A stretch of 47,613 nt of DNA from an uncultured Clostridia bacterium (GTDB taxonomy: Bacteria > Bacillota_I > Bacilli_A > RF39 > UBA660). The DNA lies in assembly GCA_947165365.1 (NCBI GenBank), contig CAMVAF010000008.1, positions 1 to 47,613 of the forward strand, in the 5' to 3' direction. This document shows, in pieces, positions 1 through 47,613 of the stretch. The position numbers and the translations under genes were made by a program. The notes under the pieces are model-generated. The model saw nothing but the letters and a program-made list of their open reading frames with translations, was not told the DNA's origin and searched no databases. The first letter of the stretch is position 1; each line of letters opens with the position of its first letter.

Positions 1-2
1 AT

Positions 3-1166
3 AAAAAAGTATTTACACAGGGATATGTTTTATTAAAATATTTATATTATAAAATGTATTGTCATATAAGAAAAAATGTTCAAGATAAATATAAGAATCT
101 TTGGCTTATTGCAGAAAGAGAAGATGAAGCTCGTGATAATGGATATTTCTTTTTTAAATATTTAATAGAAAAACATCCTAATATTGAAGTTAGATATGTT
201 ATTAGAAAAGAATCGGTTGATTTTGATAAGATAAAAAAAACTAATAAGTATATTATATATGGTAGTCGTGATCATTATCTAGCATTTATTAATGCTAAAC
301 TATTAATTAGTACGCACTTAAGTGGAACATCACCTGATGTGGGATTATTTTTTAGATTACAAAGGTATGATTTGTTAAAAATAAATGGAAAGTTAATATG
401 TTTAAAACACGGAATAACAAAAGATTATTTACCATTTTTAAATCCTAAAGATACTAATTTATCATTATTAATTACTGCTGCTCAAAAAGAATATAATTAT
501 ATTATAAATAAAAATGGATTTAGTCCAGATGTAGTTAAATTAACAGGTTTTGCTAGATATGATAATTTAATAAAAAAGAAAAGTAATCAAATATTATTCA
601 TGCCAACACATCGTATATATATGCATTATATGAACAATAATGAATTTATTGAATCTGATTATTTTAAATATGTTAATGGATTAATGAACAATCGTGATTT
701 AATTAATATATTAGATGAGAATAATTTATCTTTTGTCTTTTATATTCATTCAGAATTTTATAAGTATATTCATTTGTTTAAACCAGCATCTCCAAAAATA
801 ATAATAGCGGATATAAATAATTATAGTGTTCAAGATTTATTAATTAATTCGTCATTATTAATTACCGATTATTCTAGTGTTTTTTTTGATTTTGCATATA
901 TGGAAAAACCAATTATCTATTATCAATTTGATTATGAAAAATACCGAAAAGAACATTATAGTGATGGTTATTTTGATTATGATAAATCTGGTTTTGGTTT
1001 AGTATGTCATAGAGAAAATGATGTTGTTAAGGAAATAAATAAATGTATTACTAATAATTATATCGTTAAAAATGAATATTTGAATAGGATAAATGATTTT
1101 TTTGCTTTTAAAGATAATAATAATTGCCAAAGAATATATGATGCGATTAAGAAGTTGGATGAATAA
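3..1166 (+). CDS. CDP-glycerol glycerophosphotransferase family protein (5' end outside window)
   Basis: Members of this family (TagB/TagF-like) move glycerol-phosphate or a similar polyol-phosphate from a CDP-activated donor onto a teichoic-acid or capsule polymer at the inner face of the membrane. The family signature is clear in the C-terminal half: MPTHR about 183 codons after base 54, then LLITDYSSVFFDFAYMEKP, then the YDKSGFG stretch. The first ATG is at 54, but it has no visible ribosome-binding site and the same frame is open back to base 3 with protein-like residues, so the true start most likely lies upstream and the entry is partial. It is followed by flippase, glycosyltransferase and polymerase genes in the same direction, which supports a role in a surface polymer. 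The exact donor cannot be told from the sequence. Confidence 0.85.
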   Translation, partial: KKVFTQGYVLLKYLYYKMYCHIRKNVQDKYKNLWLIAEREDEARDNGYFFFKYLIEKHPNIEVRYVIRKESVDFDKIKKTNKYIIYGSRDHYLAFINAKLLISTHLSGTSPDVGLFFRLQRYDLLKINGKLICLKHGITKDYLPFLNPKDTNLSLLITAAQKEYNYIINKNGFSPDVVKLTGFARYDNLIKKKSNQILFMPTHRIYMHYMNNNEFIESDYFKYVNGLMNNRDLINILDENNLSFVFYIHSEFYKYIHLFKPASPKIIIADINNYSVQDLLINSSLLITDYSSVFFDFAYMEKPIIYYQFDYEKYRKEHYSDGYFDYDKSGFGLVCHRENDVVKEINKCITNNYIVKNEYLNRINDFFAFKDNNNCQRIYDAIKKLDE

Positions 1167-1211
1167 TTGATAAAAGTTGTAAATAGATATTCGTTTGAAC
1201 CATTATAATCT

Positions 1212-1232
1212 TATGATAGAATAACTATCATA
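1212..1232. other. perfect 8-bp inverted repeat between polymer genes
   Basis: TATGATAG and CTATCATA face each other across the 5-base loop AATAA. No T-tract follows, so this is not a standard intrinsic terminator. It could be an RNA hairpin in the leader of the flippase gene or a protein-binding site. Confidence 0.4.
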
Positions 1233-1292
1233 TATATAAAGATCAATAATTATTTTATAATGTAATGAAATTTAGTTGTAAGAGGTATATTA

Positions 1293-2792
1293 ATGAGAAA
1301 AAAAGAAGTGTTTAAAAATGCTATATTTGGATTATTAAATCAAATTTTTATTATTGCTCGCGGTTTTATTATTCCAAGGTTAATTATTAGCACATATGGT
1401 TCTAATGTTAATGGACTAGTATCTTCTATTACTAATTTTTTAGCATTTATAACACTTTTAGATGGTGGATTTAACGTTGTAATTAAATCGCTTTTATATA
1501 AACCTATTGTTAATAAAGATAAAAAACAAATAGAAAGTATTTTATATAGTTCAAATAGATTTTTTCGAAGAATTGCTGGTATTTTTATAATATATATTGT
1601 GTTATTGTTAATTATTTATCCACAAATAACTGGTGATTTTAATTGTAAGTTTATTGATTTATTAATTATAGTTATTTCTATAAGTACCTTTTTTGAATAT
1701 TATTTTGGTATTTCTTATCGCATATTTTTAGAAGCAAGTGGTAAATCATATTTAATATCAATTATTAATTCATTAGTTACAATTATAAGTACAATAGTAA
1801 TTACATTTTTAGTAAAATATAATTATGATATTATAATAGTTAAATTATTTGGTAGTATTATTTTTATTATTAAACCAATATTGTTAAATGTATATGCAAG
1901 AAAAAAATATAAACTTTGTATTAATTCTAATTATAAAGAATATGTAATTCAGAATAAATGGGATGGACTAGCACAGCATATAGCATGGGTTATATATTGT
2001 AATACTGATGTGGCTGTTTTAACATTGTTTTCAACTTTATTTAATGTATCTATATATTCGGTTTATTCTTTAGTTTGTGTTAGTTTAAGAAGTATTGTTA
2101 ATGCTATAACTAGTGGTATTGATTCAACTTTTGGAAATATTATTGCCAGTGGAAAAAAAGAATTATTAGAAAAAGGATTTGATATTTATGAAATAATATA
2201 TTTTAGCATTATAACTATTCTTTTCTCTTGTGCAATAATTCTTATAATACCTTTTGTTAAAGTATATACACTTGGAATAAATGATACTAATTATATTAAT
2301 TCATCATTTGGAATTATTATTATTTTAAGTGAATATATAATTGCAATTAGAAGACCATATCGTGCTTTGATACATGCAAAAGGACACTTTAAAGAAACAA
2401 GAATAGGTGCGTGGATTGAGTGTATTATTAATATTACATTATCGGTAGTTTTAGTATTCAAATATGGTTTAGTTGGCATTGCTATAGGAACTTTAGCAGC
2501 ATCTCTAGTTAGAACAATAGAATTTATTTATCATGCTAACAAAGTAATATTATCAAGAAAAAATATAATTAGCATAAAGAAAATAATTCTAGTAATTATA
2601 AGTACGATTTTTATTATCTTATTAGATAAATATATTTCATATGTAGATAATATTAATTATATTAATTTTTTAATTAATTCAGTTATTACTATATTATTTA
2701 CTACAATGATTGTACTTATAGTTAATATTATATTTTATAATACGAAAATATTAAAGGTATTAAATATAAAAAATGTTATTAAACAAGAATGA
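1293..2792 (+). CDS. polysaccharide flippase (Wzx-like, MOP superfamily)
   Basis: Probable integral membrane exporter that turns lipid-linked polysaccharide repeat units from the inner to the outer face of the membrane. The 499 residues are a chain of roughly a dozen or more hydrophobic segments. The N-terminus (FKNAIFGLLNQIFIIARGFIIP, with a following TYGSNVNGL) and the conserved IEYYVGISYR-like stretch near residue 150 match the Wzx/polysaccharide biosynthesis family. The start is set by AAGAGGT about 9 bases upstream. Its position between a polymer-transferase gene and a GT4 gene fits a Wzx/Wzy-type assembly cluster. It is distinct from the SpoVB-type flippase at 14.8 kb on the other strand. 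The transported unit is unknown. Confidence 0.85.
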   Translation: MRKKEVFKNAIFGLLNQIFIIARGFIIPRLIISTYGSNVNGLVSSITNFLAFITLLDGGFNVVIKSLLYKPIVNKDKKQIESILYSSNRFFRRIAGIFIIYIVLLLIIYPQITGDFNCKFIDLLIIVISISTFFEYYFGISYRIFLEASGKSYLISIINSLVTIISTIVITFLVKYNYDIIIVKLFGSIIFIIKPILLNVYARKKYKLCINSNYKEYVIQNKWDGLAQHIAWVIYCNTDVAVLTLFSTLFNVSIYSVYSLVCVSLRSIVNAITSGIDSTFGNIIASGKKELLEKGFDIYEIIYFSIITILFSCAIILIIPFVKVYTLGINDTNYINSSFGIIIILSEYIIAIRRPYRALIHAKGHFKETRIGAWIECIINITLSVVLVFKYGLVGIAIGTLAASLVRTIEFIYHANKVILSRKNIISIKKIILVIISTIFIILLDKYISYVDNINYINFLINSVITILFTTMIVLIVNIIFYNTKILKVLNIKNVIKQE

Positions 2793-2831
2793 TAAATAGA
2801 AAAATATATATAATGAAATGGTGGTGATTAC

Positions 2832-3905
2832 ATGAAAAAAATATTATTTATTGCAAATACAGATCGTCATATTAAGTTATGCCACATTCCATATATGAAA
2901 ATGTTTCATGATAATAATTATATTGTTTTTGTTGCTACTAATTCTAATTTAAAAATAAATTATTGTGATAATAAAATAAATTTAGGTATTACAAGAAATC
3001 CTTTTTCTTTTAAAAATATTAAAGCTATATTTAAATTAAGAAAAATAGTCAAAAAAGAAAAATTTGATATCATATCATGTCATACACCAGTAGGTGGTTT
3101 TTTAGGTAGAGTTTGTACTATCAATTTAAAAAATAAACCTAAGGTTATTTATACTGCTCATGGATTTCATTTCTATAAACAAAGTAATAAAATTAATTGG
3201 ATAATATATTATCCAATAGAGAAATTCTTATCAAGATTTACTGATTGTATTATCACTATGAACAATGAAGATTATAATTTAGCTAGAAAAAAATTCCATT
3301 GCGATGTTTATAAAATAAATGGAATTGGTTTAAATGAAGATAGATTAAAAGTAACAAAAGAAAAAGAAAAATTAAAAAAAGAATTAAATTTAGAAGGATA
3401 CTATATAGTTTCTTATATAGCAGAAATATCCAAAAGAAAAAACCAAATAAATTTAATTAAAGAATTAAATAAAATAGATTTAGAAAAAGAAAAAATTAAA
3501 ATATTACTAGTAGGAGATTCTATTATTCCTAACTTTAAAGATAAAATTAAGAATGATAATATTATATACATAGATTTTAAAGAAAATGTAGGAGATTATC
3601 TTAATATCAGTGATTTAATAATATCATCTAGTTTACAAGAAGGTCTACCCTTATGTGTCCTAGAAGCAATGTATTTTAATAAACCTCTTATCGCTTTAAA
3701 TATTCGTGGTAATAATGATTTAATAATAAATAATCAAAATGGTTATTTAGTTAATAATACAAAAGAATTAGTAAAGAAGATTCTTTATTATAAAAATAAT
3801 AAACCATTACAGATTAATAATAATATTGATAAATATAAAATAGATAGTGTAATGATAGATATAAAAAAAATCTATAATAAGTATTTAGAGGATAAAATAA
3901 AATGA
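2832..3905 (+). CDS. glycosyltransferase family 4 protein
   Basis: Cytoplasmic GT-B fold glycosyltransferase of the GT4 type, which adds a sugar from a nucleotide-sugar donor during assembly of a lipid-linked repeat unit. Seen in the sequence: an N-terminal acceptor domain with FDIISCHTPVGGFLGR and YTAHGFHFY (residues about 77-115), and a C-terminal donor domain with VSYIAEISKRKNQ and the GT4 signature SSSLQEGLPLCVLEAMY near residues 265-282. The length of 357 residues is usual. The start follows a GGTGGTGAT ribosome-binding site. The stop overlaps the next start as ATGA, so this gene and the polymerase gene are probably translationally coupled. The donor and linkage cannot be told from the sequence. 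Confidence 0.9.
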   Translation: MKKILFIANTDRHIKLCHIPYMKMFHDNNYIVFVATNSNLKINYCDNKINLGITRNPFSFKNIKAIFKLRKIVKKEKFDIISCHTPVGGFLGRVCTINLKNKPKVIYTAHGFHFYKQSNKINWIIYYPIEKFLSRFTDCIITMNNEDYNLARKKFHCDVYKINGIGLNEDRLKVTKEKEKLKKELNLEGYYIVSYIAEISKRKNQINLIKELNKIDLEKEKIKILLVGDSIIPNFKDKIKNDNIIYIDFKENVGDYLNISDLIISSSLQEGLPLCVLEAMYFNKPLIALNIRGNNDLIINNQNGYLVNNTKELVKKILYYKNNKPLQINNNIDKYKIDSVMIDIKKIYNKYLEDKIK

Positions 3906-5176
3906 GAGAAAAAGTATTTGAATTTATTAATATATTATTAATATCATTATTATTTGTTTTGATTATAAGTTCCTCGATTCGGTTAACATATACATCATAT
4001 AATTTGAAAGACTATTCATTTTATTTAATGATTAATGGAATAATAGGATTATTGTTATATATTACCAGTAAAATTAAAAATTTTAAATTTAATAAATATG
4101 AAATAATAATTATTATCATGATGATTTTATCATGTTTGAGTCTTTTAACTGCTATTAACATAAATGATGCCTTATTTGGAAAAATAAATAGAAGAGAGGG
4201 ATTATTTGTTATTTTAACTTATGATATTTTAATGCTTAATTGTCTTTCTATTAAGGATAAAAAATATATAAAATTGATTATTTGTTATATTTTTATTTAT
4301 TCATTAATTAATATTTACTATGGTTTATATCAAGTTGGTATTTTTAATAATCCTCATTCATTTAAAGTACTTGATAGTTGGAAATATGCTAGAGGTTTTC
4401 TAGGTAATTCCATGTATTTCGGTACTTTAATGTCTATATTTTATGGTATATCTCTAGGTATTTTTATAAAATTAAAAGTAGGAATAAAAAAGTTTATATC
4501 TTTTGTTATTTTAATAATATCATCACTTGGAATTATCATGAGTGGCGCAATGAGTTCATTACTTAGTGTTATTGTTCTTTATTTAGTTATTTTAGTACAA
4601 TGTATAAGATTAATGATTAAAAAAAATCAACATGGTAAACATTATTTAATATGCTTAATAATAAGTTTAATTACTTTTGTAGACGTATTTATGATACATA
4701 CCATAAACCATCCAGAAATAAGAAAAGATTTGCAGGAATTAGTTGGTGAAACAGAACATATTTCCGAAGGAATTATCGAAGATAGTTATGGAACAGGAAG
4801 AATTTATATTTGGAAAAATACTATTAACAAGATAATAGAACATAAAGGAATAGGAGTAGGAATTGATAATTTTCGGAATGCCTTTGATAGTAAATTGGTT
4901 GATTCTAAATCAAAAGGTATCGTAGATAAAGCCCATAATGATTATTTACAAAAAATGTTATGTGAAGGTGTAATTCCAGGAATATTATTTATAGTCTTCT
5001 TATTAATGATTTTCACCAAATTATTTTTTAGTGAATTAAATACTTCATATTATGGTCTCTTTTTAGCCTTTACTTCATATTCCGTTCAAGCATTCTTTAA
5101 TATTAGTGTTACAAGAGTAGCTCCGATATATTTTATAATAATAGGATTATTAATAGGAAAAATAAAAAGAAAATAA
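3902..5176 (+). CDS. O-antigen ligase/polymerase family membrane protein
   Basis: Multi-pass membrane protein of the Wzy/O-antigen-ligase (RfaL) superfamily, expected to polymerise or transfer lipid-linked polysaccharide on the outer face. About ten to twelve hydrophobic helices are visible. The large outer loop lies at roughly residues 255-355 and carries a conserved-looking GVGIDNFRNAF and DKAHNDYLQKML, where His is a common functional residue in this family; an RGFLGN motif sits near residue 162. The gene overlaps the GT4 gene by four bases (ATGA). In a Gram-positive context it would act on a capsule or secondary wall polymer. Whether it is a polymerase or a ligase cannot be decided from sequence. 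Confidence 0.8.
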   Translation: MREKVFEFINILLISLLFVLIISSSIRLTYTSYNLKDYSFYLMINGIIGLLLYITSKIKNFKFNKYEIIIIIMMILSCLSLLTAININDALFGKINRREGLFVILTYDILMLNCLSIKDKKYIKLIICYIFIYSLINIYYGLYQVGIFNNPHSFKVLDSWKYARGFLGNSMYFGTLMSIFYGISLGIFIKLKVGIKKFISFVILIISSLGIIMSGAMSSLLSVIVLYLVILVQCIRLMIKKNQHGKHYLICLIISLITFVDVFMIHTINHPEIRKDLQELVGETEHISEGIIEDSYGTGRIYIWKNTINKIIEHKGIGVGIDNFRNAFDSKLVDSKSKGIVDKAHNDYLQKMLCEGVIPGILFIVFLLMIFTKLFFSELNTSYYGLFLAFTSYSVQAFFNISVTRVAPIYFIIIGLLIGKIKRK

Positions 5177-5276
5177 AAAATATTATGATTGAGATTTGAA
5201 GTTAATTACGTATTAAAAAAATAAATATTAATAAAAAACTGGAATATTTATCAATTATATGGTATTATAATTGTGT

Positions 5277-5314
5277 GAAAAGGACTTTTTTTCTAAAAAA
5301 CTTGTCTTTTTTAA
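5277..5314 (+). terminator. hairpin with T-tract between polymerase and GT2 genes
   Basis: AAAAGGAC pairs with GTCTTTTT (one G-U pair), followed by more T residues. It sits directly after a TATAAT at 5266-5271 and about 40 bases before the GT2 start, so it may end the upstream transcript or act as a leader hairpin of the GT2 gene. Confidence 0.4.
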
Positions 5315-5354
5315 TAAAAAGTAGTAAAATTAATGTATTGAGGTTGATTAGTAT

Positions 5355-6566
5355 ATGTTTAATATTTTGTTAGGTGTGATATCGGTATTTTTTACCCTAT
5401 ATGGATTATATTATGGAATAACAGGACTTTTTGCTTTCTTTAAAAGAAAAGAAGAGACTATAAGCAATAAGAAAAAAAATAAATTTTCTATTATTATAGC
5501 TGCACGTAATGAAGAAGCTGTAATTGGAAATTTAATTGATAGTCTAAATAAGCAAAATTATCCTAAAGATAAATATGATATTAATGTTATTGTCAATAAT
5601 TCTACAGATAATACTTATAAAGTTAGTAAAAAACATGGGGCAAATACTATTAAATGTGAAGTTCCTGTTAAATCAAAAGGGGAAGTATTACATTATATTT
5701 TTAATAAATTTAAAGATAAGGACAATGATGCCTATGTTATCTTTGATGCTGATAATATTGTTCATCCCGATTTCTTAAAACACATGAATGATTCATTAAA
5801 TAAAGGATATAAAGTAGCTCAAGGATTCCGTGATAGTAAAAATTACCAAGATAACTGGTTAAGTGGTAGTTATGCCTTATTCTATTACATTCAAAATTTC
5901 TTCTTTAATTTATCAAGAAAGAAAATTAATTCATCTGCATCCATAAACGGAACAGGATTTATGGTAGAGAAAAAATTTATTGAGAAATTAGATTTTTCAC
6001 CAATAACTCTTACAGAAGATGTAGAATTAACAACTGTTTGTGCCATTCATAATGAAAAAATTGATTTTCAAGATAAAGCCATAACTTATGATGAGCATCC
6101 AACTAATTTTAAAGTATCCCTAAAACAAAGACTTCGTTGGTCTAAAGGAAATTTACAATGTTGGAAATATTATCATAAAGATTTAGTAAAAAGTTTTAGA
6201 AAAAATCATAATTTAGCTTGTGTAGATATGTATTTAAATAATTTAGCAGCATTTATTCAAGTATTATCTTTTGTTGTATTAGGTATTGGTTTTATCGAAA
6301 AATTGATTGTTGAAAAAGTATCATTTACACTTTTTGGATTATTTGGTATGTTATTATCTTATTTAGGAACATTTATTGTTTCATTGTTTGTTACAATTTA
6401 TAATAAAAAGAGTGTTACAGCAATGATGTCATCATTAATTTTGTTCTCAATATTTATGATAACCTGGTTTCCAATAAATGTAGTTAGTTTATTTAAAAAG
6501 GAAATTAAATGGGAACATATTGGTCATAATAGAAGTGTCAATATTGATGATATTATTAAATCATAG
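5355..6566 (+). CDS. processive-type family 2 glycosyltransferase (membrane bound)
   Basis: Probable inner-membrane glycosyltransferase related to cellulose/hyaluronan/PNAG synthases. It has an N-terminal helix (about residues 3-28), a cytosolic GT2 domain from about residue 43, and two or three C-terminal helices (about 290-385). The catalytic signature is complete: DAD at 131-133, TED with Asp222, and QRLRW at 258-262, the Q/RxxRW motif of processive beta-glycosyltransferases. A GAGG sequence precedes the start by about 11 bases. It is separated from the polymerase gene by 178 bases that include a hairpin, so it may have its own promoter. The polymer product is unknown; no deacetylase or export partner is seen nearby. 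Confidence 0.88.
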   Translation: MFNILLGVISVFFTLYGLYYGITGLFAFFKRKEETISNKKKNKFSIIIAARNEEAVIGNLIDSLNKQNYPKDKYDINVIVNNSTDNTYKVSKKHGANTIKCEVPVKSKGEVLHYIFNKFKDKDNDAYVIFDADNIVHPDFLKHMNDSLNKGYKVAQGFRDSKNYQDNWLSGSYALFYYIQNFFFNLSRKKINSSASINGTGFMVEKKFIEKLDFSPITLTEDVELTTVCAIHNEKIDFQDKAITYDEHPTNFKVSLKQRLRWSKGNLQCWKYYHKDLVKSFRKNHNLACVDMYLNNLAAFIQVLSFVVLGIGFIEKLIVEKVSFTLFGLFGMLLSYLGTFIVSLFVTIYNKKSVTAMMSSLILFSIFMITWFPINVVSLFKKEIKWEHIGHNRSVNIDDIIKS

Positions 6567-6585
6567 GGTATCTTTGATACCCTTT
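6566..6585 (+). terminator. short hairpin after GT2 gene
   Basis: GGGTATC and GATACCC form a perfect 7-bp stem with loop TTT, beginning at the last base of the GT2 stop codon and followed by TTTAATT. The T-tract is short, so termination is probably partial and the next gene may be co-transcribed. Confidence 0.5.
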
Positions 6586-6599
6586 AATTAGGAGTATTT

Positions 6600-7178
6600 A
6601 TGAAACATGAAGTATTAAATAGAGAACTAGGCTATATTAAAGATGAAAGAATAAGAAAAAGTTGTGAGATAATTCTTGATTTATTACCAGATTATTTTTA
6701 TGAAATTCCAGCGAGTTCTACTGGAAAGTATCATCCCAATTTTTCTTTAGGAGATGGAGGATTAGTAAGACATGTTAAAGTGGCAGTAAGACTTGCCAAA
6801 GAACTTTTGGATAATCCATGTATTGGGGACAAATATACCAACAATGAAAAAGATATTTTAATATTTACTCTGATATTACATGATGGATTAAAAAGTGGCT
6901 TAACTCATGAAAAATATACAAGAGCGGATCACCCAACATTAATTAAGAATTTTGTTAATGAAAATAAAGACAAAATTAATTTAACTGATAAAGAACTAGA
7001 TTTATTTTCTCATGCAGTAGAAAGCCATATGGGATATTGGAATACAGATTATAATGGTAATGAAATACTTCCAAGACCAAAAACAAAATATGAAAAATTT
7101 GTTCACATGTGTGATTTTCTGTCAAGTAAAAAGTTTTTAGATGTTAAATTTATTGATAATGAAATATCAGAAAGATAA
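6600..7178 (+). CDS. HD-domain protein, putative phosphohydrolase
   Basis: A 192-residue protein with the spaced histidines of the HD superfamily: GGLVRHVKV (about residue 60), LILHDGLKSG (about residue 98, the HD pair), a conserved-looking HPTLI (about 114) and HAVESHMGYW (about 139-148). HD enzymes hydrolyse phosphate esters such as nucleotides or nucleic-acid ends, using metal. The substrate is not evident. The start follows GGAG with a 5-base spacer. It does not resemble the large dGTPase-type HD protein at 28.5 kb. Neighbours (GT2 gene before, lipoprotein after) do not suggest a pathway. Confidence 0.8.
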   Translation: MKHEVLNRELGYIKDERIRKSCEIILDLLPDYFYEIPASSTGKYHPNFSLGDGGLVRHVKVAVRLAKELLDNPCIGDKYTNNEKDILIFTLILHDGLKSGLTHEKYTRADHPTLIKNFVNENKDKINLTDKELDLFSHAVESHMGYWNTDYNGNEILPRPKTKYEKFVHMCDFLSSKKFLDVKFIDNEISER

Positions 7179-7215
7179 AAGGTATAAACATATGAAAATA
7201 AAGATAGGAGAATTT

Positions 7216-7563
7216 ATGAAAAAGATTTTAACTGTTTTATGCGTAATGGTAATTGCTTTTATGTTAACTGCATGTGGTAGTAAAACTGGAACTTACAAAT
7301 TAGTAGAAATGATAGGTGCAAGTGGAGAAAAAGTTGATTCTAAAATGATTGAACAATTTGGTATGACAATGGAACTTGTTATTAAAGATGATAAAAATGC
7401 TGTCTTAAAAGCAGGTGGTGAAGAAAAAACATTAACTTATGATGATAAAAATTTCACTGGTAAGGATGATGAGACTGGTGAAGAAGAAAGTATTCCATAT
7501 ACTTTAGAAGGTAACACTTTAACTTTAACCCAAGATGGAGAAAAATTAGTTTTTAAAAAATAA
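7216..7563 (+). CDS. small lipoprotein of unknown function
   Basis: A 115-residue exported lipoprotein. The N-terminus has two Lys, a hydrophobic core and the lipobox LTAC followed by GS, so Cys at about residue 20 would be lipidated. The mature part is a short beta-rich, acidic domain (GTYKLVEM at the start, YTLEGNTLTLTQ near the end) like the lipocalin-like wall lipoproteins common in gut Bacillota. The start at 7216 is chosen because AGGAG lies 5 bases upstream; in-frame ATGs at 7141 and 7192 have no such site and would spoil the signal peptide. A terminator follows closely. Function unknown. Confidence 0.8.
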   Translation: MKKILTVLCVMVIAFMLTACGSKTGTYKLVEMIGASGEKVDSKMIEQFGMTMELVIKDDKNAVLKAGGEEKTLTYDDKNFTGKDDETGEEESIPYTLEGNTLTLTQDGEKLVFKK

Positions 7564-7593
7564 AAGAAAGTATTTTCATATGTTATTATACAT

Positions 7594-7618
7594 AGGATGA
7601 GATAATCATCCTTTTTTT
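7594..7618 (+). terminator. intrinsic terminator after lipoprotein gene
   Basis: AGGATGA and TCATCCT form a perfect 7-bp stem (loop GATAA) followed by seven T residues, a textbook rho-independent terminator. Confidence 0.85.
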
Positions 7619-7648
7619 GTAAACTTATAATATATTTTCTAAAATATA

Positions 7649-7657
7649 TGGTATAAT
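7649..7657 (+). promoter_or_regulatory. extended -10 promoter for thyA block
   Basis: TGGTATAAT matches an extended -10 (TGnTATAAT). No good -35 is visible at the usual distance, which is typical of extended -10 promoters. It lies 22 bases before the thyA start codon and just after a terminator, so it is the likely start of the thyA-folA-tmk-pyrH transcript. Confidence 0.6.
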
Positions 7658-7679
7658 GAAATTATCAAAGGAGAAATAT

Positions 7680-8582
7680 ATGAGTAAATGGGATAAAGAA
7701 TATATCAAATTATGCAAAAAAATACTAAAGAATGGAAAAGAAGTAGAGAATAGAACTGGTATTAATACTATTAAAATACCAGGATATGAATTTGAATTTG
7801 ATCTATCTAAAGAATTTCCTGTTTTAACAACTAAACAACTCTTTTTTAAAAATGCTATCACCGAAATTCTTTGGATTTATCAAGTAGCTAGTAATGATGT
7901 TAGATGGTTAAAGGAAAGAGGTAATCATATTTGGGATGAATGGGAGTGTGATGATAATGGAGATTGGCACGCAACCCAGATGCTTCCAAATCAAGATGGA
8001 AAACTTGAAAAACAAGAAGTAGTTAAACATTTTGGTAAAGAATATGCCCATACCATCGGAACTGCTTATGGTTGGATTGTCAATAAATATCATTTAATAG
8101 ATAATTTAATAGATAAGATAAAAAATAATCCAACAGATCGTAGGATGATTATGAGTCTTTGGCAAAATGAATTTTTAGATACAGCAGTTCTTCCAAGTTG
8201 TGTGTGGTGTACTGAATGGGATGTAACTGATGGTAAACTTAATCTTTGGGTTCATCAAAGAAGTTGCGATGTGCCACTTGGACTTCCTTTTAATGTAACA
8301 CAATATGCTGTTTTAGCTAATCTAATAGCACATGTTACCGGACTAAAAGTTGGTAAGATGTATTGGAGTATTAAAGATGCTCATATTTATGTTAATCAAG
8401 TAGATGGAATTAAAGAACAAATTAAAAGATTTGATGAGAATAAAGATTTACCAGCCCCAAAACTTTGGATAAATCCAGAAATTAAAAACTTTAAGGATTT
8501 TGATAATTCAAGAGAACTTAAAGATATTAAAATAGTTGATTATAAACATATGGGAAAAATTGAATTTCCTATAGCTCAGTAG
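7680..8582 (+). CDS. thyA: thymidylate synthase
   Basis: Makes dTMP from dUMP with methylene-tetrahydrofolate, leaving dihydrofolate that the next gene recycles. About 300 residues. The family core is clear: the catalytic-Cys region LPSCVWCTEWD (about residues 175-185), QRSCDVPLGLPFNVTQYA (nucleotide and folate binding) and DAHIYVNQ. The residues around the catalytic Cys are PSCVW, not the PPCH most common in the family, so the His after Cys is replaced. The start at 7680 is preceded by AAAGGAG with a 6-base spacer; an in-frame ATG at 7656 overlaps the promoter -10 and has no such site. The gene is first in a dTMP/pyrimidine block. Confidence 0.96.
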   Translation: MSKWDKEYIKLCKKILKNGKEVENRTGINTIKIPGYEFEFDLSKEFPVLTTKQLFFKNAITEILWIYQVASNDVRWLKERGNHIWDEWECDDNGDWHATQMLPNQDGKLEKQEVVKHFGKEYAHTIGTAYGWIVNKYHLIDNLIDKIKNNPTDRRMIMSLWQNEFLDTAVLPSCVWCTEWDVTDGKLNLWVHQRSCDVPLGLPFNVTQYAVLANLIAHVTGLKVGKMYWSIKDAHIYVNQVDGIKEQIKRFDENKDLPAPKLWINPEIKNFKDFDNSRELKDIKIVDYKHMGKIEFPIAQ

Positions 8583-8589
8583 GTGTGAG

Positions 8590-9066
8590 ATGATATCAAT
8601 TATTGCATGTGTTGGTAAAAACCTAGAACTTGGAAAAAACAATGATTTAATATGGCACTTACCAAATGACTTAAAATATTTTAAAAAAGTAACAAGTGGT
8701 AAAACAGTAGTTATGGGAAGACGTACCTTTGATTCTCTACCAGGAATTCTACCCAAAAGACGCAACATTGTTTTACAAATGAAAGAAGAGAGTTTAATCG
8801 ATGGTGTAGAAATATTTAATGATATAACTAGTATTTTAGAAGCTACAAAAGATGAAGATGAAACATTTATTATTGGTGGTGCAAGTATATATAAACAGTT
8901 TTTAGAATATGCCAAAAGATTATATTTAACTGAAGTAGATAGTGAATGCTTGGATGCAACAGTTTATTTTCCAAGTTTTGATAAAAAATTATACAAAAAA
9001 AAGATTCTTGGAAGAAATAATGATAATGGTATAAATTATAAATTTTGTTTATATGAGAAAAAATAG
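8590..9066 (+). CDS. folA: dihydrofolate reductase
   Basis: Reduces dihydrofolate to tetrahydrofolate with NADPH, restoring the cofactor used by thymidylate synthase encoded 7 bases upstream. The 158 residues have the standard order: MISIIACVGKNLELGKNNDLIWHLPNDL without gaps in the substrate loop (Asp at about residue 26 of the active site), TVVMGRRTFDSLP (NADPH binding), and FIIGGASIYKQFL. The start follows GGTGTGAG closely. The thyA-folA pairing is a common operon. Nothing is missing from the family motifs. Confidence 0.95.
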   Translation: MISIIACVGKNLELGKNNDLIWHLPNDLKYFKKVTSGKTVVMGRRTFDSLPGILPKRRNIVLQMKEESLIDGVEIFNDITSILEATKDEDETFIIGGASIYKQFLEYAKRLYLTEVDSECLDATVYFPSFDKKLYKKKILGRNNDNGINYKFCLYEKK

Positions 9067-9111
9067 TGGGTAATGATGAATACATAAAAATATTTGGGAG
9101 GATGTGAATTT

Positions 9112-9324
9112 ATGATTGATGATTGTGAAATTTTTAATTGTGAAAAGATAGCAAAAAGATATGGTATGACAACAAAACAATTTTTATCATTAGCTTCATA
9201 TTACCAACAAGAAATGGTTAAACAATATGCGAAAATGGTGATAAGAGAAAATGATGAGTTTTGCCAAAAAAAAGATAGTGAATTAATAAAGACAAAAAAA
9301 CTATTTGAAAGAAAGAAAAGGTAA
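9112..9324 (+). CDS. small hypothetical protein within nucleotide operon
   Basis: A 70-residue soluble, charged protein that I do not recognise. It has a helical central part (KIAKRYGMTTKQFLSLASYYQQEM) that resembles a small DNA-binding or adaptor helix bundle, and a strongly basic C-terminus (ending FERKKR). The start at 9112 is chosen because GGGAGG lies about 10 bases upstream; the upstream in-frame TTG at 9094 lies inside that site. It sits between folA and tmk, five bases before tmk, so it is probably co-transcribed. No function is proposed. Confidence 0.65.
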   Translation: MIDDCEIFNCEKIAKRYGMTTKQFLSLASYYQQEMVKQYAKMVIRENDEFCQKKDSELIKTKKLFERKKR

Positions 9325-9329
9325 AGATA

Positions 9330-9998
9330 ATGGGAAAATTTATTGTTATTGAGGGAACAGATTGTTCTGGAAAAGAAACACAAAGTAAATTATTAGTGGA
9401 AAAATTAAACAATTTAGGAAAAAAAGCGGTTAGATTAACATATCCTAATTATGAATCGCCAACAGGTAAAATTATTGGAGGTCCATATCTTGGAAAAGAA
9501 GAGATAGGTTCATGCTGGTTTCCTGAAGGAGCTGTTAACGTTGATCCAAAAGTAACAAGCTTATATTATGCCGCTGATAGAAAATATAACGAACATGATT
9601 TAAGAAAATATCTTGATGATGATTATTTTGTTATTTGTGATAGATATACTAGCAGTAATATGGCTCACCAAGGAAGTAAGATTAAGGATGATAACGAAAG
9701 ATTTGAAATGTATCAATGGATTGATAAATTAGAATATGATTTACTTGAACTTCCAAAACCAGATAAAACCATTTTTTTGCATATGCCATATTCATATGCT
9801 TTTGAACTTAAGAAAAATCGTTTAAGTCTTGATGAACATGAAAAAAGTGAAGAGCACCTAAAAAAATCAGAGGTTGCTTATTTGGAATTATCATCATTTT
9901 ATAATTGGATTAATATCAATTGTATTAAAAATGATAAAATAAGAACTATTGATAATATTAATAAAGAAATAATGGAAAATATAAAGGAGTATCTATAA
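9330..9998 (+). CDS. tmk: thymidylate kinase
   Basis: Phosphorylates dTMP to dTDP with ATP, the step after thymidylate synthase. Seen: P-loop GTDCSGKET at residues about 9-17, the DR(Y) motif CDRYTSSNMAHQG near residue 107-119 typical of dTMP kinases, and a C-terminal lid region with KKNRLSLDEHEKSEEHL. The P-loop has Glu where the usual motif has Ser/Thr after GK (GKET), a variant that occurs in a subgroup of nucleoside-monophosphate kinases. 222 residues is typical. The gene ends on the A of the next start (pyrH), so the two are coupled. A role as a related deoxynucleoside kinase is possible but less likely. Confidence 0.88.
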   Translation: MGKFIVIEGTDCSGKETQSKLLVEKLNNLGKKAVRLTYPNYESPTGKIIGGPYLGKEEIGSCWFPEGAVNVDPKVTSLYYAADRKYNEHDLRKYLDDDYFVICDRYTSSNMAHQGSKIKDDNERFEMYQWIDKLEYDLLELPKPDKTIFLHMPYSYAFELKKNRLSLDEHEKSEEHLKKSEVAYLELSSFYNWININCIKNDKIRTIDNINKEIMENIKEYL

Positions 9999-10699
9999 TG
10001 TATAAGAGAATATTAATAAAATTAAGTGGTGAATCACTTATGAGTGATGATACCTTAGTTGATAAAGATAAAACCAAAGAGATTGCTGAATTAATAAAGA
10101 GAGTAAGAGAAAAAAATATTGAAGTAGGTATTGTTATTGGAGGTGGCAATTTCTTCCGTGGAAGAAGCAATAAAGATATGTATCCATATTATGTTGATAA
10201 TATGGGGATGCTTGGTACAATGATTAATGGAATTGGTCTTATGGATGCCATGAGAAATGCTAAAGTTAATGCCAAAATGTTTTCCCCATTCGCTCTTTTA
10301 GATTTTAAAACAGATTATTCCAATGAGGAAATACTAGAATTGATTAAAGATAATGTCATGATATTTACTGGAGGAACAGGTCATTCAGGTTGTTCTACTG
10401 ATACTGCAGCAAGTAATAAGGCTAGCCTTATCAAGGCCGATGCTATTATCAAATTAACAAATGTTGATGGTGTTTATAATAAGGATCCTAATAAATATCC
10501 GGATGCTATTAAATATGATAAATTAACTCATCAAGATGTTTTAAATAATTCAGAAATAAAAGTTATGGATATCGCCGCAATAGAAGAGTGTCAAAAAGAA
10601 AATATTGATATAACAGTTATTAATTTTAATGATAAAGAAAATTTAATTAGAGTTCTAGATGGACAAGAAATAGGAACTAAAATAACATCTCATGAATAG
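9998..10699 (+). CDS. pyrH: UMP kinase
   Basis: Phosphorylates UMP to UDP in pyrimidine nucleotide synthesis; bacterial enzymes are hexameric amino-acid-kinase-fold proteins. Seen: KLSGESL near the N-terminus, VIGGGNFFRG (about residues 46-55), TGGTGHSGCSTDTAA (about 125-139) and KLTNVDGVYNKDP (about 157-169). At 233 residues it has the usual length. The canonical GTGNPFFTTDTAA segment is here GGTGHSGCSTDTAA, a divergent version of the same loop. AAAGGAG lies inside the end of tmk. It overlaps the downstream small membrane-protein gene by 8 bases. Confidence 0.93.
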   Translation: MYKRILIKLSGESLMSDDTLVDKDKTKEIAELIKRVREKNIEVGIVIGGGNFFRGRSNKDMYPYYVDNMGMLGTMINGIGLMDAMRNAKVNAKMFSPFALLDFKTDYSNEEILELIKDNVMIFTGGTGHSGCSTDTAASNKASLIKADAIIKLTNVDGVYNKDPNKYPDAIKYDKLTHQDVLNNSEIKVMDIAAIEECQKENIDITVINFNDKENLIRVLDGQEIGTKITSHE

Positions 10700-10871
10700 C
10701 AATGACTTAAAATTTAGAGAATATAAAAGAAAAAAAATAATTAAATACATTTATATTTTGTTATCATTATTATTAATTATCTTAGAAATACTAGCGTTAT
10801 TTAATATTTTAAACATGATTTGGGGAATTATTATCTTCATAATTTTAATTTTTCTAAAAAAATATTTATAA
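10692..10871 (+). CDS. small two-helix membrane protein overlapping pyrH
   Basis: A 59-residue reading frame starting with ATG inside the end of pyrH (8-base overlap) and ending with TAA. It has a basic head (KFREYKRKKIIKY) and then two hydrophobic stretches, about residues 20-39 and 42-55, separated by a short turn, ending KKYL. This is the layout of a small inner-membrane hairpin protein with a positive cytosolic N-terminus. No strong ribosome-binding site is seen, so translation would depend on coupling to pyrH. No homology is recognised. It could be a chance frame, but the amphipathic pattern and neat fit between genes argue for a real gene. Confidence 0.5.
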   Translation: MNSNDLKFREYKRKKIIKYIYILLSLLLIILEILALFNILNMIWGIIIFIILIFLKKYL

Positions 10872-10876
10872 AACAA

Positions 10877-10905
10877 TTGATTTTAGTAATTTTTTTTGGT
10901 AATAT
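10877..10905 (+). promoter_or_regulatory. putative promoter for anchored Asn/Pro-rich protein
   Basis: TTGATT and TAATAT with a 17-base spacer, 37 bases before the start codon at 10942. The match is moderate. Confidence 0.4.
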
Positions 10906-10941
10906 AATATATATAATAGAGAAGGAATAAAAGGTGATAAA

Positions 10942-11853
10942 ATGGATATTAGTTTAGGATGGTTTTTTAAAGTACCAGGATTATTTATATTAGTAGGTGT
11001 ACTATTGATTATAATAGCACTTGTTGTATTTTTAGTTGGAAGCCAAAAAGAAAAAAAGGCAATGTCAGAAAGTGTTCCCAAAGAAAATAATACAGATCAA
11101 GGAACGGAGTCTAACATGACTACAACAACTTCAGTAAATGATTTTGGATTAAATCAAGGAGTAACTCCTGTTGCAACAGTTGCAACGCCAATAGTAACTG
11201 ACACTAATAATAATCAAACAATAGGAGTAGCACCTGTAGTAGCTGCACCTGTTGATAATGCAGTAAATATAGCACAACCTATTGTTAATAACGCTATGGT
11301 AACCCCAGTTAATAATGAGATGCCACAAGAAGTAGCTCCTGTTAGTAATGATATTGTAACACCAGTAATATCAAATGAACCAACAAATAATGGTGTAATA
11401 CCTCCAATTACTAATAGTGATATGAATAATGCCCTAAATGTTATTACTCCAGTGGTAACACCAGATGCATTACCAAATAATGATATGATAGTACCTATAT
11501 CAAATGAAAATAATACCGTAAATAATGAAACAATTCCAAATGAACAAGCATCACTTGTAAATCCAACCGTTGTGCCAATTGATAATAGTGTGTCTGTAAC
11601 ACCTACTATTACCAAAGAACCAACAACTGATAATATTACTGCACCAAATACGATAACTTCTAATCAAGTTGAAAATGTTGTAACACCATTGAGTGAACCT
11701 GTTAATAATCAGGTAAATGAAAAAACAGATGTTTTACAAGTTGTTGATGTAAATGCATTAACACCAAATATTAAAGAGACACCAACTGAGGTTCCACAAG
11801 AAATTCCAGTTGAAACTATAGAAAAAGATAAAGAAGATATTGAGGAAATATAA
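10942..11853 (+). CDS. membrane-anchored low-complexity Asn/Pro/Val/Thr-rich protein
   Basis: A 303-residue protein with one clear hydrophobic helix near the N-terminus (about residues 12-34), a short basic stop (SQKEKKAM), and then about 260 residues of low-complexity sequence rich in Asn, Pro, Val, Thr and Ile, with loosely repeated NN..V.P units, turning acidic at the end (EKDKEDIEEI). The positive residues after the helix suggest the disordered tail is cytoplasmic, but the reverse cannot be excluded. No enzymatic motif is seen. AAGGTGAT precedes the start. It lies directly before a CvpA-type gene, about 40 bases apart. Function unknown. Confidence 0.7.
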   Translation: MDISLGWFFKVPGLFILVGVLLIIIALVVFLVGSQKEKKAMSESVPKENNTDQGTESNMTTTTSVNDFGLNQGVTPVATVATPIVTDTNNNQTIGVAPVVAAPVDNAVNIAQPIVNNAMVTPVNNEMPQEVAPVSNDIVTPVISNEPTNNGVIPPITNSDMNNALNVITPVVTPDALPNNDMIVPISNENNTVNNETIPNEQASLVNPTVVPIDNSVSVTPTITKEPTTDNITAPNTITSNQVENVVTPLSEPVNNQVNEKTDVLQVVDVNALTPNIKETPTEVPQEIPVETIEKDKEDIEEI

Positions 11854-11893
11854 CATTAGTTTATTTCCTTAATTTTATATAAGGAGAATAACC

Positions 11894-12589
11894 ATGAAAG
11901 TATATGATATTGCTATTATAATAATCTTAATTTTGTTTGCTTTAAAAGGTTTTAAAGATGGATTTTTTAAAACAATTGTAAGCTTTGTTGGTTTTTTAAT
12001 TATAACTATTTTAGCATACAATTTAAAAAATATAGTTGGTGATTTCTTAGTTCTTAATTTTCCTTTTTTCCATTTTAATTCTTTCTTTGGAGGAGCAAGT
12101 GTTTTAAATATTATCTTTTATCAAGGAATAGCTTTTATTTTAATGTTTTTGTTACTGGAAATTATTTATAAGATTATTTTAACAGTAACAGGAATTATCG
12201 AAAAAATTTTAAAATTGACAATAATTTTGGGAATACCATCAAAGATATTAGGACTATTATTTGGTTTTTTAGAAGGTTATATTATTGTTTATCTAATATT
12301 ATTCTTTTTAGCACAACCATTTATAAGCATTAATATTCAAGATAATAGTAATTTAATGAATCCTATACTAGAAAAAACACCAATTCTTTCCCATTATGGT
12401 GAAAAAGGTTTAGAAGTTTTTAATGAATTAAAAGAATTATCAAATATTGATGATACAAATGAACTTGATTTAAAAATGGCAGATATTGTTTTAAAAGAAA
12501 AAGTAATATCTAAAGATACCTTTAAAACATTAATAGAAAAAGAAAAAATAAAAATTACTGGTATTGATGAAATAATAGATAAATACTAA
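11894..12589 (+). CDS. cvpA: CvpA family membrane protein
   Basis: Four-helix inner-membrane protein of the CvpA (colicin V production) family. Seen: the N-terminal DIAIIIILILFALKGFKDGF, where the short K-G-F-K-D-G-F turn after helix 1 is the family hallmark, followed by three more helices (about residues 24-45, 69-93 and 108-140) and a soluble C-terminal region of about 90 residues that is mainly helical and charged. The start follows AAGGAG. In other bacteria CvpA affects envelope stability and polysaccharide or bacteriocin export; the role here is unknown. A terminator follows the gene. Confidence 0.82.
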   Translation: MKVYDIAIIIILILFALKGFKDGFFKTIVSFVGFLIITILAYNLKNIVGDFLVLNFPFFHFNSFFGGASVLNIIFYQGIAFILMFLLLEIIYKIILTVTGIIEKILKLTIILGIPSKILGLLFGFLEGYIIVYLILFFLAQPFISINIQDNSNLMNPILEKTPILSHYGEKGLEVFNELKELSNIDDTNELDLKMADIVLKEKVISKDTFKTLIEKEKIKITGIDEIIDKY

Positions 12590-12621
12590 AATATTTATTT
12601 ATAAATTATTCGATAAATAAT

Positions 12622-12644
12622 AGAAGGTTAATCCTTCTTTTTTT
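12622..12644 (+). terminator. intrinsic terminator after cvpA
   Basis: AGAAGG and CCTTCT form a perfect 6-bp stem (loop TTAAT) followed by a run of T that merges into the TTGACA of the next promoter. Confidence 0.8.
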
Positions 12645-12675
12645 GACATTTTTTTCTTATAAATAATAGTATAGT
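12643..12675 (+). promoter_or_regulatory. putative spoIIG promoter with long spacer
   Basis: TTGACA at 12643-12648 and TATAGT at 12670-12675 are 21 bases apart, too far for a standard sigma-A promoter. The Bacillus subtilis spoIIG promoter, activated by Spo0A, also has near-consensus elements with an over-long spacer. A TTCGATAA at 12609-12616 differs by one base from the reverse 0A-box TTCGACAA. The start codon of spoIIGA is 16 bases after the -10. An alternative -10, TAGTAT at 12667, would give an 18-base spacer. Confidence 0.45.
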
Positions 12676-12690
12676 ATTAATGGTGATAAG

Positions 12691-13428
12691 ATGATAATAT
12701 ATCTTGATATAGTTTTTCTTTTAAACATTGTATTAGATTTCATCTTATTAATGAGTGTTAGTATTATTCTAACACGAAATGCAAGTATTAAAAGAATATT
12801 ATTAGGTAGTATGATTGGAGGTGTATCGACAACATTATTATTCATTAATATAAATAGTCTTTTATTATTTATATTAAAAATAATTTTAGGATTATTAATG
12901 GTTTTGGCAACATTTTCCTATAACAATTTTAAATATACTTTTAACAATCTTTTTTATTTATTAACAATTAGTTTTATTTTATCTGGTATTTTATATTTAT
13001 TTATAGATCAAGAAAATTATAGTTACCTAATATTATCCATTTTTTTTATTATAATTCCTATTATTTATTATAAACAATTAAAGACGTATCAAGATAATTA
13101 TTCTAATTATTATCATGTCAAAATTTTTTATAAAAAAAAGATTTATAATTTAACTGGTTATCTTGATACCGGTAATCAATTATTTGATTTGTATAAAAAA
13201 AGACCTGTTATTTTGACAGATTATCAAATAAATATAAAGGAAAATGATATTATCTATGTTCCATTTTCATCAGTTAACACTGAAGGAATAATTAAATGTT
13301 TTAAACCAGATAAAATAATAGTAAATAATAAGGAAATAAAAAATTATCTTGTAGGTATATCTAACAAGAAAATTAAAATTGATGGTGTTAATATAATTTT
13401 ACATAGTAAAATGAAAGGAATAGTATAA
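12691..13428 (+). CDS. spoIIGA: sigma-E processing aspartic protease SpoIIGA
   Basis: Membrane-embedded aspartic protease that cleaves pro-sigma-E in the mother cell at the asymmetric-division stage of sporulation. The first 130 residues hold five hydrophobic helices; the C-terminal domain carries the pepsin-like active site GYLDTGNQLF with Asp159, and the downstream VPFSSVNTEGI block that is conserved in SpoIIGA. At 245 residues it is somewhat shorter than the Bacillus protein. The start follows GGTGAT. Its stop overlaps the sigE start (TAATG), the classic spoIIG arrangement, which makes the assignment firm. Activity would need dimerisation and the forespore signal SpoIIR, not seen in this window. 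Confidence 0.92.
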   Translation: MIIYLDIVFLLNIVLDFILLMSVSIILTRNASIKRILLGSMIGGVSTTLLFININSLLLFILKIILGLLMVLATFSYNNFKYTFNNLFYLLTISFILSGILYLFIDQENYSYLILSIFFIIIPIIYYKQLKTYQDNYSNYYHVKIFYKKKIYNLTGYLDTGNQLFDLYKKRPVILTDYQINIKENDIIYVPFSSVNTEGIIKCFKPDKIIVNNKEIKNYLVGISNKKIKIDGVNIILHSKMKGIV

Positions 13429-14117
13429 TGAATAAGTTATTAGAAAAAATAAGAAAAATATTTATTAAAGTAGGGGAAGTATTCTATGTTGGAAGTACTG
13501 ATAAATTACCCCCTCCTTTATCAAAAGAAGAGGAAGAATATTATGTAGAGATGAGTAAAGATGGTGATTTACATGCTAGAGATAAACTTATAGAACATAA
13601 TTTAAGATTAGTCGTTTTTTTAGCTAAAAAATATGAAAATACTAATGTTGATTTAGAAGATTTAGTAAGTATAGGAACCATTGGTTTAATGAAAGCAGTA
13701 AAAACTTTTAGTAATGATAAAAATATTAAATTAGCAACGTATGCATCACGTTGTATTGATAATGAAATTCTTATGTTTTTAAGAAAAAACAAAAAGGTTA
13801 GAGGAGAAGTAAGTTTTGAAGAAAGTCTATCTTTTGATGCTGATGGTAATGAATTGCATCTTGAAGATGTTTTAGGAACAGATGCTGATATTGTAACAAA
13901 ACCATTAGAAGAAGATTTAAATAAAAAAATAATGATGGAAGAAATAAATAAATTAAAAGAGCGAGATAAAGAGATAATTATTATGCGTTATGGATTATTT
14001 AATCATCCTGAAAAAACCCAAAAGGAAGTTGCTGATATTTTAGGTATTAGTCAATCATATATTTCAAGAATAGAAAAAAAGGTTATTAAAAAATTAAAAA
14101 ACATTGTTAAATGTTGA
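13428..14117 (+). CDS. sigE: sporulation sigma factor sigma-E (as pro-sigma-E)
   Basis: Early mother-cell sigma factor of sporulation, made as an inactive membrane-associated precursor and cut by SpoIIGA. Seen: a hydrophobic/basic pro-sequence followed by YVGSTDKLPPPLS (about residues 20-32), sigma region 2 (NLRLVVFLAKKYENT, DLVSIGTIGLMKAVKTF, KLATYASRCIDNEILM), and region 4 (KTQKEVADILGISQSYISRIEKK). The 229 residues are slightly shorter than usual because the pro-sequence is short. It overlaps spoIIGA by one base. The -35 of the downstream tRNA promoter covers its TGA stop codon. Sequence motifs distinguish it from sigma-G/F, which lack the pro-sequence. Confidence 0.94.
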   Translation: MNKLLEKIRKIFIKVGEVFYVGSTDKLPPPLSKEEEEYYVEMSKDGDLHARDKLIEHNLRLVVFLAKKYENTNVDLEDLVSIGTIGLMKAVKTFSNDKNIKLATYASRCIDNEILMFLRKNKKVRGEVSFEESLSFDADGNELHLEDVLGTDADIVTKPLEEDLNKKIMMEEINKLKERDKEIIIMRYGLFNHPEKTQKEVADILGISQSYISRIEKKVIKKLKNIVKC

Positions 14118-14141
14118 CAATGTTTATTTTTTTGGTACAAT
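14114..14141 (+). promoter_or_regulatory. promoter of tRNA-Thr
   Basis: TTGACA (14114-14119) and TACAAT (14136-14141) with a 16-base spacer, 8 bases before the tRNA 5' end. The -35 overlaps the sigE stop codon. Confidence 0.8.
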
Positions 14142-14149
14142 TATATTGT

Positions 14150-14223
14150 GCCCTTTTAGTTAAATGGTATAACGAAGCCATGGTAAGGCTTAATCGCAAG
14201 TCCGATTCTTGCTTAGGGCACCA
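14150..14223 (+). tRNA. tRNA-Thr (anticodon GGT), unusual acceptor stem
   Basis: A cloverleaf folds with D stem GTTA/TAAC, anticodon stem AAGCC/GGCTT around loop ATGGTAA (anticodon GGT at 14182-14184) and T stem GCAAG/CTTGC; CCA is encoded at 14221-14223. The acceptor stem pairs only at five positions: the last two (14155-14156 with 14213-14214) are U-U. The T loop reads TCCGATT, with C where the near-universal T55 stands. The strong promoter upstream suggests it is expressed, but these departures could also mean early decay. Confidence 0.8.
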
Positions 14224-14236
14224 TATTAGTGTGAAA

Positions 14237-14253
14237 CTCGGAAAAATTCCGAG
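14237..14253 (+). other. hairpin in the tRNA-Thr 3' trailer
   Basis: CTCGGAA and TTCCGAG form a perfect 7-bp stem around AAA, 14 bases after the encoded CCA. There is no T-tract; it would be part of the precursor transcript and may guide 3' processing. Confidence 0.5.
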
Positions 14254-14265
14254 ATGCAATAAATG

Positions 14266-14291
14266 AACTAACTAGAAATAGTTGGTTTTTT
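14266..14291 (+). terminator. intrinsic terminator of tRNA-Thr transcript
   Basis: A 9-bp stem (AACTAACTA with TAGTTGGTT, one G-U pair) closed by a GAAA tetraloop, with six T residues at its 3' side. Confidence 0.8.
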
Positions 14292-14316
14292 GTGTTTCAG
14301 AAGGGAGTAATGAGTT

Positions 14317-14526
14317 ATGTTCCAATTAGAAATAAAAAAACTTATTTATGAAATGATAATAATCTTTATTTATTAATTGAATTAGATAGTAATATTTATT
14401 TATATGATTTTGAAAGATGGAATTACTTGACAATGTACTAATAATTAGATACCCATCAGAATTGAGATATATTTTCGATATATCCTCAAATAATTTAAGA
14501 AAAATAGAAATTTATTTATTATTTTA
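14317..14526 (+). pseudogene. probable remnant of a small frameshifted gene
   Basis: An ATG at 14317 follows GGGAG and reads MFQLEIKKLIYE, then runs into nonsense. One base later in frame the text continues as NNLYLLIELDSNIYLYDFERW (14358 on), and a second shift near 14435 gives LLDNVLIIRYPSELRYIFDI and a stop at 14524-14526. Joined over two single-base shifts the three pieces read as a single protein-like chain of about 70 residues. No family is recognised. The stretch from 14224 to 14810 has no intact gene: it holds the tRNA terminator, this remnant, the RNA candidate at 14590-14700 and the 3' region of the flippase gene on the other strand. Chance frames in AT-rich DNA remain a possible explanation. 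Confidence 0.4.
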
Positions 14527-14555
14527 ATATTAATAAAAAAATAGCAAAGTAGAAC

Positions 14556-14584
14556 TTGAAAATCATATCAATTTATGATACTAT
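14556..14584 (+). promoter_or_regulatory. putative promoter of structured RNA
   Basis: TTGAAA (14556-14561) and TACTAT (14579-14584) with a 17-base spacer. Transcription would begin near 14591, just at the first hairpin of the RNA candidate. Confidence 0.5.
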
Positions 14585-14589
14585 GTATT

Positions 14590-14700
14590 TGTCAAGGGAA
14601 CTTGAATATAATAAAAAAGGGAATACCTAGTTTGAAGAGTTAGGTACTATTCCCAAGATTTGGCTTTAGTACCGACTTAAGCAGTTGGTACTATTTTTAT
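14590..14700 (+). ncRNA. candidate three-hairpin small RNA
   Basis: A compact unit of about 110 bases with its own promoter-like sequence and terminator. Hairpin 1 is TCAAG/CTTGA with a GGAA (GNRA-type) tetraloop at 14592-14605. Hairpin 2 (14619-14654) pairs GGGAATA with TATTCCC and, inside, CCTA with TAGG. Hairpin 3 (14667-14693) is an 11-bp stem with one G-U pair followed by TTTTTA and acts as the terminator. No known family (SRP, 6S, tmRNA, T-box) is recognised. There is no open reading frame of note. It could be a trans-acting RNA or the leader of a lost gene. Confidence 0.5.
14667..14698 (+). terminator. intrinsic terminator of structured RNA
   Basis: AGTACCGACT pairs with AGTTGGTACT (one G-U), extended by one T-A pair, loop TAAGC, followed by a TTTTT run. 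Confidence 0.8.
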
Positions 14701-14744
14701 TATATGGATTAATTATTAAAATACATTATTTTATAACTAAATTT

Positions 14745-14765
14745 GTTAGTACATTTATTACTAAC
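14745..14765 (-). other. hairpin downstream of spoVB-type gene
   Basis: GTTAGTA and TACTAAC form a perfect 7-bp stem about 45 bases past the stop codon of the minus-strand flippase gene. There is no good T-tract on that strand, so it is a weak terminator at best. Confidence 0.35.
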
Positions 14766-14810
14766 ATTAATTTGGTAATTGGTTATGGAATCTCCATCAT
14801 ATTGGCATCA

Positions 14811-16100
14811 TTATTTAATTATTTTTTTTATACATTTAATATGTCTTAAGGTAACAATTAAAATATTAATCATCATTGATATTAATAGACTATATAAACC
14901 AATTTTTAAAAAAGATAAAATAAATAAGAAAACTGTTTTAATTATAATTCCTATTAGGTTATCAAAAGTTACATCTTTAGCATGATTAGTCGCTTCTAAA
15001 AAACTTGAAAGAGGTGATTCTAATGAATACAAAATAAAGATAGGACTTAAAAATCTTAGATAGTTAACTCCTAAATTAGTTTTATAAAAAAACTTTAATA
15101 GAAATACAGGAAAAATATTAATTATAATGATTGTAAAAGTTCCAATAATCAATGAAAAAACAATCGCTTGTTTAAGTTTATTTTTAATATATAGAATATT
15201 TCTTTTAGCATATTCTCTTGAAATAATAGGAAACATAGCATTACTAATAGCCGTAGTAAAAAAACTAGGAAGAAGCAGTATTGGCATAACAAAAGCTGTA
15301 ATAACACCATATTCCGTTGTAATAAATTCAGTGTTATACCCAACTTTTAATAAAACAAAAGTAAGAATAATTGGTTCTAAAAAATATCCAATATTTCCTA
15401 AAATTCTTGTTGCCGTTGTAGGAATAGATATATCTAAAACATCTCTTAAATAAGAAAAATCTGGTTTTAAATCAATCTTTTTAATTGTAAATTTTTTAGG
15501 TAAAAAGAATATTAATACAAGACTAGATGATATTTCACTAAAAACATTAACTAAAATAAAAATTGTTGCAATAATTTTGGGTTCACGATTACTAAATAAA
15601 GGAATAACTATAATAATCAAAATTAATCTCACAACTTGTTCCATTAAATGACTAATAACATGCGGAAACATTTTTTCCTTTCCAAAAAAGAAACCTCTTA
15701 AAATACTTGATAAAGAATCAAATGGTAAAACCATGCTAATAGAAAGAATTGGAAGATAGGCATCACTATTATGTAAGAGATTATTGGCAATAAATTTGCA
15801 TGATACAATAAGAAACAATGTTAAAGTAATATTAATTAACACCGAAAGTGGTAAAATAGAAAATAATATTTTTTTACTTTGATATTTTCTTAAACTGACA
15901 AGTTTACTTATTCCTTTAGAAAATCCCAGTTGACTAATAGCCATCATAAGAGAAAATGTAGGTAATACTAACATATATAAAGAAATACTAGATATATCAG
16001 CAACACGTGATGATACCATACGAATAACAATGCCTAATAATTTTGTTAAAGCACCACCAATAATTAAGATAATACTACTTTTAATAAATTTTTCTTTCAT
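14811..16100 (-). CDS. spoVB: SpoVB/MurJ-type lipid flippase
   Basis: Multi-pass (about 12-14 helices) MOP-superfamily flippase. SpoVB-family members take part in spore cortex peptidoglycan synthesis, probably moving lipid II; relatives do so in vegetative growth. Seen: an N-terminus of the family (SSIILIIGGALTKLLGIVIRM), the QLGFSKGISKLVS block near residue 60, and LRGFFFGKEKMFPHVISHLMEQVVR near residues 125-150, all typical of SpoVB. 429 residues is a little short. It is downstream of, and same strand as, a lipoprotein gene 36 bases away. No clear ribosome-binding site is visible before the ATG. Its co-occurrence with spoIIGA-sigE supports the sporulation assignment over a polysaccharide flippase. 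Confidence 0.8.
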   Translation of the reverse strand: MKEKFIKSSIILIIGGALTKLLGIVIRMVSSRVADISSISLYMLVLPTFSLMMAISQLGFSKGISKLVSLRKYQSKKILFSILPLSVLINITLTLFLIVSCKFIANNLLHNSDAYLPILSISMVLPFDSLSSILRGFFFGKEKMFPHVISHLMEQVVRLILIIIVIPLFSNREPKIIATIFILVNVFSEISSSLVLIFFLPKKFTIKKIDLKPDFSYLRDVLDISIPTTATRILGNIGYFLEPIILTFVLLKVGYNTEFITTEYGVITAFVMPILLLPSFFTTAISNAMFPIISREYAKRNILYIKNKLKQAIVFSLIIGTFTIIIINIFPVFLLKFFYKTNLGVNYLRFLSPIFILYSLESPLSSFLEATNHAKDVTFDNLIGIIIKTVFLFILSFLKIGLYSLLISMMINILIVTLRHIKCIKKIIK

Positions 16101-16120
16101 ACTAAATTATATTAAAAATA

Positions 16121-16150
16121 ATAAAAAAAAGAAGATTATTTCTCTTCTTT
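16121..16150 (-). terminator. intrinsic terminator overlapping lipoprotein 3' end
   Basis: On the minus strand AAAGAAG and CTTCTTT form a 7-bp stem and run into a long T-tract (the A-run at 16121-16130). The stem contains the stop codon of the lipoprotein gene. Confidence 0.75.
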
Positions 16151-16540
16151 AATGAAATTCATATCTTTAAGTCTTGCTATTAAATCAGTACTTCTAATAC
16201 TAGAATCAGTAACATGAGAAAGAATTGTTGGATCATTTCCTTCAATAATAAAGATAATTGTAGGATCTTCATAACTATATTTTAGTTTTAATTCTGCTTT
16301 TTCAGAATCATTTAAATCATCAAGACTAATTTTATAGGCTTTAAAATCGTATTTTTCTAAAACGTTTTTTAATGTATCTTCTAAGGTATTATCTTTTGTT
16401 GTAACATATAATACAAATGTTTCTTTATTATTTACCTTCTCCTTTAATTCATTATAACTTATACTAGATAGTTTACTACTTGAACAAGCTGTTAGTAAAA
16501 GAGTAAACAAAATTACTATTAAAAAATATCTTTTTTTCAT
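16136..16540 (-). CDS. thioredoxin-like lipoprotein without CxxC
   Basis: A 134-residue lipoprotein: signal KKRYFLIVILFTLLLTAC with lipobox LTAC (Cys about residue 19), then a domain whose layout resembles a thioredoxin fold: NKETFVLYVTTKDN (strand and start of the first helix, where active-site CxxC would be expected), DFKAYKISLDD, and SYEDPTIIFIIEGN with the cis-Pro-like turn. No Cys is left outside the lipobox, so a redox role is unlikely. A ribosome-binding site AGAGGTG lies 6 bases before the ATG, and TTGTAA-17-TATCAT is a plausible promoter on the minus strand. It could be a binding or chaperone domain. The fold is my inference from pattern only. Confidence 0.65.
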   Translation of the reverse strand: MKKRYFLIVILFTLLLTACSSSKLSSISYNELKEKVNNKETFVLYVTTKDNTLEDTLKNVLEKYDFKAYKISLDDLNDSEKAELKLKYSYEDPTIIFIIEGNDPTILSHVTDSSIRSTDLIARLKDMNFIKEEK

Positions 16541-16624
16541 TATTCACCTCTTTTTTAATGATATCATAATTTTTTAATTCTTACAATTATTTGACATAAA
16601 TGTTTATGAAATATTTTTATTTAA

Positions 16625-16653
16625 TTGAAAATAATAATAATTTATTGTAAAAT
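16625..16653 (+). promoter_or_regulatory. promoter of pilin-like gene
   Basis: TTGAAA (16625-16630) and TAAAAT (16648-16653) with a 17-base spacer, 20 bases before the start codon at 16674. Confidence 0.65.
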
Positions 16654-16673
16654 GTTAATATAGAGAGGTTCTT

Positions 16674-17294
16674 ATGAATAAAAAGGGATTTGCTATATCA
16701 GTTATTTTATATTCAGTTGTTTTTCTTATTATTGCCATTCTTTACATGCTTCTTGGATTAACTAAAACAAGATATACCGTTAATAAAAACTTAAGAGATA
16801 ATCTTGTGAATGAATTAAATATTGAAAGATCAGAAGTAGAATATACATCTAGTGAAGTATGTGTAATAAATGGAAGTCAAGAATATACTACAGATTTGAC
16901 AATAACAATTAAAATGAAAAATAAAGATAATGATAACTACCAAAATGATAATGAAATAAAATCATATAAATATAAATTTAATAATGGTTCATGGAGTAGT
17001 AATAATAGTATATCAGTCAATCATGCAGGAATATATATTGGATATTTCCGTGATGCTAATGGTGGGGTTGGAACTTGTAGTGCTGATGTAACTTCTAAAA
17101 CAATATATCGCTATCGTGATTGTAATGAAAGTCATTATATTTATGGCGAATATTATTATGATGGAGATGAACAAAAAAGAGATGTTATAGGGTGTAATTT
17201 TTCTAATGAAGAGTGGGGAAATTGGAGTGATATCAAACCAGATTCTTTAGTAACAAGACAAATTGAAGCAAGAACTTCTTATAAATTAAAATAG
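16674..17294 (+). CDS. pilin-like anchored protein with cysteine-rich outer domain
   Basis: 206 residues. The N-terminus MNKKGFAISVILYS, followed by a hydrophobic helix to about residue 26 and an amphipathic extension (KTRYTVNKNLRDNLVNELN), looks like a type IV pilin or pseudopilin: KKG/F would be the prepilin-peptidase site. Glu at mature position 5, common in pilins, is Val here. The rest is a Tyr/Asn/Ser-rich outer domain with four Cys (SEVCV, GTCSA, YRDCN, VIGCN) that could form two disulfides. GAGAGG precedes the start. It is followed by two VirB2-like genes that start 50 bases later. No prepilin peptidase or assembly ATPase is in the window. A plain signal-anchored surface protein is the alternative. 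Confidence 0.55.
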   Translation: MNKKGFAISVILYSVVFLIIAILYMLLGLTKTRYTVNKNLRDNLVNELNIERSEVEYTSSEVCVINGSQEYTTDLTITIKMKNKDNDNYQNDNEIKSYKYKFNNGSWSSNNSISVNHAGIYIGYFRDANGGVGTCSADVTSKTIYRYRDCNESHYIYGEYYYDGDEQKRDVIGCNFSNEEWGNWSDIKPDSLVTRQIEARTSYKLK

Positions 17295-17308
17295 TATTTA
17301 CTATTTTT
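17288..17308 (+). terminator. hairpin overlapping pilin-like gene stop
   Basis: AAAATAGT and ACTATTTT (8 bp, loop ATTT) followed by T. It covers the stop codon and overlaps the -35 of the next promoter, so both the terminator and the promoter would share bases. Confidence 0.5.
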
Positions 17309-17325
17309 AAATTTTATTGTAAAAT
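17297..17325 (+). promoter_or_regulatory. putative promoter of VirB2-like pair
   Basis: TTTACT and TAAAAT with a 17-base spacer, 20 bases before the start at 17345. Confidence 0.5.
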
Positions 17326-17344
17326 ATTCGGTGTAGGTGATATT

Positions 17345-17644
17345 ATGATATTATTTGATTGGTGTGCCCAACAGGGTGTCCGTGATGTATTTAGTTTAAT
17401 TAAAGGTATTTTAAAAATAGTAAGAATTGTTGTACCAATAGGATTAGCATTACTAACAGCATATGATTTATTTAGAAATGTTATTAATCCAGAAAATAAA
17501 GATGGCCAAGCTAAAATTCTTCGAAGAATAGCAGCAGCTGTTTTAGTCTTTTTTACACCACTTCTAGTAAGATTTGTTTTAAAACTTGTTGATATTGGTG
17601 GAGGAAATACCAATTATAGTAGTTGTTGGGAGAGTGTCGAATGA
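17345..17644 (+). CDS. small two-helix membrane protein, VirB2/TrbC pilin-like (copy 1)
   Basis: 99 residues with two hydrophobic helices (about residues 22-43 and 62-83) joined by a polar, basic loop (NPENKDGQAKILRR). This is the topology of VirB2/TrbC-type pilins of type IV secretion systems. Cys residues lie near both ends (WCAQQ and SSCWE). The second gene encodes a paralogue with the same layout. The start follows GTAGGTGAT. No VirB4/VirB6/VirD4-like gene is near, so it is not part of a recognisable conjugation cluster. The assignment rests on topology, not on a motif unique to the family; a small phage-holin-like or channel protein is possible. Confidence 0.55.
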   Translation: MILFDWCAQQGVRDVFSLIKGILKIVRIVVPIGLALLTAYDLFRNVINPENKDGQAKILRRIAAAVLVFFTPLLVRFVLKLVDIGGGNTNYSSCWESVE

Positions 17645-17964
17645 TTTTAGTATCTTGTAATAATTTTGCTTTTATATTAAAAATAGCTGGTTTCTTATTT
17701 AAACTTATCCAGTGGGCAGTACCTATTACCTTAATTCTATTTTGTACATTGGATTTATTTAAAGCCTTTACATCAGCAGATGAAAAAACCAAAAAAGATG
17801 CTGGTAGTAAAATAGTTAAAAGACTTATTTATGCCATTGTTATCTTTTTAGTACCAGTACTTTTAAGAATTATTTTTAGAGCTTTAGGAAGTGCGGCTCC
17901 AAAAGGTTATGGAACAGATAATTCCACAACTAGTTGGGTCGATTGTTTTAATCAATATTTTTAA
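17641..17964 (+). CDS. small two-helix membrane protein, VirB2/TrbC pilin-like (copy 2)
   Basis: 107 residues, paralogous to the preceding gene: both have a first helix around VP(I)xL, a loop with DLF(R/K)..., a K/R-rich turn, and a second helix ending V(P/L)LLR(F/I). The pairs VPIGLALLTAYDLFR and VPITLILFCTLDLFK show the relationship. Cys again stands near both ends (VSCNN and VDCFNQ). The start at 17641 overlaps the previous stop (ATGA) and has GGGAGAG 6 bases upstream; the TTG at 17623 in the same frame is less likely. A tandem duplication with divergence is the simplest origin. Function unknown. Confidence 0.55.
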   Translation: MILVSCNNFAFILKIAGFLFKLIQWAVPITLILFCTLDLFKAFTSADEKTKKDAGSKIVKRLIYAIVIFLVPVLLRIIFRALGSAAPKGYGTDNSTTSWVDCFNQYF

Positions 17965-17987
17965 TATTGATTTTTTTGAGGTTATTT

Positions 17988-18824
17988 ATGGATGGAATAG
18001 TATTGATTGATAAAGAAAAAAATGTTACTAGTAGAGATGTATGCAATAAACTATCAAAAATATTAAATACCAAAAGATTAGGTCATACAGGAACTCTTGA
18101 TCCTATTGCCACAGGATTATTGATTATCTGTGTTAATGAAGGATGTAAACTTCAAGAAGAACTAACAGGACATGATAAAGACTATATCGCTAAAGTAAAA
18201 GTTGGTATAAAAACAGATACCTATGATATAACTGGAAATATTATCGAAAAAAATGATAATTATCATTTAACAAAAGAAGAACTAATTAAAACACTTAATT
18301 CATTTATTCCAGGATATAATCAAAAAGTACCAAAGTATTCTGCTATCAAAGTAAATGGAAAAAAATTATATGAATATGCAAGAAATAATATTTCTGTTGA
18401 TATTCCCGAACATAATGTTAAAATAAATAAAATAGAGTTATTAGACTTTCAACAAGATAATTTTACATTCTTTGTATCAGTAAGTAGTGGAACATATATA
18501 AGAAGCTTAATTAATGATATTGGTGAAAAACTAGGTATTCCAATGACTATGGAAGAACTTGAAAGAACAAGAATTGGCAAATTCAAATTAGAAGATGCTC
18601 AAACTATTGAAAATTTAAAGATAATTCCTATACTAGATGTATTAGATATTGATAAGTTAATTATTGAAAATGATGATTTATATAAAAAAATAAAAAATGG
18701 TGTTCAAATAAAAAATATTTATAATAAAGAAAAAATATTATTTATTAAAGATAATACTCCTCTGGCTATCTATAAAGATGATAATAATATATTAAAACCT
18801 TATCGGGTATTTAATGTTAAATAA
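17988..18824 (+). CDS. truB: tRNA pseudouridine-55 synthase
   Basis: Converts U55 of the tRNA T loop to pseudouridine. 278 residues. The catalytic motif RLGHTGTLDPIATGLL with the active Asp is near residue 38, then YIAKVKVGIKTDTYD, and the VSSGTYIRSLINDIG block near residue 170, all in family order; a PUA-like C-terminal region follows. The start at 17988 is preceded by TGAGG with a 6-base spacer; the ORF continues upstream to 17967 but without a ribosome-binding site. It lies 23 bases after the VirB2-like pair and may share their transcript. Note that the tRNA-Thr of this window has C at position 55 and could not be a substrate. Confidence 0.95.
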   Translation: MDGIVLIDKEKNVTSRDVCNKLSKILNTKRLGHTGTLDPIATGLLIICVNEGCKLQEELTGHDKDYIAKVKVGIKTDTYDITGNIIEKNDNYHLTKEELIKTLNSFIPGYNQKVPKYSAIKVNGKKLYEYARNNISVDIPEHNVKINKIELLDFQQDNFTFFVSVSSGTYIRSLINDIGEKLGIPMTMEELERTRIGKFKLEDAQTIENLKIIPILDVLDIDKLIIENDDLYKKIKNGVQIKNIYNKEKILFIKDNTPLAIYKDDNNILKPYRVFNVK

Positions 18825-18883
18825 TGACAAGTTTCTTTAAATCCAAAGAAATATGATATACAATAATACCAAGAGGGAGTTTT

Positions 18884-21139
18884 ATGAAGAATTTAATATT
18901 AAAAAAGGTAGTTTATCTAGATAATGAATTTTATAAAATAATAGATATAAAGGATAATTTTAAAAAAGATGAATCCTATGATGATTTTAATAATGTCCTA
19001 AATAGTAAAAAAGAATTATTTTATTATGAGATAGATGATAATGATGATTTTAAAGAATTTACTGGAAGATTTGTTGGAAATCATGGTAAAGATGTTTTTC
19101 TCTTACCAGAAGATTTAGAAAGCGAAATAAATGGCTATTTAAAGATGGAAGAAGATTATCAAAATATTGATAATAATGAAATAAAGACAATTGTTGATAC
19201 TTTAAGTAGTAAATATCCTTTTCAAAAACAAACGATTATGTCATTACTTAATAAAATATATGAAAATCAAGAAATAAAAGATTTAAATATATCGAAAAAT
19301 CGTAAAAGAAAATTATTAAAAAGTATCCTATATCTTGGAACAAGTGGTTGTAATAAAGATAATATTATAGATGAATTATCATCACTTCTTAAAATTCCTT
19401 GTGCCAAAATAAAAATTAGTTTAAAAGATAGTGAAAATGTTGATAATATAGTAAATGAATTATCTCAAAAAACTGTAAGTGATATAGAAGCAAGTAAAGG
19501 AATTGTTTTCATAAAGATTAAAGAAAATGTTGATGACATTGTTAAAGATTTTTTTACAGATAATTTTTATGGAGATGAAATAATAGATTTATATTTAACT
19601 CTTATTAAATACCTTTCAAGTAAAGATATTATCGAAAAAAATGGAAGAAAAATTGATTTTCGTACTTTAACATTTGTATTAGTTCTTGATACAGCAGAAC
19701 AAACAAAACTTAGTAAAGATGATATTATTCATTTAATGAATACCAGTGGAGCTCAAATATTTATTTTAGGAAATGAAATGAGTATTTATCAAAAATTATA
19801 TTATTTAATGAGTGAAAATGGACCATTAATAGAATATGCTAAGTATTTTGAATCATTAGGTAAGAAATTATTATATGATCCAGATGCTATTAAATATTTA
19901 GTAAAATATTATCATGAACAAGGATATAGTATTGATATTATTGAAAATGTTTTAGATCAAATTATAGATTATTTAATATGTAAAAATGTTGTAAATCCAG
20001 CAATAACTCTTGATCTTGTTAAAATGATTATTGAAAATCTTTCCAAAGATGAAATAGAAAATGATTATGAAGAAGAAAAAGAGAAAATAAAAGATCATTC
20101 ACTAAAAAATATCTATGAAAAAACATTAGAATCCGTTGTTGGACAAGATAAACAAGTTAAAGAAATATTATATAATATTTTGCTTAATCAAAAGATGGCA
20201 AATATAGAAGAATTAGATAATCCTAAACAATATATTAAAAATATTTTACTTCGAGGTGAAAGCGGTGGTGGTAAAACATTTATTATTAGTACAATTGCCA
20301 AACTTTTAGATATTCCAATGTTTGTAGCAGATGCCACAAGTTATACAGAAGCAGGATATGTTGGAAATGATGTTACGGATATGTTAGTAAATTTATATCA
20401 TGCAGCAGGAGATGATTTGGAAAAAGCAGAAAAAGGAATTTTAGTAATAGATGAAATTGACAAAAAAGCAGGTAGTGCATCAAATAATGATATTACAAGA
20501 GGAGCAGTATTAAATGGTTTATTAAAAATTGTTGAAGGAAGTGTTATTCCTATAAATGTTGGTTCAAATGCATATCCCGAAGAAATAATGTTTGATACAT
20601 CACGTCTTACTATTATTGCATCAGGTGCCTTTGAAAATATTGAAAAAATAAGAGATATTAGAATAAAAAAAGAAACAACGGGAGTAATTGGTTTTAATAA
20701 TAATAAAGAAACTAAAAATATTGATACCAATATTACAGATAAAGATTATGTTGAATTTGGTATGATTAAACAATTTATGGCAAGATTCCCAGTTATTGTT
20801 AATCTTACTAAAAATACTAAAGAATCTTTAAAAAACATTATGATAAATTCTAAAGCTAGTGCTTTAAAAATAGAAGCGTTTAAATTAAAAGCATTAGGAA
20901 TTGATATAGAGTTTACTGATGATTTTTATGATGAATTATCTTCTCTTGCCTTATCCCTTGATATAGGAGTTCGTGGAATAGATAAAGCCTTCCAAACAAT
21001 TTTAAGTAAAATTCATATTGAAGATATTGATCATTCACTAGTAAGTAAGATTATTTTAAATAAAGAATGTATTTATGATCCAAGTAAATTAACCATTATT
21101 CCAAAACAAAAAGTAAAAGTTAAAAGAAAAACATTATAA
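18884..21139 (+). CDS. ClpX-like AAA+ ATPase with a decayed first AAA+ module
   Basis: A 751-residue cytosolic protein. The C-terminal third (about residues 410-740) is a good ClpX-type AAA+ module: Walker A GESGGGKT at 458-465, the ClpX pore-region signature TEAGYVGNDVTDM, Walker B GILVIDEID at 518-526, sensor 1 LTIIASGAF, IGF at 602-604 (the ClpP-docking tripeptide of ClpX), and sensor 2 GVRGIDKAF. The N-terminal zinc domain of ClpX is absent. Residues about 140-390 look like an AAA+ fold with lost catalysis: GTSGCNKD (152-159) in place of Walker A and GIVFIKIKE (206-214) in place of Walker B. GAGGGAG precedes the start. It is probably an unfoldase partner of ClpP or a regulator; a terminator follows. 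Confidence 0.75.
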   Translation: MKNLILKKVVYLDNEFYKIIDIKDNFKKDESYDDFNNVLNSKKELFYYEIDDNDDFKEFTGRFVGNHGKDVFLLPEDLESEINGYLKMEEDYQNIDNNEIKTIVDTLSSKYPFQKQTIMSLLNKIYENQEIKDLNISKNRKRKLLKSILYLGTSGCNKDNIIDELSSLLKIPCAKIKISLKDSENVDNIVNELSQKTVSDIEASKGIVFIKIKENVDDIVKDFFTDNFYGDEIIDLYLTLIKYLSSKDIIEKNGRKIDFRTLTFVLVLDTAEQTKLSKDDIIHLMNTSGAQIFILGNEMSIYQKLYYLMSENGPLIEYAKYFESLGKKLLYDPDAIKYLVKYYHEQGYSIDIIENVLDQIIDYLICKNVVNPAITLDLVKMIIENLSKDEIENDYEEEKEKIKDHSLKNIYEKTLESVVGQDKQVKEILYNILLNQKMANIEELDNPKQYIKNILLRGESGGGKTFIISTIAKLLDIPMFVADATSYTEAGYVGNDVTDMLVNLYHAAGDDLEKAEKGILVIDEIDKKAGSASNNDITRGAVLNGLLKIVEGSVIPINVGSNAYPEEIMFDTSRLTIIASGAFENIEKIRDIRIKKETTGVIGFNNNKETKNIDTNITDKDYVEFGMIKQFMARFPVIVNLTKNTKESLKNIMINSKASALKIEAFKLKALGIDIEFTDDFYDELSSLALSLDIGVRGIDKAFQTILSKIHIEDIDHSLVSKIILNKECIYDPSKLTIIPKQKVKVKRKTL

Positions 21140-21166
21140 AAGTACTTGAAAATCAAGTGCTTTTTT
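21140..21166 (+). terminator. intrinsic terminator after ClpX-like gene
   Basis: A 10-bp stem (AAGTACTTGA with TCAAGTGCTT, one G-U), three-base loop, followed by T residues; it begins at the base after the TAA stop. Confidence 0.85.
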
Positions 21167-21208
21167 GTTATCATTAAATTATCAAAAATAGAAAGAAGTG
21201 ATAAAGAT

Positions 21209-23962
21209 ATGAGAGAAAGAAAAATAGAAAAATATTTAATTAAAAGTCCAAAACAAATGTTAATTGTAATAGCAGTATTTACCTTAATGATATTTGTTGG
21301 TGGAACAACATATGCTTTTTTTAATTATACAAGAACAGGAGATGCAAATACCATAAAAGTAGGAAGAATAAGTTTTGTAACAAGACAAACTAAAACCATT
21401 AGTTTAACAAATCTATTTCCCATAGATCCAACAAATAGTGAAGAAATGTCAGATGAGACAAAAGTTGGTACATTAGAAATAGAAATAGAAGGAGATACTG
21501 ATTATAATAAAGGTGTAGAATATTTAGTTTCAAGTACCAATACACATATTACAACATCAACAGGTAAATTAGTTCCAATTAGTTTAAGTGTAACACCAAC
21601 TAATTTAGGAACAGAAAATGTTAATTATTTTACGGCAAGAGAAGATAAAAATGCTACAATTTATAAAAAGTTAGTAGGAGATACCATAGTAGGAGATCAA
21701 ATGTTACTAGTTGGATTTATTAAGCCAAACACAACAAGCGGAACAATTGAAGGAGTAAATGGTAAGTTAACAATAAAAGCCTATTTAGATGAAAATAAAA
21801 TATTAATATCTGATACATATGATGGAACAGAATCCGATAATATGGGAACACCAAATGAGGTGGCAAGAGGTAAAACAGTATTAACAACAACAGAATGGAA
21901 TGCATTATCTACTAGTGGAGTATCATTCCAAATAAAGGTAGAAGCGAACGAAGGAATATGGGTAAATAATACACTAGATAATATAATGAGAACCAAAAAT
22001 TTGAATACTACAACCAATCAACCAATAATGGATAATGTTTCTAGTGAATTTGTTTCTGCAAGTACAGGAATTGACTTTGGGGCAGTATCAAGTAGTACAA
22101 ATGGACAGGGCGTTTACATGAGAGCAGGGACAGAAAATGATGCCTATCCAATAGTATATTATCGAGGAGCAGTAGAAGATAACAATGTTGTTTTCAATAA
22201 TAAATGTTGGAAAGCAGTAAGAACTACTGATACAGGTGGCGTTAAATTAATTTATAATGGAGAACAAACAAGTTCATACACAGTTGGGGAACACTTTGAA
22301 CAATCTAAATACATTGATGTTGAAACTGCTAAAAATGCCTTTACGTTTGATTCTAGTGATAATACATGGAATACCACAATAACATCATTAACTAATCCAG
22401 AAATTATTTTTACTTTACCTTCTGGCAGTAATTATGTTTTAAATGTAACAGGGACAACTAGTCAATCAACAGGAGGTACATTCTATATCTATAAAGATGG
22501 ATCAAATATTAATTCACAAGGATTTGGTAGTGGAAATCCAATATCAATATCTTATACACTTGGTACATTGACGTCAGATAATGTAATAAGACTATTTTTT
22601 GGAGTTGGTGGAAATTTAAGTCAAGAAAATCCTATAACTCTTAAGGTAAAAATTGAGCAAAATTCTATTGCTTTATCAAGAGAATCATACAATTTAGGAT
22701 TAGCAGCATTTTCTTTTGATAATATAAATTACAAGTGGACTGCAAATGTTCAAAATAATAGTGCCACTAATGTATCTTTTAAATTACAAAATACAGGGAA
22801 TTATCTTTTAAATTATACTAATCCTGGAGGAGGAACTTTTGTCTTAAAACGAAATAATGATACTATTGGCAATTCATCAACAGGAAGTCAAAAAATAATA
22901 ATAAATAATGTTTTGACGTCAGATATTTTTAGCTTGGAGTATTTGAATTATAATAATCAATCTTATTCAATTGATATTTTTATGTCTGAAATAGGTGATA
23001 GTATGTTAGGTTGTGATAATTCAGGAACAGACACTCATATAAGTTTATCAGGAACAAATACGTTTGTATTTAATACAAATGATAATTCACCAGCATATGC
23101 AGGATATATGTGGGGAAAAGTATACGAATATAGTACATCAAATTGGACAAGTGGAGCAAGATTTGGAAGTAGTTTTACATGGGATGGGACAAATTACAAA
23201 TTAACAGATGCAACAGTAACAACCCCAAATGATACCCATCATTATAGTTGTAATTCTACCGATGCAGAAGCAACATGTACATCAATAAGATATGTTTATT
23301 GGAGTAAGTATTACATAACGATAAGTGAAGGAAAAGGAATTGAAGAAGCAATAAAAGATATGCAAACGAATACAAACCCATCAAATGCTAAAACCCAAAT
23401 TGATGCATGGTATTTAAGTAACATGAATAATGTAACTAATAGATTAGAAGATGCAATATGGTGTAATGATAGAAGTATAGAAAGATATAATGGATGGTCA
23501 GCAACAGGAACAATAAATGGAGCTAGTGGTTATAAAAATTATTCATTATTGTTTGGAGCACATGAAAGAAGTAACCATGCAAGTGGAACAAGCGCAACAA
23601 AAAATCAACCAAGTTTAGCATGTGCTAATAAAAATGATGCGTTTACAGTAAGCAATGGAAATGGAAATCAAAAATTAACATACCCAGTAGCATTATTAAC
23701 AGAAGATGAAATAGTATTAGCAGGAGGAGTAGGATCATCAAATAGTAGCTATTATTTAACAACAGGAAATTCGTACTGGTCTTTGTCGCCTTGCTTATAC
23801 AACGGCGTTATTGACACCGAGTTCAACGTGGGCTCCGGTGGTAGCTTGGACAACGACACTGTGTTCAATACCTTAGGTCTTCGACCTGCCATCTCCCTTA
23901 AACCTGGAATGCCTGTAATCTCAGGTACAGGTACTGTAACAGACCCTTATGTCATAGAATAA
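21209..23962 (+). CDS. large anchored surface protein with duplicated beta domain and variable-looking C-terminus
   Basis: 917 residues. A basic head (MRERKIEKYLIKSPKQ), one hydrophobic helix (about 17-38) and FFNYTRTGDANTIKVG resemble the camelysin/TasA-type export region of gut Bacillota surface proteins. Two related units lie at about 374-482 and 493-595 (both with GTF..YK/KR..., I.I...LTSD, and a closing I.I/E pattern), inserted in a CWKAVRTTDTGGVKLIYNG...GYMWGKVYEY domain. The C-terminus (YWSLSPC..., GLRPAISL) belongs to a C-type-lectin-like/FGE-type domain. The start at 21209 is chosen over 21146, which lies in the terminator. The last 190 bases have a sharply different base composition (see findings). 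It is preceded and followed by terminators, so it is monocistronic. Confidence 0.8.
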   Translation: MRERKIEKYLIKSPKQMLIVIAVFTLMIFVGGTTYAFFNYTRTGDANTIKVGRISFVTRQTKTISLTNLFPIDPTNSEEMSDETKVGTLEIEIEGDTDYNKGVEYLVSSTNTHITTSTGKLVPISLSVTPTNLGTENVNYFTAREDKNATIYKKLVGDTIVGDQMLLVGFIKPNTTSGTIEGVNGKLTIKAYLDENKILISDTYDGTESDNMGTPNEVARGKTVLTTTEWNALSTSGVSFQIKVEANEGIWVNNTLDNIMRTKNLNTTTNQPIMDNVSSEFVSASTGIDFGAVSSSTNGQGVYMRAGTENDAYPIVYYRGAVEDNNVVFNNKCWKAVRTTDTGGVKLIYNGEQTSSYTVGEHFEQSKYIDVETAKNAFTFDSSDNTWNTTITSLTNPEIIFTLPSGSNYVLNVTGTTSQSTGGTFYIYKDGSNINSQGFGSGNPISISYTLGTLTSDNVIRLFFGVGGNLSQENPITLKVKIEQNSIALSRESYNLGLAAFSFDNINYKWTANVQNNSATNVSFKLQNTGNYLLNYTNPGGGTFVLKRNNDTIGNSSTGSQKIIINNVLTSDIFSLEYLNYNNQSYSIDIFMSEIGDSMLGCDNSGTDTHISLSGTNTFVFNTNDNSPAYAGYMWGKVYEYSTSNWTSGARFGSSFTWDGTNYKLTDATVTTPNDTHHYSCNSTDAEATCTSIRYVYWSKYYITISEGKGIEEAIKDMQTNTNPSNAKTQIDAWYLSNMNNVTNRLEDAIWCNDRSIERYNGWSATGTINGASGYKNYSLLFGAHERSNHASGTSATKNQPSLACANKNDAFTVSNGNGNQKLTYPVALLTEDEIVLAGGVGSSNSSYYLTTGNSYWSLSPCLYNGVIDTEFNVGSGGSLDNDTVFNTLGLRPAISLKPGMPVISGTGTVTDPYVIE
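23771..23962 (+). other. GC-rich 3' segment with C-ending codons in the surface-protein gene
   Basis: By hand count 54 of the 108 bases from 23771 to 23878 are G or C, against roughly a quarter to a third around it. In the 25 codons 23798-23872, 15 end in C (AAC, GAC, TTC, GGC, ACC, TCC, AGC, TAC), a pattern almost absent upstream, where AAT/GAT dominate. Such runs of NNC codons are what adenine-directed mutation of AAC codons would give. The segment ends in a CT-rich stretch (23886-23920). Transfer from another paralogue is an alternative. Confidence 0.6.
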
Positions 23963-23975
23963 AATAATCTTATAT

Positions 23976-24026
23976 AATATAGTGTATAAATTCTAAATAA
24001 TAGAATTACTACACTATATTTTTTAA
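23976..24026 (+). terminator. nested-hairpin terminator after surface-protein gene
   Basis: AATATAGTGTA (23976-23986) and TACACTATATT (24010-24020) form a perfect 11-bp stem around an inner ATTCTA/TAGAAT hairpin, followed by TTTTTT. Confidence 0.85.
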
Positions 24027-24044
24027 TTTAATTAACTAGTAATG

Positions 24045-24073
24045 TTGAAAAATGTCTAAATTAATGATAAGAT
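24045..24073 (+). promoter_or_regulatory. promoter of ruvX operon
   Basis: TTGAAA (24045-24050) and TAAGAT (24068-24073) with a 17-base spacer, 19 bases before the start of ruvX. Confidence 0.55.
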
Positions 24074-24092
24074 ATAACTAATGGGTGATGTT

Positions 24093-24503
24093 ATGCGATA
24101 CCTTGGATTAGATTTAGGAACTAAAACTTTAGGAATTAGTATATCAAGTGGTGTTATTGCTAGTGTTTATGATACCATAAGACATAATGAAGAATATGAT
24201 ATGTTAATTGATAAAGTAATCGAAATTATTAATAAAGAACATATTGATAAGATTATCTTAGGTTATCCTAAAAATATGAATAATACTATTGGAGAAGCTG
24301 CTAAAAGAGTTTTAGATTTTAAAGAAAAATTAGAACATAAAACTGATAAAGAATTAATTCTTGAAGATGAAAGATTAACAAGTGTTGTAGCAAATAATGC
24401 TTTAATAGGAGCAGATATATCACGCCAAAAAAGAAAGAAAAAAGTTGATGGTGTTGCAAGTGTTATTATACTTTCAGCATATCTTGATAGAAAGGGAAAT
24501 TAA
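24093..24503 (+). CDS. ruvX: RuvX/YqgF-type Holliday junction resolvase
   Basis: RNase H-like nuclease family protein (YqgF), implicated in Holliday junction resolution and pre-16S rRNA processing. 136 residues. Seen: the first catalytic-Asp strand RYLGLDLGTKTLGISIS, the ILGYPKNMNNTIGEAA block (about residue 50-66), ILEDERLTSVVAN (second acidic residues) and KKKVDGVASVIILSAYLD with the last Asp. The start at 24093 has GGGTGA upstream; the ATG at 24081 of the same frame has none. It begins an operon with yrzB and mltG, the usual genomic order in Bacillota. Confidence 0.92.
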   Translation: MRYLGLDLGTKTLGISISSGVIASVYDTIRHNEEYDMLIDKVIEIINKEHIDKIILGYPKNMNNTIGEAAKRVLDFKEKLEHKTDKELILEDERLTSVVANNALIGADISRQKRKKKVDGVASVIILSAYLDRKGN

Positions 24504-24504
24504 A

Positions 24505-24783
24505 ATGGAAGAAAAAAATACGATTACGGTAAGAGATGAAAAAGGAAATAAAGTAGTTTGTGATATTTTATTTACATTTGATAATGAAGAAACAGGAAAG
24601 AGTTATATTGTTTATACAGATAATACGAAGGATAATAAGGGAAAAACGCAAGTTTATGCCTCAATTTATGATCCAAAAGATAAAGATATGAAATTAGAAG
24701 AAATTAAAACAGATAAAGAATGGCGTATTATAGAAAAAATTCTTGAAACAATTCAAGAAGAGGTAACTAATAAAGGTGAGTAG
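24505..24783 (+). CDS. yrzB: DUF1292 family protein
   Basis: A 92-residue acidic protein of the DUF1292 family, of unknown function and regularly found next to ruvX. Seen: ITVRDEKGNKVVCDILFTFDNEETGKSYIVYTD, with the family's L.TF....G..Y.VYTD pattern, and a C-terminal helix that carries EEIKTDKEWRIIEKILETI. The start is one base after the ruvX stop; AAAGGG upstream. No catalytic residues are suggested. The position in the operon is the best evidence for identity together with the sequence pattern. Confidence 0.85.
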   Translation: MEEKNTITVRDEKGNKVVCDILFTFDNEETGKSYIVYTDNTKDNKGKTQVYASIYDPKDKDMKLEEIKTDKEWRIIEKILETIQEEVTNKGE

Positions 24784-24785
24784 TT

Positions 24786-25856
24786 GTGAAAAAATTAAGA
24801 AATTTTATGATTATTTTTGTGATAATAATAGGAGTTCTTCTAATAGGTGGAGCCTTAGTCTTTAATCACTATACTAAAAGTATGGGAATAGATGAAAAAG
24901 TAGAAATTACTATTGAAAAAGGAACATCTCCATCTAAAATTGGAGAAATATTACATGATAATGGTTTAATTAGAAACGAAACATTTTATAAAGTATATTT
25001 AAAATTATTTAATGTCAGTGATTTAAAAGCTGGAAAATATGAACTTAATAAAAATATGTCTTTAGAAGAGATTCTTGCTAAACTAAAAGAAGGTAATAAC
25101 TTTAATGAAGATGAAATATCTCTAACATTTAGAGAAGGTATTAATATGCGTAGTATTGCTAAAGTAATAGCAAATGGTACTGATAACACTGAACAAGCAG
25201 TATTTGACTTATTAAAAAATGAAGAATATCTAAAAAAATTAATCAATGATTATTGGTTTATAACAGAAGATATATTAAATAAAGATATCTATTATTCTTT
25301 AGAAGGATACTTATATCCAGATACATATCGTTTTAATAACAAACAAGTAACTGTTGAAGAAATCTTTAATAAATTAATTAAAAAGATGGATAGTGTTTTA
25401 ACACCACTTAAAGAAAAAATAGAAAAATCAAGATTTAATGTTCATGAAGTATTAACCCTTGCTTCTATTGCTGAATTAGAATCAAAAGATAAAGAAGATT
25501 ATCGTGAAAAAATTATTAGTGTTTTTGCTAATAGATTAGATAAAAAAATGAGTTTAGGTAGTGATATAACAACAAGATATTCTGTTAAATTAGATGATAA
25601 AAGAGCTTTAAAGAAAAGCGAATATGCAACTGTTAATGCCTATAACACAAGAAGTGAAACAATGGCTGGAAAACTTCCAGCAGGACCTATTGCTATGCCA
25701 AGTTCATCTAGTATTTTAGCAGTTCTAAATTATCCTGTGACAGACTATTTATATTTTATTGCCAATATTCAAACAGGAGAAACATTCTTCTATTCGAAAT
25801 ATAGTGATTTTGAAAAGAAAAAACAAGAACTTTCTAAAGTAAATGGTAATTACTAG
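24786..25856 (+). CDS. mltG: endolytic murein transglycosylase MltG
   Basis: Membrane-anchored enzyme that cuts nascent peptidoglycan strands and sets glycan length. 356 residues: N-terminal helix (about residues 7-27), LysM-like region (EKGTSPSKIGEILHDNGLIRN, about 44-65), and the YceG catalytic domain with YPDTYRF (about 177) and LASIAELE (the Glu of ASIAE is catalytic, near residue 226), plus NAYNTR and GPIAMPSSSSI. The start codon is GTG, with AAGGTGAG 5 bases upstream. It overlaps the ribosome-binding site of the next gene. Typical operon position after ruvX-DUF1292. Confidence 0.93.
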   Translation: MKKLRNFMIIFVIIIGVLLIGGALVFNHYTKSMGIDEKVEITIEKGTSPSKIGEILHDNGLIRNETFYKVYLKLFNVSDLKAGKYELNKNMSLEEILAKLKEGNNFNEDEISLTFREGINMRSIAKVIANGTDNTEQAVFDLLKNEEYLKKLINDYWFITEDILNKDIYYSLEGYLYPDTYRFNNKQVTVEEIFNKLIKKMDSVLTPLKEKIEKSRFNVHEVLTLASIAELESKDKEDYREKIISVFANRLDKKMSLGSDITTRYSVKLDDKRALKKSEYATVNAYNTRSETMAGKLPAGPIAMPSSSSILAVLNYPVTDYLYFIANIQTGETFFYSKYSDFEKKKQELSKVNGNY

Positions 25857-25863
25857 GAGGATT

Positions 25864-26448
25864 ATGGAAGAAGAAATTAAGAGAATAAAAAATTATGCTA
25901 AAGAAGAAAATATTCCTATTATGCAAGATGAGGGTATAGAATTCTTAACATCATTTATTGAAAAAAAGCAAATTAAAGAAATCCTAGAAATAGGTACTGC
26001 TATTGGATATTCGGCAATTATGATGGCAAGTGTTTCTAAAGATATTCATGTAACTACCATTGAAAGAGATGAAGAAAGATACTTAGAAGCCTTAAAAAAT
26101 ATTAAAAAATGTCATTTAGAAGACCGTATTACATTAATCTTTAATGAAGCCTTAAATGTTGAAATCACTGATCAATATGATTTAATATTTATTGACGCTG
26201 CTAAAGGTAAAAATATTGATTTCTTTAATAAATTTGAAAAGAATTTAAAAGAATTTGGTTATATCATTACTGATAATATGGGATTCCATGGTTATGTAGA
26301 AATGAATGAAGAAGAAATACCAAGTAAAAATATTTTAGGTATTGTAAGAAAAATTAAAGAATATATATATTTCTTAGAAAACAATATGACTTATAAAACA
26401 GTCATATATAAAATAGGCGATGGTATCGCTGTAACTGAAAGAAGGTAA
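25864..26448 (+). CDS. trmR: tRNA 5-hydroxyuridine methyltransferase (YrrM/TrmR)
   Basis: SAM-dependent O-methyltransferase of the YrrM type. In Bacillus subtilis TrmR methylates 5-hydroxyuridine at tRNA position 34 to mo5U. 194 residues. Seen: EILEIGTAIGYSAIMMA (SAM-binding glycine motif near residue 39), TTIERDEERYLEA (acidic residue after strand 2), LIFIDAAKGKN with the metal-binding Asp (about residue 115) and TDNMGFHG. The start at 25864 has TAGGAGG 3 bases before it; the upstream in-frame ATG at 25843 lies in mltG. It is followed by two U32-family genes that make the 5-hydroxyl group, as in B. subtilis yrrMNO, which supports this role. Confidence 0.85.
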   Translation: MEEEIKRIKNYAKEENIPIMQDEGIEFLTSFIEKKQIKEILEIGTAIGYSAIMMASVSKDIHVTTIERDEERYLEALKNIKKCHLEDRITLIFNEALNVEITDQYDLIFIDAAKGKNIDFFNKFEKNLKEFGYIITDNMGFHGYVEMNEEEIPSKNILGIVRKIKEYIYFLENNMTYKTVIYKIGDGIAVTERR

Positions 26449-26451
26449 AAA

Positions 26452-27309
26452 ATGCAAGTTTTAGTTGGTTTAAATAATAGAAATATTTCTAATTATTTAA
26501 ATTATACTAATTCTTTTATTATCGGATTAAAAGATTTTAGTATTAATTATTTAGAATTAGAAATAGATGAAATAAAAAAAATTAAAAAGGATTATCCAAA
26601 TATTAATTTATTTGTCTCTATTAATGCTAATATTTTTAATAAAGATTTGAAAATATTAGAAAATAATTTATGTGAATTAGATAAATTAAATATCAGTGGA
26701 ATAGTCTTTTATGATATATCTATTCTTTCTTTAAAAGAAAAATTAAGTCTTAAAACACCACTAGTTTGGTCACAAGAACATATGACAACAAATTATAATA
26801 CATGTAACTATTTCTATGATAAAGGGTGTGAATATGTCTATTTATCCAGTGAAATAACCGAAAGTGAGATTAAAGAAATTAAAGAAAAATCTAAAATAAA
26901 GATTATTTCTTTCTTTTTTGGATATCCTGAAGTATCCTTTTCTAAAAGAAATTTATTAACTAATTATTTTCTATATCATCATAAAAATAAAGAAAAAGAA
27001 GTATATGAAATAAAAACAGATGATGATACATATCTAATTAAAGAAAATAAATTAGGTACAAGAATTACCCATGGTAAAATATTAAATGGAATTATTCCTT
27101 TTAAAAACCTAAGTGATGATGTATCTTTTGGAATATTAAATGAAGATAATATAGATCATGAATTATTTCTTAAAGTATTAGAAATCTTTAAAGATGTTTT
27201 AGAAAATAAAAAAGATTCTAAAAAAGCCCAAGAAGAAATTTCTAAATTATTTTCAAATAGTGATGATGGTTTCTTTTATAAGAAAACAATTTATAAGGTG
27301 AAAGAATGA
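26452..27309 (+). CDS. trhP1: U32 peptidase-family protein, short form (YrrN-like)
   Basis: 285 residues. Homologue of B. subtilis YrrN, which with YrrO (TrhP1/TrhP2) is needed for prephenate-dependent hydroxylation of uridine 34 in tRNA; the historical name is peptidase U32. Seen: GLKDFSINYLELEIDE near the N-terminus, the repeating TIM-barrel-like strands KIIISFFFGYPE and the GTRITHGKILNG block. It has the family's barrel-like pattern but lacks the cysteine cluster of its downstream partner. Its stop overlaps the next start (ATGA). Sits between trmR and the YrrO-like gene, matching the B. subtilis order. Confidence 0.78.
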   Translation: MQVLVGLNNRNISNYLNYTNSFIIGLKDFSINYLELEIDEIKKIKKDYPNINLFVSINANIFNKDLKILENNLCELDKLNISGIVFYDISILSLKEKLSLKTPLVWSQEHMTTNYNTCNYFYDKGCEYVYLSSEITESEIKEIKEKSKIKIISFFFGYPEVSFSKRNLLTNYFLYHHKNKEKEVYEIKTDDDTYLIKENKLGTRITHGKILNGIIPFKNLSDDVSFGILNEDNIDHELFLKVLEIFKDVLENKKDSKKAQEEISKLFSNSDDGFFYKKTIYKVKE

Positions 27310-28481
27310 GAAAGATAGAATTATTAAGTCCTGCAGGGGACTTAGAAAGATTAAAAATAGCCCTTTTATATGGTGCTGATGCTGTATATATTGGTGGAAA
27401 AGAATATTCCTTAAGAGCTAATGCTAATAATTTTAGTACCCGCGAAATAAAAGAAGGATGTGCTTTTGCCCATAATCTTCATAAAAAAGTATATTTAACA
27501 TTAAACATTGTTTTTCATAATGAAGATATTGATGGGGTATATGATTATATCAAAGAAGTAGTAGAAGCCGGAATTGACGCTTTTATTGTTAGTGATTTAT
27601 TTATTGTATCATATATCAAAAAGAACTTTCCAAATGTTGAAGTACATCTAAGTACTCAAAGTTCAGTTACTAATTATGAATCAGTATCATATTTACAAAA
27701 AGAAGGAATAGACCGTGTAGTTTTAGCAAGAGAAGTAGGTAAAGACGATATTAAAGAAATCTATGATAAAACTAAAATTGATATTGAGTGTTTCATCCAT
27801 GGAGCAATGTGTACATTCTATTCAGGACGTTGCGTTTTATCCAATTACGCTACTGGAAGAGATTCCAATCGTGGAGGTTGTGCGCAAGTATGTCGTTTTA
27901 ACTTTACCTTAGATGATAAACCATTTACGATGGCTGTCAAAGATTTAAATTTATCATATTATATTAAAGACATGATAGAAATAGAAGTAAGAAGTTTAAA
28001 AATAGAAGGAAGAATGCGTTCAGCATATTACTTAGCAACAGTCCTTTCAAGTTACCGAAGAATAATTGATAGTTATTATGATGGTACTTTAAATGATATT
28101 TTATTAGAAAAAGAAAATAAAATATTAAAAAGAGTATCTAATCGTGATAATTCATCTCATTTCTTCCCTAAAGAAGCAGATCTTACTGATCAATACTATT
28201 CTGGTCATTGGGAAATATCAAATCAAGATTATTTAGCATATGTTATTAATTATGATAAAGACAAAAAATTATGTGAAATATATCAAAGAAATTATTTTAA
28301 AATAGGTGATACAGTAGAAATCTTTATGCCAAGTGGCAAAGTTATTCACTTTAATGTGGATAATTTATATAATGAAAAAATGGAAAAAATAGATACTGCT
28401 AATCATGCTAATGAAAAATTATATTTTTATATTGATGAAGAGATAGAACCATCATCAATGATAAGGAGATTTTATGTTTAA
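27306..28481 (+). CDS. trhP2: U32 peptidase-family tRNA hydroxylase (YrrO-like)
   Basis: 391 residues. Core sequence ELLSPAGDLERLKIALLYGADAVYIGG at the N-terminus is a signature of the U32 family. Four Cys that could hold an iron-sulfur cluster lie at ECFIHGAMC (two), SGRCVLS and GGCAQVC (two more); the set is complete. Residues about 220-240 carry SLKIEGRMRSAYY, typical of YegQ/YrrO. It overlaps the upstream gene by four bases and the downstream dGTPase-type gene by eight. Function as tRNA 5-hydroxyuridine synthase (TrhP2) is inferred from the family and operon context. Confidence 0.82.
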   Translation: MRKIELLSPAGDLERLKIALLYGADAVYIGGKEYSLRANANNFSTREIKEGCAFAHNLHKKVYLTLNIVFHNEDIDGVYDYIKEVVEAGIDAFIVSDLFIVSYIKKNFPNVEVHLSTQSSVTNYESVSYLQKEGIDRVVLAREVGKDDIKEIYDKTKIDIECFIHGAMCTFYSGRCVLSNYATGRDSNRGGCAQVCRFNFTLDDKPFTMAVKDLNLSYYIKDMIEIEVRSLKIEGRMRSAYYLATVLSSYRRIIDSYYDGTLNDILLEKENKILKRVSNRDNSSHFFPKEADLTDQYYSGHWEISNQDYLAYVINYDKDKKLCEIYQRNYFKIGDTVEIFMPSGKVIHFNVDNLYNEKMEKIDTANHANEKLYFYIDEEIEPSSMIRRFYV

Positions 28482-29568
28482 TAAAGAAGAAAATTTAAGT
28501 CCTTTTGCCACACTATCAAAAGATGGTGAAAGACTATTTCCTGAAGAGAGTGATTTTAGACCAATATTTTATCGTGATATAGATAGAATAATTAATTATG
28601 CATCATTTACAAGATACAAAAATAAAACGCAAGTATTTTCTTTTTACGGAAATGATAATATTCAAACAAGAATGATGCATGTCTTATTAGTAAGTAAAAT
28701 AGCAAGAACTATAGGTAGATGCCTAAATTTAAATGAAGATTTAATAGAAGCCATCGCTCTTGCTCATGATATAGGTCATTCTCCCATAGGTCATGTTGGT
28801 GAAAAAATATTAAATGAAATAAGTATTAGAGAATTAGATCAAGTATTCATGCATAATATTTTTGGTGTTAGAAATTATTTGTTTTTAGAGCGTGATGGAA
28901 AAGGCGCTAATCTATCTATTCAAGTTATGGATGGTATCCTTTGTCATAATGGAGAAATCTTATCAAATATTTATAGACCAGAAAAGAAAACTAAGGAAAA
29001 ATTCTTAAAAGATTATTATGATGCTTATAATATGCATAAACATAAAATAGAACTTAATCCCATGACTCTAGAAGGTTGTGTTGTAAAACTAACTGATGTT
29101 ATTAGTTACTCAGGAAGAGACCTGGAAGATGCTATAAGACTAAATTTTATTTCTAGAGATGAAATACCTAAAGAAATAAAAGAAGTTTTAGGTGATAACA
29201 ATCGTGATATTGTAAATACATTAGTATGTGATGTTATAAAAAATAGTAAAAATCAAAATTATATAAAATTAAGTGAAGATATTTATCAAGCGTTATCTAG
29301 TTTGGTAAAATTTAATTATGAACATATATATAATAAAGCTAATACAAAAGAAAAATTGGCTTATTATCATGATGTTTTTAATGAAGTATATAACTATTAT
29401 TTAAATGATTTAAAAAATAATAATCAAAATAGTAGAATATATTTAAATTATTTAAATAAAATGGATAATGAATATCTAAATAACAAAAAAGAACAAATTG
29501 TTCTTGATTATATTGCTTTAATGACAGATGAATACTTAATAAAAGAATATGATTTAATAAAAAAATAA
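28474..29568 (+). CDS. dGTP triphosphohydrolase-type HD protein
   Basis: 364 residues. N-terminal half has the dNTPase HD layout: TRMMHVLLVSKIARTIGRCLNL, then ALAHDIGHSPIGHVGE (about residues 91-106; His-Asp pair), the CHNGE loop and EGCVVKLTDVISYSGRDLEDAI (Asp of the HD metal site near 209). It would hydrolyse dGTP or other dNTPs to deoxynucleoside plus triphosphate, or act as a regulator. The start follows AAGGAG and overlaps the U32 gene by eight bases, so it is in the same operon. It is distinct from the 192-residue HD protein at 6.6 kb. The substrate is not provable from sequence. Confidence 0.8.
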   Translation: MFNKEENLSPFATLSKDGERLFPEESDFRPIFYRDIDRIINYASFTRYKNKTQVFSFYGNDNIQTRMMHVLLVSKIARTIGRCLNLNEDLIEAIALAHDIGHSPIGHVGEKILNEISIRELDQVFMHNIFGVRNYLFLERDGKGANLSIQVMDGILCHNGEILSNIYRPEKKTKEKFLKDYYDAYNMHKHKIELNPMTLEGCVVKLTDVISYSGRDLEDAIRLNFISRDEIPKEIKEVLGDNNRDIVNTLVCDVIKNSKNQNYIKLSEDIYQALSSLVKFNYEHIYNKANTKEKLAYYHDVFNEVYNYYLNDLKNNNQNSRIYLNYLNKMDNEYLNNKKEQIVLDYIALMTDEYLIKEYDLIKK

Positions 29569-29604
29569 TTAATTTGCATTCAAAATAATTTGTATAAAAA
29601 ATAA

Positions 29605-29633
29605 TTGACTTTTAAGGTCAGTTATAATATAAT
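29605..29633 (+). promoter_or_regulatory. promoter of greA with overlapping palindrome
   Basis: TTGACT (29605-29610) and TATAAT (29628-29633) with a 17-base spacer. A near-palindrome TGACTTTTAAGGTCA (29606-29620, one mismatched pair) covers the -35. Confidence 0.65.
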
Positions 29634-29662
29634 GTATAAGTATATTTAAGTGAGGGATAACT

Positions 29663-30139
29663 ATGGAAAAAAATAAAACACTTTTAACTAGTCAAGGATA
29701 TCAAGAATTAAAAGATGAACTTGATCATTTAATAAATGTTAAACGTCCAGAAAATATAAAAGCTATTAAAGATGCAAGAAGCTTAGGAGATTTATCAGAA
29801 AATGCTGATTATGATGCAGCAAGAAATGAACAAGCTGAAATTGAAGGAAGAATTAAACAATTAGAAAAATTACTTGAAAATGTTGAAATAATTGATAGTT
29901 TAAAACAAGATAAAGGTATTGTTAATATTGGTAATACAGTAGAAATTAAGTATATGGATGATTCAGATGATGTTGAAGAATATCAAATAGTAGGAAGTCA
30001 AGAAGCAGATCCATTTGCTTGTAAAATTTCTAATGAAAGTCCAATTGCCAAAGCTCTTCTAAATAGAAAAGTAGGAGATATCGTTGATGTCGAAAGTCCA
30101 AATGGCGTTTATCAAATAGAAATAACAAGTATTAAATAA
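29663..30139 (+). CDS. greA: transcription elongation factor GreA
   Basis: Rescues backtracked RNA polymerase by stimulating transcript cleavage. 158 residues: an N-terminal coiled coil (about residues 10-75, with SLGDLSENADYDAARNEQAEIEGRI, the acidic-tip Asp/Glu being the functional residues at about 43-46) and a C-terminal globular domain with DPFACKISNESPIAKALLNRKVGD. The start follows a GAGGG sequence. It stands between the tRNA-modification operon and tRNA-Lys and has its own promoter. Confidence 0.95.
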   Translation: MEKNKTLLTSQGYQELKDELDHLINVKRPENIKAIKDARSLGDLSENADYDAARNEQAEIEGRIKQLEKLLENVEIIDSLKQDKGIVNIGNTVEIKYMDDSDDVEEYQIVGSQEADPFACKISNESPIAKALLNRKVGDIVDVESPNGVYQIEITSIK

Positions 30140-30145
30140 AATCTA

Positions 30146-30174
30146 TTGACACTAAACAATATTTTTAATAAAAT
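30146..30174 (+). promoter_or_regulatory. promoter of tRNA-Lys
   Basis: TTGACA (30146-30151) and TAAAAT (30169-30174) with a 17-base spacer, 18 bases before the tRNA. A 13-bp inverted repeat (30151-30163 with 30175-30187) flanks the -10. Confidence 0.75.
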
Positions 30175-30192
30175 AATATTGTTTAGTTATAT

Positions 30193-30268
30193 GTCTGGCT
30201 AGCTCAGTTGGTAGAGCAACTGACTCTTAATCAGTGGGTCTAGGGTTCGAATCCCTAGCTGGACACCA
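30193..30268 (+). tRNA. tRNA-Lys (anticodon CTT)
   Basis: Full cloverleaf: acceptor GTCTGGC/GCTGGAC (two G-U pairs), D arm GCTC...GAGC, anticodon stem ACTGA/TCAGT with loop CTCTTAA (anticodon CTT), T stem TAGGG/CCCTA with the normal TTCGAAT loop, discriminator A and encoded CCA at 30266-30268. Confidence 0.97.
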
Positions 30269-30280
30269 TATTGTAATATT

Positions 30281-30306
30281 ATCACGAGTAATCGTGATTT
30301 TTTTTT
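30281..30306 (+). terminator. intrinsic terminator of tRNA-Lys
   Basis: ATCACGA and TCGTGAT form a perfect 7-bp stem (loop GTAA) followed by eight T residues. Confidence 0.88.
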
Positions 30307-30323
30307 CTTTTTTATAAAATCAA

Positions 30324-30362
30324 GTAAATGTATTTACATATTATTAGAAAATAATTTATAAT
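30324..30362 (+). promoter_or_regulatory. nadE promoter with overlapping palindromic operator candidate
   Basis: TTTACA (30333-30338) and TATAAT (30357-30362) with an 18-base spacer, ahead of nadE. GTAAATGTATTTAC (30324-30337) is a perfect palindrome (6-bp arms) that covers the -35; a further GTAAAT half-site lies at 30363-30368. Confidence 0.55.
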
Positions 30363-30378
30363 GTAAATAGGAGATAAT

Positions 30379-31161
30379 ATGTGTTTTAATGAAGAAAAAA
30401 TAGTAAATGAAATAATTCATTTTATTAGAAATTATTTTAAAGATAATAAATTAAAAGGGGTAGTTATTGGTATATCAGGTGGAAAAGATTCTGCCGTGGT
30501 TGCAACACTATTTACCAAAGCGTTAGGTCATGATAATGTTGAAGGAATATGGATGCCATGCAATTCAAATACTGAAGACTATCAAGATGCCAAATTATTA
30601 TGTAATAAATTAAAAATTAATTTAAATGAATTTGATTTAACTAATATCTATAATTTATTTAATGATAATATAGATTGTAATATTAAGAAAACATCTCTTA
30701 TTGATGCTAATATTAATCTTAAACCACGTCTTCGGATGACTACTTTATATTATTACGCTAGTATTTTATCTAAAACAAAAAATGGTACCTATATCGTAGC
30801 AGGAACTAGCAATAAATCAGAATTATATGTTGGCTATTTTACAAAAGGTGGAGATAATTCTTGTGATATCGAAATCCTTAGTGATTTGACTGTAACTGAA
30901 GTAATAAAAATAGGAGAATATTTAAAAATACCAGATAAAATAATCCATAAAATACCAAATGACGGTCTATCAAATCAAACAGATGAAGAAAAACTAGGTG
31001 TAACATATCATGATATAGATTTATTTATTAATAATGAATTATCTTCTATTAATATCGAAAATCAAAATAAAATAGTTAAATTACATAATAATAATCTTCA
31101 TAAATTTACAAGAGCTAAATATAGAAAGGATAATAATGAAAATAGGAATATTTGTAGGTAG
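30379..31161 (+). CDS. nadE: NAD synthetase (ammonia dependent)
   Basis: Last step of NAD synthesis: amidates nicotinate adenine dinucleotide using ATP and ammonia. 260 residues without a glutaminase domain, so the ammonia-dependent form. Seen: the ATP-pyrophosphatase P-loop GISGGKDSAVVA (about 34-45), KPRLRMTTLYYYAS, and VAGTSNKSELYVGYFTKGGDNSCDIE (substrate block near 140-165), KIPNDGL. AGGAG precedes the start. It overlaps the start of nadD by 26 bases and begins the nadE-nadD-nadK operon. Confidence 0.93.
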   Translation: MCFNEEKIVNEIIHFIRNYFKDNKLKGVVIGISGGKDSAVVATLFTKALGHDNVEGIWMPCNSNTEDYQDAKLLCNKLKINLNEFDLTNIYNLFNDNIDCNIKKTSLIDANINLKPRLRMTTLYYYASILSKTKNGTYIVAGTSNKSELYVGYFTKGGDNSCDIEILSDLTVTEVIKIGEYLKIPDKIIHKIPNDGLSNQTDEEKLGVTYHDIDLFINNELSSINIENQNKIVKLHNNNLHKFTRAKYRKDNNENRNICR

Positions 31162-31702
31162 TTTTAATCCTCCTCATAAAGGACATATTAATATTATTAA
31201 TCATTTAATAGATAATAATATTTTAGATAAAATAATTGTTGTTCCAACTGGTAACTATTGGGATAAACAAGATTTAATTGATATCAAAGATCGTATTAAT
31301 ATGTTAAAGTTTTTTGAATCAGAAAAAATAGTAATTGATAATAAACATAATGATATTAAATATACCTACCAAATTATGAAGGATTTTTCTAAAGAATATA
31401 AGACTGACCAATTATCACTAATTATTGGCGCTGATAATATTATTAATTTTAATAAATGGAAAAACTATCAAGAATTATTAAAGTATAACTTAATAATTAT
31501 GCCAAGAAATAATATTGATATATCTAAATATTTAATAGAATATCATATTAAAAATTATTTAATTATAGATAATTATCCTTATATTGACATATCATCATCC
31601 ATTATTAGAAATAAAATAAATAATAAGTATTTAGATAAAAGAGTATTAAATTATATTAAAGAAAATAAATTATATTTAAAAAGAGGTATATATGAAAATT
31701 AA
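31136..31702 (+). CDS. nadD: nicotinate-nucleotide adenylyltransferase
   Basis: Joins nicotinate mononucleotide and ATP to form nicotinate adenine dinucleotide, the substrate of nadE encoded upstream. 188 residues: N-terminal nucleotidyltransferase motif GIFVGSFNPPHKGHINII (GSFNPPHKGH), the VPTGNYWDKQ segment, LIIGADNIINFNKW and the C-terminal ISSSIIRNKI box. It starts inside the end of nadE and ends 11 bases into nadK, so the three genes are tightly coupled. The AAAGGATAAT sequence just before the ATG serves as its ribosome-binding site. Confidence 0.92.
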   Translation: MKIGIFVGSFNPPHKGHINIINHLIDNNILDKIIVVPTGNYWDKQDLIDIKDRINMLKFFESEKIVIDNKHNDIKYTYQIMKDFSKEYKTDQLSLIIGADNIINFNKWKNYQELLKYNLIIMPRNNIDISKYLIEYHIKNYLIIDNYPYIDISSSIIRNKINNKYLDKRVLNYIKENKLYLKRGIYEN

Positions 31703-32483
31703 TAAAGTTAAATTATATGTGAATAATGATTTAAAATCACTTGAAGTATCCAAAAAACTTCAAGAAGAATTATCTAAATATCATTTTGAGATAACCAATA
31801 ATAATTATGAACTTGCGATAAGCATCGGTGGAGATGGAAGTTTTCTAAGAATGGTAAGGGAAAATAACTTTAATGATAAGATATTTTATATTGGAGTAAA
31901 TTCAGGAACCCTAGGTTTTTTACAAGAAATTGATATTAAAGATACCATTAATTTTGTTAAAAGATTACACGATGAAGACTATAAAATTGAAGAATTATCT
32001 TTTGAAGAAAATATTATCTATACTAATCATTATGAATATAAATATCATAGTTTAAATGAAATTGTTATTAGAAAAAGTGATTTCTCTATTTTTAAAAGTA
32101 ATATATTTATCGATAATGAATTATTAGAAAACTTTAGTGGAGATGGAATACTTGTTAGTACATCAACAGGTTCTACAGCATATAACATGTCTTTTAATGG
32201 ACCAATTGTATATAATAGTTTAGATACTCTTGTTTTAACACCCATCGCTCCTTTAAATAATAAAGTATATTCATCTCTTACAAATCCATTAATTGTTCCA
32301 AGTGATAAAGAAATAATTATTGTACCACATGATCAAAAATTATTTCTTATGATAGATGGAAATATTAAAGAATTAGATAATATTTCTAAAATAAAAGTTA
32401 AAACATCATCTAAAAAGATAAAATGTCTTAGAATGAATGATTTTCATTTTATTAGAGTTATTCGAAATAAAATTATCAAATAA
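31692..32483 (+). CDS. nadK: NAD kinase
   Basis: Phosphorylates NAD to NADP. 263 residues. Seen: the ATP-binding GGDGSFLRMV (about residues 46-55), NSGTLGFLQE, the hallmark SGDGILVSTSTGSTAYNMSFNGP (about 150-172) and LTPIAPL. It overlaps nadD by eleven bases and closes the operon. An inverted repeat at 32482-32515 follows and may end the transcript. Confidence 0.94.
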   Translation: MKINKVKLYVNNDLKSLEVSKKLQEELSKYHFEITNNNYELAISIGGDGSFLRMVRENNFNDKIFYIGVNSGTLGFLQEIDIKDTINFVKRLHDEDYKIEELSFEENIIYTNHYEYKYHSLNEIVIRKSDFSIFKSNIFIDNELLENFSGDGILVSTSTGSTAYNMSFNGPIVYNSLDTLVLTPIAPLNNKVYSSLTNPLIVPSDKEIIIVPHDQKLFLMIDGNIKELDNISKIKVKTSSKKIKCLRMNDFHFIRVIRNKIIK

Positions 32484-32532
32484 TAAATGTCAGTTTACAC
32501 AAATTGACATTTATTTAAAAATGTGATATAAT
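32482..32532 (+). promoter_or_regulatory. inverted repeat and promoter between nadK and the GGDEF operon
   Basis: AATAAATGTCA (32482-32492) and TGACATTTATT (32505-32515) are a perfect 11-bp inverted repeat; only weak T follows, so termination of nadK is possible but not clear. TTGACA (32504-32509) inside the right arm and TATAAT (32527-32532) with a 17-base spacer make a consensus promoter for the next genes. The repeat therefore covers the -35 and could be an operator. Confidence 0.65.
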
Positions 32533-32554
32533 TTGTCAAGAAAAAAGGGGTATT

Positions 32555-32758
32555 ATGGATATTTATAATAATATTGATTTTGATAAATTAAGGGAAGATT
32601 TGACAAATTATGTTGGTACTGCAATTAACATTATTCCTATAGCGCAATATGATTTATTAAGAATTATGAATTGTCGTGATGAAGAGTTACTATTTATTGC
32701 AAAAGAATTTAATTTTGATTTGTCAAATTATTTTTATAATATAGATAATTATAAATAG
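32555..32758 (+). CDS. small hypothetical protein before GGDEF gene
   Basis: 67 residues, soluble, acidic, helix-rich (DIDFDKLREDLTNYVGTAINIIPIAQYDLLRIMNCRDEELLFIAKEF given in parts: KLREDLTNYVG, AQYDLLRIMN, DEELLFIAKEF). Not recognised. AAAGGGG lies 7 bases before the ATG, and it is 8 bases from the GGDEF gene, so the two form one transcript from the consensus promoter at 32504-32532. It could be a partner or regulator of the cyclase-like protein, but this is position only. Confidence 0.6.
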   Translation: MDIYNNIDFDKLREDLTNYVGTAINIIPIAQYDLLRIMNCRDEELLFIAKEFNFDLSNYFYNIDNYK

Positions 32759-32766
32759 GGGGTTTT

Positions 32767-33762
32767 ATGAATAATAGATTAAAGAAGGATAATCTAGATT
32801 CTTATTTTGTTGGATATAGCATTTTAACAAAGGGTTTAGATGAAAAAAATTTCTATGACGGTATAAGTAAATCTTTATTTATTATTAAATTATTTACTTC
32901 AAGTAGTGATGTTATTTTATATAAATTAAAAGATGATGGAGTATATTATCATTTTAATAATAGTAATAAATTATCCCGAAATATTGATTATGTTAATAGA
33001 ATAATTAATTATAAAGAATTAAATATAAATAATCAAGAATATCTTAAAATTCAAAATGGTAATATTAATAAATTAATTCTCATACCAATTAGTTATGATA
33101 ATCATAATTATTCTTTAGTTTTATTAGATTCTATAATAGATGATGATCAATTAAAAATATTAACAGGAGTATTAAAGAAAACACTAACTATCCTTTTATC
33201 TAAAATGGATATGTATCAAGATATTAGAAAAAAAGGAGAAAAAGATGCTTTAACAGGTTTAGATAATCGTCTTGTTTATAATAGCATGATAGAATATTTA
33301 AAGAATAATTCTAATCAACCATTTTCTTTTGCAATACTTGATTTATTTAGATTAAAATATGTTAATGACCATTTAGGTTATGCATATGGAGATATGTATA
33401 TTAAAGAATGTGCTGAAATAATTAAATCTTATTTTCCTAAATATCATTTATCTAAAGATAATAATGGAAATATTACCAAAATAAAAACTGGTGATCAAGT
33501 ATTCAGAATTGGTGGAGATGAGTTTGCGGTTATTTCAACAGAAAAATCTCAATATGAATTATCAAATATTATTGAGTATTTTACCAATAATGTAACTATT
33601 ACTTTGCCAACAGAAGAAAATTTAATTTTAAAAATTAATTATGGTATTTCTGAAAGAATAAGTGATGAAAATCCAGAAGATGTTTTTAAAAGAGCGAATG
33701 ATAATTTATCAGATAATAAAAAAATAATGTATGCAATAGTAGGTATTGAAAGAAGAAGATAG
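32767..33762 (+). CDS. GGDEF-domain protein with noncanonical metal-site segment
   Basis: 331 residues, no membrane helix. The first 155 look like a GAF-type sensor domain (LDEKNFYDGISKSLFIIKLF..., VDYHF). The GGDEF domain starts at KDALTGLDNRLVYN (about 163) and has an intact RIGGDEFAV (about 244-252), so the product-binding signature is kept. In the first metal region the usual DxD-F is DLFRLKYVND, so the second Asp is Phe. It may be a weak or inactive diguanylate cyclase. No EAL or PilZ protein is in the window. AGGGGG precedes the ATG. Confidence 0.82.
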   Translation: MNNRLKKDNLDSYFVGYSILTKGLDEKNFYDGISKSLFIIKLFTSSSDVILYKLKDDGVYYHFNNSNKLSRNIDYVNRIINYKELNINNQEYLKIQNGNINKLILIPISYDNHNYSLVLLDSIIDDDQLKILTGVLKKTLTILLSKMDMYQDIRKKGEKDALTGLDNRLVYNSMIEYLKNNSNQPFSFAILDLFRLKYVNDHLGYAYGDMYIKECAEIIKSYFPKYHLSKDNNGNITKIKTGDQVFRIGGDEFAVISTEKSQYELSNIIEYFTNNVTITLPTEENLILKINYGISERISDENPEDVFKRANDNLSDNKKIMYAIVGIERRR

Positions 33763-33787
33763 CTTCTTTTTTTCTTTTTTAAAAAAA

Positions 33788-33829
33788 TTAGCAATCTCTA
33801 TTGACAACTGCTAAAAATAGTGATATAAC
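33788..33829 (+). promoter_or_regulatory. hsp20 promoter with degenerate CIRCE operator
   Basis: TTAGCAATC (33788-33796), 9 bases, AACTGCTAA (33806-33814) is the exact 9-9-9 layout of a CIRCE element (consensus TTAGCACTC-N9-GAGTGCTAA); the left half has one and the right half two mismatches. It overlaps TTGACA (33801-33806), which with TATAAC (33824-33829) and a 17-base spacer is the promoter of hsp20. HrcA would be the expected repressor. Confidence 0.7.
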
Positions 33830-33906
33830 ATAATTGTAACAAGAAAAAGAATAAATGTTACAGGTAACTAATATTATTATGAGTTATTAAAAAGGAGATG
33901 ATAATT

Positions 33907-34323
33907 ATGATGTTAGTTCCAAGAAGAGGTAATTTTGATTTATTTGATGATTTCTTTGATGAAGATGAATTCCTTCCTAAAAGAGAAAAAAATCTAATGA
34001 AAACAGATATCAAAGAAGATAAAAATAGATATCTATTGGATATAGATTTACCAGGATTTGAAAAGGAAAATATTAATTTATCTTTAAAAGATGGATACCT
34101 AAATGTATCAGCTGAAACCAAAAAAGAAGAAAAAAACAATGATGAAAAGATGGTAAGACGTGAAAGATTCTATGGTAAATGTTCAAGAAGTTTTTATGTT
34201 GGTGATAATATCCGTGAAGAAGATATTCATGCTGAGTTTAAAAATGGTATTTTAAAAGTTGAAGTTCCTAAAAAAGAAGAAATCAAAAATAAAGATACTA
34301 TTAAAAGAATTGAAATTAAATAA
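33907..34323 (+). CDS. hsp20: small heat-shock protein (Hsp20 / alpha-crystallin)
   Basis: ATP-independent holdase that binds unfolding proteins. About 138 residues: short N-terminal arm (NFDLFDDFFDED), the alpha-crystallin domain from KTDIKEDKNRYLLDIDLPGFEKENI (about 38 on) to the AEFKNGILKVEVPKKE box (the conserved GILxVxxP motif). AGGAG lies 9 bases upstream of the chosen ATG; a further ATG follows at once, and an earlier one at 33898 lies too close to the site. It stands alone, with a CIRCE-like operator and a following terminator. Confidence 0.9.
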   Translation: MMLVPRRGNFDLFDDFFDEDEFLPKREKNLMKTDIKEDKNRYLLDIDLPGFEKENINLSLKDGYLNVSAETKKEEKNNDEKMVRRERFYGKCSRSFYVGDNIREEDIHAEFKNGILKVEVPKKEEIKNKDTIKRIEIK

Positions 34324-34328
34324 AATAC

Positions 34329-34359
34329 AAGATATAGATGAAATACTCTATATCTTTTA
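34329..34359 (+). terminator. intrinsic terminator after hsp20
   Basis: AAGATATAG and CTATATCTT form a 9-bp stem (loop ATGAAATACT), followed by a T-rich run. Confidence 0.7.
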
Positions 34360-34477
34360 TTATCATATATTAATTAATATCTAATTTTTTTACTTATTTG
34401 ACATAACACCTATGTTATCACACACAACTTGAAAGAAGGTTTTTTGGTAAGAAGTAAGTAAAGTTATCGAAGAAAAT

Positions 34478-34505
34478 GAGTCAAAGTAATTTGATTCTTT
34501 TTCTT
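34478..34505 (+). terminator. second hairpin-T terminator before rarA
   Basis: GAGTCAAA pairs with TTTGATTC (one G-U), loop GTAA, followed by TTTTTC. Between the two terminators (34360-34477) no gene is seen; TTGACA (34398) and a palindrome ATAACA-CCTA-TGTTAT are present, but no matching -10, so a small RNA here is only a possibility. Confidence 0.55.
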
Positions 34506-34509
34506 ATTA

Positions 34510-34538
34510 TTGTTCAAAAGTAATAATTATAGTATAAT
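34510..34538 (+). promoter_or_regulatory. promoter of rarA
   Basis: TTGTTC (34510-34515) and TATAAT (34533-34538) with a 17-base spacer, 21 bases before the start codon. Confidence 0.6.
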
Positions 34539-34559
34539 GATATATGAATTGGAGGATTT

Positions 34560-35909
34560 ATGGAACAACAATCTCTATTTGAAAATAAATTAGCAGAACC
34601 TCTTGCAGCTAGAATGAGACCAACATCCCTTGATGAATTTGTAGGACAAACTCATTTAATAGGTGAAGGTAAAATACTAAGAAGAATGATTGAAAGTGAT
34701 AATATTACATCAATGATATTTTGGGGACCCCCAGGTGTTGGTAAAACAACCCTTGCAAGAATAATTGCTACAAAAACAAAATCAGAGTTTATCACTTTTT
34801 CAGCAGTAACATCAGGAATTAAAGAAATAAAAAATGTTATGGAGGATGCTGATAAAAATAAACATTTAGGAGTTAGAACCATTGTTTTTGTAGATGAAAT
34901 TCATCGTTTTAATAAAGCTCAGCAAGATGCCTTTTTGCCATATGTTGAAAAAGGTTCCATTATTTTAATAGGAGCTACAACAGAAAATCCTTCATTTGAA
35001 GTAAATAACGCTTTATTATCTAGGTGTAGGGTCTTTGTTTTAAAAGAGTTAAGTGAAGAGGATATTTATTCATTACTAGAAAGAGCTATAACAGATAAAA
35101 GAGGTTATGGCGAGGAAATGATTGATATATCAGATGATAATCTAAAGTTAATTGCTAGTTTTGCTAATGGAGATGCCCGAAACGCTTTATCCATGCTTGA
35201 TATGATAATAATAAATAGTGATACCAATAAAAATGGGGTAATAACTATTACCAAAGAAAGAATATTAGATAGTTTATCAAGAAAAAGTTTAATGTATGAT
35301 AAAAATGGTGAAGAACATTATAATATTATATCAGCTCTACATAAATCAATGAGAAATAGTGACCCTGATGCTGCTGTTTATTGGTTATCCCGTATGTTAG
35401 AAAGTGGAGAAGATCCATTATATATAGCAAGAAGAATCACAAGATTTGCCTCGGAAGATATAGGCTTAGCGGATACCAATGCTTTAAATGTGGCTATAAA
35501 TGTTTATCAGGCCTGTCATTTTATTGGTATGCCAGAGTGTTCTGTTCATTTAACTGAAGCTGTTATTTATATGTCTCTTGCCCCTAAATCAAATTCCTGT
35601 GATGTTGCTTACATGATGGCAAGTCATGATGCTAAAGAAACACTATCTGAACCAGTTCCATTAATTATTAGAAACGCTCCTACTAAGTTAATGAAAGAAT
35701 TAGACTATGGTAAGGGATATCAATATGCTCATGATTCAATAGATAAACTAACTACTATGGATTGTCTACCAAAATCATTAATTGGTAAAACATACTATAA
35801 TCCTGGTGTTAAGGGAAATGAAATAAAGTTTAAAGAAAGACTTGAAAAAATAAAAGAATGGAAAAGAGTACATAAGGAATTAGAAAAAAATGGAAAAACT
35901 TCAAATTAA
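34560..35909 (+). CDS. rarA: replication-associated recombination protein RarA (MgsA)
   Basis: AAA+ ATPase of the RarA/MgsA/WRNIP1 family acting at stalled replication forks. 449 residues: N-terminal RPTSLDEFVGQTHLIG, Walker A GPPGVGKTT (about 58-66), Walker B VFVDEIHRFNKAQQDAFLP (about 112-130), sensor 1 IGATTENPSFEVN, and a C-terminal tetramerisation part with YWLSRMLESGEDPLYIARR. GGAGG precedes the ATG by 5 bases. The gene overlaps the next start by 20 bases. Length and motifs are typical. Confidence 0.95.
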   Translation: MEQQSLFENKLAEPLAARMRPTSLDEFVGQTHLIGEGKILRRMIESDNITSMIFWGPPGVGKTTLARIIATKTKSEFITFSAVTSGIKEIKNVMEDADKNKHLGVRTIVFVDEIHRFNKAQQDAFLPYVEKGSIILIGATTENPSFEVNNALLSRCRVFVLKELSEEDIYSLLERAITDKRGYGEEMIDISDDNLKLIASFANGDARNALSMLDMIIINSDTNKNGVITITKERILDSLSRKSLMYDKNGEEHYNIISALHKSMRNSDPDAAVYWLSRMLESGEDPLYIARRITRFASEDIGLADTNALNVAINVYQACHFIGMPECSVHLTEAVIYMSLAPKSNSCDVAYMMASHDAKETLSEPVPLIIRNAPTKLMKELDYGKGYQYAHDSIDKLTTMDCLPKSLIGKTYYNPGVKGNEIKFKERLEKIKEWKRVHKELEKNGKTSN

Positions 35910-36558
35910 TAATAAAATAATTAATATTTATTATAATGAAATAAAAGATAATATGCCATTAATTATCAATAATAGTTATAATGATGATGGAGAAAATCTT
36001 TATAGGGAATGCCTTAATTTAAATATTAAAAATTTTATTTTAGTAAATATATCAAATATTGATTGGGATAGAGAAATGTCTCCTTGGAAAATAAAACCAA
36101 TTTTTGATGATGATAATTATATGGGAGAAGCATCTAAATATCTATTAGAACTTACTGATATAATTATCCCCAAAATAGTGGATAAATTAAATATTAAACC
36201 AAGTTATTATATTTTATCAGGATATTCTTTGAGCGCTTTATTTGCTATTTATTCTTTATATAAAACTAATAAATTTACAAGAATAGTTGCAGCTTCTCCA
36301 TCACTTTGGTATCCAACTTTTACAGAGTATATGAAAGAAAATAATCTTTATATACCAGATAAAATATATTTATCCCTTGGAGATAAAGAAAAAGATTCAC
36401 ATAATGAAATATTAAAAACAATATATGATAAAATGATTGAAACATATAATTATTTAAAAGATAAAAATATTGATGTTACACTAACTATGAATAATGGAGG
36501 TCATTTTAATGATATTGATAAAAGAGTAGCTAAAGGTATTAAAAATATTTTAGAATAG
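35890..36558 (+). CDS. alpha/beta-hydrolase fold esterase-type protein
   Basis: 222 residues, similar in layout to esterase-D or siderophore-esterase type hydrolases. Nucleophile elbow GYSLSA (about residue 114-119) with Ser, then IVAASPSLWYP, an acidic residue in YLSLGDKEKDSH and a C-terminal His in NNGGHFNDID, which make a plausible Ser-Asp/Glu-His triad. No signal peptide. It starts within the end of rarA (20-base overlap) with AAGGAA upstream, and lies 10 bases before a kinase-like gene. The substrate is unknown. Confidence 0.72.
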   Translation: MEKLQINNKIINIYYNEIKDNMPLIINNSYNDDGENLYRECLNLNIKNFILVNISNIDWDREMSPWKIKPIFDDDNYMGEASKYLLELTDIIIPKIVDKLNIKPSYYILSGYSLSALFAIYSLYKTNKFTRIVAASPSLWYPTFTEYMKENNLYIPDKIYLSLGDKEKDSHNEILKTIYDKMIETYNYLKDKNIDVTLTMNNGGHFNDIDKRVAKGIKNILE

Positions 36559-36568
36559 GAGAATAGTT

Positions 36569-37300
36569 ATGAAAGAGGTTAAAGTATCACCAGAAGAACT
36601 TAAAAATATTATTGATAATAGTAAAATAATAGGTAGTGGTTTTTTTGGAACAGTATTTACATATAAAGATCATTTAATTAAACTTGATAAATCCTTATTT
36701 AAATTACTAGATATTAATGATATTAGATTTGCTAAAGAATTAATAGAAGATCATTATAAATATTCCGATCAAAGAGAAGATTTTAATGATCGAGATCAAA
36801 TAGAATATTTATCAAATCATCAAAAGGATATAAAATATACTAAATTACCAGAAGGTATCGTAACTTTGAAAGAAGTTAATTCTAAAGTTAATGGTATTAG
36901 TCCTGGAATAATTATTCCATATCATAAAGATCATCAAAAATTAGAAAAATTATCTAAAAAAGATTATCAAAAAGTATTAATAGTTTTAAAAAATCTATTA
37001 TTAGCAGTAAAAGAACTTGCAGATAATAGAATAGCGCAAGAAGATTTAATAGAAGCAAATTCCAAAAAAAGAGATAAATATAATGTTTTATTTAAAGAAA
37101 CAACACCTCAAATTATTGATTTATCAGGTGATTTAGTAGCAGAAGGAGAATATTTTATTAATGCTAAAGAAATGTATAATCAATTAGGTCATATTATTTT
37201 TAATTTTATTGATAATCAAGATATTAAGAAAGAAGAATTAACATCCTTTGAAGAAAATAAAGAACTATTAGAAGAATTTGCAAGAAAGATATCAAAGTAG
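36569..37300 (+). CDS. protein-kinase-like protein with altered catalytic loop
   Basis: 243 residues, no membrane helix. The N-lobe starts with a glycine-rich loop IIGSGFFGTVFTYKDHLIKL (about 20-39), where the Lys of LIKL fits the ATP-contacting Lys. In the C-lobe RIAQEDLIEAN (about 154-164) stands where HRDLKPEN would be, giving Gln for His and Glu for Arg but keeping Asp, Leu and Asn; QIIDLSG (about 186) stands for DFG. This suggests a divergent kinase or pseudokinase fold. AGGAG precedes the ATG. A terminator overlaps the stop. Its target is unknown; the family is inferred from the pattern only. Confidence 0.6.
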   Translation: MKEVKVSPEELKNIIDNSKIIGSGFFGTVFTYKDHLIKLDKSLFKLLDINDIRFAKELIEDHYKYSDQREDFNDRDQIEYLSNHQKDIKYTKLPEGIVTLKEVNSKVNGISPGIIIPYHKDHQKLEKLSKKDYQKVLIVLKNLLLAVKELADNRIAQEDLIEANSKKRDKYNVLFKETTPQIIDLSGDLVAEGEYFINAKEMYNQLGHIIFNFIDNQDIKKEELTSFEENKELLEEFARKISK

Positions 37301-37321
37301 TTGAAAAAGACTACTTTTTTT
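37294..37321 (+). terminator. intrinsic terminator overlapping kinase-like gene stop
   Basis: AAAGTAGT and ACTACTTT (8 bp) followed by T; the stem contains the TAG stop codon and its loop begins the -35 of the next promoter. Confidence 0.75.
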
Positions 37322-37380
37322 GATATGATTAAAGAGTAATAAAGATAAAAAGGGATTGATGCTATTTTAGCATCTTTTTC
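37301..37380 (+). promoter_or_regulatory. dUTPase promoter and leader with a terminator-like hairpin
   Basis: TTGAAA (37301-37306) and TATGAT (37324-37329) with a 17-base spacer start a leader of about 60 bases. It contains GATGCTA/TAGCATC (37358-37374, loop TTT) followed by TTTTT, an intrinsic terminator placed before the gene, as in transcription attenuation. No anti-terminator partner or known riboswitch is recognised. Confidence 0.55.
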
Positions 37381-37395
37381 TATAGAGAGGTTTAT

Positions 37396-37866
37396 ATGAA
37401 TTGGAATGATGTTTATAAAGAAAATATAAAATTAGATAAAATGTTTTATGATAATCCAAGCATTGATATAATTAATAAAAATAAATTAGAATTACTTGTA
37501 GAGTTTTCTGAGTTTGCTAATGAAACAAAATGTTTTAAATATTGGAGTAGTAAAACTCCTAATAAAGATATGATGTTGGAAGAATTAGCTGACTGTTTTA
37601 TTATGACTTTAAGTTTTTTTAATCATTTAAAATTAGATTTAGATATTAATAATTTTAATTTAGATAAAGATAATATAAATTTATTCTTTAAATTATATAA
37701 ATTAGGGGTATCTTTTATTGATAAAGAAAGTGATATAATAATTAAAGATATTTTTAATACATTATTAAATATTGGTTATAATTTAAATTTAACTGATAAT
37801 GATATGATTACTTCATGTCTTAATAAAATAAATAAAAATAAATTAAGAATAAAGGATGGATATTAA
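37396..37866 (+). CDS. dimeric dUTPase-type protein
   Basis: 156 residues of the all-alpha NTP-pyrophosphatase (dUTPase_2) family. Hydrolyses dUTP to dUMP, which keeps uracil out of DNA and feeds thymidylate synthase. Seen: LLVEFSEFANETKCFKYWS (about residues 32-50; the ExxE metal motif and the W) and MLEELADCFIMTLSFF (about 58-73; the second E..D motif). GAGAGG is 5 bases before the ATG. Stop overlaps the next start (TAATG). The substrate dUTP is by family; other pyrimidine NTPs are possible. Confidence 0.82.
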   Translation: MNWNDVYKENIKLDKMFYDNPSIDIINKNKLELLVEFSEFANETKCFKYWSSKTPNKDMMLEELADCFIMTLSFFNHLKLDLDINNFNLDKDNINLFFKLYKLGVSFIDKESDIIIKDIFNTLLNIGYNLNLTDNDMITSCLNKINKNKLRIKDGY

Positions 37867-38306
37867 TGAAAGATTATATTATTGTAGAAATAATCCCTAA
37901 TAAAATAATTAATGGTGATATAATACAGTTACAAGCGTTAAAAATAAAGAATCAAAAAATAATGGATCGAATGGATTATAGATTAAATTATGAACTAATT
38001 AATAATCCTGATTTAATAGATATGATTAGTTATGATAAAGATATGTTTATTTATACGAAAAAGAAAGATTTAATTATTAACGAATTTAAAAAGTTTGTGG
38101 AAGATATGGATATCTTTATTATTGATAATAATTATACAAGAAATTATTTAAAGAATATTAAAAATAATTTAGTATCTATTTTTGATTACTTAGATATTCC
38201 TAATAATGATGAATCATTTAATGAATTAATAAAAAAATATCAATTAGAAAATTCAAATCATTTAGTAGATTTATTATACGAAGCTATCACGTTTCATGAT
38301 GCTTAG
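37866..38306 (+). CDS. DnaQ-like exonuclease fold protein, probably catalytically inactive
   Basis: 146 residues. The pattern follows the DEDDh exonuclease family: a first strand YIIVEIIPNKIINGDIIQLQALKIKNQKI, matching F.IETT...D.IIQIGAVK, a middle part DMFIYTK..., a second strand IFIIDNNYTRNYLKN (where HNA.FD is expected) and an end HLVDLLYEAITFHDA like H.A..DA. The acidic residues of the first and second motifs are lost (VEII, DNNYT), so nuclease activity is unlikely. It starts on the last bases of the dUTPase gene and is followed by priA (14 bases between). A role as a replication-associated binding module is a guess. Confidence 0.5.
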   Translation: MKDYIIVEIIPNKIINGDIIQLQALKIKNQKIMDRMDYRLNYELINNPDLIDMISYDKDMFIYTKKKDLIINEFKKFVEDMDIFIIDNNYTRNYLKNIKNNLVSIFDYLDIPNNDESFNELIKKYQLENSNHLVDLLYEAITFHDA

Positions 38307-38319
38307 AAAGGATAATTAT

Positions 38320-40482
38320 ATGTATGTTAAAGTATTAGTCGAATTATCAGCTTTTAATATTGATAAGATGTTTACATATCATGTACCTAATGAATATATT
38401 AATGATATTAAAATAGGTATTAGAGTATTAGTACCATTTAATAATCAAGAATTAGAAGGTTTTATTTTAGAAATTGATAATGATTATGAAGATCCATTTG
38501 ATATTAAAGATATAATTAAAGTTATAGATAGTGAAGTAATATTAAATGATGAATTATTATTACTAGGTAAAAAGATAAGTCATGATACTTTATCAACATT
38601 AATTAGTTCCTATCAAGTAATGTTACCTCGTGCATTGAAAGCTAAAAATAAAAGTAAAATAGGTATTAAATATCAACAAATTGTTGAAATAGATAATTTA
38701 AATATTGATTTAACTGATAAACAACAAGAAATAATTAATAAAATTAATGAAAAAGGAAGATGCCTTTATAGTGAATTAAAGAAGATTAATTCATCAGTAG
38801 ATACGTTGTTAAAAAAGGGTGTTTTAAGAAAAATAGAAGTAGAAGAATACCGATTAAATATAGATGATAATTACAAGTATGTTAAACATAAATTAAATTC
38901 TGATCAAGAAAAAGTATTTCATGAAATAAAAAATAATTTTGGTAATAATAAACATTTTTTATTACATGGAATAACTGGTAGTGGTAAAACAGAAGTATAT
39001 ATGGAATTAATGGAAGAAGTAATTAAAAATAATAAAAAGTGTTTATTATTAGTTCCAGAAATTACTTTAACTAATCAAATTGCCAAAAGAATTATGGCAA
39101 GATTTAAGAACGTTGCCATCCTTCATTCTGGTCTATCAGAAGGAGAAAAATATGATGAATATAGAAAAATTAAAAGAGGGGAAGCGAATATCGTAATTGG
39201 AGCAAGAAGTGCTGTTTTTGCACCACTTTCTAATATCGGTATTATCATAATTGATGAGTGTCATACAAGTAGTTATTATCAAGATGTTATGCCAAGATAT
39301 GATGCAGTGGAAGTTGCAAAAGAAAGATGTTTGTATCATAGTTGTCCATTAGTTTTAGGTACAGCTACACCAACCATTGATATGTATGCAAGAGCAACTA
39401 AAAATATTTATCAATTATTAACTCTTGATAAAAGAGCAGGAGATGCTATTCCTCCTAAAGTAATAATTACTGACATGACAAAAGAAAAAAAAGTAGGAGA
39501 TACGTTCTTTTCAGAAACACTAGTTAATAAAATTAAAGAGAGATTATCTCATCATGAACAAGTTATATTATTACAAAATAGAAGAGGATATTCTAGTACC
39601 ATTATGTGTACTAATTGTGGACATACCATGAAATGTCCCAATTGTGATATTACCTTAACTTATCATAAAAATAAAGATATTATGAGATGTCACTACTGTG
39701 GTTACGCTACTAAAAAAATGATTAAATGTCCAAAATGTGATAGCAAAGATATTAAAGAATTAGGGTTAGGAACAGAGAAAGTAGAAGAAGATTTACATAA
39801 ATTATTTAATGAAGCTAGAATAGTTAGGATGGACTATGATACCACAAGTAAAAAAGGATCTCACGAAAAAATATTAAATGCTTTTGGAAATTTAGAATAT
39901 GATATTTTACTTGGTACACAGATGATTGCTAAAGGTCTTGACTTTGATAAAGTAACCCTAGTTGGAGTTATATCATGTGATAATTCTTTATTTATGCCAT
40001 CATATAAAAGTAGTGAAGATACCTATAATTTACTAAACCAAGTATCAGGAAGAAGTGGAAGAAGAAGTGTTCAAGGAGAAGTAGTAATTCAAACATATAA
40101 TCCTGATCATTATGCGATTGAACTATCTTCAAAAAATGATTATTTATCTTTTTATAATAGAGAAATGGAAGAGCGAAGAGAAGGTAAATATCCCCCTTAT
40201 TACTATTTATCGGAAGTAATAATTAAATCTGTTGATTATGAATTTTTATCACGTGAAGTTAATAAAATAAAAACTCTTTTAATTAATAAATTACCTGATA
40301 AAATAATCATTGGTCCTATGATGTTATATCCCTTTAAAGTAAATAATGTTAATCGTTTTGGAATAATTATTAAGTATAAAAAAGAATTAGATTTAAAGGA
40401 AATATTAAAAGGTTTAATAGATCACTATAAAGCTAATAGTAAAATAAAAATCGAAGTATCTTTTAATCCAAGAGATATTTAG
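38320..40482 (+). CDS. priA: primosomal protein N' (replication restart helicase PriA)
   Basis: 720 residues. N-terminal DNA 3'-end binding domain (MYVKVLVELSAFNIDKMFTYHVP), helicase with Walker A GITGSGKTEVY (about 212-222), a DECH box (IIIDECHTS; DEEH is common), QNRRGYSS, four zinc-binding pairs (CTNC, CPNC, CHYC, CPKC at about 430-470), and ATPase motifs V/VI with GLDF and SGRSGRR. The start at 38320 is preceded by AAAGGAT with 8 bases; ATGs at 38296/38299 lie in the previous gene's end. It would load the replisome at stalled forks, as does its neighbour RarA. Confidence 0.95.
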   Translation: MYVKVLVELSAFNIDKMFTYHVPNEYINDIKIGIRVLVPFNNQELEGFILEIDNDYEDPFDIKDIIKVIDSEVILNDELLLLGKKISHDTLSTLISSYQVMLPRALKAKNKSKIGIKYQQIVEIDNLNIDLTDKQQEIINKINEKGRCLYSELKKINSSVDTLLKKGVLRKIEVEEYRLNIDDNYKYVKHKLNSDQEKVFHEIKNNFGNNKHFLLHGITGSGKTEVYMELMEEVIKNNKKCLLLVPEITLTNQIAKRIMARFKNVAILHSGLSEGEKYDEYRKIKRGEANIVIGARSAVFAPLSNIGIIIIDECHTSSYYQDVMPRYDAVEVAKERCLYHSCPLVLGTATPTIDMYARATKNIYQLLTLDKRAGDAIPPKVIITDMTKEKKVGDTFFSETLVNKIKERLSHHEQVILLQNRRGYSSTIMCTNCGHTMKCPNCDITLTYHKNKDIMRCHYCGYATKKMIKCPKCDSKDIKELGLGTEKVEEDLHKLFNEARIVRMDYDTTSKKGSHEKILNAFGNLEYDILLGTQMIAKGLDFDKVTLVGVISCDNSLFMPSYKSSEDTYNLLNQVSGRSGRRSVQGEVVIQTYNPDHYAIELSSKNDYLSFYNREMEERREGKYPPYYYLSEVIIKSVDYEFLSREVNKIKTLLINKLPDKIIIGPMMLYPFKVNNVNRFGIIIKYKKELDLKEILKGLIDHYKANSKIKIEVSFNPRDI

Positions 40483-40520
40483 AATAATTATAAATTAAGC
40501 ACATATAATAATATAGATGG

Positions 40521-40539
40521 TTATAGTTGTTAACTATAA
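40521..40539 (+). other. hairpin between priA and its terminator
   Basis: TTATAGTT and AACTATAA form a perfect 8-bp stem with loop GTT. No T-run follows. It could help termination with the next hairpin. Confidence 0.4.
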
Positions 40540-40543
40540 GATC

Positions 40544-40565
40544 AAGCACAAATGTGCTTTTTTTG
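40544..40565 (+). terminator. intrinsic terminator after priA
   Basis: AAGCAC and GTGCTT form a stem with loop AAAT followed by seven T residues. Confidence 0.8.
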
Positions 40566-40584
40566 TATGATAATTTATAATATT

Positions 40585-41661
40585 AAGTGCAACACTTGTA
40601 AATAAAATTTAAAAAAAGTCCATTTAGGACCTCGTGTTATATTGTAATTGACTAAAAAAACATAGAACGGAGGTTTTACTAAATGAACTATAATCATATT
40701 ACCATAAATGAAAGGACTTGTATATATCAATTCAAGCAAATGGGTTTATCCGCAAGAAAAATAGCTGAAGTTTTAAATAGGTCACCTAGCACAATTTCAA
40801 GAGAATTAAAAAGAAATTTCTGTGGATATAGATACAAATATTTGCCACATAAAGCTCAGGAAAAGTATGAAGCAAGAAGAATTAATTGCCATCGAAAAGA
40901 AATAATAACTGATGAAATAAAAGAATATATTGAATCTAAGATATTTATACATTGGTCTCCAGATCAAATTATAAATAGAAAAGAAAAAGCTAAGCCTGAA
41001 TTACCATCCGTTTCTACAATATATAGATGGATTAATCTAGGTTATATAATTAAAGGTGATAAAAAGAAATTAAGAAGGCAAGGTAAATTTAAGAGACCCG
41101 CTGAAACAAGAGGACGTTTCAATATTGGTAAAACTATCAAGAAAAGACCTAAAGAAGTATATAACAGAAATAATTTTGGCCATTGGGAAGCAGACACGGT
41201 AGTATCAGGTAAATTAGATAATAGAACACTAAAAAGTAAATATTGCTTTGTATCATTAGCAGAAAGAAAAACACGACTTTATTTGGTAAAATGGATACCT
41301 GATAGAACAGAAGAGACTGTAACAAAAGCAATAATAGAGTTATTAAAGAATTTTCCAAAAGAAGCAGTTAAAACAATTACATGTGACAGAGGGAAAGAAT
41401 TTGCTGGTTGGAAGAAAATAGAAGAAGCGCTACAAACCAGCATGTACTTTGCTGATCCTTATTGTGCATGGCAAAAAGGAACAAATGAAAACTCTAACGG
41501 ATTATTTAGAGAATTATATCCTAAATCTATGGATTTATCTAAAACAACAGAAAAAGAAGTACAAAAAAATCTTGAACTTCTTAATAATAGACCAAGGAAA
41601 TGTATCGATTACAAAACTCCAAACGAGTATTTTAATGAATGTTTATTAAAATGTTGCACTT
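40585..41661 (+). mobile_element. IS30-family insertion sequence
   Basis: Imperfect terminal inverted repeats with AAGTGCAACA at the left end (40585-40594) and its complement TGTTGCACTT at the right end (41652-41661), with further partial match inward, enclose a single transposase gene. The transposase stop codon TGA begins with the last T of the right repeat. No convincing target duplication is visible (left flank ATT, right flank GAA). The element lies between priA and the adhesin gene. Confidence 0.85.
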
Positions 41662-41663
41662 GA
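40683..41663 (+). CDS. IS30-family transposase
   Basis: 326 residues, of usual length and with intact motifs. The N-terminus has helix-turn-helix repeats (ARKIAEVLNRSPSTISRELKRN), and the DDE domain shows the family hallmark GHWEADTVVSG (first Asp), TITCDRGKEFAG (second Asp) and GTNENSNGLFRELYP (Glu). GGAGG lies 7-12 bases before the ATG. A small inverted repeat AGTCC/GGACC in the leader (about 40618-40632) may limit read-through from outside. The gene looks functional. Confidence 0.93.
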   Translation: MNYNHITINERTCIYQFKQMGLSARKIAEVLNRSPSTISRELKRNFCGYRYKYLPHKAQEKYEARRINCHRKEIITDEIKEYIESKIFIHWSPDQIINRKEKAKPELPSVSTIYRWINLGYIIKGDKKKLRRQGKFKRPAETRGRFNIGKTIKKRPKEVYNRNNFGHWEADTVVSGKLDNRTLKSKYCFVSLAERKTRLYLVKWIPDRTEETVTKAIIELLKNFPKEAVKTITCDRGKEFAGWKKIEEALQTSMYFADPYCAWQKGTNENSNGLFRELYPKSMDLSKTTEKEVQKNLELLNNRPRKCIDYKTPNEYFNECLLKCCT

Positions 41664-41963
41664 ATTGACAATTTATCGTATAAAAAAATAATAAAAATAT
41701 ATAATATAAATGAAGTAAAAATAAGAGTCCAAATATCAATGTTTTTTTAAGAAAAATTGTTAACAAATGATGTTTTTGTTGGTTTTTTTTTTTACATAAA
41801 AAATACAAAAAAATATTAATAAAAAAATTGTATAAAAAAAGTGTAAAATGTATTGCATAGTTAAAATATTTATGCTAGTATAAAGTCGAAATTAGGGTTT
41901 TTATGCCCAAAAAATAAGATTTTTAGTAGAAAAAAATTAATTCTACGTATGTTGGAGGAGAAA
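41664..41963 (+). other. AT-rich leader of the adhesin gene
   Basis: 300 bases without a gene between the IS30 end and the adhesin ATG. Seen: TTGCAT-17-TAGTAT as a weak promoter (around 41853-41881), a GGG/CCC hairpin (41894-41908 area) and GTAGAA/TTCTAC hairpin (about 41926-41946), then GGAGG before the start. There are homopolymer A and T runs but no terminator, riboswitch or reading frame that I recognise. Confidence 0.4.
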
Positions 41964-44900
41964 ATGAATAAGAAAATTTTGTTTGTTATTTTAATGGCAA
42001 TTTGTTTTTGTCAATTTAATGTAAAAGCGATGGAAGAAAATATCGTAAACGGTACTGAAACAGTACAAGAAAATGATACAGTTGACAAGGAAAATGAAGA
42101 AATAGTCCTCAATAAACCTGGATCAAATAGTGGAACTATGAATAGTCCAAATGATCTTGGATTTAATGCGAAAAACATAGATTCTGAAAGTAATATTGAG
42201 GATGAAGAAAAAGAAACAACTACATCTTCTTCCAATGAGAAAACAAGTAATTTAGAAGAAGATTCTTCTGAAAATACAAGTACAGAAAATAAAGAAAATA
42301 CCGATGTTACTCCTAATAATATAGAAGAAACTACCAAAGAAATTGATAATAATAATACCAAAATAATTGATAATGGTAGTAATGAAAATACTAGTGATAT
42401 CGGTAATAGTAATAACGAAATAAATGACAATAGTGCAAGTGAAAATACTAGTGATGTTGGTAATAGTGATAATGAAATAATAGATAATAAAGATGGTGAA
42501 ATTAGTAGCGAAACACCAAAGGATTTACCTGAAACAACAGATAACAATAATGATGTTTCAAGTGAATCTGATAGTGGTGAGACAATAGATGAAAATGACG
42601 AAAATATAATCGGTAATTCTCTATATCAAGTAATATTTACTTATGACACATTTGAATATAGTATTCTTGGTGGAAAAAGTATTTTAGCTTCTAAATTAAC
42701 CAATGAATTAGGAATTAATATTTCCTTTGATGATATCTATGAAATTTTAACAAGTAATAATGAAATATTAGAAATTACAAAACAAGAAAATGATTACTTA
42801 ATTAAAAGTATAAAATCATTTGACACTGAAGAAAAATTAATAATACATACAAAAAATGGTGAAGAATACATTATTAAGGTAACTGATCCTGCTGGTGATG
42901 TTCCAGATCATTCGAAAACACTTACACCAAATCCAACATATGATGAAGATGGAAATATCATTTATCTAACTGATGAAAATGGTAATTATGTTTTAGATGA
43001 AGATGGAAATAAAATTATTAAAGGTGATGGAACTTATAAATTAAGTTTAACAGTTACAGGAGAAGCTGATGTAAAAAATAATAATACCAAAGCTAATGTA
43101 GTTGTTATTCTTGATACATCTGGTTCAATGAATTACATTGCTGATAGTACAGGTGGTGCTCACAGTGCTGGAAATAATAGTATTGGAAAATATGGTAGTG
43201 TAAATAATCAATATCGTAGGTTATATTACAACTATGATGGAAAATATTATCCTGAAGGTGATGGACCACAAGATACCCAAAGACATAATAATGTTTATTA
43301 TTCTTATCAATATTATAACAATGGAACAGTTGACTGGGAATCATATACAGGTACAAGATATAATTTTGCAAATGATAAAACAAGATTGGAAGTTGCTAAA
43401 GAATCAATCAATGAATTAATAGACACATTGTTAGCACAAAATAATCAAGTATCTGATTTAGTAGAAATATCCTTTGTAATTTTCAATAAGTATGGAGAAT
43501 ATGTAAGTCCTAATAGTGCAACAGGAAATGGATGGACAAGCGGAACAAATGGTGAAGCATTAAAAAATCTTGTAAATCAAGAATTAGCACTTGATGGAAC
43601 AAACTGGGATGATGGTTTATACAAAGGAAGACTTCTTGCTAATGCTAAAACAGATAATGATAATACTTATATAGTTTTCTTTTCAGATGGTGAACCAACC
43701 TACCGTAATTCAGAAGTTGGAAGCGCTACATCACATACGCATGGTAGTAGTGTACATGGAAATGGTGGTAGTGATAATGCTGGATATAATAGAAACGCTG
43801 CTTATTACGAAGCTAAAGAAATTTATAATACAAATACAAATACAAAAGATGTTAAATTTTATAGTATCTTTGCATATGGGTCAAATGATGGCAAGACTTA
43901 TATGAAGAATTTAACAAGTTATGGTAATTATGGAAATGCTAATCATGCTAATTCTGTTGAAAATGAAAAATTATATTTTCAAGCTGATAACACAACAGCA
44001 ATTAGAAATGCCTTTAAAGAAATTGCTTCATCAATTGCCAATGCTACAGGTATTGGAGAAACATCAATTACTGATGGAACAACAAGTGAAGTAAAAATTT
44101 CATCAACTGATAGTGAAGGTTTATTAGATGTTGATGATGAATCATTTGAATATTACTTATCATGGAATGTTAATAAAAATACTAATGACAATAATTATTC
44201 ATTTAGTATGTATAATGGTGGTAGTGTTAAAAACTATACTGTTAGTGAATCAAATGGTAATATTACAATAACTGATGATAGTAATAACGTATCTACTTAT
44301 AAAGGTAGTATTGAAACAAATAATAATGTTAATACTTTAAAAATTTTATGGGGTTCTAAAAAAGAAACTATTGCTACTCAACCATTTTATATGGCAGCAC
44401 CACAAGCAACATTTGATGGTAAAAAAGTAGATTGGAATTTAACAAGTTTAAATACTTTATTAAATGGTGTAACATATGAAGTAACTTTTGATGTATGGCC
44501 TAGTCAAGCAACATATGATTTAATTGCGGATTTAAAAAATGGTACAGTAACTTATGATAGTTTAAACCCAGATGTAAAAAAATATTTAAAGAAAACAAAT
44601 GATGGTGATGATGATAAAGTAGCAACATATACTCTTTTAACAAATACCATTGGAAAAGCTAATTTAACATTTACTGATGCAAGACCTAATGGTATATCAG
44701 GTACAGTTGGATATGATCAACCAGAACCTGTTGGAACATCAGTTTCTGAAATGCTTGCAATTACTAAAATTTGGAATGATGCTTTTAATGGAACAGAAAA
44801 CGAAGAAAATGTTATTCCATATATTCAAAGAGATGATAATAGTGAATGGTACCAAGTAACCTTAACAAAGGATAACAATATTTGGACAGGATCAGCTTAT

Positions 44901-47613
44901 ATCTCAGCTGGTATTATAACAGTTCATGATGGCGAAGTTGTTATCAAACTTCCTGGACATGATTATTCATTTTCTGAAAGTGGAGAAAATGCATATCGTT
45001 GGGAAATTGATACATCTATTATTCGACCAATGTTAATCAATAATGAACTATCAATATTGATTCGTGAAAAGGAATTAGCAACAGGTGAAACATGCACAAC
45101 TGGTCAATATGAAATTGATGGCGCATGTTATAGCGTTGGAGTTGTTGAAAATGGAAAAGTATCTCTTACAGCAACTAATGATAGAAAAAGTAATTTAAAT
45201 ATTATTAAAGCAGTTGATGGCGAAAGTGCAAATGAAGATGATGAATTTGAATTTACTATAGTTGTCAATGATAAACAAATTGAAGGTACTGATGAAGATT
45301 TATGGTTCTCAGTTAATAAAGATGGATTTATAGATGTTGATAGTAGAATTACAGGTAATGCTTGGACAAAATATGTAAATTCAAGAGGAGAAATTTATTA
45401 TCACGCTCCAAATAAAACAGTATTAAATATTAAATTAAAAGCTGGAGAAAATATTCGTTTTACAAACCTTTCTTCTGAAACTGATTTTACTATTACAGAA
45501 TCTGATCCTAGTGGAAAAAATTATGAATTTATAGGTGCTGATTATGAATCAGTATATGGTAGTGCAACTACATCAACTAATGAAACTATTGATGTAAATA
45601 GTAGTACTAGAACAGTAGAAGGATTAGTAAGTAATACTAATACAACCTATACTGTAACAGTTAACAATAAATATGAACTTATTAATGTTAATGTAATTAA
45701 AGTATGGGATGATGCTAATAATAAGGATAATTCTCGTCCAACTATTACTTTTAACTTAACTGACAAAGATGGTAATAATATATTAGATGATAATAACGAA
45801 CCATATACATTAACACTAAATAGCTCAAGTGTAGATAGTACAGATGCAAATAAATGGATAGGTTCATTTACAGGTTTAAAAAGATTTGATGAAAATGGAA
45901 ATGAAATCGAATATTATGTTAAAGAAGTAGAGGTTGATGGATATGTTTCATCAACACCAGTAAGAGTTCAAAAAGATGGAGTTGTTAATGTAACAATTAC
46001 CAATAAAAAAGTAATTGATATAACAGTAACAAAGGTATGGGATGATCATAATGATTATGATAGTATTAGACCTATCACAATTGATGTAATACTTACTGGA
46101 ACAGAAACATCAAGAAAGACATTATCAGAAGAAAATTCTTGGACGTATACATGGAATAATTTGCCAAAGTATGATTCAAATGGACAAGAAATAAATTATA
46201 GTATATCTGAAGTTTATACTGATGTAATTACAGCTAGCGTTGATAGTGCAGTAACTTATGCTGCTCAAGTATTAGGAAATGCCGTTGAAGGATTTACCGT
46301 AAAAAATACCCACACACCATTAACGGAAAGAACTGTTAAGAAAGTATGGAATGATGCAAATAATCAAGACGGTAAGAGACCTACAAGTTTAGTAGTAACA
46401 TTAAGTGATGGACAATCAGTAACACTTAATAAAAAAAATGAATGGACAGCAACTATTACAGGTTTACCAGTATTTAATGGTAATCAAAAAATCGTATATA
46501 CTTGGAGTGAAGCAAGTCTTCCAGAAGGATACGAATTAACAGACACAAGTGTTAACGGATTAATTACAACTTTAACAAATAGTTATGAAACAGAAGAAAC
46601 AAAAGTAACTGTAACTAAGATATGGTCAGATTCAAACGACCAAGATGGTAAGAGAAAAGATGTAAACGCAACTGTACAATTATATAAGACAGTTGGTGAA
46701 ACAAAGACCGCTGTAGGAGACTCAGTAAATGTAGGAACTGCAGATAACTGGTCAAATACATGGGAAAATCTACCAGTATATGAAGGTGGCGTAAAGATAG
46801 TTTACTCAGTAGAAGAAACATTATCAGAAAACACTGAATATACAAAATCAGGTGATACTGTTACTTTAACTGCAACTAAAGATAACTCAGGTACAATTGA
46901 AATTACTAATAGTTACACTACAGAAGAAACAAAAGTAACTGTAACTAAGGTATGGAATGATACAAACGATCAAGATGGTAAGAGAAAAGATGTAAACGCA
47001 ACTGTACAATTATATAAGACAGTTGGTGAAACAAAGACCGCTGTAGGAGACTCAGTAAATGTAGGAACTGCAGATAACTGGTCAAATACATGGGAAAATC
47101 TACCAGTATATGAAGGTGGCGTAAAGATAGTTTACTCAGTAGAAGAAACATTATCAGAAAACACTGAATATACAAAATCAGGAGATACTGTTACTTTAAC
47201 TGCAACTAAAGATAATAGTGGAACAATAGAAATTACTAATAGTTACACTACAGAAGAAACAAAAGTAACTGTAACTAAGATATGGTCAGATTCAAACGAT
47301 CAAGATGGTAAGAGAAAAGATGTAAACGCAACTGTACAATTATATAAGACAGTTGGTGAAACAAAGACCGCTGTAGGAGACTCAGTAAATGTAGGAACTG
47401 CAGATAACTGGTCAAATACATGGGAAAATCTACCAGTATATGAAGGTGGCGTAAAGATAGTTTACTCAGTAGAAGAAACATTATCAGAAAACACTGAATA
47501 TACTAAGTCAGGAGATACAGTAACACTTACTGCAACAAAAGACAACTCAGGTACAATAGAAATTACTAATAGTTACACTACAGAAGAAACAAAAGTAACT
47601 GTAACTAAGGTAT
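41964..47613 (+). CDS. giant VWA/Cna-B surface adhesin (3' end outside window)
   Basis: At least 1,883 residues; the frame is open to the right edge. Signal peptide MNKKILFVILMAICFCQFNVKA; then an acidic Asn/Ser/Glu-rich stalk (about 25-215); a beta-rich domain with YQVIFTYDTFEYSILGGKSI; a von Willebrand A domain with MIDAS motif DTSGS at 384-388 running to about 700; more beta domains; then Cna-B-type domains each starting V(T)K(I/V)W(D/N/S)D near residues 1244, 1351, 1456 and 1543 and then three near-identical copies. Such K..E/D..N domains form isopeptide bonds. GGAGG is 5 bases before the ATG. LPXTG is not seen, as the end is missing. It probably binds host or mucus. Confidence 0.9.
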   Translation, partial: MNKKILFVILMAICFCQFNVKAMEENIVNGTETVQENDTVDKENEEIVLNKPGSNSGTMNSPNDLGFNAKNIDSESNIEDEEKETTTSSSNEKTSNLEEDSSENTSTENKENTDVTPNNIEETTKEIDNNNTKIIDNGSNENTSDIGNSNNEINDNSASENTSDVGNSDNEIIDNKDGEISSETPKDLPETTDNNNDVSSESDSGETIDENDENIIGNSLYQVIFTYDTFEYSILGGKSILASKLTNELGINISFDDIYEILTSNNEILEITKQENDYLIKSIKSFDTEEKLIIHTKNGEEYIIKVTDPAGDVPDHSKTLTPNPTYDEDGNIIYLTDENGNYVLDEDGNKIIKGDGTYKLSLTVTGEADVKNNNTKANVVVILDTSGSMNYIADSTGGAHSAGNNSIGKYGSVNNQYRRLYYNYDGKYYPEGDGPQDTQRHNNVYYSYQYYNNGTVDWESYTGTRYNFANDKTRLEVAKESINELIDTLLAQNNQVSDLVEISFVIFNKYGEYVSPNSATGNGWTSGTNGEALKNLVNQELALDGTNWDDGLYKGRLLANAKTDNDNTYIVFFSDGEPTYRNSEVGSATSHTHGSSVHGNGGSDNAGYNRNAAYYEAKEIYNTNTNTKDVKFYSIFAYGSNDGKTYMKNLTSYGNYGNANHANSVENEKLYFQADNTTAIRNAFKEIASSIANATGIGETSITDGTTSEVKISSTDSEGLLDVDDESFEYYLSWNVNKNTNDNNYSFSMYNGGSVKNYTVSESNGNITITDDSNNVSTYKGSIETNNNVNTLKILWGSKKETIATQPFYMAAPQATFDGKKVDWNLTSLNTLLNGVTYEVTFDVWPSQATYDLIADLKNGTVTYDSLNPDVKKYLKKTNDGDDDKVATYTLLTNTIGKANLTFTDARPNGISGTVGYDQPEPVGTSVSEMLAITKIWNDAFNGTENEENVIPYIQRDDNSEWYQVTLTKDNNIWTGSAYISAGIITVHDGEVVIKLPGHDYSFSESGENAYRWEIDTSIIRPMLINNELSILIREKELATGETCTTGQYEIDGACYSVGVVENGKVSLTATNDRKSNLNIIKAVDGESANEDDEFEFTIVVNDKQIEGTDEDLWFSVNKDGFIDVDSRITGNAWTKYVNSRGEIYYHAPNKTVLNIKLKAGENIRFTNLSSETDFTITESDPSGKNYEFIGADYESVYGSATTSTNETIDVNSSTRTVEGLVSNTNTTYTVTVNNKYELINVNVIKVWDDANNKDNSRPTITFNLTDKDGNNILDDNNEPYTLTLNSSSVDSTDANKWIGSFTGLKRFDENGNEIEYYVKEVEVDGYVSSTPVRVQKDGVVNVTITNKKVIDITVTKVWDDHNDYDSIRPITIDVILTGTETSRKTLSEENSWTYTWNNLPKYDSNGQEINYSISEVYTDVITASVDSAVTYAAQVLGNAVEGFTVKNTHTPLTERTVKKVWNDANNQDGKRPTSLVVTLSDGQSVTLNKKNEWTATITGLPVFNGNQKIVYTWSEASLPEGYELTDTSVNGLITTLTNSYETEETKVTVTKIWSDSNDQDGKRKDVNATVQLYKTVGETKTAVGDSVNVGTADNWSNTWENLPVYEGGVKIVYSVEETLSENTEYTKSGDTVTLTATKDNSGTIEITNSYTTEETKVTVTKVWNDTNDQDGKRKDVNATVQLYKTVGETKTAVGDSVNVGTADNWSNTWENLPVYEGGVKIVYSVEETLSENTEYTKSGDTVTLTATKDNSGTIEITNSYTTEETKVTVTKIWSDSNDQDGKRKDVNATVQLYKTVGETKTAVGDSVNVGTADNWSNTWENLPVYEGGVKIVYSVEETLSENTEYTKSGDTVTLTATKDNSGTIEITNSYTTEETKVTVTKV
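46591..47613 (+). repeat. 330-bp near-identical tandem repeats (Cna-B units)
   Basis: Units begin at 46591, 46921, 47251 and 47581 (partial), each 330 bp = 110 codons, so the reading frame is kept. The copies differ at few positions: TCAGAT vs AATGAT after ATATGG/GTATGG, the AAATCAGG(T/A) region, and silent changes near the end. The first unit starts after a different, older Cna-B domain. Such identity points to recent duplication or ongoing gene conversion, and the copy number will vary between strains and assemblies. Confidence 0.95.

Follow-up and report, generated by a model that had tools for sequence, protein, structure and literature searches.

A GC-rich segment at the 3′ end of a surface-type protein gene from an uncultured gut Bacilli genome is very probably a variable repeat written by a diversity-generating retroelement

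The 3′ end of one gene in the window analysed here (the whole stretch of 47,613 nucleotides, on contig C8 of a draft genome of 1.41 Mb in 51 contigs, 82% complete) bears a GC-rich segment that is very probably the variable repeat (VR) of a diversity-generating retroelement (DGR) target gene. A first-pass annotation of this DNA had read the NNC codons of the segment as the products of adenine mutation in a template with AAC codons, and this reading is borne out by sequence comparison, in which the segment shows position-for-position homology to the VRs of intact DGR cassettes in related genomes and differs preferentially at the adenines of their templates. In the mechanism envisaged, an AAC-codon-rich non-coding template RNA would be reverse-transcribed by the DGR reverse transcriptase (RT), with misincorporation at template adenines, and the mutated cDNA would replace the homologous 3′ end of the target gene. 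The product would be a secreted or surface protein whose DUF6273/C-type-lectin-like domain bears a randomised patch, probably its binding surface, and the GC-rich, NNC character of the VR would be inherited from the template. We infer past retrohoming at this locus, as well as surface display of the protein and ligand binding by its variable domain.

The target gene is an open reading frame for 938 amino acids taken from the ORF list (21146..23962, forward strand, with a start perhaps at ATG 21209), whose product has a hydrophobic, signal-peptide or anchor-like N-terminus and is, by this sequence feature, likely to be a secreted or surface protein. The N-terminal part of the protein has a close paralogue in the same genome, on contig C10 (245 of 282 amino acids identical). 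The C-terminal domain (23000..23959, forward strand) is homologous by alignment to DGR target domains and is DUF6273-like, of the C-type lectin type; within it lies the VR (23777..23899, forward strand), in frame with the reading frame 21146-23962, at the 3′ end of the gene and inside the domain that the DGRs of relatives target (25 homologous target sequences). At its 3′ end (23885..23899, same strand), where comparison of VR and template 3′ ends puts the position of the initiation of mutagenic homing (IMH) element, the VR reads CCTGCCATCTCCCTT. Downstream of the stop codon, an AT-rich hairpin followed by a T-run (23976..24021, forward strand), recognised from sequence and fold, is probably a transcription terminator.

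The G+C content reaches 47% over 23771-23962 and 51% over 23777-23899, compared with 30% for the target gene upstream of the abnormal block, 24% for the 25 other open reading frames of the window and near 24% for the genome; windows of 123 bp with a G+C content of at least 47% form a single cluster in the 47.6 kb, at 23755-23958. Between 23798 and 23872, C occupies the third position in 15 of the 25 codons, versus 6.1% of the 875 upstream codons (binomial p = 1e-12), and C-ending codons make up 5.4% of 8581 elsewhere. The codon count is exactly that of the first-pass annotation, which had also described the remainder of the gene as AT-rich, correctly, and had placed a jump to about 50% G+C at 23771; the jump is confirmed by the measured values, but the block does not run to the stop codon. 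The abnormal stretch spans approximately 23777-23899, and the VR stops about 60 nt 5′ of the stop, leaving the final 60 nt of the gene outside it. Elsewhere in the window, three near-identical 330-bp Cna_B-domain repeats (95% matches; 46590-47613) are part of a large surface protein whose reading frame continues beyond the end of the window, and an IS30-like transposase gene (40683-41663) lies just upstream.

Genes whose C-terminal domain is homologous are found, in congeners as well as in other gut Bacilli, next to a non-coding, AAC-rich template, usually accompanied by a DGR-type RT and a gene for an Avd-like protein. In the congener G004 (locus L052), downstream of the end of the VR-bearing gene come, in order, an AAC-rich, non-coding template repeat (TR), a 138-residue Avd-like reading frame and a 490-residue RT, and the same order of VR, non-coding TR, Avd-like reading frame and RT is found in the congener G003 (L053) and in the relative G022 (L049); G003 (RUG14705) and G004 (RUG12925) are uncultured Erysipelotrichaceae MAGs. 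The RTs of the relatives carry IGAxTSQ and YMDD motifs, which we take, from established knowledge of DGR RTs, to be of the DGR type. Their small reading frame gives weak matches to bAvd and DivGenRetAVD that fall short of the curated cut-offs, and also matches the PHROG for DGR Avd. In the congener RTs (L052:1159-2631, L053:3790-5265), a MutS_I domain that scores above the Pfam cut-off is fused at the C-terminus, and a similar MutS_I-like domain in G023 (L054:3000-3401), below the cut-off, forms a separate reading frame just 5′ of the Avd-like gene; the MSL domain (PF01624) is known as an accessory of DGRs (PMC10053308). The RT of G036 (L105) was rejected as a DGR RT: it carries RYADD and is not of the DGR type, so that this genome is uninformative on DGR activity. 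Scanning GTDB genomes with an RT alignment gave 80 loci, and of these plus L049 and L052, 36 contain a cis VR/TR pair, mostly with a spacing of 140-370 nt. Summed over these loci, with one role-reversed row (L188) excluded, 615 of 1196 template adenines and 39 of 2852 other template bases are changed, and the cis pairs of G004, G003 and G022 differ at 20/35, 24/40 and 21/42 adenines, respectively, and at one other base each.

Of all the loci compared, the L180 template gives the best non-self match to the window VR, with an adenine-freeing score of 37.9 (reversed control at most 16.1), a score that favours adenine differences by design. Since the score was thus built to favour the DGR hypothesis, a plain-alignment test was added, in which 24 of 42 adenines versus 22 of 87 other bases differ between the window VR and this template (p = 5e-4), the remaining non-adenine differences, which count against the DGR reading, arising because the L180 template belongs to another species. 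With the roles of VR and template swapped, the same pair gives p = 0.79. Against the templates of L170, G004 and G022, the p values are 0.003, 0.008 and 0.0015, respectively, and across the genus 23 of the 26 VRs that have no cis template are adenine-biased at p < 0.05 relative to their best template, with 0 of 26 after swapping. Comparison with the paralogue in G003 reveals a collapse of amino acid conservation that is confined to the VR: identity is 85% (196/230) in the domain upstream, 41% (16/39) in the VR and 75% in the short tail. The nucleotide differences within the VR comprise 4 synonymous ones, in conserved codons, and 48 nonsynonymous ones, in changed codons.

The inferred template of the window VR would read about GAGTTCAACGTGAACTCCRGTGGTAACTTGAACAACAACA, and a 45-base pattern derived from it matches 2 of 386 family genomes (reversed control 0), at the G022 template and at an AAC-rich non-coding site near rplK in G387. 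At L250 (G387:C68, minus strand, near 1500), an AAC-rich non-coding template-like sequence is present near rplK/rplA, apparently in two copies, with no RT in the 3 kb covered. The end of the window VR, CCTGCCATCTCCCTT, has diverged from the genus-common GYCGTTTCACTT form, the IMH place reading CATCTCCCTT versus the usual CGTTTCACTT; L195, which has an intact cassette, shows variants such as CATTTCCCTC, and the VRs on contigs C10 (first) and C32 of the same genome retain an intact GTTTCACTT end. Given its diverged IMH-like end, the window VR may no longer be served.

The C-terminal domain aligns with 25 target-domain sequences from loci with a DGR-type RT at 30-77% identity. The DUF6273 profile (PF19789) matches 15 of the 26 aligned homologues and, at E 1, does not match the window protein itself. 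The predicted structure of the domain, with a mean pLDDT of 74 overall and of about 68 within the VR, has weak structural matches, the best being to residues 49-303 of 9qa6, the T. ramosa IgA peptidase, with a Z of 5.2, which is below the safe level. These residues form the N-terminal domain of the peptidase, which is DUF6273 (PMC12402451), and the match of the predicted fold would agree with DUF6273 without proving it. A Foldseek search with the domain model gave no match at E 0.001, and canonical FGE chains were not among its matches, from which no inference is drawn; no solved structure matched the sequence profile of the domain, and no relative of the domain was found in the viral contigs and phage collection searched. 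The fold is most likely that of a DUF6273 C-type-lectin domain, and of the C-type-lectin-like/FGE-type fold proposed at first reading the C-type-lectin-like part would hold, in its DUF6273 form, while the domain does not belong to the FGE Pfam family. DUF6273 is a known DGR target domain, C-type-lectin-like with a DGR-variable hairpin on its surface (PMC10743442), and in Faecalibacterium prophages the variable regions sit in DUF6273 (PMC11792537).

No RT match was obtained at the RVT_1 threshold in the window, as the first-pass annotation had noted, or in the whole assembly (82% complete). With the G004 RT as query, one fragment was found on contig C46 (38% identity over residues 14-129); this fragment (L059, G000:C46, 2771-3145) has an internal stop, lacks the catalytic part and comes 0.7 kb after a further GC-rich VR gene. 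Duplicated DUF1016/YhcG nuclease genes follow it. A template within the genome itself was rejected as a candidate: a search of the 82%-complete assembly with the predicted template DNA returned, above noise, the VR alone, and the TR-flank motif of three cassettes was not found there. The genome-wide check proposed at the outset, for a template copy and an RT, has thus yielded no template and only a broken RT in this assembly, and the missing TR and intact RT count against the DGR reading. The genome has a VR without an assembled cassette, the template and RT being either not assembled or lost, as a completeness of 82% makes a missing contig and a true loss both possible. Two further C-termini in this genome (L056 and L057; G000:C12 and C10b) are homologous and have AT-rich codons, and are perhaps old VRs that have drifted back to the genome base composition.

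Two sub-cases share the confidence placed in the DGR reading. The chance is close to even that the DGR is active and serves several remote targets in trans, its RT and template lying in the 18% of the genome that is unassembled. In support of this, a single assembled cassette coexists with many remote VRs in both G003 and G004, VR loci often lie near contig ends, and two remote VRs of G004 (L109 and L110, on contigs C12 and C7) fit the cis template of their own genome, with 41-46% of the adenines and 9-14% of the other bases differing, so that action on trans targets is likely in the genus; a second cassette, however, has left no trace, and the GC-rich VRs of the genome imply more than one template. 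Somewhat short of even is the chance that the DGR which wrote the VR has since been lost by the lineage, leaving an orphan whose sequence is frozen and drifting. The broken RT remnant beside another GC-rich VR gene on C46, the failure to find the TR and its flank motif, the diverged IMH-like end and the apparent amelioration of the C12 and C10b homologues to AT-rich codons all lean towards such a relic, and Treponema denticola strains without an RT keep leftovers of this kind (PMC4891356). However, the MAG is 82% complete, the VRs on C10 (first) and C32 have intact GTTTCACTT ends, and the base composition of the window VR is still GC-rich rather than drifted to that of the genome, which leans towards recent writing.

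The main rival named in the first-pass annotation, import of a cassette from a paralogue, here considered as gene conversion or lateral transfer of a GC-rich block with no retroelement involved, is very improbable. Although a sharp-edged GC-rich block within an AT-rich gene and the large number of paralogues would suit such an import, a near-identical block was not found in any paralogue of the assembly, which speaks against gene conversion, and import predicts neither an adenine bias nor an asymmetry on swapping the roles of VR and template.

Copies of the C-terminal domain are found at 6 places in the window genome, 16 in G004, 25 in G003 and 26 in G036, counts that are an upper bound on DGR targets, as some homologous domains are not targets. 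Many of the VR loci of G004 and G036 (L106-L119, L146-L165) are located about 1 kb or less from the end of a contig, as though assemblies tended to break at VRs. The remaining VRs of G003 and G004 are built on different backbones, and the G003 template was rejected as the source of the remote VRs of G003, there being no gapless match. Several VRs per DGR are known (PMC6642488), and for T. denticola and Stenotrophomonas as many as eight similar targets are cited (PMC10743442). It is conceivable, if doubtful, that a gut Bacilli genome holds up to about two dozen (an upper bound) dispersed lectin-like VR genes on several template backbones, successive templates or cassettes having been gained and lost and their written products kept as a library of frozen binders that includes the window gene. 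The present analysis indicates that base composition alone can suffice to recognise a surface protein written by a DGR when enzyme and template are not nearby, and it draws attention to uncultured gut Bacilli whose dispersed DGR-type targets are unusually numerous; the timing of gain and loss of such systems could be worked out from leftover variable genes if these record past templates.

Compared with the congener cassettes of G003 and G004, which comprise a TR, an Avd-like reading frame and an RT with a C-terminal MutS_I (MSL-type) domain, the window has the target domain family and codon style in common, whereas its genome has an RT relic only. The DUF6273 targets of known DGRs, the tentaclins and those of Faecalibacterium prophage (PMC10743442, PMC11792537), likewise have an adenine-directed variable region in a DUF6273-like domain; these are receptor-binding proteins of phages or prophages with adjacent RT and TR, whereas the window gene is chromosomal and of surface type, with no cassette nearby and no phage-collection match. 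Treponema denticola (PMC4891356) resembles the present case in its several dispersed targets per genome and in targets that outlast RT and TR. Its targets are spirochaete proteins, most with lipoprotein signals, in contrast to the Bacilli MAGs described here, which have several template backbones per genome, but RT-less leftover targets are already known from this organism, which provides a precedent for targets being kept after loss of RT and TR (PMC4891356).
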